From contig NZ_JAKENF010000004.1 of NCBI RefSeq assembly GCF_021491355.1, positions 248,001 to 312,000 on the forward strand: 64,000 bases of DNA. Direction: 5' to 3'. Below the pieces are notes generated by a model. The model ran no database searches. It had not been told where the DNA came from and saw nothing but the letters and a program-made list of their open reading frames with translations. A program made the position numbers and the translations under genes. Positions 1 to 64,000 of the stretch are shown here, one piece after another (position 1 is the stretch's first letter; every line of letters begins with the position of its first letter). Source of the stretch: Alitabrizicola rongguiensis (lineage in GTDB: Bacteria > Pseudomonadota > Alphaproteobacteria > Rhodobacterales > Rhodobacteraceae).

Positions 1-294
1 ACGACGCAGCAAGGCGGTCCCGGCTTCGGTCGCGACGCCAGCGGTGTCGAAGAGATCCTTCCAGCTGACAGGAACCCCATCGAGCAGACCCCTGCGCAAC
101 CCCGCCTTTACCCGGCCCGCTGCGGCCATCGCCTCGGCCCGTGCCCGCTTCGGCGTCAGACGGGCATAGATCCGACCGGCAAGCGGATGCTTGTCGATCG
201 CGTCCAACTGCGCTTCGACAAGCTCGACCGGGTGGATCCGGCCTTTGTCAATTGCGCGCCCAAGCTCCGCCGCCGTCTGCCCCAGCATCGTCAT
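1..294 (-). CDS. Amidase-signature family protein, C-terminal part beyond window
   Basis: The 98 visible codons read as the N-terminus of an amidase-signature hydrolase, a cytosolic amide-cleaving family related to GatA. The segment GVPVSWKDLFDTAG (about residues 73-86) is the family's conserved catalytic-lysine region, with K79 as the likely triad lysine. The two catalytic serines would lie past the left edge and cannot be checked. The ATG at 294 is taken as start; an ATG two codons later is also possible. It is divergent from the ubiH-like gene. The substrate cannot be predicted from this fragment. Confidence 0.85.
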   Translation of the reverse strand, partial: MTMLGQTAAELGRAIDKGRIHPVELVEAQLDAIDKHPLAGRIYARLTPKRARAEAMAAAGRVKAGLRRGLLDGVPVSWKDLFDTAGVATEAGTALLRR

Positions 295-371
295 CTCCGA
301 TCCGACTGTGGCGAACGGTAGCGGCAGAGCAGCGCATGGACAATCCCGCCATCGGGCGCATATTGCGGGAC

Positions 372-1598
372 ATGGCATATGACAGCGATATTCTGATCGT
401 GGGCGGCGGGCTGAACGGCCCGGCTCTTGCGCTTGCCCTGGCCCAAGGCGGGCTGACTGTCACGGTGATCGACGCACGTCCGGCCCCGACCCGTGCCGAA
501 AAAGGCTTTGACGGGCGCGCCTATGCGCTCGCCATCGCCTCGAAACGGTTGCTCACGGTTCTTGGCGTCTGGCCTCAGGTCGCCGCGTACAGCCAGCCGA
601 TCCTGAAGATCAAGGCGAGCGACGGTCTGGCGGGACAAGGCGCCGCGCCTTTCTTCCTGACCTTCGATGCGGCCGAAATCGAGGAAGGCCCCATGGGCTT
701 CATGCTGGAGGACAGGTTCCTCTACTCGGCCTTCCTGGACGCCATGACCACGACACCGGGGATCACGCTGCTATCCGGGGAAACGGTCACGCAACAGGAG
801 ACCACTTCGAACGGCGCCAGCGTGACCCTGGCCTCGGGTCGGCGGATGTCCGGCCGCCTGATCGTCGGCTGCGACGGACGCGGCAGTGGGACGGCCACGC
901 GCGCGGGCATCCGTCGCCATGGCTGGGGCTATGGTCAGACGGCGCTGGTCACGGCGATCGCCCATGACCTGCCGCACCACGGCATAGCACATCAGTTTTT
1001 CATGCCGGAGGGGCCGCTGGCCATCCTGCCGCTGCCCGGCAATGTCTCTTCCATCGTATGGAGCGAGCGTGACGATATTGCGCGGCAAATCCAGGCCTTG
1101 TCAGACGATGAATACCTTGCCGCGCTGCGCCCGCGTTTCGGTGATTTCCTCGGCGAGATCCGACTGGCAGGCGAACGCTTCACCTATCCCCTTTCGCTGA
1201 GCCTAGCCGAGAAGTTCGTACTGCCGCGGCTGGCCTTGGTGGGAGATGCGGCACATGGTGTGCATCCAATCGCCGGCCAGGGCCTCAACCTTGGCCTGCG
1301 CGATGTCGCCGCCCTTGCCGAAGTTCTGGTCGAGGCCTCCCGCCGGGGCGAAGACATCGGAGCAATCGATGTGCTGGAGCGCTACCAAGTCTGGCGGCGA
1401 TTTGATTCAACCATTCTTGCGCTCGGCATGGATACGGTCAACCGACTGTTTTCGAACGACAATCCATTCTTGCGGGCAGGCCGGGACATCGGGCTTGGCC
1501 TAGTGAATGCAATGCCGTCCCTTCGGCGCGGCTTCATCCGCCAGGCGGCCGGGCTTGCGGGCGATCTGCCGCGCCTCCTTGCGGGTCAGGCGATCTGA
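372..1598 (+). CDS. UbiH/UbiF/VisC-family FAD-dependent monooxygenase
   Basis: A 408-residue aromatic-ring hydroxylase of the kind that hydroxylates polyprenyl phenols in ubiquinone synthesis. The Rossmann FAD motif GGGLNG lies at residues 11-16. The second FAD motif, GDAAHGVHPIAGQGLNLG, is near residues 291-308 and is typical of UbiH-type enzymes; a central DG motif (VGCDGRGSG) is also present. The open frame extends upstream to 141, but homology starts only at MAYDSDILIVGGG, so 372 is preferred; an in-frame ATG at 336 is an alternative. Which ring position is hydroxylated (UbiH, UbiF or a broader UbiL type) cannot be told from sequence alone. Confidence 0.9.
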   Translation: MAYDSDILIVGGGLNGPALALALAQGGLTVTVIDARPAPTRAEKGFDGRAYALAIASKRLLTVLGVWPQVAAYSQPILKIKASDGLAGQGAAPFFLTFDAAEIEEGPMGFMLEDRFLYSAFLDAMTTTPGITLLSGETVTQQETTSNGASVTLASGRRMSGRLIVGCDGRGSGTATRAGIRRHGWGYGQTALVTAIAHDLPHHGIAHQFFMPEGPLAILPLPGNVSSIVWSERDDIARQIQALSDDEYLAALRPRFGDFLGEIRLAGERFTYPLSLSLAEKFVLPRLALVGDAAHGVHPIAGQGLNLGLRDVAALAEVLVEASRRGEDIGAIDVLERYQVWRRFDSTILALGMDTVNRLFSNDNPFLRAGRDIGLGLVNAMPSLRRGFIRQAAGLAGDLPRLLAGQAI

Positions 1599-1606
1599 CC
1601 CGAGGC

Positions 1607-1798
1607 TCAGTCGAGCGTGCGCGCTTCGCTGACAAGCATGATCGGTATGCCGTCCCGGATCGGGAAAGCCAGCGCCGCAGCACGAGAGACGAGTTCCTGC
1701 TTCTCGGCGTCGTAGGTCAGAACCGCCTGCGTCAAGGGACATACCAGCGCCTCGAGCATATGGCGGTCAAACAGTGGGGCGGTTTCGTGTTCGGTCAT
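1607..1798 (-). CDS. Trm112 family protein
   Basis: A 63-residue protein of the bacterial Trm112/UPF0434 family. The signature runs from [16 protein letters not shown] to [18 protein letters not shown], matching the family's CP..-..YPIRDGIPVML..EAR pattern. In eukaryotes and archaea Trm112 is a small activator of SAM methyltransferases; the bacterial role is poorly defined. Only one cysteine is present, so a complete zinc ribbon is not expected. Its start overlaps the stop of the upstream Lon-N gene by four bases (ATGA), indicating translational coupling. Confidence 0.9.
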
Positions 1799-2445
1799 TG
1801 CAAAGTCTCGTCAGTCGAGCCGCCGCGCAGCGTAAACTCGATCAGGGTTACGAGGGTTTCGCGCCGCGTCGGCAGCGACGGGGCTTCCAGAAGCGCCTGT
1901 TTGTCCTCGGGTGCAAAGGGGCAAAGCATCGACAGCGAATTGATCAGCAGTTCGTCCTCGGCCTCGTTCAGGCTGCTCCAGTCGGTAGAGAGGTGCATGG
2001 CGTCGAAGTACCGGTTGAGCTGACCCAGAAACTCCTCGCGGGAAAAGCCGGGATCGCATTCCGCCGTGCCCAGATCACGGGCGAACGGGGCCCAGTCCAC
2101 CTCTGCCCGGCGATAGGGAGTAAAGCCGCTGACCTCGTTGGTCAGGCGAAAACGCGAGATCCCGGTCAGGGTGATCATGTAGCGCCCATCCTCGGTTTCC
2201 GAGAAACCCGTCAGTCGCCCGGCACAACCGATCGCCTGAAGTCGCTTCTGCGCGGCGCCCGGCACCTCGCGCGGCTGGATCATGCCGATCAGCCGGTGAG
2301 AGGTCTTCATCACGTCGTCGAGCATCTGCAGATAGCGCGGCTCGAAGATATGCAGCGGGAGCCGCGCCCGGGGCAAAAGCAATGCCCCGGACAAAGGGAA
2401 TATGGGGATGACATCGGGCAGGTCGATTGAGCGGGTCATGCCCAT
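1795..2445 (-). CDS. LON peptidase substrate-binding domain protein
   Basis: A 216-residue protein made of the Lon N-terminal (LAN) domain only. The opening motif [19 protein letters not shown] and [11 protein letters not shown] is diagnostic. There is no AAA+ module or Ser-Lys protease domain, so it is not Lon itself; such stand-alone domains are thought to bind peptides or proteins. It sits between the thioredoxin-like cnoX gene and the Trm112 gene on the same strand, with 21 bases to the former and a four-base overlap with the latter, an arrangement I recall as common in Rhodobacterales. Confidence 0.92.
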
Positions 2446-2466
2446 GAAGCTAGTCCCCGGCCGTGT

Positions 2467-3369
2467 TCAGGCAAATATCATCGACGACAGGCGCCGCCGA
2501 CCCTTGAGCACGATCGGATCCTGCGGTTTCAGCGCATCGAAGATCGTCAGAAGCTGCGTCCGGGCGGCACCGTCGTTCCATTCTCGGTCACGGCGGAACA
2601 GTTCCAGCAATTCATCCACGGCCTCCTCGACCTTGCCCGAGGCATGAAGCGCTAGCGCAAGGTCGAAGCGCGCCTGGTTGTCGCCGGGGTTGGCATCGAC
2701 TGCAGCCCGCAATTCGGTCTCGGGGCCGGCATTCGCGGCCTGCCGGGCCAGTTCGATCTGCGCCCGTGCTGCATCGAATTCCTTGGTTTTTGCGACCTCG
2801 GGCGATGCTGCATTTACCAGCGCCTGCGCCTGGTCGATCTGGTCAAGTGCGAGGTGGCTGCGGATCAATCCGGCGTAGGCGGCGCCGTTGTTCGGCTCTT
2901 CGCCCAGGATCGCGGCAAAGGTCTCGGCCGCGTCGGTCGCTGCACCTTCGGCCAGCATCTGCTCAGCGGCCTCTATCGCATCGGCCAGGCCGCCATCTCC
3001 GGCCAGGGCGCTGACACGGTCGATAAACGTCTTCAACTCCGACGCGGGTAGCGCCCCCTGGAATCCGTCGACGGGCTGTCCCTGCCAGAATGCGTAGACG
3101 GTCGGAATGGACTGAATGCGCAACTGGGCGGCAATACGCTGATTCTCGTCGACATTGACCTTGACCATCTTCACCTTGCCGCCAGCCGCCTTGACGGCAG
3201 CCTCAAGAGCGGGGCCGAGGGTCTTGCAGGGGCCGCACCAAGGCGCCCAGAAATCGACGATCACCGGCACGGTCTGGCTGGCATCGACCACGTCGGCCAT
3301 GAAGGTGGCTTCGTTCGAGTCCTTGACGAGATCGCCCTGCGCCTGCGGCTTGTCCCCAAATCCGAACAT
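2467..3369 (-). CDS. Thioredoxin-TPR chaperone-like protein (CnoX/YbbN type)
   Basis: A 300-residue protein with an N-terminal thioredoxin domain carrying the active-site WCGPC and the cis-Pro segment SIPTVYAFW, followed by a C-terminal TPR-like region (residues about 130-300) ending in the degenerate TPR typical of YbbN/CnoX. E. coli CnoX hands chlorine-damaged proteins to GroEL and lacks a redox-active CxxC. Here both cysteines are present, so disulfide reductase activity is plausible, as in Caulobacter CnoX. The frame is open to 3585, but family similarity begins at MFGFGDKPQ, so 3369 is chosen. Confidence 0.88.
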   Translation of the reverse strand: MFGFGDKPQAQGDLVKDSNEATFMADVVDASQTVPVIVDFWAPWCGPCKTLGPALEAAVKAAGGKVKMVKVNVDENQRIAAQLRIQSIPTVYAFWQGQPVDGFQGALPASELKTFIDRVSALAGDGGLADAIEAAEQMLAEGAATDAAETFAAILGEEPNNGAAYAGLIRSHLALDQIDQAQALVNAASPEVAKTKEFDAARAQIELARQAANAGPETELRAAVDANPGDNQARFDLALALHASGKVEEAVDELLELFRRDREWNDGAARTQLLTIFDALKPQDPIVLKGRRRLSSMIFA

Positions 3370-3436
3370 CGTTCGTCTCCCAAATGATCTGTTGCGCCCT
3401 ATATGAGCGCGGCACCGTGAAAGGCCAAGGGGGCGC

Positions 3437-4225
3437 TCACAGGTCGAAGGTCGCAAAGACCGGCACGTGGTCCGAAGGCTGCTCCCATCCCCGGGCATCG
3501 CGCAGGATCCGGCTGCCATGCGCCGCACTTGAGATGTCTGGCGTGGCCCAGATGTGATCCAGCCGGCGGCCCTTGTCGGCGGCATTCCAGTCGGCCGAGC
3601 GGTAGGACCACCAACTGTAGAGCAAGCCCTGCGGAATGTCCTGCCGGGTCACGTCCACCCAACGGCCCGACTCTTGCGCCGCGGCAAGATGCTCGACCTC
3701 GATCGGGGTGTGGCTGACGATCTTCAGAAGCTGCTTGTGGCTCCAGACGTCATCCTCGCGCGGGGCGATGTTGAGGTCGCCGACAAGGATCGACTTCGAC
3801 GGCCTGTCGGCGCGGAAATGGTCGCGCAGGTCGGTCAGGAAATCGAGCTTCTGGCCGAACTTCTCGTTCTCCGCGCGGTCCGGGATATCGCCCCCGGCCG
3901 GCACATAGAGGTTATGGATCGTCACTCCGTTCTCGAGCCGGGCGGCGACGTGGCGGGCGTGACCCAACGTGGCGAAATCGCGGTCACCGGCATCGGAGAT
4001 CGGCAGTTTCGACAGGATCGCGACACCGTTGTAGCCCTTCTGTCCCCGGGCAACGACATGCGTGTAGCCAAGTGCGCGGAAGCCATCGAGCGGAAGCTTG
4101 TCGACCGGGCTCTTGCATTCCTGCAGGCAAAGAATGTCGGGCGCATTCTCGCTCAGCAGCCGGAGCACCAGACTTTCCCGCAAGCGGACCGAGTTGATGT
4201 TCCATGTGGCGATGGTGAAGGGCAT
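3437..4225 (-). CDS. xthA: Exodeoxyribonuclease III
   Basis: A 262-residue Mg-dependent AP endonuclease/3'-5' exonuclease of base-excision repair. It has the exonuclease-endonuclease-phosphatase fold: IATWNINSVRLR at the N-terminus, LCLQECKS with the metal-binding Glu, LVGDLNIAP with catalytic Asp and Asn, and the C-terminal PSDHVPVFATFDL with the catalytic Asp-His pair. The start at 4225 is supported by a CAGAGGAGAC ribosome-binding site just upstream. The gene is preceded by a terminator for the next minus-strand gene, so it should have its own promoter in 4226-4304. Confidence 0.95.
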   Translation of the reverse strand: MPFTIATWNINSVRLRESLVLRLLSENAPDILCLQECKSPVDKLPLDGFRALGYTHVVARGQKGYNGVAILSKLPISDAGDRDFATLGHARHVAARLENGVTIHNLYVPAGGDIPDRAENEKFGQKLDFLTDLRDHFRADRPSKSILVGDLNIAPREDDVWSHKQLLKIVSHTPIEVEHLAAAQESGRWVDVTRQDIPQGLLYSWWSYRSADWNAADKGRRLDHIWATPDISSAAHGSRILRDARGWEQPSDHVPVFATFDL

Positions 4226-4304
4226 AGGGCGTCTCCTCTGGGGCCGGCAGACTAGGGCGGTGCCCTGCAATGCTCAAGCCCGCGGACCGATCTGGACATC
4301 GAGG

Positions 4305-4332
4305 AAAAAAGCGGCCGGGCTCGCGCCCGGCC
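4305..4332 (-). terminator. Intrinsic terminator downstream of the cenR-like gene
   Basis: Perfect 8-bp GGCCGGGC/GCCCGGCC stem (4313-4320 with 4325-4332, TCGC loop). Read on the minus strand it is followed by a run of six T, the layout of a factor-independent terminator. It lies about 115 bases beyond the stop of the response regulator gene. Confidence 0.8.
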
Positions 4333-4446
4333 AGGTCCAACAGGGAGGTCGCCGCGCCATTGCCCCGACGCGACCAGGGGATCTCAGAGAGGACAATATA
4401 CCCTATCGTGCCTTCATAAGACTAGATTCTGTCAACAATGCGGCAA

Positions 4447-5133
4447 TCAGGCAACCAGCCTGTATCCGCCGCTTTCGGTGACCAGCAAACGGGCATTCGA
4501 AGGATCGGGCTCAATCTTCTGACGAAGCCTGTAGATGTGCGTTTCCAGAGTGTGAGTCGTGACCCCGGCATTGTAGCCCCAGACCTCGTGCAGCAGCACA
4601 TCCCGCGCCACCACGCCCTGACTGGCGCGGTAAAGATATTTCAGGATGTTGGTTTCCTTCTCGGTCAGGCGGATCTTCCGCTCCTTCTCGTCGACCAGCA
4701 TCTTCTGGGCGGGCTTGAAGGTATAGTGGCCCAGCTGGAACACCGCGTCTTCCGACTGCTCGTGCTGACGGAGCTGCGCCCGGATACGCGCCAGAAGGAC
4801 CGGAAACTTGAACGGCTTGGTCACGTAATCGTTCGCGCCCGCATCGAGGCCAAGGATTGTGTCGGCGTCCGAGTCATGGCCCGTCAACATCAACACGGGG
4901 CACTTCACGCCCTGCTTGCGCATACGACGGCACAGTTCGCGACCGTCAGTATCGGGCAAACCAACATCGAGGATGACCAGGTCATAGAGGCCTGCCTTTG
5001 CCTTCTCCATACCCTCGGCCCCGTTTCGGGCTTCGAACACGTCGAAATCCTCAGTCATAACCAGTTGCTCGCTCAGGGCTTCGCGCAGATCGTCGTCATC
5101 ATCGACAAGCAGGATCTTCTTGAGGTTGGCCAT
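4447..5133 (-). CDS. cenR: OmpR/PhoB-family response regulator, CenR-like
   Basis: A 228-residue two-component response regulator. The receiver domain has the acidic cluster VDDDDD, the phosphoacceptor Asp in LVILDVGLPDTDG and the conserved Lys in YVTKPFK; the C-terminal winged helix ends in ETHIYRLRQKIE and GGYRL. The overall sequence resembles CenR, the essential envelope regulator of Caulobacter and Rhodobacter; the symbol is by similarity I recall, not by alignment. No kinase gene is adjacent, as expected for cenR. The start at 5133 follows a good AAGGAG ribosome-binding site. It is divergent from ribA. Confidence 0.82.
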   Translation of the reverse strand: MANLKKILLVDDDDDLREALSEQLVMTEDFDVFEARNGAEGMEKAKAGLYDLVILDVGLPDTDGRELCRRMRKQGVKCPVLMLTGHDSDADTILGLDAGANDYVTKPFKFPVLLARIRAQLRQHEQSEDAVFQLGHYTFKPAQKMLVDEKERKIRLTEKETNILKYLYRASQGVVARDVLLHEVWGYNAGVTTHTLETHIYRLRQKIEPDPSNARLLVTESGGYRLVA

Positions 5134-5299
5134 CTTGTTGCTCCTTCCCGTTCCTTGTCGCCAGATGCGTCTGGATCACGAATCCCGCAAGAATTGCGAC
5201 AGAGTTCTCACGCGCTCGTGTCGCTCAGGCGGGAAATGTTTCAATTCTGCATGATCCGACATAGATACGCAGGCAGAAGCCCTGCCCACGGATGCCGCG

Positions 5300-6388
5300 A
5301 TGAGCCTTGGTCCCACCATCGTCGAACGTCTTGCCCGCGCCGGGGCGGACCTGCGCATGGGGGTGCCCGTCGTCCTGACCTCCGGGGGGCGAGGCGGACT
5401 TGCCGTGGCTGTCGAGACGCTCTCGACCGAACGGCTGGCCGAGTTGCGCGCGCTTGGACGACCTGAACTCGCGATCACGTCCTGGCGGGCGGATACGCTG
5501 AAGGCGCGCGCCTATGACAATGACCTGGCGCGGATCGCCGTGCCCGACGAAGTTGGAATCGACTGGCTGCATTGCATCGCGGATCCGGCCGATGACCTGC
5601 GCTTGCCGATGAAAGGGCCGCTGTCGTCGCTCCGCGAAGGGCCGGCCGATCTGCACCGGGCCGCGATCCAGTTGGCAAAGTCGGCCCATCTTCTGCCAGC
5701 TGCCGTGCTGTTGCCGGTGCCCGACGCGGTTGCAGTCGCCGCGAGATTGAACCTGACCCTTCTGCCACTCGACGAGGCCGCCCCCGAACTTATGCGGTCC
5801 TCGCCGCTGCATCCGGTTGTTTCGGCCCGCCTGCCGATGGCTGCGTCGCAAGCGGGTCGCCTTCACATCTTTCGCCCTGAAGACGGGGGCGAGGAACATT
5901 ACGCGGTCGAAATCGGCCGGCCGGATCGGTCGCGTCCAGTGCTGGCACGGCTTCATTCGGCCTGTTTTACCGGGGATGTGCTTGGCAGCCTGAAATGTGA
6001 CTGCGGCCCGCAACTGCGGGCGGCGCTGGCGCAGATGGGTGAGGAAGGCGCTGGCGTCCTGCTGTACTTGAATCAGGAGGGGCGCGGAATCGGCCTAGCC
6101 AACAAGATGCGGGCCTATTCGCTGCAGGACCAGGGATTCGATACGGTCGAAGCCAATCACCGCCTCGGGTTCGAGGACGATGAGCGCGACTTCCGCATCG
6201 GTGCCGGCCTCCTGCGATCGATGGGCTTTTCGACGGTGCGGCTGCTGACGAACAATCCGCGCAAGATCGCGATGATGGAAAACAACGGGCTGACGGTCAC
6301 CGAACGCGTGCCGCTCAAGGTCGGTCAGACCGCCCAGAACGCGGCCTATCTGGCGACAAAGGCTACCAAGTCAGGACATCTGCTGTGA
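5300..6388 (+). CDS. ribA: GTP cyclohydrolase II with degenerate N-terminal domain
   Basis: A 362-residue enzyme for the first step of riboflavin synthesis, from GTP to diaminopyrimidine, formate and PPi. The C-terminal RibA domain (from about residue 185) has the zinc ligands C-x10-C-x-C in [14 protein letters not shown], the GTP-binding [12 protein letters not shown] and the LTNNPRKI motif. The N-terminal 180 residues look like a degenerate RibB/DHBP-synthase domain without a clear active site, as seen in other Rhodobacterales RibA proteins. It overlaps the next gene's GTG start by four bases, so the two are probably translationally coupled. Confidence 0.93.
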
Positions 6389-6888
6389 CACCGAACGATT
6401 TGGTGGTGACACCCTGGGGTACACGATTTCTCGGGCGCCGATTTGCCTGTTCGATCGGTCGCGGTGGCATCAGCAGCGCTAAGCGGGAAGGCGATGGCGC
6501 CACACCTGCCGGAAGTCATCGTATCGTTGGATGCCTCTATCGCGCCGACCGGTTGGCCAGGGCAGAAGTTCCGGACTGGGCGCTGCCAATTGGACCGGGC
6601 GATCTCTGGTCGGACGACTGTCGTGATGCCGATTACAATCATCTGGTCGCTGCCCCGCATGGCTGGAGCCACGAACGGCTGATGCGTGCCGACCCGCAAT
6701 ACGACATGCTTCTGGTGACTGACTGGAATTGGCCAGCGGCGGAGCCGGGCAAAGGCTCGGCCATCTTTCTGCATATCTGGCGGCGCCCCCGGCGTCCGAC
6801 AGCCGGTTGCGTCGCATTCTCGCGCTCCGATCTTCTCTGGATCGCGCAACGCCTGAGCCCGTCCAGCCGGCTGATCGTGCGGGGCTGA
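6385..6888 (+). CDS. L,D-transpeptidase (YkuD) family protein
   Basis: A 167-residue protein with the L,D-transpeptidase catalytic signature [15 protein letters not shown], in which the His and Cys of the family's HxxxxxxxxxGC core are present. It should act on peptidoglycan stem peptides, but no signal peptide or membrane segment is visible, so export or a cytoplasmic role is unclear. The start is a GTG at 6385 overlapping the ribA stop (GTGA). Short stand-alone forms of this kind are common in alphaproteobacteria. Confidence 0.85.
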
Positions 6889-6893
6889 CAGGT

Positions 6894-7547
6894 TCAGGCG
6901 TAGGTTCTGGCGCCGAAGATGGCGCTGCCGACGCGAATATGAGTGGCCCCAGCCGCGATCGCAGCCTCGAAATCCGCACTCATTCCCATCGACAGGCCCG
7001 CAAGCCCGTTACGCTGCGCCATCTCGGCCAGGCTTGCGAAATGAGGAGCCGTATCCTCTCCTTCAGGTGGTATGCACATCAGGCCCGAGATGGGCAGGTC
7101 GAGTGTGCGGCAACTGGCGATGAAGTCGTCCGTGTCCTCGGGGAGAATCCCTGCTTTCTGCGGCTCGCGACCGGTGTTGACCTGGATGAACAGTTCGGGA
7201 CAGACCCCGCGGTCTTGTGCCAGTCGCGCGAGTTTCTCGGCCAGCGACGGGCGATCGACCGTGTGGATGGCGTCGAAAAGCTCGACAGCAAGCTTGGCCT
7301 TGTTGGTCTGCAAGGGGCCGATCATGTGGACGGCGACTGGGCCGAACTCGGCGCGCAGGTCGGGCCATTTGCCGGCCGCCTCCTGCACATAGTTCTCGCC
7401 GAACAGGCGATGCCCCGCCTCAAGCACGGCTCGGACCCTGTCGAGCGGCTGAACCTTCGACACGGCAATCAGCTTTACGCTGCCGTCCGTGCGGCCCGCG
7501 GCCTTAACTGCCGCTGCGATCCGCGCAAGAATCTCGGAATAGGACAT
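6894..7547 (-). CDS. YggS-family PLP homeostasis protein
   Basis: A 217-residue pyridoxal-phosphate-binding protein of the YggS/PROSC (PLPBP) family. The PLP lysine is in VKLIAVSKVQP near residue 31; further signatures are HMIGPLQTNKAK, VNTGREPQKAG, GLMCIPP and LSMGMSADFEAAIAAGATHIRVGSAIFG. Family members adopt an alanine-racemase-like barrel, have no known catalytic activity and balance free PLP and amino-acid pools. It is convergent with the L,D-transpeptidase gene and is separated from the porin gene by a strong terminator. Confidence 0.95.
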   Translation of the reverse strand: MSYSEILARIAAAVKAAGRTDGSVKLIAVSKVQPLDRVRAVLEAGHRLFGENYVQEAAGKWPDLRAEFGPVAVHMIGPLQTNKAKLAVELFDAIHTVDRPSLAEKLARLAQDRGVCPELFIQVNTGREPQKAGILPEDTDDFIASCRTLDLPISGLMCIPPEGEDTAPHFASLAEMAQRNGLAGLSMGMSADFEAAIAAGATHIRVGSAIFGARTYA

Positions 7548-7594
7548 GAGTCTTCATCTGGCTGTGGGCGCAACATAAGCAACCCCCGAAATGA

Positions 7595-7621
7595 AAAGAA
7601 CGGGCGCTAGGCCCGTTCTTT
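7595..7621 (-). terminator. Porin intrinsic terminator
   Basis: Perfect 11-bp inverted repeat AAAGAACGGGC/GCCCGTTCTTT (7595-7605 and 7611-7621) with a five-base loop. It lies 21 bases beyond the porin stop. On the minus strand the stem is A-flanked and ends in a T-rich segment. Confidence 0.88.
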
Positions 7622-7641
7622 CCGTCAACCTGATCGTCAGA

Positions 7642-8706
7642 TCAGAAGTTGAACTTCACACCGGCGTCGAAGTAGACGTTTTCGTCATAGCCGTACTGGA
7701 TGCCGGTCTTGAGGACAGCGCCACCAAGATCGTAGTCCATGCCGATACCGCCAGCCATGTCGTTGTCGTTGCTGTCGGCGCTGTTGTTCGACAGGTAGCC
7801 TTTGAAGGTCATCGCATCCACGGTGTAGTTTCCGTAGAGAACGATGGTCTGGCCAAGCGAGTCACCGCCAATACCGTCGACGCCTTCGTCGATGTAGTTC
7901 AGGCCGACATTGGCAACGTCGTTGATCGCATAAGCGGCACCGATGAAGTAGATGTCGTTTTCTTTGATGCCCGCGCCGTTCATGGTCGCAGCGCCCGAAA
8001 CGGTGAACCCACCAGCGTTGTAGGCGGCGAAGATCGAGTATTCCTCGGCTTTACCGTCGAAGGTGTAGATCTGGTTCGGGTCGACATACGACACGCCGCC
8101 GCTGAAGCCGCCGACCGAGTAGAAGGCCGACAGGCCGTTCCGGCCGATGTTGTACGGGCCGGACGAGAACGCGAAGAACGACGAGCGCGAGTCACCGAAC
8201 GAGCTGTCGAGCAGGCCGAGTTCCGAGTCGTAGAACAGCGGAGCCGAGTCGAGCGCGGTGTTGACGTTGCCGACTTCGACGCGGAAGCCCATGTACTCAC
8301 CGTACAGCAGCGCCGGGCTGATCTGGCCGGTAACGTTGTTGTCCGAGCTGGCAGCGGTCTGGATGTCCAGGTTGCCCGAGGTGCCATCGTCGTACTGCAG
8401 GCGCAGCAGGCCGCCGAAGGTCACGCCGGCGTCGGTTTCAACCTTGGCGTTCAGGTTGATACGCAGACGGGTCGTGAAGGTCGACTGGTTCTGGCTGTAA
8501 TAGGCTTCGGTGTTGCCGTTAGCGTTCGGGATCGTCGCACCGGCTGCAATCGCTGCCGGCGAGAGCTGATAGAGCCCAGACGCATCGCGGCCTTCCGAGT
8601 AGACCACACCGAAACGGCCGTAGCCATCGATCGTCACGCCGCTTTCGGCGTGTGCGACGGAACCCAGGCTCGCCAGGATCGTCGAGGCGAAGAGTACCTT
8701 CTTCAT
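7642..8706 (-). CDS. Outer-membrane porin
   Basis: A 354-residue general porin of the Rhodobacter type, forming a trimeric 16-strand beta barrel for diffusion of small solutes. The signal peptide MKKVLFASTILASLGSVAHA is followed by ESGVTIDGYGRFGVVY, and the protein ends in FDAGVKFNF with the C-terminal Phe needed for BAM recognition. Acidic, Gly-rich alternating strands fill the rest. The start at 8706 is backed by a GAGGGAA ribosome-binding site and the signal peptide; the open frame upstream is ignored. A strong terminator directly follows, consistent with a highly expressed single gene. Confidence 0.95.
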   Translation of the reverse strand: MKKVLFASTILASLGSVAHAESGVTIDGYGRFGVVYSEGRDASGLYQLSPAAIAAGATIPNANGNTEAYYSQNQSTFTTRLRINLNAKVETDAGVTFGGLLRLQYDDGTSGNLDIQTAASSDNNVTGQISPALLYGEYMGFRVEVGNVNTALDSAPLFYDSELGLLDSSFGDSRSSFFAFSSGPYNIGRNGLSAFYSVGGFSGGVSYVDPNQIYTFDGKAEEYSIFAAYNAGGFTVSGAATMNGAGIKENDIYFIGAAYAINDVANVGLNYIDEGVDGIGGDSLGQTIVLYGNYTVDAMTFKGYLSNNSADSNDNDMAGGIGMDYDLGGAVLKTGIQYGYDENVYFDAGVKFNF

Positions 8707-8983
8707 TTCGTTTTCCCTCGTTGTAAGAAAGGCGCCCAACTCAGGGAAATCCGAATTGGGTATGGCCCTATTTCGAACGTTAGGAGCCGCAATGCAATGC
8801 ACACTGCACACCCTGTCGATATCTGGGAAACCGATGGTGCAGCTTTGCCACAGTCGATTTCGACACCCCTCGCCAGCTCTGCCTTGGCCCGGGTTTCGTG
8901 CCCTGAAGGCTCACGGGGAAATGCCTTGTCCTGCGAGTCAGCCTAAGTTAGACAGCAGCAAATTGTTTCGGAGGCGCGGCCAA

Positions 8984-9490
8984 ATGGCTATCCTGGGCAT
9001 GAAACGCGCGACGGCGATCGGCGCACTGATCCTGGTCGGCGCAATCGGGGCGACAGACGTTTACGCCCAGAGCACAAGTGACAATCCTGCACTTCAGTCA
9101 AACTCGAAGCGCGGGGCGAATCCAAACCCGAACCAAAGCACCGAGACCTCGATCTGGGATCTCTTCCGCAACAGCGCAGACCCCAACACAACCGTCGAGG
9201 TGAACAAGTACCTCTGGTTCGCCGCTCTTGATGTGCTGAACTTCCTGCCTGTCGAAACCGTGGATCCCTTTTCCGGCGTGATCGTCATGGGCTATGGCAC
9301 ACCGCCCGGCGGCGGCCGCTCCTATCGCGCGACCGTCTATGTTCAGGACCCTGCGCTTGATGCCCGGTCCATCAAGGTCGCGATCGAATCCAGGGGTGGC
9401 GGCGCGGTGCCGGTCGAAACGCAGCGCGCCGTCGAAGATGCGATCATGACGCGCGCCCGCCAACTGCGCATTCAGGACTCCAAGCTCTGA
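8984..9490 (+). CDS. DUF3576 family secreted protein
   Basis: A 168-residue exported protein. The signal peptide is about residues 6-29 (MKRATAIGALILVGAIGATDVYAQ), then a low-complexity Asn/Pro/Ser linker, then the conserved DUF3576 domain SIWDLFRNSADPNTTVEVNKYLW to LPVETVDPFSGVI. The function is unknown; the family is typically periplasmic and encoded just upstream of leuS in alphaproteobacteria, as here. The ATG at 8984 follows GGAGG with nine-base spacing; an ATG at 8999 is the alternative. Confidence 0.88.
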   Translation: MAILGMKRATAIGALILVGAIGATDVYAQSTSDNPALQSNSKRGANPNPNQSTETSIWDLFRNSADPNTTVEVNKYLWFAALDVLNFLPVETVDPFSGVIVMGYGTPPGGGRSYRATVYVQDPALDARSIKVAIESRGGGAVPVETQRAVEDAIMTRARQLRIQDSKL

Positions 9491-9578
9491 ACTTGCGGGC
9501 GGCTGCCGCCCCGCTCTGGACCTCTGCCCTTCTGTCGGTGTAATCCCGCGCGGCACCGCAAGGAAATGAGGCCTGTCC

Positions 9579-12113
9579 ATGTCGCGCTACGACCCCGCCA
9601 GCACCGAAGCCAGATGGCAGGCCGCCTGGGATGCCGGGGGCGTGTTCACGGCTCGGCACGACGACCGGCCCAAGTACTATGTGCTCGAGATGTTCCCCTA
9701 CCCATCGGGGCGCATCCATATGGGCCACGTGCGCAACTACACGATGGGCGATGTGATCGCGCGCTACAAATCGTCCTGCGGATTCAGCGTGTTGCACCCG
9801 ATGGGCTGGGATGCGTTCGGCATGCCCGCCGAGAACGCCGCGATCGAGCGTGGCGGCCATCCCAAGGATTGGACCTACGGCAACATCGCCGACATGCGCG
9901 CGCAGATGAAGCCGCTCGGCCTGTCGATCGACTGGAGCCGCGAGTTCGCCACCTGTGACCCGGAGTATTACGGCCAGCAGCAGGCGATGTTCATCGACAT
10001 GCTCGAAGCGGGGCTCGTCTACCGCAAGAATGCCGTGGTGAACTGGGACCCGATCGACATGACTGTGCTCGCCAACGAGCAGGTGATCGACGGGCGGGGC
10101 TGGCGGTCGGGTGCGGTGGTCGAGCGGCGCGAGCTGACGCAGTGGTTCTTCCGCATCTCGGATTATGCCGGCGAACTCCTCGAGGCGCTGGACGGGCTGA
10201 AGGACTGGCCCGAGAAGGTGCGGCTGATGCAAGCCAACTGGATCGGCAAGTCGCGAGGGCTGCAATTCGCCTTCTCGACAGTCGGCGCACCCGAAGGCTT
10301 CGACCGTCTGGAGGTGTATACCACCCGCCCCGACACCCTGCTTGGCGCCTCCTTCGCCGCGATCAGCCCCGATCACCCGCTCGCCAAGCACCTTGAGCGT
10401 CACGATCCGAAGATCGCCGAATTCGTCGCCGAGTGCCGCCGCGTCGGCACCTCGGAAGAGGCGCTGGAGAAGGCCGAGAAGAAGGGCATGGATACGGGTA
10501 TCCGCGTCCGCCATCCCTTCGACCCCGACTGGGAACTGCCGGTCTACATCGCTAACTTCATCCTGATGGACTACGGCACGGGCGCGATCTTTGGCTGCCC
10601 GGCACATGACCAGCGCGACTTTGAATTCGCCACGAAATACGCCCTTCCGATCCCGCCGGTCTTTGTCGCCGAAGAGGGCGAGACCGACCTGCCCTTCGTG
10701 CCGATGAAGTCCGAACGTGTGCGCTACGTGCGCCTGCTGGCGGGCACGGAGATCCAGACCGGTGACGAGGCAGTCGCCGCCGCGATCGAGCATTGCGAAT
10801 CGAAGGATGTTGGCCGGGGCGTCACTAATTACCGGCTGCGCGACTGGGGCCTGAGCCGCCAGCGCTACTGGGGCTGCCCGATCCCGGTGGTGCATTGCGC
10901 CGATTGCGGCGTGGTGCCCGAGCGCAAGGAAAACCTGCCGGTCCGCCTGCCCGACGATGTGACCTTCGACAAGCCGGGCAACCCGCTCGACCGCCACCCC
11001 ACCTGGCGCGATGTGCCCTGCCCGTCCTGCGGCAAGCCCGCGCGGCGCGAGACGGACACGATGGACACCTTCGTGGATTCGTCGTGGTACTACGCCCGCT
11101 TCACCGCGCCACACGCCACGACGCCCACGGTTCCGGCGGAAGCCGACTACTGGATGAATGTCGACCAGTATATCGGCGGCATCGAGCACGCGATCCTGCA
11201 CCTGCTCTATTCCCGCTTCTTTGCGCGGGCGATGCACAAGACCGGCCATCTGCCCGCCAAGGCGATCGAGCCGTTCAACGCGCTCTTCACCCAAGGCATG
11301 GTGACGCACGAGATCTACATGACCCGCGATGCGGCGGGCCGTCCGGTCTATCACCTGCCCGAAGATGTCGAGAACGGCGCCGTGAAGGCGTCAGGCGAGG
11401 CGGTCGAGATCATCCCGTCGGCCAAGATGTCGAAGTCGAAGAAGAACGTCGTCGACCCGGTGAACATCGTCACCAACTTCGGCGCCGATACCGCCCGCTG
11501 GTTCATCCTGTCCGACAGCCCGCCCGAGCGCGACGTGGAATGGACTGCCGCGGGGGCCGAGGCCGCCTACAAGCACCTCTCGCGCGTCTGGCGTCTGGCG
11601 GATGAAATCGCGCAATCGCAGGCGCCCGCCTCGGCCGAGGACGGTGCGCTTGACCGTGCAACCGCCAGAGCCATCGCTGACGTGACCGCCGGGATCGAGG
11701 GCTTCGCCTTCAACAAGGCGGTCGCCAAGCTTTACGAATTCACCAACACGCTGGCGAAATCGCAGGCCGGGGCAGAGGCCAAGCGCCGCGCGATGAAGGT
11801 CATGGCGCAGCTGATGTCGCCGATGGTCCCGCACCTGGCCGAGGACGTCTGGGCAATGCTGGGCGGCGAGGGTCTTGTCGTCCGCGCGCCCTGGCCGAAG
11901 GCCGATCCGTCCCTCCTGGTCGAGGATTCGGTGACGCTGCCGATCCAGATCAACGGCAAGCGCCGCAGCGAAATCACCGTGCCCAAGGACATGCCAGCGG
12001 CTGAGGTTGAAAAGCTGGTGCTGGCAGACGAGGATGTGGTGAAGCATCTCGGCGGCGTCGCGCCGAAGAAGCTCATCGTCGTGCCGGGCCGGATCGTCAA
12101 TGTCGTCGTGTGA
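9579..12113 (+). CDS. leuS: Leucine-tRNA ligase
   Basis: An 844-residue class I aminoacyl-tRNA synthetase charging tRNA-Leu. The HIGH-type motif is [15 protein letters not shown] and the KMSKS loop is [11 protein letters not shown]. Between them lie the CP1 editing domain with [12 protein letters not shown] and a zinc-ribbon-like pair CADC/CPSC. The C-terminal anticodon-binding region is complete and the length is usual. The gene overlaps the following lptE start by 14 bases, the normal alphaproteobacterial leuS-lptE-holA operon. Confidence 0.98.
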
Positions 12114-12624
12114 TCGCCGCAGCCTTCTGATCCGTCTGGGCGCCCTCGCGGCAGCGCTTCCGGTGACGGCATGCGGTTTCACACCTGCCTATGCACCGGG
12201 GGCTGCGGCAAACTCGTTGCGCAACTCGGTGGTGCCCGACAATCCGCCAAATCGCCTGGCCTACAGCTTCATAGGCCAGATCGAAGCGCGGCTGGGGCCA
12301 GCGACCAGCCCGCGCTACCGGTTGTCCTATCGCATCTCGACCCGAAAGATCGAACTCGCGGTAACCACCGAAGGCTCGATCCTGCGCTATAACATCGTCG
12401 GCGAGGTCAATTACTCGCTGATCGACCTGAAGACCGGCGCGACGCTGTTCACCGGCCGAGCCAACAGCTTTACGGCCTCGGCGGCCACCCAGGCGACGAT
12501 TGCGGCGCAGTCGGCAGAGCAGGACGCGAACGAGCGGCTGATGATCATCCTCGCCGATCAGGTTGTTGCCCATCTGACCGCTGCTGCCTCATCCTTCGCA
12601 GCCCCGACGGCCGCCCAGCCATGA
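12100..12624 (+). CDS. lptE: LPS-assembly lipoprotein LptE
   Basis: A 174-residue outer-membrane lipoprotein that plugs the LptD barrel and helps deliver LPS to the cell surface. The N-terminus [10 protein letters not shown] continues to the lipobox LPVTACGF with lipidated C25. The body has the family pattern of LptE, including [22 protein letters not shown]. It overlaps leuS by 14 bases and holA by four (ATGA), so it should be translated in step with both. Confidence 0.92.
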
Positions 12625-13643
12625 AGATCACCGCGGCCGAGGTCCTGCGGACCTATGCGCGGCCGGACCCGGCACGGAAGGGTCTGCTGATCTTTGGGGC
12701 CGATGCCATGCGTGTCGCGCTGAAGCGCCAAGAGGTCATTGCCGCCATCATCGGCCCGGAAGGCGAAGCGGAGATGCGTCTTGCCCGGATCGCCGCCGCC
12801 GACTTGCGGCGGGACCCGGCGCTTCTGGCCGATGCGATCAAGGCGCAGGGTTTCTTCCCCGGTCCGCGGGTGGCCTTCGTCGAGGATGCGGGCGACGGTC
12901 TTGCCCCGCTGATCGAAACCGCGCTCGATGACTGGCGATCCGGCGATGCTCTGGTGGTCGTGACCGCGGGATCGCTTGCCGCCAAATCGGCGCTGCGCAA
13001 GCTGTTCGAGGCAGGCGCGGCGACACATGCGCTAGGGCTCTACGACGATCCGCCCAGCCGCGAAGAGGTCGAGACGATCATCGCCCAGTCGGGCCTTGCG
13101 GTCACAGACCGGGCCGCGATGGCCGATCTGATGGCACTGGCTCAGGCGCTCGATCCCGGCGATTTCCGTCAGACGGTCGAGAAGATCGCGCTTTACAAGC
13201 GGGGCGATCCCGCGCCGCTGTCCGGGGCGGAGATCGCCCTCTGCGCCCCAACCACGGTCGAGGCCGATGTCGATGACATCGTCAATGCCGCCGCTTCGGG
13301 CCGGGCCGACCAGATCGGGGCGATCATGCGCCGGCTGGACGGGCAAGGCGTCAATGCCGTAGCGATCTGCATCGCGGCCACGCGGCATTTCCGGACGCTT
13401 CAGGCCGCAGCCGCTGATCCCGGCGGGCCAGCGAGCGGGCTGGCCCGGGCGCGTCCGCCGGTCTTTGGCCCGCGCCGGGACCTGATGCTGCGCCAGGCTC
13501 AGACGCTTGGATTGCACCGGACAGAAGAGGCACTGTCGATGCTGGTCGAAACGGATCTGACGCTCCGCTCATCCAGCCGCGCCCCCGCCCTGGCCTTGCT
13601 GGAACGGGCGCTCATCCGAATTGCCATGCTGGTCCGCCGCTAG
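12621..13643 (+). CDS. holA: DNA polymerase III delta subunit
   Basis: A 340-residue clamp-loader subunit that opens the beta clamp. The family features are a divergent AAA-like N-terminal domain (LLIFGADAMRVALKRQEV), the central segment DALVVVTAGSLAAKSALRKLFE and the C-terminal helical collar with VNAVAICIAATRHFRTL and ALSMLVETDLTLRSS. It is the last gene of the leuS-lptE-holA operon; its ATG overlaps the lptE stop. Confidence 0.93.
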   Translation: MKITAAEVLRTYARPDPARKGLLIFGADAMRVALKRQEVIAAIIGPEGEAEMRLARIAAADLRRDPALLADAIKAQGFFPGPRVAFVEDAGDGLAPLIETALDDWRSGDALVVVTAGSLAAKSALRKLFEAGAATHALGLYDDPPSREEVETIIAQSGLAVTDRAAMADLMALAQALDPGDFRQTVEKIALYKRGDPAPLSGAEIALCAPTTVEADVDDIVNAAASGRADQIGAIMRRLDGQGVNAVAICIAATRHFRTLQAAAADPGGPASGLARARPPVFGPRRDLMLRQAQTLGLHRTEEALSMLVETDLTLRSSSRAPALALLERALIRIAMLVRR

Positions 13644-13648
13644 GCGGA

Positions 13649-13822
13649 TCAGCCAAGCTCTCCCGGCAGGTCCGAGGGGACCTCGTCCGGCCAGGGCTCG
13701 CTTTCGTCGGGCCAAGGCTCGCCCTCGTCCGGCAGATCGGCGGGCTCTTCGGGCGGCAACGGATCGGGCAGATCGTTGGGATCCGGCGGGGGCGGCGCAT
13801 CGGGGTCGGGTCTGGGTATCAT
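13649..13822 (-). CDS. Small Pro/Asp/Glu-rich hypothetical protein
   Basis: A possible 57-residue protein starting MIPRPDPDAPPPPDPND, almost wholly Pro, Asp, Glu, Trp and Leu, with a short repeat (PDEGEPWPDESEPWPDE). It has no signal peptide, membrane segment or recognisable domain and would be disordered and very acidic. It occupies the gap between holA and a flavoprotein gene with no overlap. High-GC DNA easily yields Pro-rich open frames, so this is a weak call. Confidence 0.35.
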   Translation of the reverse strand: MIPRPDPDAPPPPDPNDLPDPLPPEEPADLPDEGEPWPDESEPWPDEVPSDLPGELG

Positions 13823-13894
13823 CGGGGACTCCCTGCCGTTGATACCACCACTCTGCACCCGTAACTCGCCGGCGCCAAGGACACTGGACAGGGG

Positions 13895-15064
13895 TCACCC
13901 GTGGCGCGCTGCCGCACGGCCTGCCCACAGCCCGGTGGCAAGGCAGGCGGTAAGGAGGTAGCCCCCCGTCGGCGCCTCCCAGTCCAGCATCTCGCCAGCC
14001 ACAAAGACCCCGGGCAGAGACCGCAGTTCAAGTTCGGGCGTCAGGCTTGCGGCCGTGATCCCTCCGGCAACCGAGATCGCCTCGTCCAGCGGCCGAGGGC
14101 CATCAAGGTGGAGGGGCAGAGATTTCAGCCAGTCCGCGGGATCCCCCCCAAGCGGGCGGCCGAATTCCATCGCCAGCGCAACCGCTACAGGGGAAAGACC
14201 AAGCTTCCGCAGGCGGTTGGGCAAGGTTTCACCCTTGCGCTGCCGGTTCAGCCGCTCGCGCAAGGCCGCCGAGTCGAGATCGGGAAGAAGGTCGACCCAG
14301 AGCGCCGCTCCTTCGCGCAGGGCGCGCGACAGGGGATAAAGACCGCCGCCTTCGATCCCCTTGGCAGAGATCACGAACTCGCCGCGCTGGCGCAATCCGC
14401 CTGCCATAAGCGCCGCACCCTTCACCGGCTGGCCGAAGAAGCGCGCCATTTGCGACGACCAAACAACCCTGAATCCGACATTGGCGGGTTGCCAACCAGC
14501 AAGACCCACACCCTTGTCCCGCAGCCAGGGCACCCAGATGCCGTCAGAGCCCAGGCGTGCCCAACTGGCACCACCAAGCGCCAGCACCGTTACCTGCGGC
14601 GCGATGCTCCGCGCGCCGTCGGGCGTGGCAAAGGTCAGGGCATCCCCGTCGAAGCCCGTCCAGCGCCAGCGCGTCCGCAGGTCCACGCCCAGTCCGTCCA
14701 GCTGCCCGAGCCAGCTTCGCAGCAGCGGCGAGGCTTTCATAACCACAGGGAAAACCCGCCCGGTCGAGCCGGTGAAAACCTCCTGCCCGAGCGAACGCGC
14801 CCAGTCCTGCACCTCGGCAGGTCCAAAGGCGTCCAGCATGGGGCGCAGCCAGCCTGCCGCCTCGGCATAGGCGCCGAGGAAAGGGTCGCGCGGTTCGACC
14901 TTGGTCAGGTTCAACCCCGACTTGCCCGCCATCAGGAATTTGCGGGCCGGTGTGGGCTTGGCCTCGGCAAGCACCACGCTGCGACCGGCGCTTGCCAGTG
15001 CCTCGGCGGCCATCAACCCGGCCGGTCCGGCGCCGATCACCAGGGCATCCAGCGTCTCGGTCAT
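13895..15064 (-). CDS. HI0933-family NAD(P)/FAD-dependent flavoprotein (TIGR03862 type)
   Basis: A 389-residue flavoprotein. The dinucleotide-binding motif GAGPAGLMAAEALA is at the N-terminus, followed by the family signature FLMAGKSGLNLTKVEP, the TGSTGRVFPV segment, LALGGASWARLGSDG and the C-terminal FVAGEMLDWEAPTGGYLLTACLATGLWAG. HI0933 proteins are widespread putative oxidoreductases of unknown substrate. The start is one of two consecutive Met codons at 15067 and 15064. It is divergent from the small HNH gene. Confidence 0.88.
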   Translation of the reverse strand: MTETLDALVIGAGPAGLMAAEALASAGRSVVLAEAKPTPARKFLMAGKSGLNLTKVEPRDPFLGAYAEAAGWLRPMLDAFGPAEVQDWARSLGQEVFTGSTGRVFPVVMKASPLLRSWLGQLDGLGVDLRTRWRWTGFDGDALTFATPDGARSIAPQVTVLALGGASWARLGSDGIWVPWLRDKGVGLAGWQPANVGFRVVWSSQMARFFGQPVKGAALMAGGLRQRGEFVISAKGIEGGGLYPLSRALREGAALWVDLLPDLDSAALRERLNRQRKGETLPNRLRKLGLSPVAVALAMEFGRPLGGDPADWLKSLPLHLDGPRPLDEAISVAGGITAASLTPELELRSLPGVFVAGEMLDWEAPTGGYLLTACLATGLWAGRAAARHG

Positions 15065-15123
15065 CATGACGCCCCTTGCCTGCCGAACGCTCTGCGCCAA
15101 ACTGGGTTCTGCCGGAGGCCCAT

Positions 15124-15420
15124 GTGACCGACTTGCCAGTCTGCCCGCTCTGCGATCGCCCTATTCCGCCTGATGCGCCGCAAAGCCTGCACCATCTGAT
15201 CCCCCGCTTGCGTGGCGGAACGCAGGGACCGACCGTTCTTCTGCATCAGATCTGCCATTCCGAAATCCACGCCACGCTGACCGAGACAGAGCTCGCCCGC
15301 CGCTTCAATACCATCGAGGCTCTTCGTGCCCATCCCCGCATTGCACGGTTCATCGCCTGGGTGGCCCGCCGCCCAGCCGGTTTCCATGCCCGCAGCGCAG
15401 GAGGACGGCGGCACAGATAG
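15124..15420 (+). CDS. Small HNH endonuclease-like protein
   Basis: A 98-residue stand-alone HNH-type protein. The GTG start at 15124 follows GGAGG at 15113-15117. C7-P-L-C10 and the later C44-H-S-E-I-H49 could form a zinc site, and H23-H24 supplies the likely catalytic His, giving the C-x2-C...HH...CH-x3-H pattern of HNH proteins. No methylase or specificity partner is adjacent, so it is not an obvious restriction enzyme. It may act in DNA processing, but the target is unknown. Confidence 0.75.
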   Translation: MTDLPVCPLCDRPIPPDAPQSLHHLIPRLRGGTQGPTVLLHQICHSEIHATLTETELARRFNTIEALRAHPRIARFIAWVARRPAGFHARSAGGRRHR

Positions 15421-15425
15421 GCTCA

Positions 15426-16040
15426 TCAGCCGATCATTCGCTTGATGGCCACCACATGGCTGGCGCTCGCGGCGAGCGGACCGGCGGCCAGCATCAGCGC
15501 CTCGTCCATCAGCCGCTCGGGCGGGACGATCCTGTCGATCAGCCCCCAGTCCCGCGCCTCTTCGACCGGGATCTTCTGGCCCGCCATGAGGATCATTTTG
15601 GCGCGCGCAGGTCCCACCAGTGCCATGAGGCGACCGGGGTCCGACGGTTGCGGCAGGTAGCCCAGCCGCATGACCGGGTAGAAGACAGTCGCCCCCGGAA
15701 CCGACAAGCGCAGGTCACAGGCCAATACCATGCCAAGCGCCCCTCCAGCCGCCGTCCCGTTCATCGCGCAGATGGTCAGGCCTGCGAAGCCGGCGATACG
15801 CGAGGAAAGCCGTTCCCAGACCGGATCGGTCGCCAGCCCGTCCTTCGCGGCATCAAGGTCGGCACCGGCGGAAAACACCTTGCCCTCACCGGTCAGGATC
15901 AGCGCTTTCGCTCCCTCTGCTTCCGCCCGGACGATCTCGGCATCGAGACTGTCGAGCATGGCGCCGGTCAGAGCATTTGCCTTGTCCGGCCGGTTGAGCC
16001 TCAGCGTGCAGAGGCCGTCCGTCAGATCACGAAGAATCAT
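15426..16040 (-). CDS. Enoyl-CoA hydratase/isomerase family protein
   Basis: A 204-residue crotonase-fold protein. The CoA-binding and oxyanion-hole segments are present as KALILTGEGKVFSAGADL and CAMNGTAAGGALGMVLACDLR. It is shorter than the usual ~260 residues because the C-terminal helices end at HVVAIKRMIG. Where classical hydratases have Glu in GLPEVKLG, this protein reads YPVMRLGYLPQ, so that catalytic Glu seems absent and a plain hydratase role is doubtful. It sits 16 bases downstream of the SDR gene and is probably co-transcribed with it. Confidence 0.85.
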   Translation of the reverse strand: MILRDLTDGLCTLRLNRPDKANALTGAMLDSLDAEIVRAEAEGAKALILTGEGKVFSAGADLDAAKDGLATDPVWERLSSRIAGFAGLTICAMNGTAAGGALGMVLACDLRLSVPGATVFYPVMRLGYLPQPSDPGRLMALVGPARAKMILMAGQKIPVEEARDWGLIDRIVPPERLMDEALMLAAGPLAASASHVVAIKRMIG

Positions 16041-16056
16041 CGTCTGTCTTTCCTTC

Positions 16057-16800
16057 TCAAATCAGTCCGACGGCGCGGCGGATGGCTTCGTCGCGAAGCG
16101 AGATTTCCTTGCCCAGCCAAGGGTCGGCCTCTGACCCGCACATCCACAGCAGGGTCCGCGCCGGCCATTCGGCGGGGATATGGACCGACGGGTCGAGCTG
16201 GCTCACCGGATTGACGCCACTTGCCTTGATGATGACCTGCATTTCGGTTGCGACAGTTCCTGGCGAAAGCCCCATGACCCGGATGCCAGCCGGTGCCTCC
16301 TCCAGATGCGCCGCACGCGTCAGCATCGCGGCGCCAGCCTTGCCGCTGCAATAGGCCCCCCACCCTTCGTAGGGATTATGCGCAGCTCCCGACGATACGG
16401 TCAGGATCGTACCACTGCCCTGCCGGCGCATGACCGGCAGCACCGCCCGCATACCGTGGAAAACGCCAAGAAGATTGATCCGGTAGGACCGCGCAACCGC
16501 TTCCGGATCTGCCTCGGCCAGCCGCGCGATCGGCTCGATCACTCCGGCATTGTTGATGAGCACATCGATCTGCCCGGCCCAATCCATCACCCTGGCCGTG
16601 GCGGCCTCGACCTGGGACCATTCGGCAATATCGCAGGGCAAGGCCAGCGCCGCCGGCCCGATCTCTGCCGCCAGATCGGTTATGGCCGTGTTGCTCCGCG
16701 CGACCAGCGCAACCTTTGCGCCGGCATCAGCAAACACCCGTGCGGCGGCAGCTCCTATGCCGCGGCTTGCGCCCGTGATGACGACGACTTTGTCCTTCAT
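16057..16800 (-). CDS. Short-chain dehydrogenase/reductase (SDR)
   Basis: A 247-residue classical SDR. The NAD(P)-binding TGASRGIG is near residue 10, NNAG appears in LINNAGVI, and the catalytic Ser is in VSSGAAHN with the Tyr/Lys of YCSGK. Alcohol or keto-acyl oxidoreduction is expected, but the substrate is unknown. It is transcribed with the following crotonase-like gene, so a CoA-ester or fatty-acid-like substrate is plausible. The start at 16800 removes a non-conserved upstream extension. Confidence 0.92.
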   Translation of the reverse strand: MKDKVVVITGASRGIGAAAARVFADAGAKVALVARSNTAITDLAAEIGPAALALPCDIAEWSQVEAATARVMDWAGQIDVLINNAGVIEPIARLAEADPEAVARSYRINLLGVFHGMRAVLPVMRRQGSGTILTVSSGAAHNPYEGWGAYCSGKAGAAMLTRAAHLEEAPAGIRVMGLSPGTVATEMQVIIKASGVNPVSQLDPSVHIPAEWPARTLLWMCGSEADPWLGKEISLRDEAIRRAVGLI

Positions 16801-16925
16801 GCCGACTCTCCCGCTGGATTTCCCCCTCCTAGCGCAAGGCGCGTTTGATCGGAAAGCCTTGACCCGGCTCGGACCTGCGGGGACTATGCCGGCCAAACCT
16901 GATTTCTTTCATGGAAGGCGTGATT

Positions 16926-18437
16926 ATGTTCCAGTCCACCATCCGCGTCGGCGGGGTGCTTGCTGCATTGCTCGTCTCGACCGCCGCGCAAGCTCAAGTG
17001 ACAGCAGAGCAGGTCTGGCAGAACTGGCGTGATGCCAGCAGCAGCTACGGCCAGACCCTGACCGCGACATCCGAGGCCCGCCAAGGGGATACACTGGTGA
17101 TCTCTGGCCTGCAGATGTCGTCGACCTTCGAAGGCGGCAGCTTCACAGGCAAGATCGAGACCGTGAACTTCCGGGAACTGGGCGATGGCACTGTCGAAGT
17201 GACGATGTCGCCCGAATATCCGCTGTCCTTCAACGCCGCCGACGACAAGGGCAAGGTTGCCGGCGATGTGCTGATCCGCCAGCCGGAACTCAAGGTGATC
17301 GCCTCGGGAACACCCGAGGAGACGACCTATACCTTCTCGGCGCCAAGCGTGAAGGTGACGCTGGAGAAGCTTCTGGTCGATGACGTTGAGAAGGACGTGA
17401 AGGCTCAGGCGGACGTTTCCACGCTTGCCGGGACTTATGTCGTGACCTCAGGCGAGAAGAAGGGCGCCACCACAAACTTCACCGCCGGTGACGCCTCGAT
17501 CGACATTGACGCGAATGACACGGAAGCCAAGAACAAGTTCGTGCTGAAGGGCAAGATCTCGAACCTCAGCGGCAAGAGCGACGGCGTCTTCCTGGCGCCC
17601 GAGGCCATGGCCGACCTGAATGCGGCCCTGAAGGACGGGTTCAACACCAACGGCCAGTTCGCCTATGGCGTAGGCAGCTACGACTTCGAGTTCGCGGATG
17701 CGACCTCGAACGGGAAGGGTTCGGCCACGATCGGCGGGGGTGACATCCATTACACGCTGAACTCTACCGCGCTCGGCTATGGCGGCACGGTGAAGGACGT
17801 GGCCATGAAGTTGTCGAGCTCGGACATGCCTTTCCCGGAGCTTGCCATCGGCTACTCGGAAGGCGCGCTTGATCTGCTCATGCCGCCAACGAAATCCGAC
17901 ACGCCCGGCGACTTCAAGTTCCTGATCGCGTTGAAGAACCTGACGATTTCGGACGATGCCTGGAACATGTTCGATCCGAACAAGGTCCTGCCCCGCGACC
18001 CGGCAACGGTAGAGGTCGACACGACCGGGACCGGACGCTGGTTGACCGACATCCTTAGCGAAGCTGCTGCAGACCAACCTCCACCAGCGGAAAACCCGGT
18101 CGAGATGCAGAGCTTCAACCTCAACAACCTCGTCGTGAAACTCGCCGGGGCCGCCATCTCAGGCAAGGGCGCGCTGACCTTTGACAACACCGATCTGACG
18201 ACCTTCCAGGGCATGCCCGCCCCTACCGGCACGATTGACCTCAAGCTTTCGGGTCTCAACGGGCTGATCGACAAGCTGATACAGCTTGGCTTCGTCCCCG
18301 AGGATCAGGCGATGGGCGCGAGGATGATGCTGGGCCTGTTCGCCAAGCCCGCAGAAGGCGGCGGTCCCGACGACCTCGTCTCGACGCTGGAGTTCAAGGA
18401 CAAGGGCTTCTACGCCAACGGCCAGCGCCTGCAGTAA
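16926..18437 (+). CDS. DUF2125 family secreted protein
   Basis: A 503-residue exported protein. The signal peptide MFQSTIRVGGVLAALLVSTAAQA is followed by a long beta-rich body typical of the alphaproteobacterial DUF2125 family, with segments such as VLIRQPELKVIASG and YTFSAPSVKVTLEKLL. Function is unknown; the architecture suggests a periplasmic or outer-membrane-associated protein of lipid-transfer or AsmA-like style, which is inference. The ATG at 16926 is chosen for the signal peptide; an ATG at 16911 is in frame. A clear terminator follows. Confidence 0.82.
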   Translation: MFQSTIRVGGVLAALLVSTAAQAQVTAEQVWQNWRDASSSYGQTLTATSEARQGDTLVISGLQMSSTFEGGSFTGKIETVNFRELGDGTVEVTMSPEYPLSFNAADDKGKVAGDVLIRQPELKVIASGTPEETTYTFSAPSVKVTLEKLLVDDVEKDVKAQADVSTLAGTYVVTSGEKKGATTNFTAGDASIDIDANDTEAKNKFVLKGKISNLSGKSDGVFLAPEAMADLNAALKDGFNTNGQFAYGVGSYDFEFADATSNGKGSATIGGGDIHYTLNSTALGYGGTVKDVAMKLSSSDMPFPELAIGYSEGALDLLMPPTKSDTPGDFKFLIALKNLTISDDAWNMFDPNKVLPRDPATVEVDTTGTGRWLTDILSEAAADQPPPAENPVEMQSFNLNNLVVKLAGAAISGKGALTFDNTDLTTFQGMPAPTGTIDLKLSGLNGLIDKLIQLGFVPEDQAMGARMMLGLFAKPAEGGGPDDLVSTLEFKDKGFYANGQRLQ

Positions 18438-18459
18438 AGCCGAGCGCAGGAATGTGATC

Positions 18460-18490
18460 GGGGCGCCTTCGGACCGGGGGCGCCCCTTTT
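18460..18490 (+). terminator. Intrinsic terminator after the DUF2125 gene
   Basis: Perfect 8-bp stem GGGGCGCC/GGCGCCCC (18460-18467 and 18479-18486) followed by TTTT on the plus strand, 22 bases beyond the stop codon. Confidence 0.85.
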
Positions 18491-18552
18491 GCTGGGGTGC
18501 TTGCAGGCCGACCACAGGCAGACTACCTCAGCCGGAACCGAAGGAGAGCCAG

Positions 18553-19896
18553 ATGTCGCGATCGCTGCAAGACCTGACCGAAGCCATGCTGGCCGCCGCA
18601 CGTAAGGCCGGGGCGGATGCCGCCGACGCGCTTGCGGTCGAAGGCACGTCTCTGGCGATCCATCTGCGTCAGGGCAAGCTGGAACAGGCCGAGCGGTCGG
18701 AAGGCGTGGATCTGGGGCTGCGGGTTCTGGTCGGGCGTCGCCAGGCCTGTGTCTCGGTCTCTGACACGTCCGACAGCACGATCACCGAGGTTGCCGCCCG
18801 TGCCGTCGCCATGGCCATGGAAGCCCCGGAGGATCCCTATATCGGGCTTGCCGACCCAGGCGAGATTGCCCGGAGTTGGGATCTGGACGCGCTGGAACTG
18901 GCGGAAGAGGCAGCGGAACCGGGTGCAGCCGCACTTGAGGAGCAGGCGCGGCGCGCCGAAGCGGCCGCTCTTTCCGCTGGCGCGATCACGCAGGTCGAGG
19001 CGGCTGCGGGATACTCGATGCGCCGGATGCATCTTGCGATGACTAACGGCTTCTCGGGCGGCTATGCCCGATCGTCGCACAGCGTTTCGGCCGTGGCCTT
19101 TGTCGGCGAGGGCACGGGGATGGAGCGCGACTGGGCTGCCGAAGGCCGAACCTTCCTCGGCGATCTGCCGGCGCCTGAAGAGATCGGCCGTCTTGCCGGC
19201 GAGCGGGCGCTTGAGCGGTTGGGTGCGCGCAAGCCCGCGACGGGCGCCTATCCGGTCCTATATGACGAGCGCGTTGCCTCTTCGCTGATTGGGCATTTGC
19301 TCGGCGCAGTGAATGGCAGCGCAATCGCGCGTGGTGCGTCCTGGGCGCGCGACCTCCTGGGCCAGCAGGTGCTGCCCAAGGGCCTGTCCGTGATCGAGGA
19401 CCCCTACCGACCACGCATCGGCGCCTCGCGCCCCTTCGACGCGGAAGGCCTCCCGACCCGCCGCCGCGCGATCGTCGATGACGGGGTGCTGACCGGCTGG
19501 ACGCTTGACCTTGCCACTGGGCGGAAGCTGGGGATGCCGAGCACAGCCAGTGCCAGCCGCGGCACCACCGCGCCTCCCTCCCCCGGAACCGGCAACATCG
19601 ACCTCACGCAGGGCAGCGCGAGCCGCGACGACCTGATTGCGGCGATGGGGACGGGACTGCTGGTTACCTCGATGATCGGCTCTTCGATCAACCCGACGAC
19701 GGGGGACTACTCGCGCGGGGCCTCGGGTTTCTGGGTCGAGAACGGCCAGATCGCCTACCCGGTGAACGAGGTGACAGTCGCTGGCAACCTGCGCGACATG
19801 CTGCTGCGGATCACGCCGGCCAATGATGCCCGCGCGCATCTGTCGACCCGCGTGCCGAGCCTGCTCGTCGAGGGACTGACCCTTGCCGGAGCGTGA
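18553..19896 (+). CDS. pmbA: TldD/PmbA family protein (TldE-like)
   Basis: A 447-residue member of the TldD/PmbA family, which forms a heterodimeric peptidase for modified peptides and antitoxins. No HExxH zinc motif is visible, which fits the TldE/PmbA non-catalytic partner rather than TldD. Typical segments are GVDLGLRVLVGRRQACVS, RASWARDLLGQ, GLTGW-like VLTGWTLDLATGRKLG and the C-terminal GDYSRGASGFWVENG. The start at 18553 has an AAGGAGAG ribosome-binding site. It overlaps the following phosphatase gene by 14 bases. Confidence 0.9.
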   Translation: MSRSLQDLTEAMLAAARKAGADAADALAVEGTSLAIHLRQGKLEQAERSEGVDLGLRVLVGRRQACVSVSDTSDSTITEVAARAVAMAMEAPEDPYIGLADPGEIARSWDLDALELAEEAAEPGAAALEEQARRAEAAALSAGAITQVEAAAGYSMRRMHLAMTNGFSGGYARSSHSVSAVAFVGEGTGMERDWAAEGRTFLGDLPAPEEIGRLAGERALERLGARKPATGAYPVLYDERVASSLIGHLLGAVNGSAIARGASWARDLLGQQVLPKGLSVIEDPYRPRIGASRPFDAEGLPTRRRAIVDDGVLTGWTLDLATGRKLGMPSTASASRGTTAPPSPGTGNIDLTQGSASRDDLIAAMGTGLLVTSMIGSSINPTTGDYSRGASGFWVENGQIAYPVNEVTVAGNLRDMLLRITPANDARAHLSTRVPSLLVEGLTLAGA

Positions 19897-20674
19897 CCTT
19901 GCACTTCTGACCGAGGCGGCGCTCAAGGCGGGCGAGATCGCCCTGCGTTTCTGGAAGAAGACGCCGCAGGTCTGGGACAAGGGCGGCGGCAACGATCCGG
20001 TCACTGAGGCCGATCTTGCCGTCAACGACATGCTGGCCAAGACCCTGCGTGCCGCGCGGCCTGACTATGGCTGGCTCTCGGAGGAAACCGAGGACAGTGT
20101 CGCAAGAACCGATGCAGACCATCTGTTTGTCATCGACCCGATCGACGGCACCCGCGCCTTCATCGCAGGCGAGGAAGCCTTTGCCCATTCGCTCGCGGTC
20201 GCCTATCGCGGCAAGGTGACGGCGGCAGTCGTCTACCTGCCGGCGCTCGACCGGCTTTACACGGCCTGTGACCACGGACCTGCCCTGCGGGACGGCGAAC
20301 CTATTCTTGCCAGTCGGCGCGAGGCGTTATCAGGGGCAACGGTCCTGGCCAGCCGCGCAGGTCTCGCGCCCGAGCATTGGCCCGGGGGCGTTCCAGACGT
20401 GCAGCGGGCCTTTCGCACGTCGCTGGCCTACCGGCTCTGCCTTGTGGCCGAGGGGCGCTATGACGCAATGCTGACCCTGCGCGACACCTGGGAATGGGAC
20501 GTGGCCGCAGGGACCCTGATCGCCGAACGCGCCGGTGCCGTCGTCAGCGACCGGGCGGGCGCGAGGCTGAGCTTCAACGCGCGTCATCCACAACTGCCCG
20601 GAGTGGTGGCCGCCGCGCCCGCAGTTCATGGCGCTCTGCTCGACAAGCTGGGCGTCAAGGCCGGGCCAGTCTGA
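19883..20674 (+). CDS. cysQ: Inositol-phosphatase-family 3'(2'),5'-bisphosphate nucleotidase
   Basis: A 263-residue Mg-dependent phosphatase. The metal-binding motifs are EETED near residue 70, the signature DPIDGTRAFIAG, and a C-terminal WEWDVAAGTLIAERAGA. Family members hydrolyse PAP from sulfate assimilation (CysQ) or inositol monophosphate; CysQ is the likelier assignment here but is not certain. The only sensible start is a TTG at 19883 inside the end of pmbA, implying coupled translation. A terminator follows. Confidence 0.85.
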   Translation: MPERDLALLTEAALKAGEIALRFWKKTPQVWDKGGGNDPVTEADLAVNDMLAKTLRAARPDYGWLSEETEDSVARTDADHLFVIDPIDGTRAFIAGEEAFAHSLAVAYRGKVTAAVVYLPALDRLYTACDHGPALRDGEPILASRREALSGATVLASRAGLAPEHWPGGVPDVQRAFRTSLAYRLCLVAEGRYDAMLTLRDTWEWDVAAGTLIAERAGAVVSDRAGARLSFNARHPQLPGVVAAAPAVHGALLDKLGVKAGPV

Positions 20675-20700
20675 GCAACGACGCGGAAGCCTGAAACACC

Positions 20701-20735
20701 GAAGGCCCCGGGTTTCCCTAGGGGCCTTCTTCTTT
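20701..20735 (+). terminator. Intrinsic terminator after pmbA-cysQ
   Basis: Inverted repeat GAAGGCCCC/GGGGCCTTC (20701-20709 and 20721-20729) followed by T-rich TTCTTTC on the plus strand. It lies between convergent cysQ and the helicase gene and may serve both. Confidence 0.83.
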
Positions 20736-20745
20736 CGTCGGATGC

Positions 20746-23130
20746 TCAGCCCTTCGGCCTCTTCGGTGGCACGAACCGCTTGCTGGTGTCCGATGCATCC
20801 GCAGGCGGGCGGCGTGGCGTGTCGGGCTTGCCGTGGCTCTTCATTCCAGCCGAGCGCGACTGTCCGGGCTTGCCGCCATGCGACTTGAACCCGGCGGACT
20901 TGAACGGCGGCTTGCCGTTGCCATCGCCTGCTCCGGCACGCTGCGGCCGCGCATCCGGACCCGCATCGGCCTTGGTCTTCCAGCGCGGTTTGCGGGGCTC
21001 ATCCCCTTCCGCGGCGGGGGCTGCGTCCTTGCGGGCATAGGGTTTCGGCGTGGCGCGATCCGGCTTTGCCCAAGGCTTCGACGGGGCGTCGTCCCGCTTG
21101 GCATAGGGCTTCCGATCGCCATAGGCGCCCTTGGGCGCGGGACGACCGTTACCCTCATCGCGCTTCACATAAGGCTTGCGGGGGGCTTCTGCCGCCTCGC
21201 CGCGCGGCTTGCGGTCACCATCGGGACGCGCCGCGTAAGGAGCGCGGGTTTCGCCGTCGCGTTTCGGATAGGGCTTGCGCTCGGTATCCTCACGCTTCGC
21301 GTAAGGCTTGCGCTCGGCATCCTCGCGTTTGACGTAGGGTTTACGCTCGCTGTCCTCGCGCTTGGTGTAAGGCTTGCGCTCGCTCTCATCGCGCTTGGGA
21401 TAGGGTTTGCGCGGGCGGTCCTCGCGGGCACTTTCGTCGCGCGGCGGACGGCTGTCCTCACCTTCCGGCCGCGGCGGGCGGGGAGCATAGGGCTTGCGCT
21501 CGGTCCTTTCCTCGCGCGGACGACCGCGCGGCGGGGCGTTCAGGTCGGGCTCGCCTTCCATGCGGCGCAGGGTCAGGCCCGGTTCAAGTTCCGTCGAAGC
21601 GGCGAACTGCGCGGCAACAGGGGCCGAGATCTGCACGAAGGTCTCGTCCTGCTGAACCCGGATCGCACCGATGCTTGTGCGGGTGATCCCGCCAGCATCG
21701 CAGATCTTCGGCAGAAGCCAGCGCGCCTCTGCCCGGCCGGTATGGCCGACCGACAGGGTGAACCATACGGCGGGACCGAAATCGGTCTTGGGCCGGGGGG
21801 CGGCAGGCGCAGCAGGCGTCGTCGTATCCGAAAGCTCTTCCGGCGCGGCGCGCCCGATACGCCAGAGCTTCAGGAAAGCCGCAGCAACGCGATCGGCACC
21901 ATGACGCGCCACCAATTCGGCAGCCAGCGCGGCGTCTTCGTCCGACGGCGCCTCGGTCAGCGCGGCGTCCTCCATCAGGCGAACCGCATCGCGCTCGGCC
22001 ACTTCCTCGGCCGAGGGGGCCTTCGCCCATTCCGCCACGACCTTCGCGCCCTGTAGCAGACGGTGGGCCTTGCGGAACTCGGCCGGCGGAACGATCAGCA
22101 CCGACACGCCCTTGGACCCGGCCCGGCCCGTCCGGCCCGAACGGTGCAGCAGCGTCTCGGAGTTCGCCGGCAGATCGGCGTGGATCACCAGCTCCAGCCC
22201 CGGCAGGTCAATGCCGCGCGCGGCGACGTCTGTGGCGATGCACACCCGCGCCCGGCCATCGCGCAGCGCCTGAAGCGCGTGCATCCGCTCTTGCTGGCTC
22301 AGCTCGCCCGACAGCGCCACCACGTTGAAGCCCCGGTTGCCAAGGCGCGCCAGCAAGTGGTTCACGGCCACGCGGGTCTTGCAGAAGATGATCGCCCGCT
22401 CGGCCTCGTAATAGCGCAGGACGTTGAAGATCGCGTGGTCGCGGTCGCGCGAGGCAACGTTCAGCGCGCGATACTCGATATCGGCATGCTGCCGCGCCTC
22501 ACCCTGCGTCTGGAGCCGCAGCGCATCGGTCTGGAAGGTCTGCGCCAGCTTTTCGATATCCGCCGGCACGGTGGCCGAGAACATCAGCGTACGGCGCTCG
22601 GCGGGCGCAGCAGAGAGGATGAATTCCAGATCCTCGGCAAAGCCCAGATCCAGCATCTCGTCGGCCTCGTCCAGCACGACGGCGCGGACCCCCGTGAGGT
22701 CAAGCGAGCCGCGCTCGATATGGTCGCGCAGGCGACCCGGCGTGCCGACGACGATATGGGCGCCCGCGCTCAGCGCGCGGCGTTCGGTGCGATAGTCCAT
22801 CCCGCCGACACAAGTGGCGATCCGCGCCTCGGCCGGTTCGTAGAGCCAGCCGAATTCGCGGGCGACCTGCTGGGCCAGTTCGCGCGTCGGCGCGATCACC
22901 AGCGCCACCGGACGGTCAGCGAAGAGCAGAAGGTCCGAACCCTGCAGCACGTCCGGCGCGATCGACAGCCCGAAGGCCACCGTCTTGCCCGATCCGGTCT
23001 GGGCCGAGACCAGCAGGTCGCGTCCCTCGGCTTCGGGGGTCAGCACGGCCTCTTGCACGGCTGTCAGGGTTTCATAGCCCTTGGCGGAAAGAGCCTCGGC
23101 CAGCGGCCGGGCGATCCGATCGTTCATCAT
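20746..23130 (-). CDS. DEAD-box RNA helicase with long repetitive basic tail
   Basis: A 794-residue ATP-dependent RNA helicase. Core motifs are in order: the Q-motif region TAVQEAVL, Walker A AQTGSGKT, PTRELAQQV, VLDEADEML, MFSATVP, IFCKTRVAVNHL, ATDVAARGIDLP and HRSGRTGRAG. After the core comes a DbpA-like RNA-binding domain (VWFTLSVGHTGRAEARWLLPKICDAGG), then about 280 residues of charged low-complexity sequence including tandem RKPYxKRxDxE units. The DbpA-type domain suggests a role in ribosome assembly or cold-adapted RNA remodelling. The start at 23130 has AAGGA upstream; 23127 is equally possible. Confidence 0.95.
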   Translation of the reverse strand: MMNDRIARPLAEALSAKGYETLTAVQEAVLTPEAEGRDLLVSAQTGSGKTVAFGLSIAPDVLQGSDLLLFADRPVALVIAPTRELAQQVAREFGWLYEPAEARIATCVGGMDYRTERRALSAGAHIVVGTPGRLRDHIERGSLDLTGVRAVVLDEADEMLDLGFAEDLEFILSAAPAERRTLMFSATVPADIEKLAQTFQTDALRLQTQGEARQHADIEYRALNVASRDRDHAIFNVLRYYEAERAIIFCKTRVAVNHLLARLGNRGFNVVALSGELSQQERMHALQALRDGRARVCIATDVAARGIDLPGLELVIHADLPANSETLLHRSGRTGRAGSKGVSVLIVPPAEFRKAHRLLQGAKVVAEWAKAPSAEEVAERDAVRLMEDAALTEAPSDEDAALAAELVARHGADRVAAAFLKLWRIGRAAPEELSDTTTPAAPAAPRPKTDFGPAVWFTLSVGHTGRAEARWLLPKICDAGGITRTSIGAIRVQQDETFVQISAPVAAQFAASTELEPGLTLRRMEGEPDLNAPPRGRPREERTERKPYAPRPPRPEGEDSRPPRDESAREDRPRKPYPKRDESERKPYTKREDSERKPYVKREDAERKPYAKREDTERKPYPKRDGETRAPYAARPDGDRKPRGEAAEAPRKPYVKRDEGNGRPAPKGAYGDRKPYAKRDDAPSKPWAKPDRATPKPYARKDAAPAAEGDEPRKPRWKTKADAGPDARPQRAGAGDGNGKPPFKSAGFKSHGGKPGQSRSAGMKSHGKPDTPRRPPADASDTSKRFVPPKRPKG
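21249..21413 (-). repeat. Five tandem 33-bp coding repeats in the helicase tail
   Basis: Five consecutive 11-residue units of the form RKPYxKRxDxE or RKPYxKREDxE (RKPYPKRDESE, RKPYTKREDSE, RKPYVKREDAE, RKPYAKREDTE, RKPYPKRDGET), with two looser copies further on. Boundaries are approximate. The unit alternates positive and negative charges around an aromatic residue. Confidence 0.85.
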
Positions 23131-23336
23131 GTATCCTTGCCTAGAAAGGGGGTGCAATTCCTGCACCCGACGCCTGGCGCCATTCCCCTTCACGGCCGGG
23201 CCTCCTCGCCCGCCGCCCCGGAAGTCGGAGCCAAGCCGCCCCCGTATCCGAAAGCGGGACGCTTGTATAGGCCCGACCGCCCCTTGCGCCCGCCGCCCGC
23301 CCTGCCATCATTCGCCGACAACAAAAGGAGAGCCCC

Positions 23337-24317
23337 ATGCCCCAGGCCCGCACTGTCATCATCGAGGCCCCTGGCGGCCCCGAGCAGCTGAAGATCGCCC
23401 TTCGCGATGTTCCCGCCCCCGGGCCGGGGCAGATCACAATCCGGCAGGCAGCGGCGGGGCTCAACTTCATCGACGTCTATCAGCGGACGGGTCTGTATGC
23501 CCTGCCCCTGCCTGCCGCGCTTGGAATGGAGGGCGCGGGCACGGTCACGGCCGTAGGTGAGGGCGTGCCCCATCTCAAGGTCGGGGATCGCGTCGCCTAT
23601 GCCGCTCAGCCACCCGGCGCCTATGCTGAGGCGCGGACGATGCCCGCGGGCCAGGTGTGCCGCCTGCCCGATGCGATCACCTTCGACGAAGCCGCAGGGA
23701 TGATGCTCAAGGGACTGACGGTGCAATACCTGTTCCGGCGGACTGTGCCGATCGCGCGGGGGGACACCGTCCTGTTCCATGCTGCCGCGGGTGGTGTCGG
23801 CCTGATTGCCTGCCAATGGGCCAGAAGCGAGGGAATCACCCTGATCGGCACTGCGGGCAGCGACGAGAAATGCCGTCTCGCGATAGAAAACGGCGCGACA
23901 CATTGCATCAACTACTCGACCGAGGATTTCACCGCCCGCGCAAAAGACCTGACAGGTGGCAAGGGGGTGGATGTCGTCATGGACTCGGTCGGCGCATCGA
24001 CCTTCGAGGGGTCTTTGAACTGTCTGCGACCGTTCGGCATGATGATCTCGTTCGGAAGCGCCAGCGGCAAGGTTCCGCCTTTCGATATCCTGACGCTGGC
24101 CGCGAAAGGATCCTTGAAGATTACCCGTCCGACCATCTTCACCCATACCGCCGATCCCGCTGTCTGTCAGGAAATGGCCGCCGACCTGTTCGGCAAGGTC
24201 AGTTCAGGTGCCGTGAAGATCAGCATCGACCAGCGCTTCCCTCTGGAACAGGTGGCCGACGCCCATCGCGCGCTCGAGGCGCGCAAGACAACCGGTTCGA
24301 CGATCCTCACGATGTGA
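23337..24317 (+). CDS. qor: Zinc-free quinone oxidoreductase (Qor-like)
   Basis: A 326-residue medium-chain reductase. The NADPH-binding motif AAAGGVGLIACQWAR is in the centre. The N-terminal catalytic domain has LNFIDVYQRTGLY and ALGMEGAGTVTAVGEG, as in E. coli Qor, and lacks the zinc ligands of alcohol dehydrogenases. The expected reaction is NADPH-dependent one-electron reduction of quinones or reduction of reactive enones. An AAAGGAGAG ribosome-binding site precedes the ATG. It is divergent from the helicase gene. Confidence 0.93.
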   Translation: MPQARTVIIEAPGGPEQLKIALRDVPAPGPGQITIRQAAAGLNFIDVYQRTGLYALPLPAALGMEGAGTVTAVGEGVPHLKVGDRVAYAAQPPGAYAEARTMPAGQVCRLPDAITFDEAAGMMLKGLTVQYLFRRTVPIARGDTVLFHAAAGGVGLIACQWARSEGITLIGTAGSDEKCRLAIENGATHCINYSTEDFTARAKDLTGGKGVDVVMDSVGASTFEGSLNCLRPFGMMISFGSASGKVPPFDILTLAAKGSLKITRPTIFTHTADPAVCQEMAADLFGKVSSGAVKISIDQRFPLEQVADAHRALEARKTTGSTILTM

Positions 24318-24413
24318 CGGCCGGTAAGCATTTCTGCGGCGCGGCGAACTTGACCCCGGGGGCGCAATCATTAGGTTGCGTCCGTCCTTCCGCGGCAAAG
24401 GAGAGCGCGCCCC

Positions 24414-24662
24414 ATGCCCATGCAACGTCTTCACCTCGTCTTTGGCGGCGAGCTTGTCGATCCGACAAAAACTGTCTTCAAGGATGTCTCCAAGATCCAC
24501 ATCGTGGGCATGTATCCCGACTACGCCAGCGCCTTCTCGGCCTGGAAGGCCGAAGCGCAGCGGACCGTCGACAACGCGCATATGCGCTATTTCATTGCCC
24601 ACCTGCACCGGCTGCGCGATGAAGAAAAGCCGGGTTCCTCGACCGAGACTTTCGGGGACTGA
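24414..24662 (+). CDS. DUF4170 family protein
   Basis: An 82-residue cytosolic protein of the DUF4170 family, recognised from RLHLVFGGELVDPTKTVFKD and VGMYPDYASAFSAWKAEAQRTVDNA. Function is unknown, but the gene regularly opens the waaA-lpxK lipopolysaccharide operon in alphaproteobacteria. Here it precedes the Kdo-transferase gene by 12 bases, so a link to Kdo or lipid A assembly is reasonable by context. Confidence 0.9.
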   Translation: MPMQRLHLVFGGELVDPTKTVFKDVSKIHIVGMYPDYASAFSAWKAEAQRTVDNAHMRYFIAHLHRLRDEEKPGSSTETFGD

Positions 24663-24674
24663 TACCGAGAGCAG

Positions 24675-25868
24675 ATGCAGCAGTCGCTCGTTCTGTCGCT
24701 CTATTCCCTGGCGGCTCGCCGCCGGAACGAGCCTCTGCCTGTCTGGCCCGCCCGTCCCGCGGGGCAGCTTGTCTGGCTGCACGCGCCCGGACCCGGATCC
24801 TATCGCGGGCTGCTGGAGCTTGGCCGTCGGCTGCGGGACGAGGACGGCTATCAGGCCGTCCTGACCTCTCCGGAGGAAACCGGCCTGCAGTCGGGCGTGC
24901 CGAACGTCCGGCCCCCACCCGAGATGCCCGCCGCCGTGCGGGCCTTCTTCGATCACTGGCGTCCGGATGTCGCCGTACTTGCGGATGGCGAGTTGCGTCC
25001 GGTTCTTCTGGCCGAGGCGGCGCGGCGCAAGGTTCCGGTGATCATGGTTGACGCTCGCCAGCCCTATTTGCCGGACTCGGCCCCGGGCTGGTGGCCGGGC
25101 CTCGCCCGATCGACTCTGGCGCATGTCGACCGCATCGTGGCCGTCGATGACGCGGCCGCTCGGAGCTTCGAAAGGCTGGGCGCCGAGAGCAGCCGGCTGC
25201 GCGCCGATGGGCGGATGGAAGAGGGATCGAGCGTGCTTCCCTGCCTCGAGGCCGAGCGGGCCGCGCTGGTCCGCCAGTTCGAGACGCGACCTGTCTGGTT
25301 GGCTGCGTCGCTGCCCGAAGCCGAGGAAGCTGCCGTCGTGACCGCACACCGTGCAGCTCTGCGCATGTCGCACAGGCTCCTCCTGATCGTGGTTCCCGAT
25401 CGCGCAGAACGTGCCGAAGAGCTCGCGGAGTCCTTGCGCAAGAACGAGGGATGGACGGTCGCCCTGCGCAATGCCGACGAAGAGCCCGACAACGAGACCG
25501 AGGTATTCGTTGCCTCGACCGCCGAAATGGGCCTGTGGTATCGCCTTGCCCCTATCACCTATCTGGGCGGCAGCCTTTACGGAGCCGGAACGCAGCGTGA
25601 TCCCATGGAACCCGCGGCGCTCGGCTCTGCCATCCTGCATGGTCCGCGAGCAGGCAACTGGACCGGCGCGCATGCCCGCCTGTCAGCGGCCCGGGCAACA
25701 CGGCTGGTGAACTCGCCATCGGATCTGGCCGAGGGCCTGACGGACCTGCTTTCCCCCGATCGCGCGGCGCGGCTTGCCCAAGCCGCCTGGGGGGTGGCGT
25801 CTGCAGGTGCCGAAGTGACCGATCGCGTCCTCATGATGCTGCGCGAAACGTTGGAGAAACGGGCATGA
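24675..25868 (+). CDS. waaA: Kdo transferase (WaaA/KdtA family)
   Basis: A 397-residue GT30-type glycosyltransferase that adds Kdo from CMP-Kdo to the lipid A precursor at the inner membrane. The N-terminal domain shows the family pattern [22 protein letters not shown]. The C-terminal CMP-Kdo domain has [24 protein letters not shown] and [20 protein letters not shown]. It lacks an obvious N-terminal transmembrane anchor. It overlaps lpxK by four bases, matching the alphaproteobacterial DUF4170-waaA-lpxK order. Confidence 0.9.
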
Positions 25869-26854
25869 GGGCGCCGAGTTTCTGGTTCACCGCGCCGGAT
25901 CAGCCGACTGCGATGGCACGCTTGCTTGCGCCACTTGGCCGGCTCTACGCGGCGGCGACGGCGCGGCGGATTGCAGAGCCGGGATACCGCGCCGGCATCC
26001 CCGTGATCTGCGTCGGAAACCTGAATGCAGGCGGCACGGGCAAGACACCGACTGCCATCGCTCTGGTCGATCGGCTGATGGCCCGCGGCGCCAGGGTGGC
26101 CATTGTCTCGCGCGGCCATGGCGGCCGCCTGGCCGGCCCGGTCCAGGTTGATCCGCTGCGCCACGGTGCCGCCGATGTCGGCGACGAGCCGCTGCTGCTT
26201 GCCGCCTTCGCCCCAACCTTCGTTTCGCAGGATCGCGCAGCCGGGGTGAAGCAGGCCGAAGCGAACGGAGCGAGCGTGGTCCTGCTTGATGACGGGTTCC
26301 AGAACCCGTCGGTGGTGAAGTCCTTCTCTCTGATCGTTGTCGATGCTGTCATAGGCTTCGGCAACGGCCTGTGCCTTCCGGCGGGACCTCTGCGCGAGCC
26401 GGTCGAGGCGGGGCTGCTGCGGGCCGATGCGGTTTTGTCGATCGGGGGCGAAGCGGCGCAGGCAGGCTTCCGAAGCCTTTGGGGCAGCCGTCTTCGGCAG
26501 CCACATCTGACGGGGCGGCTCGATCCGCTGCAGATGGGCATGGACTGGAAAGGCGAGCGGGTGCTGGCCTTTGCCGGGATAGGCCACCCGGAAAAGTTCT
26601 TTGCGACGCTGCGCGCCGAAGGGGCCGAGGTGGTGCGTGCCGAGGCGCTAGACGATCACCAGCCGCTTGGTGAGGCTCTGATGACCCGGCTCGAGATCGA
26701 GGCCAAGGCCATCGGCGCGCAACTGGTTACCACCGAAAAGGATGCCGTGCGCCTGCCGGCCGGCTTCCGGTCGAAGGTCCTGACCTTGCCGGTCCGTTTG
26801 CGTCTGGACGATTGGTTGCCCCTCGATGAGGCATTCGAGCGGATGGGGCTGTGA
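25865..26854 (+). CDS. lpxK: Tetraacyldisaccharide 4'-kinase
   Basis: A 329-residue inner-membrane-associated kinase of the Raetz lipid A pathway, phosphorylating the 4' position of the disaccharide precursor. It has the P-loop [13 protein letters not shown] (about residues 50-62), [14 protein letters not shown] and the catalytic-region [22 protein letters not shown] is also diagnostic. Its start overlaps the waaA stop. Confidence 0.95.
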
Positions 26855-26940
26855 GCGGGAATGCGCGGTGCGAATGTGACGCTCCACGCCCGGCTCGGGC
26901 GTCAATCGACTGTCTGACCACACAGCGATCAAGGTGACCA

Positions 26941-27765
26941 ATGACGTTCCGGACGGCAACGCGACACGAGATGGACCTGATCCTGTCCTGGGCTGCAGAG
27001 GAAGGCTGGAATCCTGGCCTGGAAGATGCGGGGGCCTTCTATGATAGCGATCCTCAAGGCTTCTTCGTTGCGGAAGTGAACGGCGCGCCGGTTGCAGCGA
27101 TCTCGGTCGTCAATCATGACCCGGCCAATGCCTTTCTGGGGCTCTACATCTGCCGCCCCGAATGGCGGGGACAGGGCATCGGCTTTGCCCTTTGGACTCA
27201 CGCTATTCGGCATGCGGGACCGCGCAGCATCGGGCTGGACGGTGTTGCCGCGCAGCAGGCGAATTATGCGAAATCCGGCTTTGCCCTGATCGGCGCAACG
27301 CAAAGGTGGGAAGGTGAGCTTGCCGCCAAAGGCGACGCTGCCGTGCGGATCAGGCGAGACGAGGATCTGCCCCGCCTCTTCGAGCTTGACCGGGTTGCCA
27401 ATGGCTACGACCGTCCGGCCTTCCTGCGGGCATGGCTTGCGCGCGCCGAGACCCGCCAGACCTATGTGCTGTCGGACGGCGTGATCGCCGGTTTCGCCAC
27501 CGCACGCCGTTGCCGCAACGGCTGCAAGATCGGACCCATCATCGCACCCGATTCAGAGACTGCGCTGGTGCTCGCCCGCGCTGCGCTGCACGGGATGGGA
27601 GAGACACAAGCAATCATCGACCTGCCCGAAACGAACGAGGACCTGCGCAGGCGCTTGATGGCAGAGGGCTTCGTCAATAGCTTCACGACGGCCCGCATGG
27701 TGCGAGGCCCAACACCCAAGACGGGGCCGGCCCTGCAGGCGATCGCGACGATGGAACTCGGCTGA
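26941..27765 (+). CDS. GNAT-family N-acetyltransferase, two-domain
   Basis: A 274-residue acetyltransferase. The N-terminal GNAT domain has the acetyl-CoA pyrophosphate loop RPEWRGQGIGFALW near residues 75-88. The C-terminal half resembles the second GNAT-like domain found with it in YitH-type proteins (LDRVANGYDRPAFLRAWL). The acceptor is unknown; small amines or amino acids are typical. It stands alone, 86 bases after lpxK. Confidence 0.88.
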   Translation: MTFRTATRHEMDLILSWAAEEGWNPGLEDAGAFYDSDPQGFFVAEVNGAPVAAISVVNHDPANAFLGLYICRPEWRGQGIGFALWTHAIRHAGPRSIGLDGVAAQQANYAKSGFALIGATQRWEGELAAKGDAAVRIRRDEDLPRLFELDRVANGYDRPAFLRAWLARAETRQTYVLSDGVIAGFATARRCRNGCKIGPIIAPDSETALVLARAALHGMGETQAIIDLPETNEDLRRRLMAEGFVNSFTTARMVRGPTPKTGPALQAIATMELG

Positions 27766-27780
27766 CAGCTGCGGACCGAA

Positions 27781-28908
27781 CTAGCCCAGAACCTCGTCCT
27801 GATGCTCGCCGAGTTTCGGCGCGGGCCGGTCAAGCTTCAGTTCGGCACCCGAGAAGGTGAAGGGCGAGCGGACCCCCGGCACCCCGTCGAAATCAAGCTT
27901 CATGCCTCGGGCAACGACCTGAGGATCGGCAAAGACCTCATCAAGCGAGTTGATCGGCCCTGCCGGCACACCTTCGGCCTCGCAGGCGGCCAGGAGATCG
28001 GCCTTTGCCCATGTTCGGGTCGCGGCGGTAATCCGGTCCGTCATCGCCTCGCGGTTGGTCACCCGGTCGGCATTGGTCAGGAAATCCGATGCCTCGGCCA
28101 TGTCGGCCAGCCCGAGGATCGAGCAAAGGCGGCGATACTGGGCGTCGTTTCCAGTAGCGAGGATGATCCAGCCGTCGGCGCAGTCGAACACCGCATAGGG
28201 CGCGAGGTTCGGATGGGCGTTTCCCATCTTGCGCGGGGCCTTGCCGGTCGCGAGGTAGTTCAGCGCCTGGTTCGCCATCGTAGCCGTAGCCACATCCATC
28301 AGCGCCATGTCGATCTGCTGGCCTTCGCCCGTCCGTCCACGCTGGATCAGGGCGGCCAGGATCGCCGTTGCCGCATAGATCCCGGTGAACACGTCAGTCA
28401 CGGCGACGCCCACCTTCTGCGGCTGGCCGTCCTTCTCTCCGGTCACGCTCATCAGCCCGGCCATGCCCTGGATGATGAAGTCGTAGCCTGCCCTGTGGGC
28501 GTAGGGCCCAGTCTGGCCGAATCCGGTGATCGAGCAATAGACCAGCCGGGGGTTCACCTTGCGCAGGCTGTCCCAGTCGAGCCCGTATTTCTTCAGGCCC
28601 CCAAGCTTGAAGTTCTCGATGACGACATCGGCATCGGCGATCAGCCGGCGAACCGTTTCCTGCCCTTCAGGCGTCCGGAAATCGACCGTGATCGAGCGCT
28701 TGCCCCGATTTGTCGCATGGAAATAGGCCGCGGACCGGTCGCCCTCGCGGTCAATGAAGGGCGGGCCCCAGCGGCGGGTATCGTCGCCTTCAGGGGCCTC
28801 AACCTTGATGACATCCGCTCCAAGATCGGCAAGCGTCTGTCCGGCCCATGGGCCAGCGAGAATCCGCGCCAGTTCGATGACGCGGATGCCCTCGAGAGGT
28901 GCCGTCAT
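27781..28908 (-). CDS. CaiB/BaiF-type (class III) CoA-transferase
   Basis: A 375-residue family III CoA-transferase. It opens with LEGIRVIELARILAGPWAGQTLADLGADVIKVE and carries the catalytic Asp in GVAVTDVFTGIYAA near residue 167. Such enzymes swap CoA between carboxylic acids (carnitine, formate/oxalate, succinate/citramalate). The acceptor acid is not predictable here. The DsbA-like gene just upstream is only two bases away, so the two are probably co-transcribed although functionally unrelated. Confidence 0.93.
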   Translation of the reverse strand: MTAPLEGIRVIELARILAGPWAGQTLADLGADVIKVEAPEGDDTRRWGPPFIDREGDRSAAYFHATNRGKRSITVDFRTPEGQETVRRLIADADVVIENFKLGGLKKYGLDWDSLRKVNPRLVYCSITGFGQTGPYAHRAGYDFIIQGMAGLMSVTGEKDGQPQKVGVAVTDVFTGIYAATAILAALIQRGRTGEGQQIDMALMDVATATMANQALNYLATGKAPRKMGNAHPNLAPYAVFDCADGWIILATGNDAQYRRLCSILGLADMAEASDFLTNADRVTNREAMTDRITAATRTWAKADLLAACEAEGVPAGPINSLDEVFADPQVVARGMKLDFDGVPGVRSPFTFSGAELKLDRPAPKLGEHQDEVLG

Positions 28909-28909
28909 C

Positions 28910-29551
28910 TCAGCCGCCGAGCTTTTCGTCGAGGATGGCTTTCAGGTCTGCATAGCTCATGTTCGAGTATTGCTGGCCGTTGATCATGAAGGTGGGCGTG
29001 CCCTGGATATTGTCGGCCTTCATCTGTTCTTGCGACCAGGTGACGAGCGCCTCCGCCGTCGCGGCATCTTCCATGCAAGCCTGGATCGAGGCATCGTCCA
29101 TGCCAGCGGTACGGCCGATCTTCTTGATGTTCTCAACGACCACCGTCGGGTCGTCCGACGCTGCCCATTCCCGCTGCTGGTCGTAGAGCATCGAGTTGAT
29201 ACCGAAGTAGCGCGTCTCGCCACCACAGCGTGCCATCATCGAGGCCCACAGCCCGTAGCGGTCGAAATAGACTTCGCGGAAGATGAACTTCACCTTGCCG
29301 GTGTCGATGTAATCGGCCTTGAGCGGCTTGAAGGATTCATCGTGGAAATCCTTGCAGTGCGGGCAGGTGAAGGAACCGTACTCCACGATGGTGACCGGCG
29401 CGTTGGCGTCACCAAGAACCATGTCCTTGATCGCAGGCGCATCCTCGGCATAGGCGGCAGAGGGCGCCAACAGGGCGGTGCCGCCCGATTGCAGAATGGC
29501 AGCGCCAGCGCCGGTCAGCGCGATCATCGTCAGGAAGGTTCTGCGGTCCAT
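28910..29551 (-). CDS. DsbA-family thiol-disulfide protein
   Basis: A 213-residue periplasmic thioredoxin-fold protein. The N-terminus MDRRTFLTMIALTGAG looks like a Tat or Sec signal, with cleavage after SAAYA. The active site is C63-P-H-C66 in YGSFTCPHCKDFH, and GTPTFMINGQQY carries the cis-Pro. It belongs to the DsbA/Com1-like group common in alphaproteobacteria, which oxidise or isomerise disulfides. Downstream genes are close on the same strand. Confidence 0.92.
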   Translation of the reverse strand: MDRRTFLTMIALTGAGAAILQSGGTALLAPSAAYAEDAPAIKDMVLGDANAPVTIVEYGSFTCPHCKDFHDESFKPLKADYIDTGKVKFIFREVYFDRYGLWASMMARCGGETRYFGINSMLYDQQREWAASDDPTVVVENIKKIGRTAGMDDASIQACMEDAATAEALVTWSQEQMKADNIQGTPTFMINGQQYSNMSYADLKAILDEKLGG

Positions 29552-29565
29552 CTTGGGCCCCTTGT

Positions 29566-30090
29566 TCAGCTTTTCTGTCTTGAAAGGACGTTCTGCGCGA
29601 GCCTGTCAAGGGCGGCACGCAACCCATCGTCATGGATGTCGGCAGTCTCGGCCGCTGCCCGGGCGACCACGGCGGGATCGTGAGGGCGTTCGGGCTTGGG
29701 CGCCGGTGTGAACTGCGCCTGACCTTCGGCAAAGCCGGTGGCTGCGGTCTGGGTCAGGCTGATCCGGGCAATCGCGTTGTAGCCATAGCAGGCATTCACC
29801 CGCTCCTTCAGCCGCGGCAACTGCATCTGGACGATGGGCGCCTGCGCCGAGGTGGTCAGCAGGGTCAGTGTCGCGCCCATACCCTCACGTCCGTAGCCGA
29901 TCTTTACGGGGCGGGTAACGGCGGCAAGTTCCGGGCCGGCGATCTCTGGCCATGCGGTCAGCAAGCGGGCGACAGCAAAGCCGCGTTTCTCGCCGGCCGC
30001 TCGGATGCGGTCAGCGACCAGCCCGGATGCCGGTTCGAACCCGCGCATCCGGCGGGTCGGCTGTTTCGGCTCGGCAGGCGGCTGGCTCAT
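29566..30090 (-). CDS. DUF721/DciA-like protein
   Basis: A 174-residue protein with an N-terminal DUF721 (DciA) domain, seen in LLTAWPEIAGPELAAVTRPVKIGYGREGMGATLTLL and LKERVNACYGYNAIARISL. DciA loads the replicative helicase DnaB in bacteria lacking DnaC. This alphaproteobacterial branch is only distantly related, so helicase loading is a hypothesis. It is transcribed toward the DsbA-like gene and is divergent from mutY. Confidence 0.85.
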   Translation of the reverse strand: MSQPPAEPKQPTRRMRGFEPASGLVADRIRAAGEKRGFAVARLLTAWPEIAGPELAAVTRPVKIGYGREGMGATLTLLTTSAQAPIVQMQLPRLKERVNACYGYNAIARISLTQTAATGFAEGQAQFTPAPKPERPHDPAVVARAAAETADIHDDGLRAALDRLAQNVLSRQKS

Positions 30091-30171
30091 CTGGTCTTCG
30101 CGGCTCCTCAGGCTATTCTAGGCAGGCGGGCGGCACATGCCAGCGGAATGGACCGGACGGGGACATAAAGA

Positions 30172-31227
30172 TTGCGTGACGTGGGTTTGGCCGGGCTGCT
30201 GCTCGACTGGTATGACAGCCACGCACGGGTAATGCCCTGGCGGGTGGGACCAGCCGAGCGCAAGTCAGGCGCGCTCCCCGATACCTATCATGTCTGGCTG
30301 TCCGAAGTCATGCTGCAGCAGACGACAGTCGCGGCAGTTCGCGACTATTTCCGCCGCTTCATCTCGCGCTGGCCAACGGTCACGGATCTGGCAGCCGCCG
30401 CTGACGCCGATGTAATGGCCGAGTGGGCGGGGCTCGGCTACTATGCCCGCGCCCGAAACCTTCTGGCTTGCGCGCGCGAGCTGGCACGGCAGGGTGGTAG
30501 GTTCCCCGAAACTCGCGAAGGCTTGCTCGCCCTGCCTGGCATCGGCCCCTACACGGCGGCAGCCATCGCCGCCATCGCCTTCGACCGAGCGGAGACGGTC
30601 GTCGACGGCAATGTCGAGCGGGTCATGGCACGTCTTTTCCGGGTCGAGACTCCGATGCCTGCTGCCAAGCCCGACCTGGTACGGCTTGCGGCGTCGCTCA
30701 CTCCGGAAGCGCGCCCCGGGGACTATGCGCAGGCGGTCATGGACCTGGGAGCGACGATCTGCACGCCCCGCAGCCCGGCCTGTGGCATTTGTCCATGGAT
30801 GCAGCATTGCGACGCTCGTGCCGCAGGAGTGCAGGCGGACCTGCCGCGCAAGGCACCCAAGGCGGCCAAACCGATCCGCAAAGGGGTTGTCTGGATCGCA
30901 CGGCGCATCGACGGCGCCATGCTGCTTGAGACGCGGCCCGAGCGCGGCCTTCTGGGCGGGATGCTCGGCTGGCCCGGGAATGGATGGGATGGCGCCGGCG
31001 GCGATGCGCCGGTTCAGGCCGAATGGCGCGAGGCAGGCGCAGTGGTTCGCCACACCTTCACCCACTTTCATCTGGAACTGGACCTGATGGTCGCCGACGT
31101 CCCTCTTGGGCAGCGGACAGATCGCGGGGCCTTTATTCCGCGCGAACAGTTCCGGCCCGCCGACCTGCCAACGGTCATGAGGAAGGCTTATGACGCTGCG
31201 TCCGGTGCATTCGACCGCGTTGAGTGA
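30172..31227 (+). CDS. mutY: A/G-specific adenine glycosylase
   Basis: A 351-residue DNA glycosylase that removes adenine mispaired with 8-oxoguanine. Catalytic E45 is in SEVMLQQT, the helix-hairpin-helix LPGIGPYTAAAIAAIAF ends at catalytic D145 (VVDGNVERV), and the 4Fe-4S loop C197-x6-C204-x2-C207-x5-C213 is intact. The C-terminal NUDIX-like domain (LLETRPERGLLGGMLGWPG) recognises 8-oxoG. The start is a TTG at 30172 or a GTG at 30181; both fit. Confidence 0.95.
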   Translation: MRDVGLAGLLLDWYDSHARVMPWRVGPAERKSGALPDTYHVWLSEVMLQQTTVAAVRDYFRRFISRWPTVTDLAAAADADVMAEWAGLGYYARARNLLACARELARQGGRFPETREGLLALPGIGPYTAAAIAAIAFDRAETVVDGNVERVMARLFRVETPMPAAKPDLVRLAASLTPEARPGDYAQAVMDLGATICTPRSPACGICPWMQHCDARAAGVQADLPRKAPKAAKPIRKGVVWIARRIDGAMLLETRPERGLLGGMLGWPGNGWDGAGGDAPVQAEWREAGAVVRHTFTHFHLELDLMVADVPLGQRTDRGAFIPREQFRPADLPTVMRKAYDAASGAFDRVE

Positions 31228-31267
31228 CGCGCGCCGCGCCCCTATCGTGGAGCCGGGAGGATCGTCG

Positions 31268-32416
31268 ATGACCACTATCCCCAGTTCGGACGTGATGAAG
31301 CTCAAGCGGGCGCTGCCCTTCTGGCTCTCGCTCGGCCTTATGCCGATCGCGGTTGCCGCGACCCTTCTGGGCGGTTGGGTGATCGCACTTCTGCCGCTTT
31401 ATTCCTGGGGGATGTTCTCGGTCCTGGATACTGTCGAAGGACGCACGGAGGACAATGCCGATCTCGATACGCCCGAGGCCGGGCTGTTCTGGTATCGGCT
31501 CATCACCATCGTCTGGGTTCCGTTACAGTTCGTCCTTCTGTTCTGGGTGATCTGGTATGTGACCCATACCGGACACCTGTCGCTAGGAGAAAAGATCGGT
31601 CTGTTCTTCGGGCTGGGAATCGTTTCCGGCACAATCGGCATCACCTACTCGCATGAGTTAATGCACCAGAAGCCCGCCTTCGAACGCTGGCTGGGCGATA
31701 TCCTTCTGTCGATGGTGCTCTACAGCCATTTCCGCTCGGAACATCTGCGGGTCCATCATCCCTGGGTCGGCACCCCGCGCGATGCGGTGACGGCGCGCTA
31801 CAATGAAGGCTTTCATCGCTTCTTTCCACGAGTTCTGTGGGAGTGTCCGCAAAGCGCCTGGCGCGCCGAGGTGGCGATGCTGGCGCGGCGAAACCTGCCC
31901 TGGTGGCACCGCTCGAATCCATTCTGGCGTTATGCGGCGCTCCAGTTTTTGATGCTGGCATTGGCGTTCGGGCTGGGCGGGTGGATCGGCCTCGCGCTGT
32001 TCATCTGGCAAGCCTATATCGCAGTTTGGCAGCTGGAACTGGTCGATTACATCGAACATTACGGCCTTACCCGGCGATACAAGGGCGAGGGCAGATACGA
32101 ACATGTCCTGCCACGCCACAGCTGGAACTCCGATTACCGGGCATCGAACTGGCTGCTCATCAACCTGCAGCGCCATTCTGACCACCACTACAAGCCTGAC
32201 CGTCGCTTCCCGCTTTTGCAGACCTATGACGAAGAGCAGGCACCGCAATTGCCTTATGGCTATCCCATCATGACGACGCTCGCGATGGTTCCACCAGCCT
32301 GGAAGCGGGTGATGAACCCACGCGTCAAGGCGTGGCGGAAGCAATTCTATCCCGACATCGCCGACTGGAAGCCATATAACAAGGCGTTGAATCCCATGCC
32401 CAAAGGCGCTGCCTGA
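31268..32416 (+). CDS. alkB: Alkane 1-monooxygenase (AlkB family)
   Basis: A 382-residue integral-membrane di-iron hydroxylase that oxidises medium-chain alkanes or fatty acyl chains at the terminal carbon. All histidine clusters are present: HELMHQ, HLRVHH and LQRHSDHH, with the diagnostic DYIEHYGL and HSWNSDY segments. About six hydrophobic helices are seen. The ATG at 31268 follows GGGAGG. It lies 40 bases after mutY. No rubredoxin gene is nearby, so the electron donor must be encoded elsewhere. Confidence 0.93.
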   Translation: MTTIPSSDVMKLKRALPFWLSLGLMPIAVAATLLGGWVIALLPLYSWGMFSVLDTVEGRTEDNADLDTPEAGLFWYRLITIVWVPLQFVLLFWVIWYVTHTGHLSLGEKIGLFFGLGIVSGTIGITYSHELMHQKPAFERWLGDILLSMVLYSHFRSEHLRVHHPWVGTPRDAVTARYNEGFHRFFPRVLWECPQSAWRAEVAMLARRNLPWWHRSNPFWRYAALQFLMLALAFGLGGWIGLALFIWQAYIAVWQLELVDYIEHYGLTRRYKGEGRYEHVLPRHSWNSDYRASNWLLINLQRHSDHHYKPDRRFPLLQTYDEEQAPQLPYGYPIMTTLAMVPPAWKRVMNPRVKAWRKQFYPDIADWKPYNKALNPMPKGAA

Positions 32417-32486
32417 CCCCGAAATCGAGAGGTCCGCGACTCTCTGCGGCATTTTGCTTTGACAGGCCGGGCGTGCTTCATCCTAG

Positions 32487-33554
32487 ATGCGGCGCATATT
32501 GCCACAGACCGGTGTTGTGATGACCAGAAGCTTACCCTCCTTCCGCTATCGTCTGGAACAGAAAGAGCCGCGCCTTGGGCCGGGAGGGATCACGCGGGGC
32601 GCTTCGGTCCATGACTTTCCGACCAGCATCGGGATCGCCGGCGTTTCGATGCGCCTTCAGCCCGGCGCGATGCGCGAGATGCACTGGCACGCGAACGCGG
32701 CGGAATGGGCCTTTGTCATTTCCGGCTCCTGTCGGACGACGGTGCTGCACCCCGACGGCGGATCGGCGACGAACGACTTCTACCCCGGCGACGTCTGGTA
32801 TTTTCCCCGCGGCTGGGGGCACGCGATCCAGGCAACGGGCACGGGCGAGTGCCATTTTATCCTGATCTTCGACAACGGCGACTTTTCCGAGGATCACACC
32901 TTTTCCGTCACCGATTGGATGTCACGGACCCCGCCGGCAATCCTTGCCCAAAGTCTGGGCCTGTCGCTGGACGAAATCAGCCGCCTGCCGAAGGGCGAGG
33001 TCTATTTCGCCCAGGGCACCCCGGCGACCGACCGTTCGCTCCTCAGCACCTTACGAGGGGAACCGGCACTTGCCGCCATGCACCGCTATCCGCTTGCCGC
33101 GCAGGAGCCACGCCGGGTTCCGGGCGGTGGATTGCAGCGGACGGTTACTGCAAAGGAATTCCCGATCTCGCAGACCATGGCCGGATCACTGTTGGAGATC
33201 GAACCAGGCGGCTTGCGGGAACTGCATTGGCATCCGTCGGCTGACGAATGGCAGTACTATATCGAAGGCAGCGCCGAGATGTCAGTCTTCCTTGCCGAGG
33301 GCACCGTGGTGACCGAACAGTTCGAAGCGGGCGATGTCGGTTATGCGCCGATGGGTTCGGGGCATTACATCAAGAATACCGGCGCAGGCGTCCTGAAGGT
33401 GCTCATCGGTTTCAACCATCCGCACTACCAGTCGAACGAACTTTCGGCGTGGCTTGCCTCGAACCCCGATGACATCCTGCGCGCCAATCTCGGCCTGCCT
33501 GAAGAGACGGTCGCGAAGCTTCCCAAGGAATCGCATTTCTTCTTGCCTGGTTAG
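32487..33554 (+). CDS. Bicupin, oxalate decarboxylase-like
   Basis: A 355-residue bicupin of the oxalate decarboxylase family. Each cupin has a full Mn site: H66, H68, E73, H112 in the first and H247, H249, E254, H293 in the second. The lid region of the first cupin reads SEDHTF (134-139) where Bacillus OxdC has SENST; the lid Glu (E135) that distinguishes decarboxylase from oxidase is kept. The first site spacing is HWHANAAEW, one residue longer than in Bacillus. Start is 32487 or the ATG at 32520. Oxalate as substrate is inference. Confidence 0.85.
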   Translation: MRRILPQTGVVMTRSLPSFRYRLEQKEPRLGPGGITRGASVHDFPTSIGIAGVSMRLQPGAMREMHWHANAAEWAFVISGSCRTTVLHPDGGSATNDFYPGDVWYFPRGWGHAIQATGTGECHFILIFDNGDFSEDHTFSVTDWMSRTPPAILAQSLGLSLDEISRLPKGEVYFAQGTPATDRSLLSTLRGEPALAAMHRYPLAAQEPRRVPGGGLQRTVTAKEFPISQTMAGSLLEIEPGGLRELHWHPSADEWQYYIEGSAEMSVFLAEGTVVTEQFEAGDVGYAPMGSGHYIKNTGAGVLKVLIGFNHPHYQSNELSAWLASNPDDILRANLGLPEETVAKLPKESHFFLPG

Positions 33555-33563
33555 GCAGGGGCG

Positions 33564-33926
33564 CTAGTCCTTGCGAGGCGGATCGCCGGCGTCGGCCATG
33601 CTCCTGCGGATTTCGCGGATCACGATCTCGGCCAATGTCGATACGGTCAGGACAAACATGCCGATCCCGACCAGCAGGAAGCCGATGGTGAAGATCCGGC
33701 CGGCGGGGGTCTTGGGGGCGAGGTCGCCGTAGCCGACGGTCGCCATGGAGACGACGCTGAAATAGAAGGAGTCGATCAGCGACCAGCCTTCGAGCAGGCG
33801 GAAGGCAAATGCGCCGGCCGAGGCGATCAGCGTCGTGAAGAACAGCAGTGCAAGAAACCTCGGCGTGCGAAAGGCGACGCCGATCGCATGGGCAAGGTCA
33901 GCGTAGGCGGCAAAGATCTTCGTCAT
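33564..33926 (-). CDS. Two-transmembrane potassium channel
   Basis: A 120-residue ion channel of the pore-only (Ion_trans_2) type. Two membrane helices (about residues 22-42 and 75-100) flank the pore loop with the K+ selectivity filter T63-VGYGD68. No RCK/TrkA-N regulatory domain is attached, so gating input is not evident. A tetramer is expected in the inner membrane. It is convergent with the bicupin gene. Confidence 0.9.
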   Translation of the reverse strand: MTKIFAAYADLAHAIGVAFRTPRFLALLFFTTLIASAGAFAFRLLEGWSLIDSFYFSVVSMATVGYGDLAPKTPAGRIFTIGFLLVGIGMFVLTVSTLAEIVIREIRRSMADAGDPPRKD

Positions 33927-33956
33927 CGGTCTGCTCCTGCCGGAAGGGCTGCCACC

Positions 33957-33989
33957 ATAAAAAAAGCCCGCCGTGATGTCACGGCGGGC
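33957..33989 (-). terminator. ccrM intrinsic terminator
   Basis: Stem GCCCGCCGTG/CACGGCGGGC (33966-33975 and 33980-33989, ATGT loop). On the minus strand it is followed by an uninterrupted T run (the plus-strand A tract at 33959-33965), 58 bases after the ccrM stop. Confidence 0.92.
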
Positions 33990-34047
33990 AAGGTTGCAGT
34001 CCGGTCAAGGGGACCGAGCTGCAGGCGGTTCGGAATGTCGGATCAGG

Positions 34048-35248
<1,201 letters not shown>

Positions 35249-35250
<2 letters not shown>

Positions 35251-35884
35251 AAGTACTTACAGAAACATCTTGATACAAGATGTTGTGGACGGGCCTGAAC
35301 GAACGCCTATGCGCTGCGGTGACCCCCAGTTTTTTCAGCGCGGCGCGATGATCAGCGGTTGGGTAGCCGGCATTGGATTCCCAGCCGTAGCCGGGGTGCT
35401 GTTGCGCCAAATCCACCATGATCCGGTCACGTTCGACCTTGGCGATGATCGAGGCAGCCGCAATCGACAGGCAGCGCGCATCGCCCCCAACAATCGCTTC
35501 TGCCGAGCAAGGCAGGTCGGGCGGCAGGCGGTTGCCGTCGATCAGCAGGTGTTGGGCGGCAAGCGGCAGGGCGGCGACGGCACGCTTCATGGCAAGGAGG
35601 CTGGCATTGAGGATATTCAGTGCGTCGATCTCTTCAACACTGGCCTGCCCCAAGGCGAAGATCGCCGTCTGGCGCAGGATAAGGTTCAGTTCCTCGCGCC
35701 GCTTCGCCGTAAGGCGCTTGGAATCGTTCAGTCCCGGCGGAATACCGTCGGGCGAAAGGATCACCGCGGCAGCCACCACAGGACCGGCAAGCGGGCCGCG
35801 ACCGACCTCATCTACCCCGGCAATCCGGTTGGGGCCGCGGGCAAGAACACGGGCTTCGAAACTGAAATCGGGCAAAGACGGCAT
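35249..35884 (-). CDS. rnhB: Ribonuclease HII
   Basis: A 211-residue endonuclease removing ribonucleotides and RNA from RNA-DNA hybrids. The catalytic carboxylates appear in [16 protein letters not shown], the second Asp in [10 protein letters not shown], and [14 protein letters not shown] contains the third acidic and basic residues. The family's C-terminal [19 protein letters not shown] is complete. The start at 35884 is chosen because the upstream extension is not conserved. ccrM follows on the same strand. Confidence 0.95.
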
Positions 35885-35911
35885 GACGGCACCCTGCCGC
35901 GCCGCGTTTGG

Positions 35912-35949
35912 AAAGAAAAGGGGGTGGAGGCTGCTCGACCCTCCACCCC
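35912..35949 (-). terminator. Intrinsic terminator after the 143-aa secreted-protein gene
   Basis: Perfect 10-bp stem GGGGTGGAGG/CCTCCACCCC (35921-35930 and 35940-35949). On the minus strand it is followed by CTTTTCTTTCC. It separates the secreted-protein gene from rnhB. Confidence 0.78.
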
Positions 35950-36020
35950 AGATTGGCATCCTGGGGGCAGGACGCCGGATGCGCGCACAGCCTGGGGGCA
36001 GTTACATGCGCGCTTGTGGC

Positions 36021-36452
36021 TCAGCGCCAGGGCGTCCAGCCGGGCTGCGTGTAGTAGACCGGAGGTTCGGCGCGGCGATGATTGTGGCGATGGCGACGGT
36101 CGTGCTCGCGCCAGTCGTCGTCACGCCAATTGCCTTCCTCCCACCCGTCATCCTGCCAGGCAGGTTGGCCGTAGCCGGGACGTCCGGGATAGACGTAGAC
36201 CGGGGTCGGCCCGGCGTATCGCGGCGGGTCGACATAGACAGGTGCCGGTGCATAGCGCGTGACCGGCGCCGCCAAAGATCCACGGGGAGCCAGCGCTCCG
36301 ACGGCAAGGGCGCCAGCCGCGATACCAAGGATGACCTTCCAGCCATCGTCATTGTCGCGGGCGGAAACCGGTCCGCTGCTTGCGGTCACGGCAGCGCCGG
36401 CGACGGCGATCGCGGTAACGGAGTTCAGGATGATGAGGCGAATGCGGGACAT
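36021..36452 (-). CDS. Secreted Pro/Tyr/His-rich hypothetical protein
   Basis: A 143-residue exported protein. The signal-like N-terminus MSRIRLIILNSVTAIAVAGAAV is followed by a short Ala/Gly hydrophobic segment (VILGIAAGALAVGAL), a Pro/Tyr-rich stretch with repeats of PVYV, and a charged Trp/Asp/His/Arg tail (EEGNWRDDDWREHDRRHRHNHRR). No known domain is recognised. The His/Asp-rich tail could bind metals; that is conjecture. RBS AAGGATC precedes the start. It is divergent from another small secreted protein across a palindromic site. Confidence 0.7.
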   Translation of the reverse strand: MSRIRLIILNSVTAIAVAGAAVTASSGPVSARDNDDGWKVILGIAAGALAVGALAPRGSLAAPVTRYAPAPVYVDPPRYAGPTPVYVYPGRPGYGQPAWQDDGWEEGNWRDDDWREHDRRHRHNHRRAEPPVYYTQPGWTPWR

Positions 36453-36544
36453 GTGCCGATCCTTTCCGGGGGGCCCCGAGACTGCCGCGGGGCCGATGCG
36501 GATCAGGTGGGGCACCTCCCGGCGGACAGGCAATATCGACGGCT

Positions 36545-36559
36545 TGTTATCGGATAACA
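36545..36559. promoter_or_regulatory. Perfect palindrome TGTTATC-G-GATAACA, candidate operator
   Basis: A 15-base perfect inverted repeat with seven-base arms and a one-base centre. It lies in the divergent gap between the two small secreted-protein genes, 93 bases from one start and 74 from the other. Its size and symmetry suit a dimeric repressor. Confidence 0.55.
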
Positions 36560-36632
36560 GCCGCGGGTCCCCCTTCTGCCATTGAATGACAGATCGCTTC
36601 ACCCCACTCTGCCGGCAATCAGGGAGAAGGTG

Positions 36633-36926
36633 ATGAACATGCGGACAACGCTTGCGGCAATATCGCTAGGCCTCGCGCTGGCCGGTGCGGCCAAGGCGGA
36701 TTGCTACGCCGATTACAAGGCGAAGCGGGAACCGCCTCTTCAACTTGCTTATGGTGTGGCGCAGATTCCCGACGGAGCTTGCGGAAGCACGGCGGACGCC
36801 GCCTCGGCCCTGGCGCCGCGGCTGGCGGCAGCGGGCTGGACATTGCTCAAGGTCGTCAGCCTGTTCGGGCCGGACGGATTGGAAGAAAGGAAAGCGAGTG
36901 CCGGAGACCAGTTCCTCCGCTACTGA
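36633..36926 (+). CDS. Small secreted hypothetical protein
   Basis: A 97-residue exported protein. The signal peptide MNMRTTLAAISLGLALAGAAKA is followed by DCYADYKAKREPPLQLAYGVAQIP, with two cysteines (in ADCYAD and GACGS) that could form a disulfide. No domain is recognised. The ATG at 36633 has an AGGGAGAAGG ribosome-binding site. Its 3' end overlaps the start of a membrane winged-helix protein by 29 bases, so the two are probably translated together. Confidence 0.75.
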   Translation: MNMRTTLAAISLGLALAGAAKADCYADYKAKREPPLQLAYGVAQIPDGACGSTADAASALAPRLAAAGWTLLKVVSLFGPDGLEERKASAGDQFLRY

Positions 36927-37599
36927 TGCGGCGCGCCGGGGCAACCGGGTTGTTGCTGGCGGTATCGCGGCGATCGTGCTGATCCTGCTCGGCGCGGCCG
37001 TGTTCCTTTTCCTGAACCTTCCGGACGCCAATGCCTTCAACGCCCGGGTGGAGCGCATCTTCGTCGAGAACGACCTGCGCACTCCATCCGAGCTTCGGTT
37101 GCTGGAGATCCTCGCACAGTCGGGAACGTCGTTCCAGGAAGTGCTTCAAAGCTACCGGCAGGTCATCTTCGTGCTTCTGGTCTTTGCGACGGCACTTCTG
37201 ATCGCGGCGCTGGTCTTTCTGGTCACGATTGTCGCGCTAAACCGGCGCATCTCGGCGATCCAGCGGTCTGGCATCCAGGTCTCGTCCCTGCTCATCGCGC
37301 GAGAAAGCCGGTCGGTCTACATCAACGACATGGAGTTTCAGCTGACCGAGGCCGCGATCGAGACACTGGCGGTGCTGGCTGAGGCGCGAATGGACGACGA
37401 GGTTCTGACCGGCGCGCAGATCGAGGCCGTGATTTCGGGGCGGTCCGAGACCGATTGCGAAGAGGCCGCAGGGGCGACCCGGATCAAGCGGCTGCGCGAT
37501 GCGCTTGGCAACCAGATGGTCAGCGAGCTTCTGGTACGAACCATCGCCAAGCGTGGCTATGTGCTGGCGGTCGGAAAAGATGTCATCCGGGTGGTCTGA
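36898..37599 (+). CDS. Membrane protein with C-terminal winged-helix domain
   Basis: A 233-residue protein starting at a GTG (36898) behind an AAAGGAAAG site. Two transmembrane helices are visible, GGIAAIVLILLGAAVFLFLNL (about 20-40) and VIFVLLVFATALLIAALVFLV (about 85-105). The C-terminal ~115 residues resemble an OmpR/PhoB-type winged helix (MEFQLTEAAIETLAVLAEA to IKRLRDALGNQMVSELLVRTIAKRGYVLAV). A membrane-anchored DNA-binding protein with a short periplasmic loop is suggested; the order is the reverse of ToxR/CadC. Function unknown. Confidence 0.75.
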   Translation: MPETSSSATDAARRGNRVVAGGIAAIVLILLGAAVFLFLNLPDANAFNARVERIFVENDLRTPSELRLLEILAQSGTSFQEVLQSYRQVIFVLLVFATALLIAALVFLVTIVALNRRISAIQRSGIQVSSLLIARESRSVYINDMEFQLTEAAIETLAVLAEARMDDEVLTGAQIEAVISGRSETDCEEAAGATRIKRLRDALGNQMVSELLVRTIAKRGYVLAVGKDVIRVV

Positions 37600-37620
37600 G
37601 GCGCTGACCTGAAAGACAGG

Positions 37621-37696
37621 TGGCGGCCCCGACAGGATTCGAACCTGTGACCTACCGCTTAGGAGGCGGTCGCTCTATCCCCTGAGCTACGGGGCC
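37621..37696 (-). tRNA. tRNA-Arg(CCT)
   Basis: A complete 76-base tRNA cloverleaf including encoded CCA. Acceptor GGCCCCG pairs with CGGGGCC, the D-arm is GCTC...GAGC, and the anticodon stem ACCGC/GCGGT encloses the loop CTCCTAA with anticodon CCT, reading AGG. The T-arm is ACAGG TTCGAAT CCTGT. Confidence 0.97.
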
Positions 37697-37768
37697 GTTC
37701 ACCTGCGCCCTACATGCTGTCAAACGCGGATTTGCGCAACCTGTCTTGGCGTCTGATCGGAAAATGGA

Positions 37769-37802
37769 AAGGGGGAGTGCTTTTGGCCCACCACTCCCCC
37801 TT
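37769..37802. other. Strong hairpin in the tRNA-Arg to lacI-type regulator gap
   Basis: Perfect 11-bp inverted repeat AAGGGGGAGTG/CACTCCCCCTT (37769-37779 and 37792-37802) with a 12-base loop containing TTTTGG. No gene reads into it in a way that needs a terminator, so its role is unclear. It could mark an unannotated small RNA. Confidence 0.6.
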
Positions 37803-37873
37803 CAGGTCCCTTGCGTCGGAGTTGAGAGCTTGCAGGACGCGCAGGACATCGCCAGTCCCGGATTCGCCAGAAC

Positions 37874-37887
37874 TGTTAGCGGTAACA
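37874..37887 (+). promoter_or_regulatory. GntR(LacI)-type operator TGTTAGCGGTAACA
   Basis: Inverted TGTTA/TAACA half-sites around GCGG closely match the LacI-family gluconate-repressor operator (TGTTACCGGTAACA type). It lies about 84 bases upstream of the lacI-type gene, suggesting self-control. Confidence 0.6.
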
Positions 37888-37970
37888 TAGCCATTTCCGA
37901 CGGCTTGGACAAGCGGGAAGTTTGGCGCTAACAAGGGTTCACCCCGCAGGCTTGAGGAGAACCTATCCAA

Positions 37971-38999
37971 GTGGCTCGCATTCCCGATCCCAAGCGCACC
38001 CTTACCCTTCGCGATGTCTCGGAAGCCTCTGGCGTCAGCGAAATGACCGTAAGTCGGGTGTTGCGAAGCAGGGGGGATGTTTCAGATACGACGCGGGAGC
38101 GGGTTCTGGATGCCGCGCGCAAGCTTGGCTATGTGCCGAACAAGATCGCTGGTGCCCTGGCCAGCCAAAGGGTCAACCTTGTCGGGGTCATCATCCCGTC
38201 TCTGTCGAACATGGTCTTCCCCGAAGTGCTGACCGGCATATCCGAAACACTCGAGGATACTGGACTGCAACCTGTCGTGGGTGTGACGAACTACTCGCCC
38301 GAGCGCGAGGAGGCCGTGCTTTACGAGATGCTTTCCTGGCGACCGTCAGGTGTAATCATCGCCGGGCTCGAGCACAGCGATGCATCGCAAGCGATGCTGG
38401 CCAATGCCGGCATTCCGATTGTCGAGATTATGGACATCGACGGAACGCCAGTGGACAGCGCCGTCGGCATTTCCCACCGGCGGGCCGGTCTCGAAATGGC
38501 AGCGGCGATCATCGCCGCCGGCTATCGCCGCATCGGATTTCTGGGCACGATGATGCCGCATGACCATCGGGCACGGAAACGGCTTGACGGATTCGAGGAG
38601 GGGTTGGCCAAGGCCGGGCTGACCCTTGCGGATCGCGAGTTCTATTCGGGCGGGTCGGCCCTTCTTAAGGGGCGAGAAATGACGGCAGCCATCCTGTCGC
38701 GTACGCCGGATCTGGATTTCCTGTATTACTCAAACGACATGATTGGCGCGGGCGGACTGCTCTACTGCCTCGACAAGGGGATCGACATCCCCAACAAGCT
38801 GGGACTCGCCGGATTCAATGGGGTGGAGTTGCTCGATGGCCTGCCGCGGCGCCTGGCCACGATGGACGCGTGCCGCTACGAGATCGGGCGCATCGCCGCC
38901 GAGATCGTTGCGGGCAAGCACCGGGAGGGCGTGATTGGCGGCGAGGTCGTCGAACTCACACCGACGCTGGAGCCGGGCGATACAATCCGGCGGGCCTGA
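37971..38999 (+). CDS. LacI-family transcriptional regulator, gluconate-repressor type
   Basis: A 342-residue LacI/GalR regulator. The N-terminal helix-turn-helix LTLRDVSEASGVSEMTVSRVLRSR is followed by the hinge ALASQRVNLVGVIIPSLSNMVF and a periplasmic-binding-protein-like effector domain. Similarity to E. coli GntR is suggested by PSLSNMVFPEVL and the upstream operator. The likely ligand is gluconate or a related sugar acid. No sugar-acid genes are adjacent, so its targets lie elsewhere. The GTG start at 37971 has a GAGGAGA site. Confidence 0.9.
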   Translation: MARIPDPKRTLTLRDVSEASGVSEMTVSRVLRSRGDVSDTTRERVLDAARKLGYVPNKIAGALASQRVNLVGVIIPSLSNMVFPEVLTGISETLEDTGLQPVVGVTNYSPEREEAVLYEMLSWRPSGVIIAGLEHSDASQAMLANAGIPIVEIMDIDGTPVDSAVGISHRRAGLEMAAAIIAAGYRRIGFLGTMMPHDHRARKRLDGFEEGLAKAGLTLADREFYSGGSALLKGREMTAAILSRTPDLDFLYYSNDMIGAGGLLYCLDKGIDIPNKLGLAGFNGVELLDGLPRRLATMDACRYEIGRIAAEIVAGKHREGVIGGEVVELTPTLEPGDTIRRA

Positions 39000-39011
39000 G
39001 CCCGCCGGATT
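38984..39011. terminator. Bidirectional hairpin between convergent regulator and cytochrome genes
   Basis: Perfect 12-bp stem AATCCGGCGGGC/GCCCGCCGGATT with a CTGA loop that contains the regulator's stop codon. It separates the convergent lacI-type and cytochrome c genes. It lacks a long T run, so it may act as a boundary rather than a classical terminator. Confidence 0.6.
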
Positions 39012-39019
39012 GCGCCGCA

Positions 39020-39424
39020 CTATTCAGTCTGCAGCGATTCCAGATACACGGCGAGCGAAAGCACACGGCCACGGGCCATGATCTCGCCGTTGTAGACAAG
39101 CGATGGGTCCGTCGTACCCAATGAGAACACATCCCCCCATAGCGGCATAGGTCCGCCGTGGGCACGCATTCCCGTCCTGCCGTCGATGATGTGGATCACC
39201 TTGAGCATCGGGAATTCACCGCCGTTCTGTTTTGCGATCAACGTCAGGTTAGGCGCGGGAACAGTCAGGACATCGGCCATGTCGCCATCGCCCATCCCTT
39301 TTGCCCCGTGACATGCAGCACAGTAACCTTCGTAAAGTGCCTTTCCCACGGCGTTGTCGTCTGCCGCAAAGGCTGGAAATCCAAGACACGTGACCGCAGT
39401 AGCACTGAGTAATAGACTACGCAT
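39020..39424 (-). CDS. Small periplasmic c-type cytochrome
   Basis: A 134-residue monoheme cytochrome c. The signal peptide MRSLLLSATAVTCLGFPAFA is followed by the heme site C35-AAC-H39. Downstream Met residues (GPMPLWG) could supply the axial ligand. The length and KALYEGYCAACHGAKGMGDG start resemble class I cytochromes of alphaproteobacteria that donate or accept electrons in the periplasm. The partner enzyme is not adjacent. Confidence 0.92.
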   Translation of the reverse strand: MRSLLLSATAVTCLGFPAFAADDNAVGKALYEGYCAACHGAKGMGDGDMADVLTVPAPNLTLIAKQNGGEFPMLKVIHIIDGRTGMRAHGGPMPLWGDVFSLGTTDPSLVYNGEIMARGRVLSLAVYLESLQTE

Positions 39425-39525
39425 CGGCTTACTCCTCCCTAAATCTGCGCGTTCCGTATCGGGAATACTGCGCGCAAATCTCCGGGAGCGCCTTGATGGG
39501 GATCAACTGCAAGCTTGATGGCGCC

Positions 39526-40782
39526 TCAGGCCGTGAGACGCCCGTTCTGGTAGCCGGTGATGCGCGTTTCGATGATCGTGCCTTCGGGCTGGTCGCTGTC
39601 GAACGCAACCTCGGCAAACTGTTCGGTCCTGCCAAGACGAGGGCCCTCGGTCAGGACATGCAGCTTTCGCCCGACCTGCGCGGACAGGTGGGACCGCAGT
39701 GCAGTGTCGCCCGCCGATCTCAGCCGGGCGGCGCGTGCCTTGATGGCCGGGCCGGGCACCTGCGGCATCCGCGCAGCCGGCGTTCCCTTGCGAGGGCTGA
39801 AGGGGAAGACGTGCAGGAAGGTCAGGCCACAATCGTCGACGAGCTTCAGCGTGTTTTCGAACATCTCGTCGGTTTCAGTCGGGAATCCTGCAATGACATC
39901 GGCGCCGAAGACGATATCGGGACGCAGCTTGCGGGCGTCCTCGCAAAAACGGATCGCATCATCGCGCAGGTGCCGCCGTTTCATCCGCTTGAGGATCATG
40001 TCGTCCCCCGCCTGAAGGCTCAGGTGAAGATGCGGCATCAAACGCGGCTCGGTTGCGATGGCGATCATCAGGTTCTCGTCGGCCTCGATCGAGTCGATCG
40101 AACTGATCCGCAGGCGAGGCAAGTCGGGCACAAGCCGCAGGATCCGCATGACAAGATCGCCAAGGCGCGGCTGACCAGGCAGGTCGGCGCCCCAGCTTGT
40201 CAGGTCCACACCAGTCAGCACGACCTCGTTGAAGCCCTTGCCCACCAGCCGCTTGATCTGCTCGACGACGACGCCGGCCGGAACCGAGCGCGAGTTACCG
40301 CGGCCATAAGGGATGATGCAGAAGGTGCAGCGATGGTCGCAGCCGTTCTGGACCTGCACATAGGCGCGATGGCGGCCGAAGCCGTCGATCAGATGGCCGG
40401 CTGTTTCCCTGACGGCCATGATGTCATCGACCTTGACCCGTTCAGTCTCGCCGATCAGATCAGGCGCCGACATCGCGGCCCATGTCGCCGCCTGCATCTT
40501 TTCGGTATTGCCGATGACCCGGTCGACTTCGGCCATGGCCGCGAAGGTCCCGGGTTCGGTCTGGGCCGCGCAGCCGGTGACGATCAGCATGGCGTCCGGG
40601 TTTTCGCGGCGCAGGCGGCGGATTTCCTGCTTGGCCTTCCGGACGGCTTCGGCGGTCACGGCGCAGGTGTTCACCACGACCGCACCATCAAGCCCGGCAG
40701 AGGCCGCCAGCTCTTTCATCGCTTCGGTTTCGTAGGCGTTCAGCCGGCACCCGAGCGTCGCAAAGACCGGAGGCGCGCTCAT
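39526..40782 (-). CDS. mtaB: tRNA t6A37 methylthiotransferase
   Basis: A 418-residue radical-SAM methylthiotransferase converting t6A37 to ms2t6A37 in ANN-decoding tRNAs. The N-terminal UPF0004 domain supplies three cluster cysteines ([20 protein letters not shown]). The radical SAM motif is CDHRCTFC in [19 protein letters not shown], and a TRAM-like C-terminal domain ends the protein. Four bases overlap the dapF stop. Confidence 0.94.
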
Positions 40783-41621
40783 GCCGTGGCGGAGAGATAG
40801 GCTGGGGTCAGCACCGCATCGAAGACATGTGCTGTCGGCCCGGTCATCCAGACGCCGTCATCGCGCCAGTCGATTTCGAGCGTGCCCCCATCGAGATCAA
40901 GCAGCACATGCCGCCCAGTCAGCCCGCGCCGGTGCGCGGCAACCGCGGTTGCGCAGGCCCCCGATCCGCAAGCCAGCGTTATGCCGGTCCCGCGTTCCCA
41001 GACCCGCATCCGCAGCCGGTCCGGGGCAGTCATGCTGGCAAACTCCACGTTCGTGGACTGCGGGAAAAGCGGATCGTGTTCCACCCGGCTGCCCAGACCC
41101 GCGACATCGACCGCTTCGGCATCTGGAACGAAGAAGACACAGTGCGGGTTCCCCATGCCTACCGCGACCGGATCGCCTGAGATCGGCAGATGCAAGGTGT
41201 CCAACGCATCCGATAGGGGCACTTCGGCCCAGTCGAGCTGCGGCTGGCCCATGTTGACGCTGACCAGCCCATCCGCTCGGCGCAGCGCCACCAGCTCACC
41301 CCGGGCCGTCCGGATAGCGATCCGGTCCTGCCCCGTATCCCGCATCACGAAATCCGCAACGCAGCGCGTGGCGTTTCCGCACGCCCCGGCACGGCTGCCG
41401 TCGCTGTTCCAGAAGTCGAGCGATATTCCGCCCTCGTCGCCAGCGCGAATCTCGGCCAGCTGATCAAATCCGACCCCGCGATTGCGATCGCCAAGCGCCC
41501 GCGCCAAGGCAGGCGTCGTCACCGCCGCCCCACGACCCCGCGAGTCGATGACGACGAAGTCGTTGCCCAGCCCATGCATCTTCATGAAGGGCAGGCCCGT
41601 ATCTGGAATGCGCGCGTTCAT
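40779..41621 (-). CDS. dapF: Diaminopimelate epimerase
   Basis: A 280-residue cofactor-free epimerase making meso-diaminopimelate for lysine and peptidoglycan. The two catalytic cysteines are C81 in GACGNATRC and C218 in [10 protein letters not shown]. The N-terminal [14 protein letters not shown] is diagnostic. The start at 41621 is chosen by homology; upstream sequence is not conserved. Co-transcribed with mtaB. Confidence 0.96.
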
Positions 41622-41727
41622 GGGCAGGCATATACGCCTCTGCCCCTGCATTTGCCAGTATGTGCCCGGAAAGTTGTGGAAAGGGTATTGACCCTCCGGG
41701 CTGAACTCCATAGGAAACCCGCGTTGT

Positions 41728-41803
41728 GGGCCCATAGCTCAGTTGGTAGAGCAACTGACTTTTAATCAGTGGGTCACAGGTTCGAATCCTGTTGGGCTCA
41801 CCA
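41728..41803 (+). tRNA. tRNA-Lys(TTT)
   Basis: A complete 76-base tRNA with encoded CCA. Acceptor GGGCCCA pairs with TGGGCTC, and the anticodon stem CTGA/TCAG encloses the loop with anticodon TTT. The T-arm is ACAGG TTCGAAT CCTGT. It borders the accessory-looking YcaO/peroxidase genes. Confidence 0.97.
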
Positions 41804-41871
41804 CTTCTCCCCCGAGTTGACAGAATCGCGCAAGCGGTCGCATCCGGCTATCGGGGGCGCTCGGTGCCGGT

Positions 41872-42816
41872 ATGATTTCGCATAGGCGAATCAGACAGAT
41901 CGGCGAAATGCGAGTTTCCCTTGAAAGCCTTGCTGCCGATCTGGAGATCCACGAGATGCGCTCGCCGCTCGCGCCTGGTCTTCATGTTGCCTTCGGCCGC
42001 TGGAAGGGAGCGCTCGATCCGATATCGCGCCTTGCAACCGGCAAGGGCACGGACGCCGCCGCAGCCAGGCTGGGATGCCTTGGCGAAGCGGTCGAGAACC
42101 TTTCGATTGGCACCGTGGCGCATCCACTTCCTGTCTGGGCCGCGACAGCGGCCGGGCCCGTTGACGCGCGGGCCCGCAACCTGACCGATCCGGCGGATCT
42201 GGGGAGTGAAGGCTGCGCGGCGCATTCGGACGATACCCTCGCGCGCAAGAGTGCCGTGCTTGAACGGGTCGAGAGGGCCGCTTTAGCCCTATGGTGGCTT
42301 GGCAAGGCAGAAGCCTTTGAAATCGATATCGATCTCGAGACCATGACCCGCTATCGACAGGGCGAAACGCTTCGCTGGAGCCGATGCTGGCTGATCGAGG
42401 CGATACCAGGCATCGCCACTTGCCTCGTCATAACCGGCGATGCGGGAGGTGGGCCGATGGTTCTTGGGAGCGCTGCCGCCGACGGTGCCGTCGAGGCCAG
42501 CCAGGCCGCACTTGCCGAAGCGCTTCTGTCCGAGGTGGCCCTGCTCGCGCCGCCCGGCCATCCGGATCACCAGCGAGCGCTGGCAATGGACAGGGCGCTG
42601 GCCCGGCGCGTCGCAAGACCTGTCACGCTGACTGAGACGCACCCTGGCCAATCCCTTTCGGCGGATGACCTGATCCTGCTTTGCCACGAGGCCGGGCAGG
42701 ATATGAGCCTTGTCGAGCTGACTCATCCCGCACTTGGCCTCCCGGTCTGGCGTGCGGTTTCCTCCACCCTGCCCCGCTGGCGCCCGATCCTTCAAAGTCC
42801 TTTGACGTTTGAATGA
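41872..42816 (+). CDS. YcaO-like domain protein, short form
   Basis: A 314-residue protein whose motif order matches the YcaO ATP-dependent backbone-activating family. It has TGKGTDAAAARLGCLGEAVENL (57-77; compare GKGLT..A..SAL.EAIER), KSAVLERVERAALALWW (126-142; compare ..LLELIERDA..LWW), GAVEASQAALAEALLSE (205-221) and the C-terminal ALGLPVWRAV. YcaO enzymes make azolines, thioamides or amidines on peptides. Some expected ligand residues differ (N76 for R; no Q/R after E216), and it is shorter than usual. Start is 41872 or 41908. It leads a three-gene set with a peroxidase. Confidence 0.6.
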   Translation: MISHRRIRQIGEMRVSLESLAADLEIHEMRSPLAPGLHVAFGRWKGALDPISRLATGKGTDAAAARLGCLGEAVENLSIGTVAHPLPVWAATAAGPVDARARNLTDPADLGSEGCAAHSDDTLARKSAVLERVERAALALWWLGKAEAFEIDIDLETMTRYRQGETLRWSRCWLIEAIPGIATCLVITGDAGGGPMVLGSAAADGAVEASQAALAEALLSEVALLAPPGHPDHQRALAMDRALARRVARPVTLTETHPGQSLSADDLILLCHEAGQDMSLVELTHPALGLPVWRAVSSTLPRWRPILQSPLTFE

Positions 42817-42861
42817 CGGACGCCAATTTACGACCATCTAAAGGCAACAGGAACGGATTGC

Positions 42862-44373
42862 ATGGCCCGCGACGATCAATCCACTGACCCGCTTGAGCCA
42901 CGCGGCCACGCGCGGGCGGTCCTTGAAGCGCGGGCCATTCGGGCAGCCACCCTGCCCCCGGACCGGCGCAACTATCTGTGCGACGCGGCGCAACCTGATC
43001 CATCACGGCTCTATGCCGGTGCAGGCTCGGTCGCCGAGACGTTGCGGCATTTGGAACCGGTGGCCGAGCACCTTGTCGACGATGCCTGGAAAGTCGATGC
43101 CCTGCCGGGCAGCATGCCCGCCGGCTACACCTTCCTGGCCCAGCTGGTCGCTCATGATGTGGCCGCACATACGTTCGGACCCGACGAGACCTACCGGCCG
43201 GACGATGCGCGCGGTCATGGGCTGACGCTTGATTCGATCTTCGGCCCGCTGTCAAGCGCGCGCGCCATGCCGAAGCTCTATCGCTTCCGACTTTCGGCCT
43301 CGGATCCTGGAAGGCCCGTCGCGGTCGACCTGACCTGGACCGGCAACACCGTAGACGCACATGATGCGCGAAACGGCGATACGCCGTTCCTGTCGCAGTT
43401 GTCTGCGCTGTTTGTCCGCTATTTCGATCTGGCGGCTTCCGCGCTGTCCGAGGAGTTTCCGGAGCAGCGGGCGCGGCTTCTCGCGCGCTGCCTGACAGCC
43501 GAGGTCTATCTCGACATCATCGAGCACGATCTTCTGGCGCGTCTGCTTCATCCGGCAGTGCTGGCGATGGTTCGGGCGAACGGCTGGCGCCTGGTCGATC
43601 TGGCAGCTGAACGCGAAGGATTCGCAATCCCCGTCGAGTTCACCAATGCCGCATTCCGCTTCGGCCATGCGATGGTACGATCGACCTACTGGCTGAACGA
43701 CCGCAGCCCGGTGATGCCGCTTGGTGACCTGATCGGCCCGGTTCCCCCCGGCCTGGAAGGTATCCGGGCCGGAAACTCGAACTTCTGGCGGGTGGATTGG
43801 CGACTGTTCTTCGGTGACGGGCCACAGTTGCAGATGGCCCGCCGCATCGGTCCGGACCTGCCGCCGGATCTGGAAAGGGTCGGCAAGAACCGCGCCATCC
43901 CAGGCGGGCGCAAGAGCGATCTCGCGCTACGCGACCTGGCCAGCAGCGCGACAGGCCGGTTGCAGAGCGTCGCGGCCCTGGCCGAGCTGCTGGCGCCGCA
44001 TCTTGCAAACCGGGCCGGATGCGCAGGATGGGTTCTGTGGTCTCAGGCAGGACGCCGAGCGGTGATGGCAGATTGGCTGTCGGCCCAGCCGGGCCAGGCG
44101 CCCGATCACCTGAAGCTCGATCCGCCGCTTAGTCTTTATCTGATGGTCGAGTCTGGCGCGAATGGTGTCGATCAGGGTCTTGGCGGCGGCCGTACGCTTG
44201 GCGCGCTTGGCTCGACTCTGGTGGCCGAAGTGCTGATGCCTCGCCTGCGCATGGCTCGCAACTTCATTGCGGCGCAGCCAGAGCTGAACAGGGCGCGGTC
44301 GATCTTCCCGCCTCCCGCGGGCAGGGCGCCAGAGATGTGGACGTTGATCGAATTCCTGACGGGTTTGGAGTGA
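42862..44373 (+). CDS. Animal-type heme peroxidase family protein
   Basis: A 503-residue member of the animal (myeloperoxidase-like) heme peroxidase superfamily. The distal site is FLAQLVAHD with H98 followed by Asp, and the proximal His is H269 in NAAFRFGHAMVRSTYWLND, both characteristic. R186 in LFVRYFDLAA may be the distal Arg. No signal peptide or RTX repeat is visible, so it appears cytoplasmic, unlike many bacterial members. It would oxidise halides, tyrosines or organic substrates with H2O2. It sits between the YcaO-like gene (45-base gap) and a Tyr-rich-tailed protein (14-base gap). Confidence 0.82.
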   Translation: MARDDQSTDPLEPRGHARAVLEARAIRAATLPPDRRNYLCDAAQPDPSRLYAGAGSVAETLRHLEPVAEHLVDDAWKVDALPGSMPAGYTFLAQLVAHDVAAHTFGPDETYRPDDARGHGLTLDSIFGPLSSARAMPKLYRFRLSASDPGRPVAVDLTWTGNTVDAHDARNGDTPFLSQLSALFVRYFDLAASALSEEFPEQRARLLARCLTAEVYLDIIEHDLLARLLHPAVLAMVRANGWRLVDLAAEREGFAIPVEFTNAAFRFGHAMVRSTYWLNDRSPVMPLGDLIGPVPPGLEGIRAGNSNFWRVDWRLFFGDGPQLQMARRIGPDLPPDLERVGKNRAIPGGRKSDLALRDLASSATGRLQSVAALAELLAPHLANRAGCAGWVLWSQAGRRAVMADWLSAQPGQAPDHLKLDPPLSLYLMVESGANGVDQGLGGGRTLGALGSTLVAEVLMPRLRMARNFIAAQPELNRARSIFPPPAGRAPEMWTLIEFLTGLE

Positions 44374-44387
44374 GGAGATAGCGAAGA

Positions 44388-44948
44388 ATGACAGAAGTTA
44401 TCATGACCGTCGCGCATCAGCGCCCAGTCGGCGCCTTCCTGACGGCGGTTGCGCATTTGCCGGAGGCGGATCGGCCCAAGACGGTCGAGGGCCTGATGAC
44501 TGCCTTTGCCGGATATCTGAACGCCTATTTCCTTGATCCGAACAAGCGGATCGACCCGAAGATGCCGGCGCCCATGCTGACACCGAAGGTCGCAGCGACC
44601 AAGGGTGAGGCGGCAGCTGCGTTCGTGCCGGCGACGCAAGGGGATACCAGTGCAGCGGCGATCGGAACCTGGATGGTCCATCCCTATATCGAGGTCGGCA
44701 ACATCCGGCGCGATGCGGCGATCGATCTTGTCCAGCACAAGCCCGAACGCGTCGCCATCCGCCTGCCTACAGCTGGATTGCTGGAGCAGGCCGAAAAGGA
44801 CGCCCGTCTGCTGTCCATCGCCGGCGATACCGACAAGTTCGTGGGCCCGAACTACTACTACGACTACTTCCGAAACTCGCCGGGGATGTCCACGATGGAG
44901 TACCTCTGGTCAAGGATCGCGGACTACACCACGTCGTCTTGCCGCTAG
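44388..44948 (+). CDS. 186-aa protein with Tyr-rich tail ending TTSSCR; candidate modification substrate
   Basis: No known domain is recognised. The first ~130 residues look globular and Ala-rich. The C-terminal tail is rich in aromatics (NYYYDYFRNSPGMSTMEYLW, then RIADY) and finishes TTSSCR, where C185 is the only cysteine of the protein. There is no signal peptide. It follows the peroxidase by 14 bases, in a three-gene set with the YcaO-like gene. A cyclisable Thr/Ser/Cys terminus next to a YcaO and many tyrosines next to a peroxidase suggest that this is the modified substrate; that is inference only. Confidence 0.7.
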   Translation: MTEVIMTVAHQRPVGAFLTAVAHLPEADRPKTVEGLMTAFAGYLNAYFLDPNKRIDPKMPAPMLTPKVAATKGEAAAAFVPATQGDTSAAAIGTWMVHPYIEVGNIRRDAAIDLVQHKPERVAIRLPTAGLLEQAEKDARLLSIAGDTDKFVGPNYYYDYFRNSPGMSTMEYLWSRIADYTTSSCR

Positions 44949-44989
44949 GCGACGGCAGGATTGCTGGCACTTGGCTCTGCCGCCCGGAT

Positions 44990-46960
44990 TCAGGCAATCC
45001 GGGCGATTGCGTCGATCACCCGGTTCAGGCCAGCCTCAGGACTAAGCGGCGTGGCAGAGGCAAACCATTGAAGTGCGTCCGGCTCGCTTTTTCCATGCCA
45101 TCGTCGGCGGAGATCGGACTTGAAACGGTCCCAGCAGCCTTTGGCGATATCAGGCTTTCCGGCAAGTTCCGCAGCAGCGGCCGCATAGCCATATCCGAAG
45201 ACGATGATGTTGTCTGACTTCTGCGCATAGCTGACGCAGCCATCGTAATCGCCGCTCAGCAGGGCGATGGAGACCCGATACCCCAAGGTCGCCCGGTTGA
45301 TGCCCGGATCGAGGACATTGACCGCCGCGGAAAGCCGGGCTGCACGCTCGGTCTGGCCCGAAAGCGCCAGAACTTCGGCTGTCGATGCAATCCGGCGCGG
45401 GCTGCTCTGACTGCCAAGTGCCGCTTCATCCGCCGCCTCGATCGCGCGCCCAAAGCGACCACTCTGCACGGACGACCAGGCCAGCGCCAGCCAGGCATCG
45501 GATCTCAAGATGTCGTCGCGTACGCATCCCTCGGCAATCTCGTAGGCCTCGGCGACGCCTTCTCGTGGGGCATAGAGGCCCGGAAACACGACGCTGCGAC
45601 TGTTCAGCAATTCGGCGAGCATGACACGCGCGCGCAGGCCAACCTCGCCCTTCGTGGTGACGCTGCGCATCAAAGCTTCGGCGCGGCGGTCGGAATCCGG
45701 AGACCAGTCGTTCATCAGCCAGCGGGCCCGAACCAGCTTGTCATAGTCCGGCAGATCGCCATCCCCGAGCGAATCCAGATTGGTGACGTAATGAGATTCG
45801 ACCTTGCCGATCAGATGCGAGGCAAGGCGCTGCACGGCAAGCTCGCTGTTGCGGATCCAGTCTCCGCGGTTCAGCGGCAGGGCAGTCGTCCAGATGATCC
45901 GGCCCGAACTCGTGTCTTTCAGCGTGAGGATCACCCGCATCTCTCCGATACCGGGCGAAAAGACCCCGCGTAGTTCAAAGTTACCGCGCATCGTGGGAAG
46001 CGGCGTGTCGTTGTCGGCCTCGATGACGATCCAGTCTCCCACCGTCAGCAGGGACGAGACGATTTCGGCCTGCATACCGTTCACGACGATCCGGTTGTCA
46101 TCGGACATCATGTCGCCGGCAATCGGGCGAAGATAGACGGTGATCCGATCCTGCGCCGGTGCAAGCGAAAGGAGAGGCTGGGGCGGGGGCGCCTGGACCG
46201 TCCCCTGCGACTTGATGCGAACCGCCAGCGCCTGCGTCGCCTCCGAAGGTTCGACGTCGAATTCCTCATCCAGAAGCGCCCAAAGCCGGTTGTAGTGTTC
46301 CAGGGCGGCCGCGCTGTTGCCGGCGGCAATATCGAGAAGCATCAAATGCCGGGTTGCCGTTTCATCATGCGGCACAAGCTCGCGAAGCTTTTCGGCGACA
46401 ACCCGGCTCGACTCGCTCTGGTTGGTTGGCTGAAGACGCGCACGAAGCGCATCGGCCATCGCAGCGATGAATGGGTCGCGCTGGCTCCGCAGGAAAGTCT
46501 CGAATTCTGGATCCAGCCCGAACAGGTCTGTAGCGAAACGCAGGTCCGCTTCGGCCAACGAAAGACTACGCAGCGGCCGCTCGTCCCCCTGATCCAGCGC
46601 GGACAGGGCGACTGCCACCTCGTTTGGCAAGCGGTCGAGAGTCCAGATCACGGTTTCCCGGTCCGAGACGATCGGGTCCATTCCGGGAACGGGGGGATTG
46701 TCGCGCAGGACATAAAGGATGTTGCGCAGTGAGCCGCGGCTGTTTTCCTCGTTCGCTCCAGACCAGAGAAGACTCGCCAGGCGCGACCGCGAAATGCGCG
46801 ACTGTCCGCTGAGGCAGAACCACGCGACGATCGCCTTCGCCTTCGTCGGTCGCAGCGGAACCACCTCGCCGTTCAGCAACAGCTCAAACGAGTCGAAGAC
46901 GCGAAAGCTAAGCGAGCTTCGCGGCGGCGAGGCATCAGGAGTGTTGGACCGATCGGTCAT
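44990..46960 (-). CDS. SARP-like (BTAD) regulator with TolB-like and TPR regions
   Basis: A 656-residue regulator. The N-terminal winged helix (FRVFDSFELLLNGEVVPLRPTKAKAIVAWF to RGSLRNILYVLRD) and the following BTAD helical domain (to EFDVEPSEATQALAVRI) match SARP/AfsR activators. A TolB/FlgO-like alpha-beta domain follows (ITVYLRPIAGDMM, GNFELRGVFSPGIGEMRVILTLKDTSSGRIIW), then TPR-like repeats to the C-terminus. Such regulators often act beside the genes they control; it faces the 186-aa gene 41 bases away and is divergent from a Crp/Fnr gene. The start at 46960 is chosen over 46990. Confidence 0.82.
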   Translation of the reverse strand: MTDRSNTPDASPPRSSLSFRVFDSFELLLNGEVVPLRPTKAKAIVAWFCLSGQSRISRSRLASLLWSGANEENSRGSLRNILYVLRDNPPVPGMDPIVSDRETVIWTLDRLPNEVAVALSALDQGDERPLRSLSLAEADLRFATDLFGLDPEFETFLRSQRDPFIAAMADALRARLQPTNQSESSRVVAEKLRELVPHDETATRHLMLLDIAAGNSAAALEHYNRLWALLDEEFDVEPSEATQALAVRIKSQGTVQAPPPQPLLSLAPAQDRITVYLRPIAGDMMSDDNRIVVNGMQAEIVSSLLTVGDWIVIEADNDTPLPTMRGNFELRGVFSPGIGEMRVILTLKDTSSGRIIWTTALPLNRGDWIRNSELAVQRLASHLIGKVESHYVTNLDSLGDGDLPDYDKLVRARWLMNDWSPDSDRRAEALMRSVTTKGEVGLRARVMLAELLNSRSVVFPGLYAPREGVAEAYEIAEGCVRDDILRSDAWLALAWSSVQSGRFGRAIEAADEAALGSQSSPRRIASTAEVLALSGQTERAARLSAAVNVLDPGINRATLGYRVSIALLSGDYDGCVSYAQKSDNIIVFGYGYAAAAAELAGKPDIAKGCWDRFKSDLRRRWHGKSEPDALQWFASATPLSPEAGLNRVIDAIARIA

Positions 46961-47096
46961 GTTCCAAGGATTAGGTCTTGATTGCCGCAACGTCTACCGC
47001 GACGCGGGGTGCGGCAAGAGGTTTCCAAGGAAAAGAGCAACTTGCGCTGCAACTTCCGAAAAGATTCGAGGTGAAATCCTAGTCATTTCGCGTGAG

Positions 47097-47130
47097 GGGC
47101 CTTTGCCTCAAGCGAGGCAGGACAAGGCCC
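47097..47130. other. Long hairpin in the divergent SARP/Crp promoter region
   Basis: GGGCCTT plus TGCCTC (47097-47109) pair with GAGGCA (47114-47119) and AAGGCCC (47124-47130), giving a 13-bp stem with a four-base bulge and an AAGC loop. It lies midway between the two divergent starts and could be an operator dyad or a structured leader of either gene. Confidence 0.6.
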
Positions 47131-47240
47131 GCAACCCCAGATTGTTCGCTTTCGAATCCTCATGGAACGGCCAAGCGGGAACGACCCTGTCGCCGGTATT
47201 GGCTGGAGAGGTTCGGGACGAACCGCTAAAGAGGGCGAAG

Positions 47241-47990
47241 ATGCAAGCTCGCGAAGGCCGGACTATGACGGGCACGCAGACAAAGACCCTGGCGACCCGG
47301 CCAGGTCATGCCTTCTGGCGATCGTTTCCGATGTTCGAGAACCTCGGAGACGAAACGCTTGCCGCCCTGTCGGAAGTGGCGGTCGCCCGCGAGTGGCCTG
47401 CCGGGGCGGTCCTGTTCCTGCGTGGCGAGCCGGGCGACTACCTGCTGGCGATCGCCGAAGGGCGAGTGAAGCTTTCCCTCGTGACGCCGGGCGGGCGAGA
47501 ACTCGCCCTCGCCATTGCCGAACCGGGCACCATCATCGGCGAGATGGTTCTGTTCGACGAAGACCCGCGATCGGCCGACGGAACCGCCCTGACCGCCACC
47601 TGCGGTTATGTGGTAGACCGTGCGGCCTTCCGTTCGGTCGCGGAACGCCATTCGGACCTGATGGAAGGTGTTGCGCGTTTCCTCTGCCGACGTTTGCGCG
47701 ACACCAACGACAAGCTGGAGTCGATTGCGCTCTACGGCCTGGACGCTCGCCTTGCCCGTTTCCTGCTGTTCACCCTGCGCCAGATTCACGGCGACGACCT
47801 GCCAGACAAGGCGCGGCTGCGGCTTGCGATCACCCAATCAGACCTGGCCGCGGTTCTTGGGGCAAGCCGACCGAAGGTGAACCGTGCACTCCAGGCGCTG
47901 ATCGAAGATCAGGCGATCCAGCGCGAGGGCGAGGTATTGATCTGCGATCCGGCACGGCTGCGTGAGTTGGCCGACCCGGACATCGAGTGA
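47241..47990 (+). CDS. Crp/Fnr-family transcriptional regulator
   Basis: A 249-residue regulator with a cyclic-nucleotide-binding fold (FLRGEPGDYLLAIAEGRVKLSLVTPGGRELALAIAEPGTIIGEMVLFD) and a C-terminal winged helix (ITQSDLAAVLGASRPKVNRALQAL). It lacks the N-terminal FNR cysteine cluster, so it is not an oxygen-sensing FNR. The GEMVLFD and SRPKVNR segments are of the general Crp type; the effector is unknown. Start at 47241 (GAGG site) or 47265 (GAAGG site). Confidence 0.9.
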   Translation: MQAREGRTMTGTQTKTLATRPGHAFWRSFPMFENLGDETLAALSEVAVAREWPAGAVLFLRGEPGDYLLAIAEGRVKLSLVTPGGRELALAIAEPGTIIGEMVLFDEDPRSADGTALTATCGYVVDRAAFRSVAERHSDLMEGVARFLCRRLRDTNDKLESIALYGLDARLARFLLFTLRQIHGDDLPDKARLRLAITQSDLAAVLGASRPKVNRALQALIEDQAIQREGEVLICDPARLRELADPDIE

Positions 47991-47996
47991 CGTCGG

Positions 47997-49064
47997 TCAG
48001 GGATGCCAGGTCCGGTCGAGCACGGCAAACCAGTTTTCGTAGCAGAGCTTGCGCATCAGCGGCTCGTCATAACCGTGGGCGCGCAAGGCGTCCTGCAATG
48101 CAGGTAGCCCAGTCACGTCACCGATCCCCTGCGGCACCGTCGCACCATCGAAATCGGACCCGAAGCCGACATGATCCTCGCCGAGATGGGCAATGAGGTG
48201 ATCGAGATGGCGAAGCACCGGGTCCCAATCCATTTCGGGGGACTGGCGACCATCAGGGCGCAGGAAGACCGTGGCAAAGTTCAGTCCGACCATCCCCTCG
48301 CTATCGCGGATCATGCCAAGCTGGCGGTCGGTCAGGTTGCGGGTGGTGGGCGTGATCGCATGGGCATTGGAGTGGGTCGCGACCAGGGGCGCGGTGCTGA
48401 GACGCGCGACGTCGTTGAAGCCAGCCTCGTTGAGATGCGACAGGTCGACCATGATGCCCAACTGGTTGCATGCACGAACCAGCGCCTTTCCGGCGTCGGT
48501 CAGACCCGGCCCGGTATCGGGTGTTCCGGGATACCGGAACGGCACGCCGTGACCAAAGGCGGTCGGGCGGCTCCAGACCGGTCCGAGCGACCGCAGACCC
48601 ATCGAATGATAAAGAGGCAGCGTATCCAGCGCCGGATCGATCGCCTCGGCGCCTTCCATATGCATGATCCCCGAGATCACACCATCGCTGAGTGCCGCGC
48701 GCAGCTCGGATGTCGTACGGCAAACCTTGAACCGCCCGCCCGAGGCCCGCTCCATCCAGAGTAGATGCCCGGCCTTCGACAGCGCAATGACCTGCGCGCG
48801 GTCAAGCGGGATAGGATCGGGCAGCGGGAGATCGTAGGGCGGGTTTTCCATCAGCGCGTCGCTGATGTCATAGTCCGCGCCCGATGGAGACGGGACGTAG
48901 ATGGCGAAGAAGCCGCCCGCGAAATGGCCCTTGCGCATCCGGGGCAAGTCGAGATGACCCGTCCCATCGCCCTCCAGCCACAAGATCTCGCGCCGTGACG
49001 GGTCCGACTGAAGACGTAGCAGGAAGTCGTTGTGACCATCGAAAATGGGCAAGGCCTTGTTCAT
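47997..49064 (-). CDS. Membrane dipeptidase (M19 family)
   Basis: A 355-residue di-zinc dipeptidase. Metal ligands appear as HND in FDGHNDFLLRL, Glu in GIMHMEGAEAI, His in VDLSHLNE and VATHSNAHAI, and Asp in GFGSDFDGATVP. Family members cleave dipeptides, including D-amino-acid-containing ones, and many bacterial homologues process peptidoglycan dipeptides. No signal peptide is seen, so it is probably cytoplasmic. It is convergent with the Crp/Fnr gene. Confidence 0.94.
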   Translation of the reverse strand: MNKALPIFDGHNDFLLRLQSDPSRREILWLEGDGTGHLDLPRMRKGHFAGGFFAIYVPSPSGADYDISDALMENPPYDLPLPDPIPLDRAQVIALSKAGHLLWMERASGGRFKVCRTTSELRAALSDGVISGIMHMEGAEAIDPALDTLPLYHSMGLRSLGPVWSRPTAFGHGVPFRYPGTPDTGPGLTDAGKALVRACNQLGIMVDLSHLNEAGFNDVARLSTAPLVATHSNAHAITPTTRNLTDRQLGMIRDSEGMVGLNFATVFLRPDGRQSPEMDWDPVLRHLDHLIAHLGEDHVGFGSDFDGATVPQGIGDVTGLPALQDALRAHGYDEPLMRKLCYENWFAVLDRTWHP

Positions 49065-49300
49065 TTTGGAAACCTGCAGGCTGTGACCGGGCCACTAGCG
49101 CCTGCGCCAAGGGCGAAGTCAAGGTGCTCCCCGCGCGCGGCCAACGCCCCAGTGACCGGGTGCACAGTGGCTGTCGCAGACTGTCCGCGCGGCACGATCC
49201 GGGGGCTGACGCTCGACCCGTTCCCCGTGCTTTTCCGAGTGGCTTCCCGGAAAGGCCAGACGCAGCAACCTGCCTCCTGGGAGAGGCCCACTCCCAGCTC

Positions 49301-50404
49301 CTACTGGACAACGAATTCGGCATGCAGCGCGCCGGCGGCGTTGATGCTTTTCAGGATGTCGATCATGTCGTGAGGCGTCACGCCAAGGGCATTCAGCCCC
49401 TCGACAACCTGGGCAAGGCTCGTTCCTTCCGACAGCCGGGCTAGCCCGGTTCCCGGGGCCTCGCTGATCGAGGCATCCGTCCGCGGGACGACCACCGTCT
49501 CACCGCGCGCAAAGGGGTTGGGCTGAACGGCGAGTGGTTCCTCCTCAACTCGTAACGTCATGCCGCCCTGGGCAACCGCTACCTCGCTGATCCGGACATC
49601 CTGGCCCATCACGATCGTGCCGGACCTCTGATCGACGACGACCCGCGCCCTTTGGGACGGCTCGACATCGATGTTCTCGATCCGGCCGAGCAAATGCGCA
49701 GGTGATCGCATACCGGCTTCCGCCACGCTGAGCGACACTGTCCCTGAATCGAGCATGGTTGCGACACGTCGGCCAAACTCGCGATTGATCGCGACCTCGA
49801 TCTTCTCGGCAGTGGTAAAGTCGGGGGTGCGCAGGGCCAGCCGCACATCTGCCAGGCTCGCCAAGTTGAACTCCACCTCGCGCTCGACATGGGCGCCCTC
49901 TGGAATCGAGCCAGAGGTCGGAACACCCTGCGTCACACTTGACGCATCGCCTTGCGCCACCACCCCTCCCGAGATGACAGTTCCCTGAGCGACGGCATAG
50001 ATCTGGCCGTCTGCTCCATTCAAGGGTGTCATGACCAATGTCCCGCCCATCAGGCTCTGGGCATCACCGATGGCAGACACCGTGACATCAATCTGCGAAC
50101 CTGCCCGCGAAAACGGCGGCAGGCTGGCAGTCACGAAAACGGCAGCGACGTTCTTGGCCCGGAACTGCTCACCGGCGACATTCACGCCAAGTCGCTCCAG
50201 CAGGTTCGACATGATCTCTTCGGTAAAGGGTGAATTGCGCAACGTGTCACCGGTGCCGTTCAGACCAACCACGAGGCCATACCCGACGAGATCGTTGCTT
50301 CTCACGCCATCGAATTCGACCAAGTCCTTGATGCGGATTTCCCCGGCGTAAAGGGGCATCGGACTGCACAAGAGCAGCAGAAGAAGGACAAAGAACCATC
50401 GCAT
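49301..50404 (-). CDS. flgI: Flagellar P-ring protein
   Basis: A 367-residue periplasmic protein that forms the P ring around the flagellar rod. The signal peptide ends at PLYA, followed by the diagnostic RIKDLVEFDGVRSNDLVGYGLVVGLNGTGD. The rest is typical to FVVQ at the end. It shares one base with the flgL stop (TGATG), the last gene of the flagellar run here. Confidence 0.97.
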   Translation of the reverse strand: MRWFFVLLLLLLCSPMPLYAGEIRIKDLVEFDGVRSNDLVGYGLVVGLNGTGDTLRNSPFTEEIMSNLLERLGVNVAGEQFRAKNVAAVFVTASLPPFSRAGSQIDVTVSAIGDAQSLMGGTLVMTPLNGADGQIYAVAQGTVISGGVVAQGDASSVTQGVPTSGSIPEGAHVEREVEFNLASLADVRLALRTPDFTTAEKIEVAINREFGRRVATMLDSGTVSLSVAEAGMRSPAHLLGRIENIDVEPSQRARVVVDQRSGTIVMGQDVRISEVAVAQGGMTLRVEEEPLAVQPNPFARGETVVVPRTDASISEAPGTGLARLSEGTSLAQVVEGLNALGVTPHDMIDILKSINAAGALHAEFVVQ

Positions 50405-51405
50405 CAGAGATAGTCCGAGAGCTTCAGTCCCAGAACCTTCGCCGTAACCGAATACAGTGTCTCCAGTTGCGACTGGGTTTCCGTCAGCGCCGTCGCGGCC
50501 TCGTAGGCATCGGCTGAGACAAGCGACAGGCGACGGGTCGAAAGGGCTGTTTTTTCGGCTTCCGCCGCAGTCTGGGCATCCTCAATCCTGTCCTGTGCGA
50601 TGCCGATGCGGGCCGAAAGGTCGGCCCGCGACATCGCGGACTGATAAAGTGACTCTCCCGCCGCCTTTACGAGCGCGGCCTGCTGCTTCGTGTCACCAGC
50701 CAGAACTCCGCGATCCAGCAGTGCGGCGAGCGCCAGCCCCTTGAGCGTGTCGACAATTGCAGGATCAAGCGCCGTCACGTCAGGCGCGACCGCTTCTCCC
50801 TCGGCGACTTCGATCGGTTCAAGGGCATCGCCTCCCAGATATCCGGTGCTGGCATAGCCGACCGAACCATCGAACCAGCTGTTTACGGCCGCCTCGACCG
50901 CACCGGCCGAAGTCAGCCCGGCAACCGCTGTTTTCAGTTCGCCAAGGATCGTGTCGGCAGAGGCGATCGCGGCGCCACGCGTTTCGAGACCCGCGAAGAT
51001 CGAACGATCGCCGATCCGGGCAGACAGGGTGGACAGAGCCGCATCGAACGCGACCCGCCCCTGCTCGGCGACCGTTGCGATTGCTGTCTGGCTCGTTCCG
51101 CTACCCACCGAGATCAACGAACCCGCCAGGTCTTCCGTCAGGCTTGCGAGCGAATTGAGGGCCATCTGCGTCGCGGTTGCCCGGATTTCGGCGGTGGATG
51201 CGCTGGACAGATATGCCTCGGCCCTGGCGAGCGATGAGTCGATTGCGGCCAGAGGCCCCAGATCGCCACGAAGATGTCGACCGATATCAGCCTGTCGACC
51301 GGTCGTCACCTCTAGGCTGCGCCGGTCGAACTCGGCCTTGAGCGCGACAGTCTGCTGCCGCAGTACGAAACCTCTGGCGCTGTCACCTATTGCGGAAGCC
51401 GACAT
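50404..51405 (-). CDS. flgL: Flagellar hook-associated protein 3 (FlgL)
   Basis: A 333-residue flagellin-fold protein. The conserved N-terminal helix (LRQQTVALKAEFDRRSLEVTTGRQADI) and the C-terminal helix (AYEAATALTETQSQLETLYSVTAKVL) are present. FlgL joins FlgK to the filament. Placement after flgK supports FlgL over flagellin. The upstream extension of the frame to 51471 is inside flgK and is ignored. Confidence 0.9.
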   Translation of the reverse strand: MSASAIGDSARGFVLRQQTVALKAEFDRRSLEVTTGRQADIGRHLRGDLGPLAAIDSSLARAEAYLSSASTAEIRATATQMALNSLASLTEDLAGSLISVGSGTSQTAIATVAEQGRVAFDAALSTLSARIGDRSIFAGLETRGAAIASADTILGELKTAVAGLTSAGAVEAAVNSWFDGSVGYASTGYLGGDALEPIEVAEGEAVAPDVTALDPAIVDTLKGLALAALLDRGVLAGDTKQQAALVKAAGESLYQSAMSRADLSARIGIAQDRIEDAQTAAEAEKTALSTRRLSLVSADAYEAATALTETQSQLETLYSVTAKVLGLKLSDYL

Positions 51406-51406
51406 T

Positions 51407-52855
51407 TCACATCTCCAGAAGCGTCTTGAGCAATTCGTCGATGGTCGAGATGACCTTGGCGTTTGCCGCATAAGCCTGTTCGATCACCATCAGGGCCTGG
51501 ACCTCGGCGTCGGAATCGACACCTTGTTCCAGCTCGTCCTGGCGCAGGGCCGAGTATCGTGCCGAGGCATAGCTTTCGGCATCTTCGGCACGAACGCGCT
51601 GCAGCGAGACGTTCGAAACCAGATCGGACAGCAAGCCGTCAAAACTGCGCGATGCCGTTCCCGCGGCCGGATCACTGGGCGCCACGGTCTGTTTCAGGGC
51701 TGCATTCAGCCTGGACAGAAGGCTGGACATCCCCGCCGAGCTTTCAGAGGCGGCGCCGCTTCCTTCCCGCAACCGCCAGAGCGCCCCGCCGGCTTCGGGA
51801 TCAACCGACCTGTTGACTGCCAGCCGGCCAGCGAGGCCGGTTGTGGAACTCACCAAACCGCCGGCATCGGTGAATAGCCTCGCCCCGCCACCAAGGGTCG
51901 GGTCGACACCTGGGTCGGACAGTCGTTCGACCAGATCGAGGGCGACCGCATCGAGCCGTACCAAATACGCAGGGGCAAGGGTGTCCCTTATGGCAAAATC
52001 GGCGGCGAGCGTCCCGCCGTCCAGGCGGTTGGAGCCGATGCCCGGTGTGATTGCCTTGCCATTGAGCGTCAGTCCCGACAGCGCCCCCGTTGAATGGCTC
52101 ATGTCAGCGGTAATTGTCCCAGCCGGGACAAAGCCGAAGACAGCTGGGCGACCGTCGAGCAGAACGGCGCCGCCGGTCGAGACAAGAGCAATCTCGCCGT
52201 TGTCGCGCTGAATTTCGCGCAGAGGCACGATTTCGGCGACGGAATCGACGAGCCTCTGCCGTTGGTCCATCAGGCCGGATGCGTCCCGGTCCGCCGAAGT
52301 CAGGCGGACGATCTGCGCGTTCAGATCATCGATCTGCGAAAGTGTGGTGTTCAACTGGTCGACGGATGCCGCGATGCGGTCATCGGCGCGTTCGCGCTGA
52401 CCTTGCAACTCCCCGCTGACTGCCCGGAACTTTGCAGCAAGATCCTGCGAAGCACGCAGAACAGAGTCGAGCATTGCAGTCGAATCCGGGCTGGCTGCGG
52501 CCTCCATCAAAGCGACCGAAAGCGAACTGGACGCCGCGCCTATCGAACCTTCATCCTCGGGTGTTCCGAGCGCATCCTCGATTGCCTGCTGGAACCCTCC
52601 TATTTCGGTTGCCCCGGCGGCGTTTGCTTCGGCGGCGCGACGGTCCGAAATCAGGACGCTGTCGGACACGCGCAAGACACCGGCGACAGTCACGCCCTGC
52701 CCGCTGGCAGAGATGCCGCGGGCCGAAAGCTGGATTTCGCGTCGCGCGTAGCCTTCGGTAAGGGCGTTGGCGATGTTTGAAGATACGAGCTCCGTCGCAC
52801 GGCTGTTGGCGGTCAACCCCGAGAGCGCGTTGGACAGACCCAGAGACAGACTCAT
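51407..52855 (-). CDS. flgK: Flagellar hook-associated protein 1 (FlgK)
   Basis: A 482-residue hook-filament junction protein. The N-terminus SLSLGLSNALSGLTANSRATELVSSNIANALT is the rod/hook/HAP family signature, and the C-terminus ENSEEVQAL-like VDSDAEVQALMVIEQAYAANAKVISTIDELLKTLL is typical. It lies between flgE (12-base gap) and flgL (one-base gap). Confidence 0.94.
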   Translation of the reverse strand: MSLSLGLSNALSGLTANSRATELVSSNIANALTEGYARREIQLSARGISASGQGVTVAGVLRVSDSVLISDRRAAEANAAGATEIGGFQQAIEDALGTPEDEGSIGAASSSLSVALMEAAASPDSTAMLDSVLRASQDLAAKFRAVSGELQGQRERADDRIAASVDQLNTTLSQIDDLNAQIVRLTSADRDASGLMDQRQRLVDSVAEIVPLREIQRDNGEIALVSTGGAVLLDGRPAVFGFVPAGTITADMSHSTGALSGLTLNGKAITPGIGSNRLDGGTLAADFAIRDTLAPAYLVRLDAVALDLVERLSDPGVDPTLGGGARLFTDAGGLVSSTTGLAGRLAVNRSVDPEAGGALWRLREGSGAASESSAGMSSLLSRLNAALKQTVAPSDPAAGTASRSFDGLLSDLVSNVSLQRVRAEDAESYASARYSALRQDELEQGVDSDAEVQALMVIEQAYAANAKVISTIDELLKTLLEM

Positions 52856-52867
52856 TCACTATCCCCC

Positions 52868-54172
52868 TTAGCGTTTCAGGCTCGAGGCTTCCTGCAGCAT
52901 CTCGTCGGCCGTCTGGATGACCTTCGCATTCGAGGAATAGGCCCTTTGCGTGCGGATCAGCTGGGTCAGCTCGTTGGCGACGTCAGTGGTGGATTCCTCA
53001 CGCGAATAGCCCTGGATAGTACCCGTCGGACCATCACCCGCATCCCAGAGGAAGATCGCGCCGCTGTCTGGCGTAACCTCATAGGTCTGGTTGCTGCCCG
53101 CCTTCAGACCGTTGACATTCGCGACGTCGACCAGAGGGATCTGGTAGATGCGCCGTGTGAAGCCCTGATCGCAGATCGCGTTGACATATCCCTTCTCATC
53201 GATCTCGACAGAAGTGACGCTCGCCACGGTGGAGCCGTTGTGCGTCAGCGTGACCGGCGCGAAGGTGCCGGACAGTTGCGTCATGCCATCGATTGCACCG
53301 TAGGTGCCGATATCGAGAGCGATATTGCCGCCAGCCACGGCGACGGAAGCCTTCCCAGTCGTCGGGTTGTAGGTGCCTCCGCTTACCGTGGCGACCGATT
53401 GCAGCGTGCCACCAGATCCGGCGGCATCCGAGAAGGTCAACCTGTACTGACCGACGATCGAATCCGAAGAGGCTGAATCGCGGATGGTCATCGTCCACTC
53501 GTTTGACGACCCAGAAGCCGGCACTGACGGCTCGAAAGAAATGTCGAGCGTCTGCGATGTGCCGAGCGTGTCAAAATATTCCAGAGCAAGGCTCTCACCC
53601 GAACCGGTGGCCCCTGCCTTCGTCGAGGTTGCCGGAAGGTTGACCTTTACCGCCGCTTCTGTAGTGGGATTGGCGACGAACTGGTTCCAGTTGACCCTGA
53701 CGGGTTGCAGACCCGAGGCGCTGACCCGTGAATAGGTGTCAATCGTTCCATCGGCATTCGCCGGCCAGCCAAGAAGGACCATGCCCGAACTGGTGGTGAG
53801 GATGCCCTGTTCGTCGGCCTTGAACGAAGCCGTCGTCATTAGGCGCAAGGGATAGCTCCCGTCTGCCGCAGACGCGGCAGCCGCGGTTGTGACCGGAATC
53901 ATCCCACGTCCATCGACCGCAAGATCGGTGGCATTGCTGGTGTTGATGAGCGGGCCGTTCTCATCGATCGCGCGAGAGGTCGACGTGCGGACACCACCCG
54001 CGGAGTAACGTGACGAATCGGACCCCTGCAGCACCAACGCGGTAAAATCCGTCTCGGCGCGCCTGTATCCGTAGGTCGCGGAGTTCGCGATATTGTCCGA
54101 GATCGTGGCCAGCCGGGTCGCGTTGGCATTCAGCCCCGCAACGCCGGCATTCATCGAGGAAGAGATCGTCAT
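52868..54172 (-). CDS. flgE: Flagellar hook protein FlgE
   Basis: A 434-residue hook subunit. It has the N-terminal SSSMNAGVAGLNANATRLATISDNIANSATYGYRRAETDF and the C-terminal ESTTDVANELTQLIRTQRAYSSNAKVIQTADEML of the hook/rod family. A central variable domain with the FlgE D2-like fold lies between. The start at 54172 is chosen because homology begins there. Confidence 0.94.
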   Translation of the reverse strand: MTISSSMNAGVAGLNANATRLATISDNIANSATYGYRRAETDFTALVLQGSDSSRYSAGGVRTSTSRAIDENGPLINTSNATDLAVDGRGMIPVTTAAAASAADGSYPLRLMTTASFKADEQGILTTSSGMVLLGWPANADGTIDTYSRVSASGLQPVRVNWNQFVANPTTEAAVKVNLPATSTKAGATGSGESLALEYFDTLGTSQTLDISFEPSVPASGSSNEWTMTIRDSASSDSIVGQYRLTFSDAAGSGGTLQSVATVSGGTYNPTTGKASVAVAGGNIALDIGTYGAIDGMTQLSGTFAPVTLTHNGSTVASVTSVEIDEKGYVNAICDQGFTRRIYQIPLVDVANVNGLKAGSNQTYEVTPDSGAIFLWDAGDGPTGTIQGYSREESTTDVANELTQLIRTQRAYSSNAKVIQTADEMLQEASSLKR

Positions 54173-54265
54173 CCTGAAGGCGCCCCCTGGCAGATTTGAA
54201 TTCAGCTCGGGGCAAAACTGCGGGCTTGGCCTTAAGATCGAACTAATGCCCATGGGCACTTCGCG

Positions 54266-55111
54266 CTAGCGATCGTGGCGCAGCAGGATGATTTCGATAC
54301 GATTGTTCCTGATTGCCATGGGATTCGCGGTGACCGGCTGGCTGTCGGCCATGCCAGCCACGCGCCGCATGCGTTGCGGTGACAGTCCCTCACCCACCAG
54401 ACTGCGGCGAACGGCATCCGCCCGATCGATGGAAAGGCGCCAAGCCGGATTGCTTCGCAGCGTGATCGGATAGGCCCTGACATGGCCCTGCACCGCTACC
54501 TTGTTTGCGGCCAGATCGAAGACCTCGACCACCACCGAAAGAATCTGCTTCAGCACCGGCTCGGGGGTGACGCTATCCGGCGCGAAAAGGGGTGAACCTT
54601 CGACATCAAACAGATCGACAATCAGGCCCTCATCAGAAACCCGGGTCACCACATGGCGCATCGCGCGCTCCATGGTCATGCTTTCACCGCTGCGGGCCAA
54701 GAGCACTTTCTCGAGTTCCTTCAGCTGGGCGTCGGTGGTCTCGTTGCTTTGCTCGGGATTTATGGGGGTGTTCTGCCCCCGCGCTCGCCGATCGCGCGTC
54801 GCCCGGTCCTGCGACGCCCCGGTTCCGCTTTGCGTGTAGGTTTGTTCGGAAAAAACGCTGTCGCCTCCGAAGGCACCGTCACCACCACCCGAGATCCGGT
54901 TGATCGGAATCGTGGGATTGAAGTAATCCGCCAGACCCTTGCGCTGCTTTTCCGTCGTTGCGTTGAGCAGCCACATCAGCATGAAGAAGGCCATCATCGC
55001 GGTGACGAAGTCGGCATATGCCACCTTCCAGGCACCGCCATGGTGCCCGTCACCCTTCACGACCTTCCGACGCTTGATGATGACGGCCGCGGCGTTCGAT
55101 TGCCCGGACAT
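54266..55111 (-). CDS. motB: Flagellar motor stator protein MotB
   Basis: A 281-residue stator subunit. The single transmembrane helix carries the proton-binding Asp in WKVAYADFVTAMMAFFMLMWLLN. A linker and the C-terminal OmpA-like peptidoglycan-binding domain follow (VQGHVRAYP, LSIDRADAVRRSLVGEGL, NNRIEIILLR). The start is at 55111. motA is not in the window. Confidence 0.94.
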   Translation of the reverse strand: MSGQSNAAAVIIKRRKVVKGDGHHGGAWKVAYADFVTAMMAFFMLMWLLNATTEKQRKGLADYFNPTIPINRISGGGDGAFGGDSVFSEQTYTQSGTGASQDRATRDRRARGQNTPINPEQSNETTDAQLKELEKVLLARSGESMTMERAMRHVVTRVSDEGLIVDLFDVEGSPLFAPDSVTPEPVLKQILSVVVEVFDLAANKVAVQGHVRAYPITLRSNPAWRLSIDRADAVRRSLVGEGLSPQRMRRVAGMADSQPVTANPMAIRNNRIEIILLRHDR

Positions 55112-55202
55112 GCCTTCACCCGCTATCACCCCGGCTCAGCATTAGACGCCGGGAATGAAGCGACGCTTAACGGCGATCCCTTTTTCGATCCGGGGAAAGG
55201 AT

Positions 55203-55231
55203 GCGCCCCTCGTGGGCTGGACGAGGGGCGC
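55203..55231 (-). terminator. Hairpin terminator between the 290-aa gene and motB
   Basis: Perfect 11-bp stem GCGCCCCTCGT/ACGAGGGGCGC (55203-55213 and 55221-55231) with a seven-base loop, 24 bases after the 290-aa gene's stop. The minus-strand tail is only mildly T-rich, so it may attenuate rather than fully stop transcription into motB. Confidence 0.6.
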
Positions 55232-55254
55232 CAGGGGTCAAGCCTTGGGAGCCT

Positions 55255-56127
55255 TTAGCGTGTTTGACCCCGAATGCGGCAATTGACCGTCAGGCCGATG
55301 GCCGCATAGTCCTTGGCGAACTGCCATGCACTCGCAAAACTCAGATCGGATTCGATCCGCAGCATCCCGTCCGCCGCCTTCCTGCTGCGGCTGGCTGGAC
55401 GGGTTTGAAGGAAATCCATCAGGTCCGATCCTACGAATTCCCGTTCGACATCGGCAAAAAGATCCAGCCGCAGGAAGTCACGGTTGAAGATCCTGTCGCC
55501 AGCCTCGGCAAACCGTGCCAGATGGCGGGCCGTGGCCAGATTGAACTCGGTTGCGGATGCTCCCGTGAACGTGCAGGAGGCCAGCCCAAGCCGGCGCGCT
55601 TCGGCCCAGGCAGCCGATCGAGGCGAACGGCAGAACAACATGTGCATCGCCTGCGCCGGGTCCGACAGCATTACCCGCAGCGACTTGTGATGGCGCAACC
55701 GAAGGCGGATCGCCTGGGCCCGGGCAGGACTGACATCGTGCAACACGACGCCCTCGGCCCCTGCAATTGCCCGTTCGACCTCGCTCGGCGAAAGCTGCAA
55801 AAGATCAGCAGTCAGATCAATTTCAGCATCGATCTTTGCATCGCCGACCGGACGCACCGAGAGGTCCGTACCGCCGGCCACGGCCAGAGAAAGAGCGGGA
55901 TCGAGCCGGACCGTCAGACCAAGGATGGTCAGAAGGCCTGAAAGTCGACGGGCCTCCGGGTCCGGCAAACGAGCCGCAAGCGTCGAGGGGAGCGACGCAA
56001 GGCGGGCCACTGCCTGAGACGGCTCGATCCCGAGAAGGCTGGCGATGGACGGGATCACCAGCGACGCGGCCGGGGAAGCCGCGATGAGGTGGATGCAAAA
56101 GCTCCGCTCTGACGTCTGTACGGTCAT
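55255..56127 (-). CDS. Hypothetical protein at the head of the flagellar genes
   Basis: A 290-residue cytosolic protein with no membrane segment. I do not recognise its family. It contains two stretches rich in Ala/Leu with short beta-alpha patterns (for example GVVLHDVSPARAQAIRLRLRHH) that faintly resemble the L7/L12 C-terminal fold. It is on the flagellar strand, upstream of motB but separated by a hairpin. A near-perfect 23-base dyad lies in its promoter region. A motility role is suggested only by position. Confidence 0.75.
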   Translation of the reverse strand: MTVQTSERSFCIHLIAASPAASLVIPSIASLLGIEPSQAVARLASLPSTLAARLPDPEARRLSGLLTILGLTVRLDPALSLAVAGGTDLSVRPVGDAKIDAEIDLTADLLQLSPSEVERAIAGAEGVVLHDVSPARAQAIRLRLRHHKSLRVMLSDPAQAMHMLFCRSPRSAAWAEARRLGLASCTFTGASATEFNLATARHLARFAEAGDRIFNRDFLRLDLFADVEREFVGSDLMDFLQTRPASRSRKAADGMLRIESDLSFASAWQFAKDYAAIGLTVNCRIRGQTR

Positions 56128-56180
56128 CTGGTCGCTCCGACATTCCGGTTCTGCTGGTTTCACCATGCCACCGGTGTCGT

Positions 56181-56203
56181 GACGCTGCCGTAACGGCAAC
56201 GTC
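56181..56203. promoter_or_regulatory. 23-base dyad upstream of the flagellar-cluster gene
   Basis: GACG-C-TGCCGT-A-ACGGCA-A-CGTC: eleven-base arms with one mismatch and a single central base, 54 bases upstream of the 290-aa gene's start. It is a candidate binding site for a dimeric regulator. Confidence 0.5.
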
Positions 56204-56318
56204 AAAGGACCGTCAATGCGGCGGCGCAGCACTGGTCCCAGGCGGAAGGATCGTGGAATTGACCAGTTCGGTCGGGCGTTTGCCCGGAAGTCGGGCAGCT
56301 GGAGACGGTTCTTCGCTT

Positions 56319-57317
56319 CTAGCGGAGCCTCTGGCCACCAGCGTCGAAATGGAAGGCGCGCTGCGAATCGGGGGTCAGGTGAACGCTTTCCTCAACGCTG
56401 AAATCGTGCTCGCCGAAAAGCCGGACGGTCAGCAGACCATGGTCGGCGGTGTTCACGTAAACCAGCGTTTCGCCGCCAAGCTTTTCGACATGGCTAACCG
56501 TTCCAACGATCTGTCCGGATTCGCGCGATATCGCCATATGTTCCGGCCGGATACCCATCGTGTCCGAGCGCAGTCCAAGCAGCTCAGACTTCAGGAAGTT
56601 CATCTGCGGCGAGCCGATGAAGCCGGCGACGAAGGTGTTGGCGGGGTTGTTGTAAAGCTCCATCGGCGCACCGACCTGTTCGATCTGTCCGGCGCGCAGC
56701 ACGACAATCCTGTCGGCCAGCGTCATCGCCTCGACCTGGTCATGGGTCACATAGATCATCGTGGCACTCAGTTCGCGGTGGAGGCGAGCGATCTCGATCC
56801 GGGTGGCCACACGCAAGGCAGCGTCGAGGTTTGACAGCGGTTCGTCGAACAGGAACAGCTTCGGCGTCCGCACGATGGCCCGTCCGATCGCAACACGCTG
56901 GCGCTGGCCGCCAGAGAGTTCGGATGGCCGGCGATCGAGCAGTTGTTCGAGCGACAGCATCGCGGCAGCACGATCTACCGCCTGGGCGATATCTCCTTTG
57001 CTGTCACCGGCCTGCTTGAGCGCCAGGCCCATGTTGTCACGCACCGTGAGGTGGGGGTAGAGCGCGTAGCTCTGGAACACCATCGCGATTTCGCGGCGGG
57101 CCGGCGGCAGCAGGGTCACATCCTTGCCATCGATGGAAATGGTGCCACTGGTAGCGTCCTCCAAACCCGCGATGATCCGCAGGAGAGTGGACTTGCCGCA
57201 GCCCGACGGGCCAACGAAGACGCAGAACTCTCCGTCGTTCACGGTCAGGTCCACGCCCTTGATGACTTGGGTTGACCCGAAGCTCTTGGTGACGGCGGAA
57301 AGGGTAAGGTCGCCCAT
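56319..57317 (-). CDS. Sugar ABC transporter ATPase (UgpC/MalK type)
   Basis: A 332-residue ATP-binding subunit. Walker A is [11 protein letters not shown], the signature is LSGGQRQR, Walker B is [12 protein letters not shown], and the H-loop is [11 protein letters not shown]. The C-terminal regulatory TOBE/MalK domain follows ([11 protein letters not shown]). It is the last gene of the six-gene minus-strand operon and should energise the adjacent MalF/MalG-like permeases. Confidence 0.95.
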
Positions 57318-57328
57318 GCGCGGCTCCT

Positions 57329-58354
57329 TCAGAGTTTGACTGGCTGGCCCGAGCGCACGCTTTCATCCGCGGCAAGGCAGATGGCGAGCGACTGGACCGC
57401 ATCATTCATGTGACGGGCAAGGTCTAGGTCCTCGGTGATCGCGCGTGCGACATAGGCCGCCTCGCGGTCACAAAGCTCCTGATGGCCAGGTTCGTCGGAC
57501 ATGCTCAAGTCTTCGTCTCCAAGTCCGACGCGATGCACGCGCAAGAGCGAAGTCTTGGTGTGGGTGTCGATGTCGTCCGACTTGGCACTCTCTGGCATCC
57601 GGATCGACACCGCGCCGTTCGGGCTGACCACGTCCTTCACGAAAAACGCTGTGTCCGACATCATCGGACCCCAGCCGGCCTCGTACCAGCCAAGCGAGCC
57701 GTCCTGAAACAGCACCTGGAAATGGCCGTAGTTATACATGTCAGGCGCGATCTCGTGCGACAGGCGCAGGCCCATTCCCCGCACCTCGACCGGCTGCGCA
57801 TCGGTGATCTGGCACATCACGTCCACATAATGCACGCCGCAATCGACGATCGGCGGGGTGGTCTGCATCAGTGCCTTGTGCACCTCCCACGTCGGACCCG
57901 AACTCTGCTGATTCAGGTTCAGCCGGAAGACGTAGGGGCCACCGAGAGAGCGCGCTTCCTCGATCAGGCGAATCCAACTCGGATGGTGGCGCAGGATGTA
58001 ACCCACGACCACCTTGCGTCCAGTTTCCTTGGCCTTCGCAACAACGCGCTTGGCGTCCGCCACCGAAGTCGCCAGCGGCTTTTCCACGAACACGTGCGCG
58101 CCTGCCTCCATCGCCGCCACGGCATAGTCGGCATGGCTGTCGGAATAGGTGGCGATACAGGCGAGGTCAGGCTTCAGACGCGCCAGCGCCTCATGGAAAT
58201 TGGCGGTGATAGTGTAGCCCTTCAGCTCCTCCGGCAAGTTTGAAGGAACGGAACGATTGACCAGCCCGACGATCTCGAATTCCGGGTTGTGGTGGTAGGC
58301 GAGCGCATGGCTGCGCCCCATGTTGCCGAGACCGGCGACAAGCACTCGGATCAT
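57329..58354 (-). CDS. Gfo/Idh/MocA-family oxidoreductase
   Basis: A 341-residue NAD(P)-dependent sugar dehydrogenase-like enzyme. The Rossmann motif is [14 protein letters not shown] and the catalytic EKP motif is HVFVEKPLA; the C-terminal half has a conserved [14 protein letters not shown]. It probably oxidises or epimerises the sugar imported by the neighbouring ABC transporter. Its ATG overlaps the MalG-like permease stop by four bases. Confidence 0.9.
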
Positions 58355-59190
58355 TTCACGGCTCCCGCTGTGATGCCGCGGATCAACTGCCGCGAGAAGA
58401 CAAGGTAAAGGACGAGGACCGGCAGGATGGCGAGCGACAGCGCCGCCAGCACCGCGTTCCAGTTGGTCACGAACTGCCCGATGAAGACCTGGCTGCCGAG
58501 CGTGATCGTCTTGGTCGCCTCCGACGGCGCAAGGATCAGCGGGAACCACAGGTCGTTCCAGATCGGGATCATCGAGAACACGGCGACCGTCGCCATGGCT
58601 GGTCGAACCAGAGGCAAAACGAGGGTAAAGAAGATGCGGTATTCGCTCAGCCCGTCGATCCGCCCGGCATTCTTCAGGTCATCCGAGACCTGCTTCATGA
58701 ACTCCGACAGGATGAACACCGCCAGCGGCAGCCCCTGCGCGGTATAGACGAGGATCAGTGCCGTGAGCGTGTTCACCAGACCGGCCGCCACCATCATCTG
58801 CAGGATCGCCACAGTGCCAAGCCGGATCGGGATCATGATCCCGAGCGCCAGGTAAAGACCCATCAACGTGTTGCCCTTGAACCGGTATTCCGACAGGGCA
58901 AAGGCCGCCATCGCGCCGAAGAGCAGCACGAAGAACAGCGAAGCGACGGTCACGATCAACGAGTTCAGGAAGTACAGAAAGAAGTCGCCTTGCTGCAGCA
59001 CAGTGGTGAAGCCGATCAGGTCGAACGTATCTGACCTTGGCAGGGCCAGCGGCTCGGCGAAGATCGCCTTGCGGGACTTCATCGAGTTTATGACGATCAC
59101 GAAAACCGGGAACAGCGCGATCAGCGTGTAGGTGATCAGCACCGCATGTGCTGCGATCGTCCGACCGAGATGGGAACGGGCCTGTGCCAT
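58351..59190 (-). CDS. Carbohydrate ABC transporter permease (MalG type)
   Basis: A 279-residue inner-membrane permease with six predicted helices and the EAA loop (MKQVSDDLKNAGRIDGLSEYRIFFTLVLPLVRPAMAT). It pairs with the MalF-type permease just upstream. Its end overlaps the dehydrogenase start. Confidence 0.93.
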   Translation of the reverse strand: MAQARSHLGRTIAAHAVLITYTLIALFPVFVIVINSMKSRKAIFAEPLALPRSDTFDLIGFTTVLQQGDFFLYFLNSLIVTVASLFFVLLFGAMAAFALSEYRFKGNTLMGLYLALGIMIPIRLGTVAILQMMVAAGLVNTLTALILVYTAQGLPLAVFILSEFMKQVSDDLKNAGRIDGLSEYRIFFTLVLPLVRPAMATVAVFSMIPIWNDLWFPLILAPSEATKTITLGSQVFIGQFVTNWNAVLAALSLAILPVLVLYLVFSRQLIRGITAGAVK

Positions 59191-59200
59191 CCTGACCTCC

Positions 59201-60121
59201 TCAGAACTGGTAGCGGCGCAGCCGCGTCTGGATGGTGAATAGGTAGAAGCACACGCCGACGAGGATGATGAAGAACATCGCCGTCGCGATCGTCGCCCCC
59301 ATATGCGGGTCGCCCAGCTGCAACTGGAAGCCGAAGAAGGTCCGGTACAGGAACGTGCCCAGGATGTCGGTCGAGAAGTTGGGACCGGCCAGCGCCCCCT
59401 GCGCCACGTAGATCAGGTCGAAAGCGTTGAAGTTGCCGACGAAGGTCAGGATCGAGATGATGCCGATCGACGGCAGGATCAGGGGCAGCTTGATCTTCCA
59501 GAACTGGCTAGCGCCGGTAATGCCGTCCATCTCGGCGGCTTCCAGCACCTCGTCGGGGATCGACAGGAGGGCGGCATAGATCAGCATCATCGGAATGCCG
59601 ATGAACTGCCACACCGAAACGAGCGCCAGGGTGGTCAGCGCGTATTGTTCCTTGCCGAGCCAAGGGGCGAACAACGACTTAAGCCCGATGGCATCCAGCA
59701 TGCCCGGCGCGATGCCCCAGATGGGCGACAGGATCAGCTTCCAGACAAAGCCGACGATCACGAAGGACAGGATCGTCGGGATGAAGATCGCCGTGCGATA
59801 GAAGGCGGCCATCCGAAGCCGCGGGCTTGACAGCAGTGCGGCAAGAAGGATGCCGATCGGGTTCTGGACCAGCATGTGAATGATGAAGAACCAGGTGTTG
59901 TTCTTCAGCGCATTCCAGAACGAAGCCGACCAGCGCGGATCGGTAAAGAGCGTGCGGAAATTGTCCAGCCCGGCAAAGACCGTCTCCCGGGCGTCGTTCA
60001 CGCTGAACAGCGACAGGTTCAGCGTGCCGAACAGCGGCACGATCATGATCGCTGTGTAGACCAGCACCGCCGGTGCAAGGAACACCGGGATATGCCAGCG
60101 GATCGGCTTGCGTGCGGCCAT
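59201..60121 (-). CDS. Sugar ABC transporter permease (MalF/UgpA type)
   Basis: A 306-residue permease with about six helices and the EAA loop (IPDEVLEAAEMDGITGASQFWKIKLPLILPSIG). The ATG at 60121 is preferred because GGAGG lies nine bases upstream; a longer start at 60142 is possible. It forms the channel with the MalG-type subunit. Confidence 0.92.
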   Translation of the reverse strand: MAARKPIRWHIPVFLAPAVLVYTAIMIVPLFGTLNLSLFSVNDARETVFAGLDNFRTLFTDPRWSASFWNALKNNTWFFIIHMLVQNPIGILLAALLSSPRLRMAAFYRTAIFIPTILSFVIVGFVWKLILSPIWGIAPGMLDAIGLKSLFAPWLGKEQYALTTLALVSVWQFIGIPMMLIYAALLSIPDEVLEAAEMDGITGASQFWKIKLPLILPSIGIISILTFVGNFNAFDLIYVAQGALAGPNFSTDILGTFLYRTFFGFQLQLGDPHMGATIATAMFFIILVGVCFYLFTIQTRLRRYQF

Positions 60122-60170
60122 CGCCCGCGCCCTCCTGTTCATTTTCCGTTGAAAAACATCCTCAGGGGGT

Positions 60171-60195
60171 GCGGGGGGCAGACAGCCCCCCCCGC
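60171..60195 (-). other. G/C hairpin between binding-protein and permease genes
   Basis: GCGGGGGG (60171-60178) pairs with CCCCCCGC (60188-60195). Hairpins here are usual in ABC-transporter operons, where they stabilise the binding-protein mRNA and reduce downstream expression. Confidence 0.6.
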
Positions 60196-60225
60196 TTCCG
60201 TCGCATCAGCCGTTCACGGCATCCG

Positions 60226-61488
60226 TCACTTCTGCTGCGGCGCATACCAGGAGGCGAGGCCCTCCTGCAGCTTGGCGGCAGCGGCCTCGGGCGTCTCGGT
60301 GCCCTTGATCACGTTTGCCGAAGCGGTCCAGGTCTCGTTCTCGAGGTTCGGTGTCCCGCGCGACAGGATCTGGTAGGTCGAGCGGATCGTCGACTTGCAC
60401 TTCTCGCGCCAGCTCACGAACTCTTGCGCCAGCGGGTCTTCCATCTTCACCGGCGTGCTGTTCAGCGAGAAGAAGCCAGGCAGCGCGTTGGCATAGAGCG
60501 TTGCGAATTCCGGCGAGCCCACCCACTCCAGGAATGCCTTGGCCTGATCTGAATGCGGTGAGGCCGCATTCATCCCGATCGCGATGTCGGTGTGGTCCGA
60601 GATGTAGCAGTCGTCGCCTGCATTCTGCACCGGCGGCGGGAAGGCGCCCATCTTGAACTGGGCCTGGGTATTGAAGCCCGAGATTTCCCAGGACCCGGCC
60701 GGATAGATTGCGGCACGGCCGAGCGTGAACAGGTTCTGGCTGTCGGGATAGGTCTGTGCCTCGAAGCCGTCGCCGAGATAGTCCTTCCACTTCGCCAACT
60801 CGGTGAACGGTGCAACCCATTGCGGATCGGTCAGCTTTTGCTCACCCTTGATCAGCGCCAGGCGCCCCTCTTCGCCCTTCCAGTAGTTCGGGCCGATGTT
60901 CTGATAGCCCATCGTGGCCGCTTCCCACTGGTCGTTGGTGCCCATGGCCATCGGAATGTAGGTGCCGTCGGCCTTGATCTTGTCGAGAGCGGCGTAGAAT
61001 TCGGCCTGGGTCGTCGGCACGGCGATGCCGAGCGCGTCGAAGGCGTCCTTGTTGTAGATGAAGCCATGGATGACCGAAGCCATCGGCACGCAGAAGGTGG
61101 CCTTGCCGTCATCGGTCGACCAGGCCGACTTGGCCACATCCGAGAAGTTGGCCATCGCGGCCAGGCCCGACAGATCGGTCAGCTTGCCCTTGTTGTATAG
61201 CTCGAGCGAGGCGTCAAACGGCCGGCAGGTAATGAGGTCACCGGCAGAGCCCGCGTCCAGCTTGGAGTTGAGCGCAGCGTTGTATTCCGTGGGCGCACTC
61301 GGAGCGAAGACGACCTTGACCCCCGGATGCGAGGCCTCGAATGCCGGAATCAGCTTGTCCTGCCAGATCGAAAGGTCGTCGTTACGCCAGCTTTCGATGG
61401 TCAGCGTCACATCCTCGGCATGGGCGGCAAAGGCGCTGGCCAGCAACGTGCTGGTCAGAAGCGCGATGCGAAGCGGTCTTGATTGCAT
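60226..61488 (-). CDS. Sugar ABC transporter substrate-binding protein
   Basis: A 420-residue periplasmic binding protein of the family-1 extracellular solute-binding type. The signal peptide MQSRPLRIALLTSTLLASAFAAHA precedes EDVTLTIESWRNDDLSIWQDKLIPAF. Typical segments are GDLITCRPFDASLELYNKG and AAIYPAGSWEISGF. The ligand is unknown; linkage to murQ and a BadF/MurK-like kinase suggests an amino sugar such as MurNAc or GlcNAc. Confidence 0.93.
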   Translation of the reverse strand: MQSRPLRIALLTSTLLASAFAAHAEDVTLTIESWRNDDLSIWQDKLIPAFEASHPGVKVVFAPSAPTEYNAALNSKLDAGSAGDLITCRPFDASLELYNKGKLTDLSGLAAMANFSDVAKSAWSTDDGKATFCVPMASVIHGFIYNKDAFDALGIAVPTTQAEFYAALDKIKADGTYIPMAMGTNDQWEAATMGYQNIGPNYWKGEEGRLALIKGEQKLTDPQWVAPFTELAKWKDYLGDGFEAQTYPDSQNLFTLGRAAIYPAGSWEISGFNTQAQFKMGAFPPPVQNAGDDCYISDHTDIAIGMNAASPHSDQAKAFLEWVGSPEFATLYANALPGFFSLNSTPVKMEDPLAQEFVSWREKCKSTIRSTYQILSRGTPNLENETWTASANVIKGTETPEAAAAKLQEGLASWYAPQQK

Positions 61489-61536
61489 TGGTCGTTTCTC
61501 CCTGTTGCGGGGCGATGTGCCCCTGGTTTTGAATTC

Positions 61537-62430
61537 TCAGCGTCCAATTTCGCGCAGTGCGGGCCCAAGATGCCCGCCATGGCGGTCGAGAAGTCCGGCA
61601 GCCGTCGCCGGATCTGCGCCGGCTGCGATCAGGATTGCGGGCTTAACCGCGCCCAACGTCCGATCCAGCGCCGCGCGCGCCTTGTCCGGGGCGACACCTG
61701 ACACCGCCGCAACGATGCGGGTCGCCCGATCCACGAGCTTGGCATTGTCGGCCACGACATTGACCATGTAACCCTCGTGAACATGGCCCAGTCCGATCCC
61801 GAGCAGGACCGACAGCATGTTCAGCGCCACCTTTTGTGCCGTCGCAGCGCCAAGCCGCGTCGAACCCGCCACGACCTCGGCGCCGGTTTCAATCAGAATG
61901 GCGACATCGGCGCCATCCAGCAGTGGGCTCCCCGCCACATTCGCGATTGCGATGACCGTCACCCCCTGCGCCTTCGCCTGGCGGGCGATCTCGACGGTGT
62001 AGGGCGTCCTGCCCGAAGCCGAGAGGCAGATGACCGCGTCTCCGGCGTCAAGTCCGGACGCCAGCAGATCGCGGAGGGCAAGCCCGGTATCATCCTCGAC
62101 CCCGCCCACCATATGGGACAGGGCCTCGGCCCCGCCGGCAAAGAGCATCGGCGTGCGCTCGGGCGCGATTCCGAAGGTTCCCGCGAGTTCCAGCCTGTCT
62201 GACAACGCCATGAGACCGGAACTGCCGGCCCCCGCATAGCCTAGCCGCCGCCCGTCGCGCAGCACGTCTGTGGCGATTTGCGCCGCCCTCGCGAGCGCCG
62301 GCATAGCAGGTCGGATTGCGCCGATCGCAGCCTGCTGTGCGTCAAGCAAACGCGACAAGGCCACTTCAGCCGACACCGCCTGCAAGCCGTGCGACGAAGG
62401 ATGCCTTTCTTCCGTGCTGTATCCGGCCAT
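61537..62430 (-). CDS. murQ: N-acetylmuramic acid 6-phosphate etherase
   Basis: A 297-residue SIS-domain lyase that splits the lactyl ether of MurNAc-6-P to give GlcNAc-6-P and D-lactate. The signatures are LGYAGAGSSGLMALSDRLE, LAGTFGIAPERTPMLFAGG, the catalytic-Glu segment VEDD and VICLSASGRTPYTVE. It heads the minus-strand operon, 48 bases before the binding-protein gene. Downstream nag genes are not in the window. Confidence 0.95.
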   Translation of the reverse strand: MAGYSTEERHPSSHGLQAVSAEVALSRLLDAQQAAIGAIRPAMPALARAAQIATDVLRDGRRLGYAGAGSSGLMALSDRLELAGTFGIAPERTPMLFAGGAEALSHMVGGVEDDTGLALRDLLASGLDAGDAVICLSASGRTPYTVEIARQAKAQGVTVIAIANVAGSPLLDGADVAILIETGAEVVAGSTRLGAATAQKVALNMLSVLLGIGLGHVHEGYMVNVVADNAKLVDRATRIVAAVSGVAPDKARAALDRTLGAVKPAILIAAGADPATAAGLLDRHGGHLGPALREIGR

Positions 62431-62542
62431 TCGAATCCCCCTGCCAGAGATAATGCCAAATTAATACCAATTGTAAAGTACCTGATGAAATCGGAGGTAA
62501 ATCCGCCCGAATTCACCCAACAGCGCCTTTTTCCTTTCCTTC

Positions 62543-62564
62543 TGGTATTGTTTTGGTATTGTTT
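62543..62564. repeat. Exact 11-bp tandem repeat TGGTATTGTTT in the murQ/kinase gap
   Basis: Two back-to-back copies (62543-62553 and 62554-62564), one DNA turn apart, 17 bases upstream of the kinase start. A related inverted half (AATACCAATT, 62463-62472) lies on the murQ side. They are candidate operators for the adjacent GntR-family regulator. Confidence 0.75.
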
Positions 62565-62580
62565 CGCTCGGGAGGTACTG

Positions 62581-63411
62581 ATGGGGCTGTTTCTGGGAAT
62601 CGATGGTGGCGGCACTGGCTGTCGTGCGCGGATCGTCGACGGGGTCGGTCGCGTCCTGGGCGAGGGCGCGGCTGGTCCTGCCAATGTGACGACGGATACG
62701 CACGGAACCTGCGCAAACATTCTGGCCGCCACTCGCCAAGCCCTCCCTCCGGGAGTGGAAATGTCAGATTTGCACGCCGTTCTGGGCCTGGCCGGGGCAA
62801 ATGTACGCGACAGTGTCGCGCGACTTTTGCCTGGCCTGCCCTTCGCTCGGATTCGCGTGGTATCCGATGCCCTGACAGCGACGCGCGGCGCGGTTGGGAC
62901 GGGGGATGGGATCGTCGCCGCCATCGGCACCGGCTCGGTTTTTTCGCGCCAGTGGCGGGGAGAGTACCGGCAGGTCGGCGGCTGGGGGTTGGTTCTGGGC
63001 GACGAGGGATCGGGGGCATGGATCGGCCGGTCGATCTTGGCCCACGCCCTTCGAGCGCGCGATGGCCTTTTCCCCGAAACGGACCTGAGCCGCGACCTGA
63101 TCCGGGAACATGGCGGGCCCGATGGCATCGTGGCCTTCGCCCGCGACGCACGCCCGATCGATTTCGCCCAGCTTGCCCCGCGCGTCGCCGCGAGTGGCGA
63201 CGATGCGGCGCGACACGTGATGTCAGCGGCGGCGGACGAGGTTGGAGCCTGGATTTCGGTCCTGCAGCCTGATCCACATCTGCCGGTCGTGGTGCTGGGG
63301 GGATTGGGGGAGCAATTCGCGCGTCTGCTTGCGCCGCGCTGGACGATCCAGTCGCCTCTGGGAACGGCGCTTGACGGGGCGGTCGCGCTCGCGCGCGAGG
63401 AGGGGGCATGA
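62581..63411 (+). CDS. BadF/BadG-family ATPase, probable amino-sugar kinase
   Basis: A 276-residue ASKHA-fold kinase. The phosphate-1 motif is FLGIDGGGTGCRARIVD, and the phosphate-2 region is GIVAAIGTGSVF; VVLGGLGEQFARLL provides the adenosine motif. Relatives include GlcNAc kinase and clostridial MurK, which phosphorylates MurNAc and GlcNAc. Linked to murQ, this suggests conversion of imported MurNAc to MurNAc-6-P. GGGAGG precedes the ATG. It overlaps the next gene by four bases. Confidence 0.88.
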   Translation: MGLFLGIDGGGTGCRARIVDGVGRVLGEGAAGPANVTTDTHGTCANILAATRQALPPGVEMSDLHAVLGLAGANVRDSVARLLPGLPFARIRVVSDALTATRGAVGTGDGIVAAIGTGSVFSRQWRGEYRQVGGWGLVLGDEGSGAWIGRSILAHALRARDGLFPETDLSRDLIREHGGPDGIVAFARDARPIDFAQLAPRVAASGDDAARHVMSAAADEVGAWISVLQPDPHLPVVVLGGLGEQFARLLAPRWTIQSPLGTALDGAVALAREEGA

Positions 63412-64000
63412 ACCAGATCTTCAGTCCTGACGGGTTTGACGAGTCTGGGTCTGGACCACTCTACATCCAGCTCCAGAAGCGTATCTCTGAAGCGATCGCC
63501 TCGGGCAGACTGTCCCCCGGCGACAGCCTGCCGCCCGAGCGGGACATGGCGGCCTTGACCGGGTTGAGCCGGGTGACCGTGCGCAAGGCGGTGCAAGCTC
63601 TCGTCTCCGGAGGCCAACTCCTGCAGAAGCGCGGATCGGGAACTTTCGTTGCTCCGCGTGTCGAGAAACTGGAGCAGGCGTTGTCGCTTCTGACCTCGTT
63701 CACCGAGGACATGGCGCGGCGCGGCCGGACTGTGGAATCTGTCTGGATCACGCGCAGTCTGGCAGCCCCCGCGCCCGAGGAGGTGATGGCGCTTGGTCTT
63801 GGTGCCGGGGATCGCGTCGTGCGGCTGGAGCGGGTCCGGTCCAGCGATGGGGTTCCGCTCGCGATCGAGCGGGCGTCGCTCCCGGAATCCGTCCTGCCTG
63901 ACCCCGCGGGAGTCGAGGGCTCGCTGTACAAGGCGCTCGAGGTACGGGGGATGCGCCCGGTCCGAGCAGTCCAACGCATCTCTGCCGCCAATCTCGGCGC
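63408..64000 (+). CDS. GntR/HutC-family regulator with UTRA domain, 3' end beyond window
   Basis: The 197 visible codons start at the ATG overlapping the kinase stop. An N-terminal GntR winged helix (LYIQLQKRISEAIASGRL, PPERDMAALTGLSRVTVRKA, KRGSGTFVAPR) is followed by a UTRA effector-binding domain (LLTSFTEDMARRGRTVES, RVVRLERVR, LAIERASLP). It resembles NagR/DasR regulators of amino-sugar use, whose ligands are GlcNAc-6-P-like. It likely controls both arms of the divergent locus. It is cut by the right edge. Confidence 0.9.
   Translation, partial: MNQIFSPDGFDESGSGPLYIQLQKRISEAIASGRLSPGDSLPPERDMAALTGLSRVTVRKAVQALVSGGQLLQKRGSGTFVAPRVEKLEQALSLLTSFTEDMARRGRTVESVWITRSLAAPAPEEVMALGLGAGDRVVRLERVRSSDGVPLAIERASLPESVLPDPAGVEGSLYKALEVRGMRPVRAVQRISAANLG

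Follow-up and report, generated by a model that had tools for sequence, protein, structure and literature searches.

TOMM pathways normally have, beside their YcaO protein, a ThiF/E1-type partner, a protease, an exporter and a flavin dehydrogenase, the last being facultative; LynD, TruD and MusD are peptide cyclodehydratases. As far as the accessible text of the survey by Cox (2015; PMC4603692) goes, cyanobactin YcaO proteins were grouped with those of NHLP/Nif11 clusters. The available part of PMC11583998 describes nostatin A as a proteusin with a nitrile-hydratase-like leader and a cyclodehydratase, and that of PMC13083261 a RiPP thiazole made with a GMC oxidase, outside the usual enzyme set.

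The locus considered here lies in a 64,000-nt stretch of the Alitabrizicola rongguiensis genome, hereafter the window, where genes for a YcaO protein, a haem peroxidase and a small protein of 186 residues (P186) follow one another on the same strand, with intergenic gaps of 45 nt and then 14 nt. On balance we lean towards P186 being the substrate of a RiPP-like pathway, with an NHLP-like leader, a C185 cyclodehydrated by the YcaO protein, a tail oxidised by the peroxidase and an operon under the control of a BTAD regulator.

The gene module and its distribution

The features of the locus, in window coordinates, are the following:

41872..42816 (+): YcaO protein, 314 aa, the YcaO domain being its sole significant domain (Pfam PF02624, 8.6e-18)
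42862..44373 (+): homologue of animal-type haem peroxidases, 503 aa (PF03098, 5.1e-5)
44388..44948 (+): P186, Cys-tailed small protein, 186 aa, the proposed RiPP-like precursor with a leader-like body and a C-terminal tail
44748..44771 (+): R121-T128 of P186 (RVAIRLPT), aligned by hhalign with the NHLP segment lhivLP
44916..44945 (+): I177-R186 of P186 (IADYTTSSCR), conserved tail motif [VILF]-[GA]-x-[YIF]-x4-C-x and proposed core or modification site
44940-44942 (+): codon of C185, the conserved penultimate Cys, sole Cys in P186
44981-45005: perfect 10-nt inverted repeat with a 5-nt loop, between the convergent genes and extending into the end of the BTAD gene
44990..46990 (-): BTAD (SARP-like) transcriptional regulator, 666 aa, convergent with the operon (PF03704, 6.7e-11)

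The PF03098 score of the single window peroxidase, 22.5 bits, is below the Pfam cut-off of 25. The inverted repeat looks like a terminator shared by both convergent genes. No Pfam or NCBIfam family matched P186, and an AlphaFold model of it, from a two-sequence alignment, had a mean pLDDT of 36 and was set aside. Among 61 genomes around the window, a contig scan found P186 in only one besides the window's own, as a relative of 85% identity; this relative comes from a metagenome bin of Rhodobacter (L003), where the order of the four genes is identical. The ORFs at 46719-49064 of the window, which we take to encode a Crp-like regulator and a dipeptidase-like protein, adjoin the module and also follow it in L003.

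Modules of YcaO, peroxidase and small protein were found at 33 alphaproteobacterial loci, the window included, and at one more (L062) which shows YcaO and peroxidase only, because the contig ends there. In the family sample, 394 genomes were searched with the window peroxidase, 53 matched, and the loci of all 53 were examined; at least 15 of the 394 have the module, in addition to the edge case L062. An 18-row peroxidase profile (E 1e-10) matched 28 of the 385 genomes of the class and 33 of the 398 of the phylum, from which 40 stretches were examined, the weakest being left out. A five-row profile reached only 3 of the 385 genomes in the class-wide search and missed the more distant groups, and searching by pattern for a near-terminal Cys preceded by an aromatic residue returned only one group of small proteins (A, see below) and chance ORFs. 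Peroxidase, YcaO and BTAD genes stood together in 17 of the 59 loci of the first set (58 with a peroxidase match) and in 9 of the 40 of the second, counting L094, whose YcaO match is a short fragment of 27.6 bits, as well as L121 and L122, where BTAD scores were weak; the YcaO gene of L057 is truncated by a contig end. Plasmid matches, 13 of 26 examined, yielded six loci without YcaO and seven modules, of which that of QY30 is identical with L039; the six added are from Phaeobacter inhibens P78, Paroceanicella profunda, Mesorhizobium huakuii, Paracoccus sp. SMMA_5_TC, P. aminovorans and P. denitrificans. The five genomes examined from outside the Alphaproteobacteria (L097, L109, L110, L126, L128) had the peroxidase without YcaO, so that the modules found are all alphaproteobacterial. 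Two side observations concern the plasmids: near the module of Paracoccus denitrificans HAMBI_2443, a second match to the YcaO profile lies on the opposite strand (L170, 9746-10741 (-)), and a Spirosoma plasmid carries consecutive genes for a haem peroxidase, a YegP-family protein and a ThiF-family adenylyltransferase, without YcaO (L165, 5830-9229 (+)).

When 14 module loci were compared, peroxidase and YcaO were present in all 14 and BTAD in 13; these loci match the locus-scan profiles by construction, since the YcaO, peroxidase and BTAD profiles were built from them. Small proteins and apparent antisense shadows aside, the most widespread other family was a single distant gene, seen in 5 loci, and no protease or exporter family was common to the loci in this 14-locus count. 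The proximity of the BTAD gene, together with weak TPR matches in the regulator (E 0.18-0.39), would agree with a tail protein that the BTAD regulator reads, either as a peptide signal or as a redox sensor, and whose Cys is tuned by YcaO and peroxidase. We regard this as quite improbable: binding of the tail protein by the regulator is purely hypothetical, SARP-like regulators often do no more than control a biosynthetic operon, and the module of Paracoccus sp. SMMA_5_TC has no BTAD match within the 12.8 kb examined.

Both enzymes keep residues expected of active proteins of their kind. In 18 module YcaO proteins E131, E134 and R135 are invariant and E72, E75 and E216 are kept in at least 90%, the acidic ones being those known to bind ATP and Mg; against PDB, the module profile matched best LynD (4v1t, 3.7e-46) and TruD (4bs9, 4e-45), with MusD also among the best. 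Likewise Q94, H98, R266 and H269 are invariant in 18 module peroxidases and D99 is kept in at least 90%, these being the distal (Q94, H98, D99) and proximal (R266, H269) haem residues, and the module profile matches lactoperoxidase (8s6c, 2.3e-18) and also myeloperoxidase. The usual partners were not seen: in none of the 18 module genomes was a ThiF/E1-like gene (PF00899) near the module, the nearest on the same contig being about 1 Mb off (G234), nor was a flavin dehydrogenase of the nitroreductase family (PF00881) found within 15 kb of it, the nearest being at about 18 kb (G304).

The C-terminal tail and its Cys ending

The translation of P186 ends in ...YYYDYFRNSPGMSTMEYLWSRIADYTTSSCR, C185 being second from the end. 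The preliminary description had pointed to a Tyr-rich stretch (Y156-Y158, Y160, Y172, W174, Y180) closed by T181-R186, with C185 as the penultimate and sole Cys of the 186-aa protein, and all these residues are indeed located there. It had also asked whether homologues keep the terminal Cys and the Tyr spacing while the middle varies, and had suggested that the Tyr cluster was a natural target of a peroxidase and that Ser and Thr, like Cys, might be acted on by the YcaO protein.

The small proteins were sorted into five groups, with, before the plasmid additions, 13 members in A (window included), 6 in B, 2 in C, 4 in D and 2 in E. For the Cys the answer is positive: it is present in the tail of all 31 group A-D proteins (penultimate in 30, third from the end in one), and their bodies vary so much as to be barely recognisable. 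With the last Cys as anchor, all 31 tails carry the motif [VILF]-[GA]-x-[YIF]-x4-C: position -8 is Val in 14, Leu in 8, Ile in 7 and Phe in 2; position -7 (A178 in P186) is Gly in 18 and Ala in 13; position -5 (Y180) is Tyr in 25, Ile in 5 and Phe in 1. Positions -4 to -1 and +1 are variable, and one residue follows the Cys in 30 tails and two in one. Group A follows the pattern DY[TV]xxxC, and group B has Ile or Phe five residues before the Cys. Hence of the Tyr spacing only the residue at -5 stood the comparison; the Y156-Y160 block, W174 and the Ser/Thr run of P186 are unconserved among the A-D tails, the counterparts of the Tyr cluster in homologues reading YLDAY, FYYDY, FYSDF, FYKRL and others. 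The comparison thus did not uphold a conserved Tyr cluster as target of the peroxidase, nor Ser and Thr as conserved YcaO substrates: conservation is confined to the last ten residues. The group E proteins (L121, L122) terminate in Cys itself, as RCCAAC and RSCASC, i.e., with three and two tail Cys, respectively.

Between the window and L003, the last 33 codons of the P186 gene differ by 6 synonymous and 3 amino-acid changes, and the first 153 codons by 51 synonymous and 24 amino-acid changes. S184 is replaced by His in L003, indicating that the residue preceding the Cys is free.

In the first set, the small ORF ends in Cys-x in 17 of 17 modules (in L036 this is the end of the peroxidase ORF); in the nine modules of the second set, six end in Cys-x, L111 in Cys-Gly-Pro, and L121 and L122 in Cys. 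Homologues lacking the Cys and still encoded with both enzymes were sought and none was found: in each of the 33 modules where a small ORF is visible, a Cys lies within its final three residues, a count in which the locus scan picked small ORFs near the peroxidase by their Cys-x ending, so that those of groups B and C were partly recognised by it. In group C (L043, L059) the small ORF, identified by its ending, adjoins YcaO and is not 3' of the peroxidase. Because of this partial recognition, a purely positional count and the annotated plasmid genes serve as the unbiased tests.

The positional rule took the longest ORF of at least 90 aa on the same strand with its start -60 to +250 nt from the peroxidase stop. 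A Cys-x ending was found after 20 of 28 module peroxidases versus 2 of 70 others (Fisher p = 1.7e-12); the two positives are one contig taken twice, and the 70 include 17 with no following ORF as well as L037 and L058, one contig counted under both. The eight misses are L043, L059, L036 (fused), L111, L121 and L122 (where the NHLP-like ORF is divergent), the second L107 peroxidase, and L062, which at its contig edge has no visible small ORF and was scored as a miss; L094 was scored positive on a longer, overlapping ORF, and the small ORF of L094 also has a Cys-Ala ending. In the five newly added plasmid modules that are annotated, the CDS after the peroxidase, a hypothetical protein annotated by third parties, ends in Cys-x in 5 of 5; as these CDS were annotated by others, our tail search could not bias the choice. 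The unannotated Paracoccus denitrificans plasmid has a Cys-x ORF at the same place after the peroxidase.

It might be argued that Cys-x endings arise by chance or from the base composition of GC-rich loci, and indeed 43 of 1157 greedily chosen non-overlapping ORFs of at least 120 aa in the window and loci end so, a background raised by the spurious ORFs it includes. The positional count, the motif shared by 31 of 31 tails and the annotated CDS refute this explanation, to which we attach a negligible probability.

Substrate or subunit: bodies, fusion and peroxidase tree

The preliminary description had seen in P186 a folded, leader-like protein with a core at its end. The A-D proteins are about 126-246 aa long, with start codons chosen by us, and the four groups were unjoined by hhalign (probabilities not above 14.5%). 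No significant Pfam or NCBIfam family was found in 16 other small proteins; weak matches of L039 to EF-hand (E 0.006) and to an autotransporter domain (E 0.004) were set aside. Compared by hhalign with seven NHLP leaders, group E gave a probability of 86% (E 5e-6), group C 38% (E 3e-4), and group A 22% (E 0.001) with 13 sequences and 40% (E 3e-4) with 15. The NHLP segment matched by group A, which ends in LP (RVAIRLP in the window), is also the one matched by group C. Column permutations reached the observed NHLP score in none of 100 for each of groups A, C and E, and in none of the 58 scored for group A with 15 sequences; in the repeat set 58, 60 and 60 were scored of 60 each, and two of the 500 permuted scores (one A, one B) repeat a previous score. 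Reversed alignments scored against NHLP like permutations. No NHLP signal was found by hhalign for groups B and D. The NHLP model TIGR03793 matched L121 at 12.1 bits (E 0.13, positions 7-73 of 77) in the trimmed ORF only; it matched neither the longer L121 ORF (at E 1) nor L122 nor P186, and its cut-off of 50.9 bits was reached in none of 8 module genomes. A Gly-Gly cleavage site is absent from the P186 sequence, the only one inspected for it. A leader-like origin thus has some support, as far as remote similarity to NHLP leaders can tell, for groups A, C and E, from which this part of the earlier proposal gains; groups B and D gave it nothing. As a side observation, one alphaproteobacterial contig (L134, G430:C42) carries several NHLP leader genes in tandem.

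In L036 (6422-8413 (-)) the peroxidase and a group A tail protein are joined in one 663-aa ORF, the only fusion among the 31 A-D members. It may be a natural fusion of an enzyme with its substrate or with its subunit, and fits either equally. P186 might accordingly be a stable peroxidase subunit whose Cys acts in the holoenzyme, as a haem-pocket thiolate, in a redox relay or through a cofactor-like group installed by the YcaO protein, with no peptide released; a methanogen YcaO is known to modify the enzyme subunit McrA. In addition to the fusion, such a role would agree with the position of the small ORF close 3' of the peroxidase (in L034, L035, L077, L096 and L107 its possible starts overlap the peroxidase stop by 4 nt), with the tail conservation within groups, and with the lack of a protease or exporter family common to the loci. 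Against it, the same enzymes stand in L121 and L122 beside NHLP-like proteins with three and two tail Cys, groups A and C are themselves remotely NHLP-like, and the peroxidases of groups C and E sit among YcaO-less peroxidases in the tree described below. We hold the subunit role to be unlikely, and retain it as the main alternative because of the fusion and of the absent protease, exporter and E1 partner.

In a FastTree tree of 109 peroxidases (L058, L093 and L171 left out; support values uneven), most of group A and all of group D fall in one clade (0.984), with D inside. Groups B, C and E stand apart, C and E among peroxidases that have no YcaO in the locus, and L111, L164 and the edge case L062 lie outside the main A clade. 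From this tree, the arrangement arose several times or was often lost. The genome of module L048 also contains a B-like peroxidase paralogue (L092, 7468-8751 (-)) with no YcaO or BTAD match and no Cys-tailed neighbour.

Returning to P186 as a pathway substrate, the data show the gene module, the tail motif, the kept catalytic residues of both enzymes, the one fusion and the NHLP-like precursors in the same setting. The action of the enzymes on the tail, the type of reaction, a possible release of the tail, the target of the regulator and the role of the product are inferred. Judging from sequence, the tail is probably the spot chemically remodelled by YcaO and peroxidase. The body of P186 would be a leader remotely related to NHLP leaders, and the modified region would be the C-terminal tail I-A-D-Y-T-T-S-S-C-R. 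The LynD/TruD-like YcaO protein would most likely form a thiazoline by cyclodehydration between C185 and the backbone carbonyl before it, which would explain why the preceding residue is free, only the Cys and its place being of importance. The haem peroxidase would then oxidise the tail, most likely taking over from the usual flavin dehydrogenase the conversion of the thiazoline into a thiazole, or might alternatively target the nearby Tyr, where present, and the BTAD regulator would control the operon.

Several points weigh against the tail protein as a substrate. TOMM pathways normally have partners, and here neither ThiF nor the flavin dehydrogenase was found near the module in the 18 genomes, nor a protease or exporter family shared by the 14 loci; the NHLP similarity is remote, groups B and D being without signal; the tail is conserved within groups, unlike the hypervariable cores of many RiPPs; and the L036 fusion suits a subunit as well. 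More tentatively still, and with our confidence short of even, the module could represent a new RiPP class in which a lactoperoxidase-like haem peroxidase and a partnerless YcaO protein jointly remodel a single near-terminal Cys in [VILF]-[GA]-x-[YIF]-x4-C-x, with several hardly related kinds of leader, peroxidases of at least three lineages of one tree, and one self-modifying peroxidase-substrate chain.

Comparison with known systems

In borosins the core is fused to an alpha-N-methyltransferase; L036 resembles them in having enzyme and supposed core in one chain, and differs in that its enzyme is a peroxidase. McrA, a large enzyme subunit, is thioamidated by YcaO-TfuA, and a YcaO protein changing a large subunit is a likeness that suits the subunit role of P186; the 14 loci, however, share no further family that could be TfuA. 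In pearlins and 3-thiaglutamate scaffolds, a small molecule is assembled on the C-terminal end of a carrier protein that bears a terminal Cys. The module shares with them the C-terminal Cys of a carrier-like protein, and differs in that the Cys is encoded, one residue comes after it, and no further enzyme family is shared by the 14 loci.

In the open-access literature searched, a scope that most subscription papers and preprints fall outside, we found no description of this module, and nothing linking a haem peroxidase of the lactoperoxidase/myeloperoxidase family to YcaO or to a RiPP pathway; nor is the module described in the available parts of PMC4603692, PMC10783134, PMC8776678, PMC11583998, PMC7794033 and PMC13083261. 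If the tail is the substrate, the module would be an oxidative YcaO pathway and thus a modified-peptide route of an undescribed kind, concealed by long precursors that go unrecognised in Pfam and NCBIfam. The tail motif is simple enough to serve as a search query, and the presence of the module in culturable organisms (Paracoccus denitrificans, Phaeobacter inhibens) makes the proposal directly testable.

A close likeness is with TOMM or linear azol(in)e peptides having NHLP-type leaders (PMC4603692, accessible text): the module shares with them a LynD/TruD-like YcaO protein and a precursor with a leader and a C-terminal Cys, and the proteins of L121 and L122 look NHLP-like. Of the TOMM features, the module has a YcaO protein with ATP/Mg residues and a precursor with a C-terminal Cys, Ser/Thr being unconserved; in the 18 genomes it has neither an E1-like/ocin-ThiF partner nor the facultative flavin dehydrogenase. 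Its precursor body is long, the tail Cys is usually single, and P186 has no Gly-Gly. In place of a nearby ThiF-type partner or flavin dehydrogenase stands an animal-type haem peroxidase, and the word peroxidase does not occur in the main text of that survey, as far as accessible. Proteusins such as nostatin A (PMC11583998, available part) have a long core rich in Cys, Ser and Thr, whereas the module has essentially one Cys in a fixed motif. The GMC-oxidase RiPP (PMC13083261, available part) has no YcaO protein, a lanthipeptide-type precursor and a flavin enzyme, where the module has a haem peroxidase.
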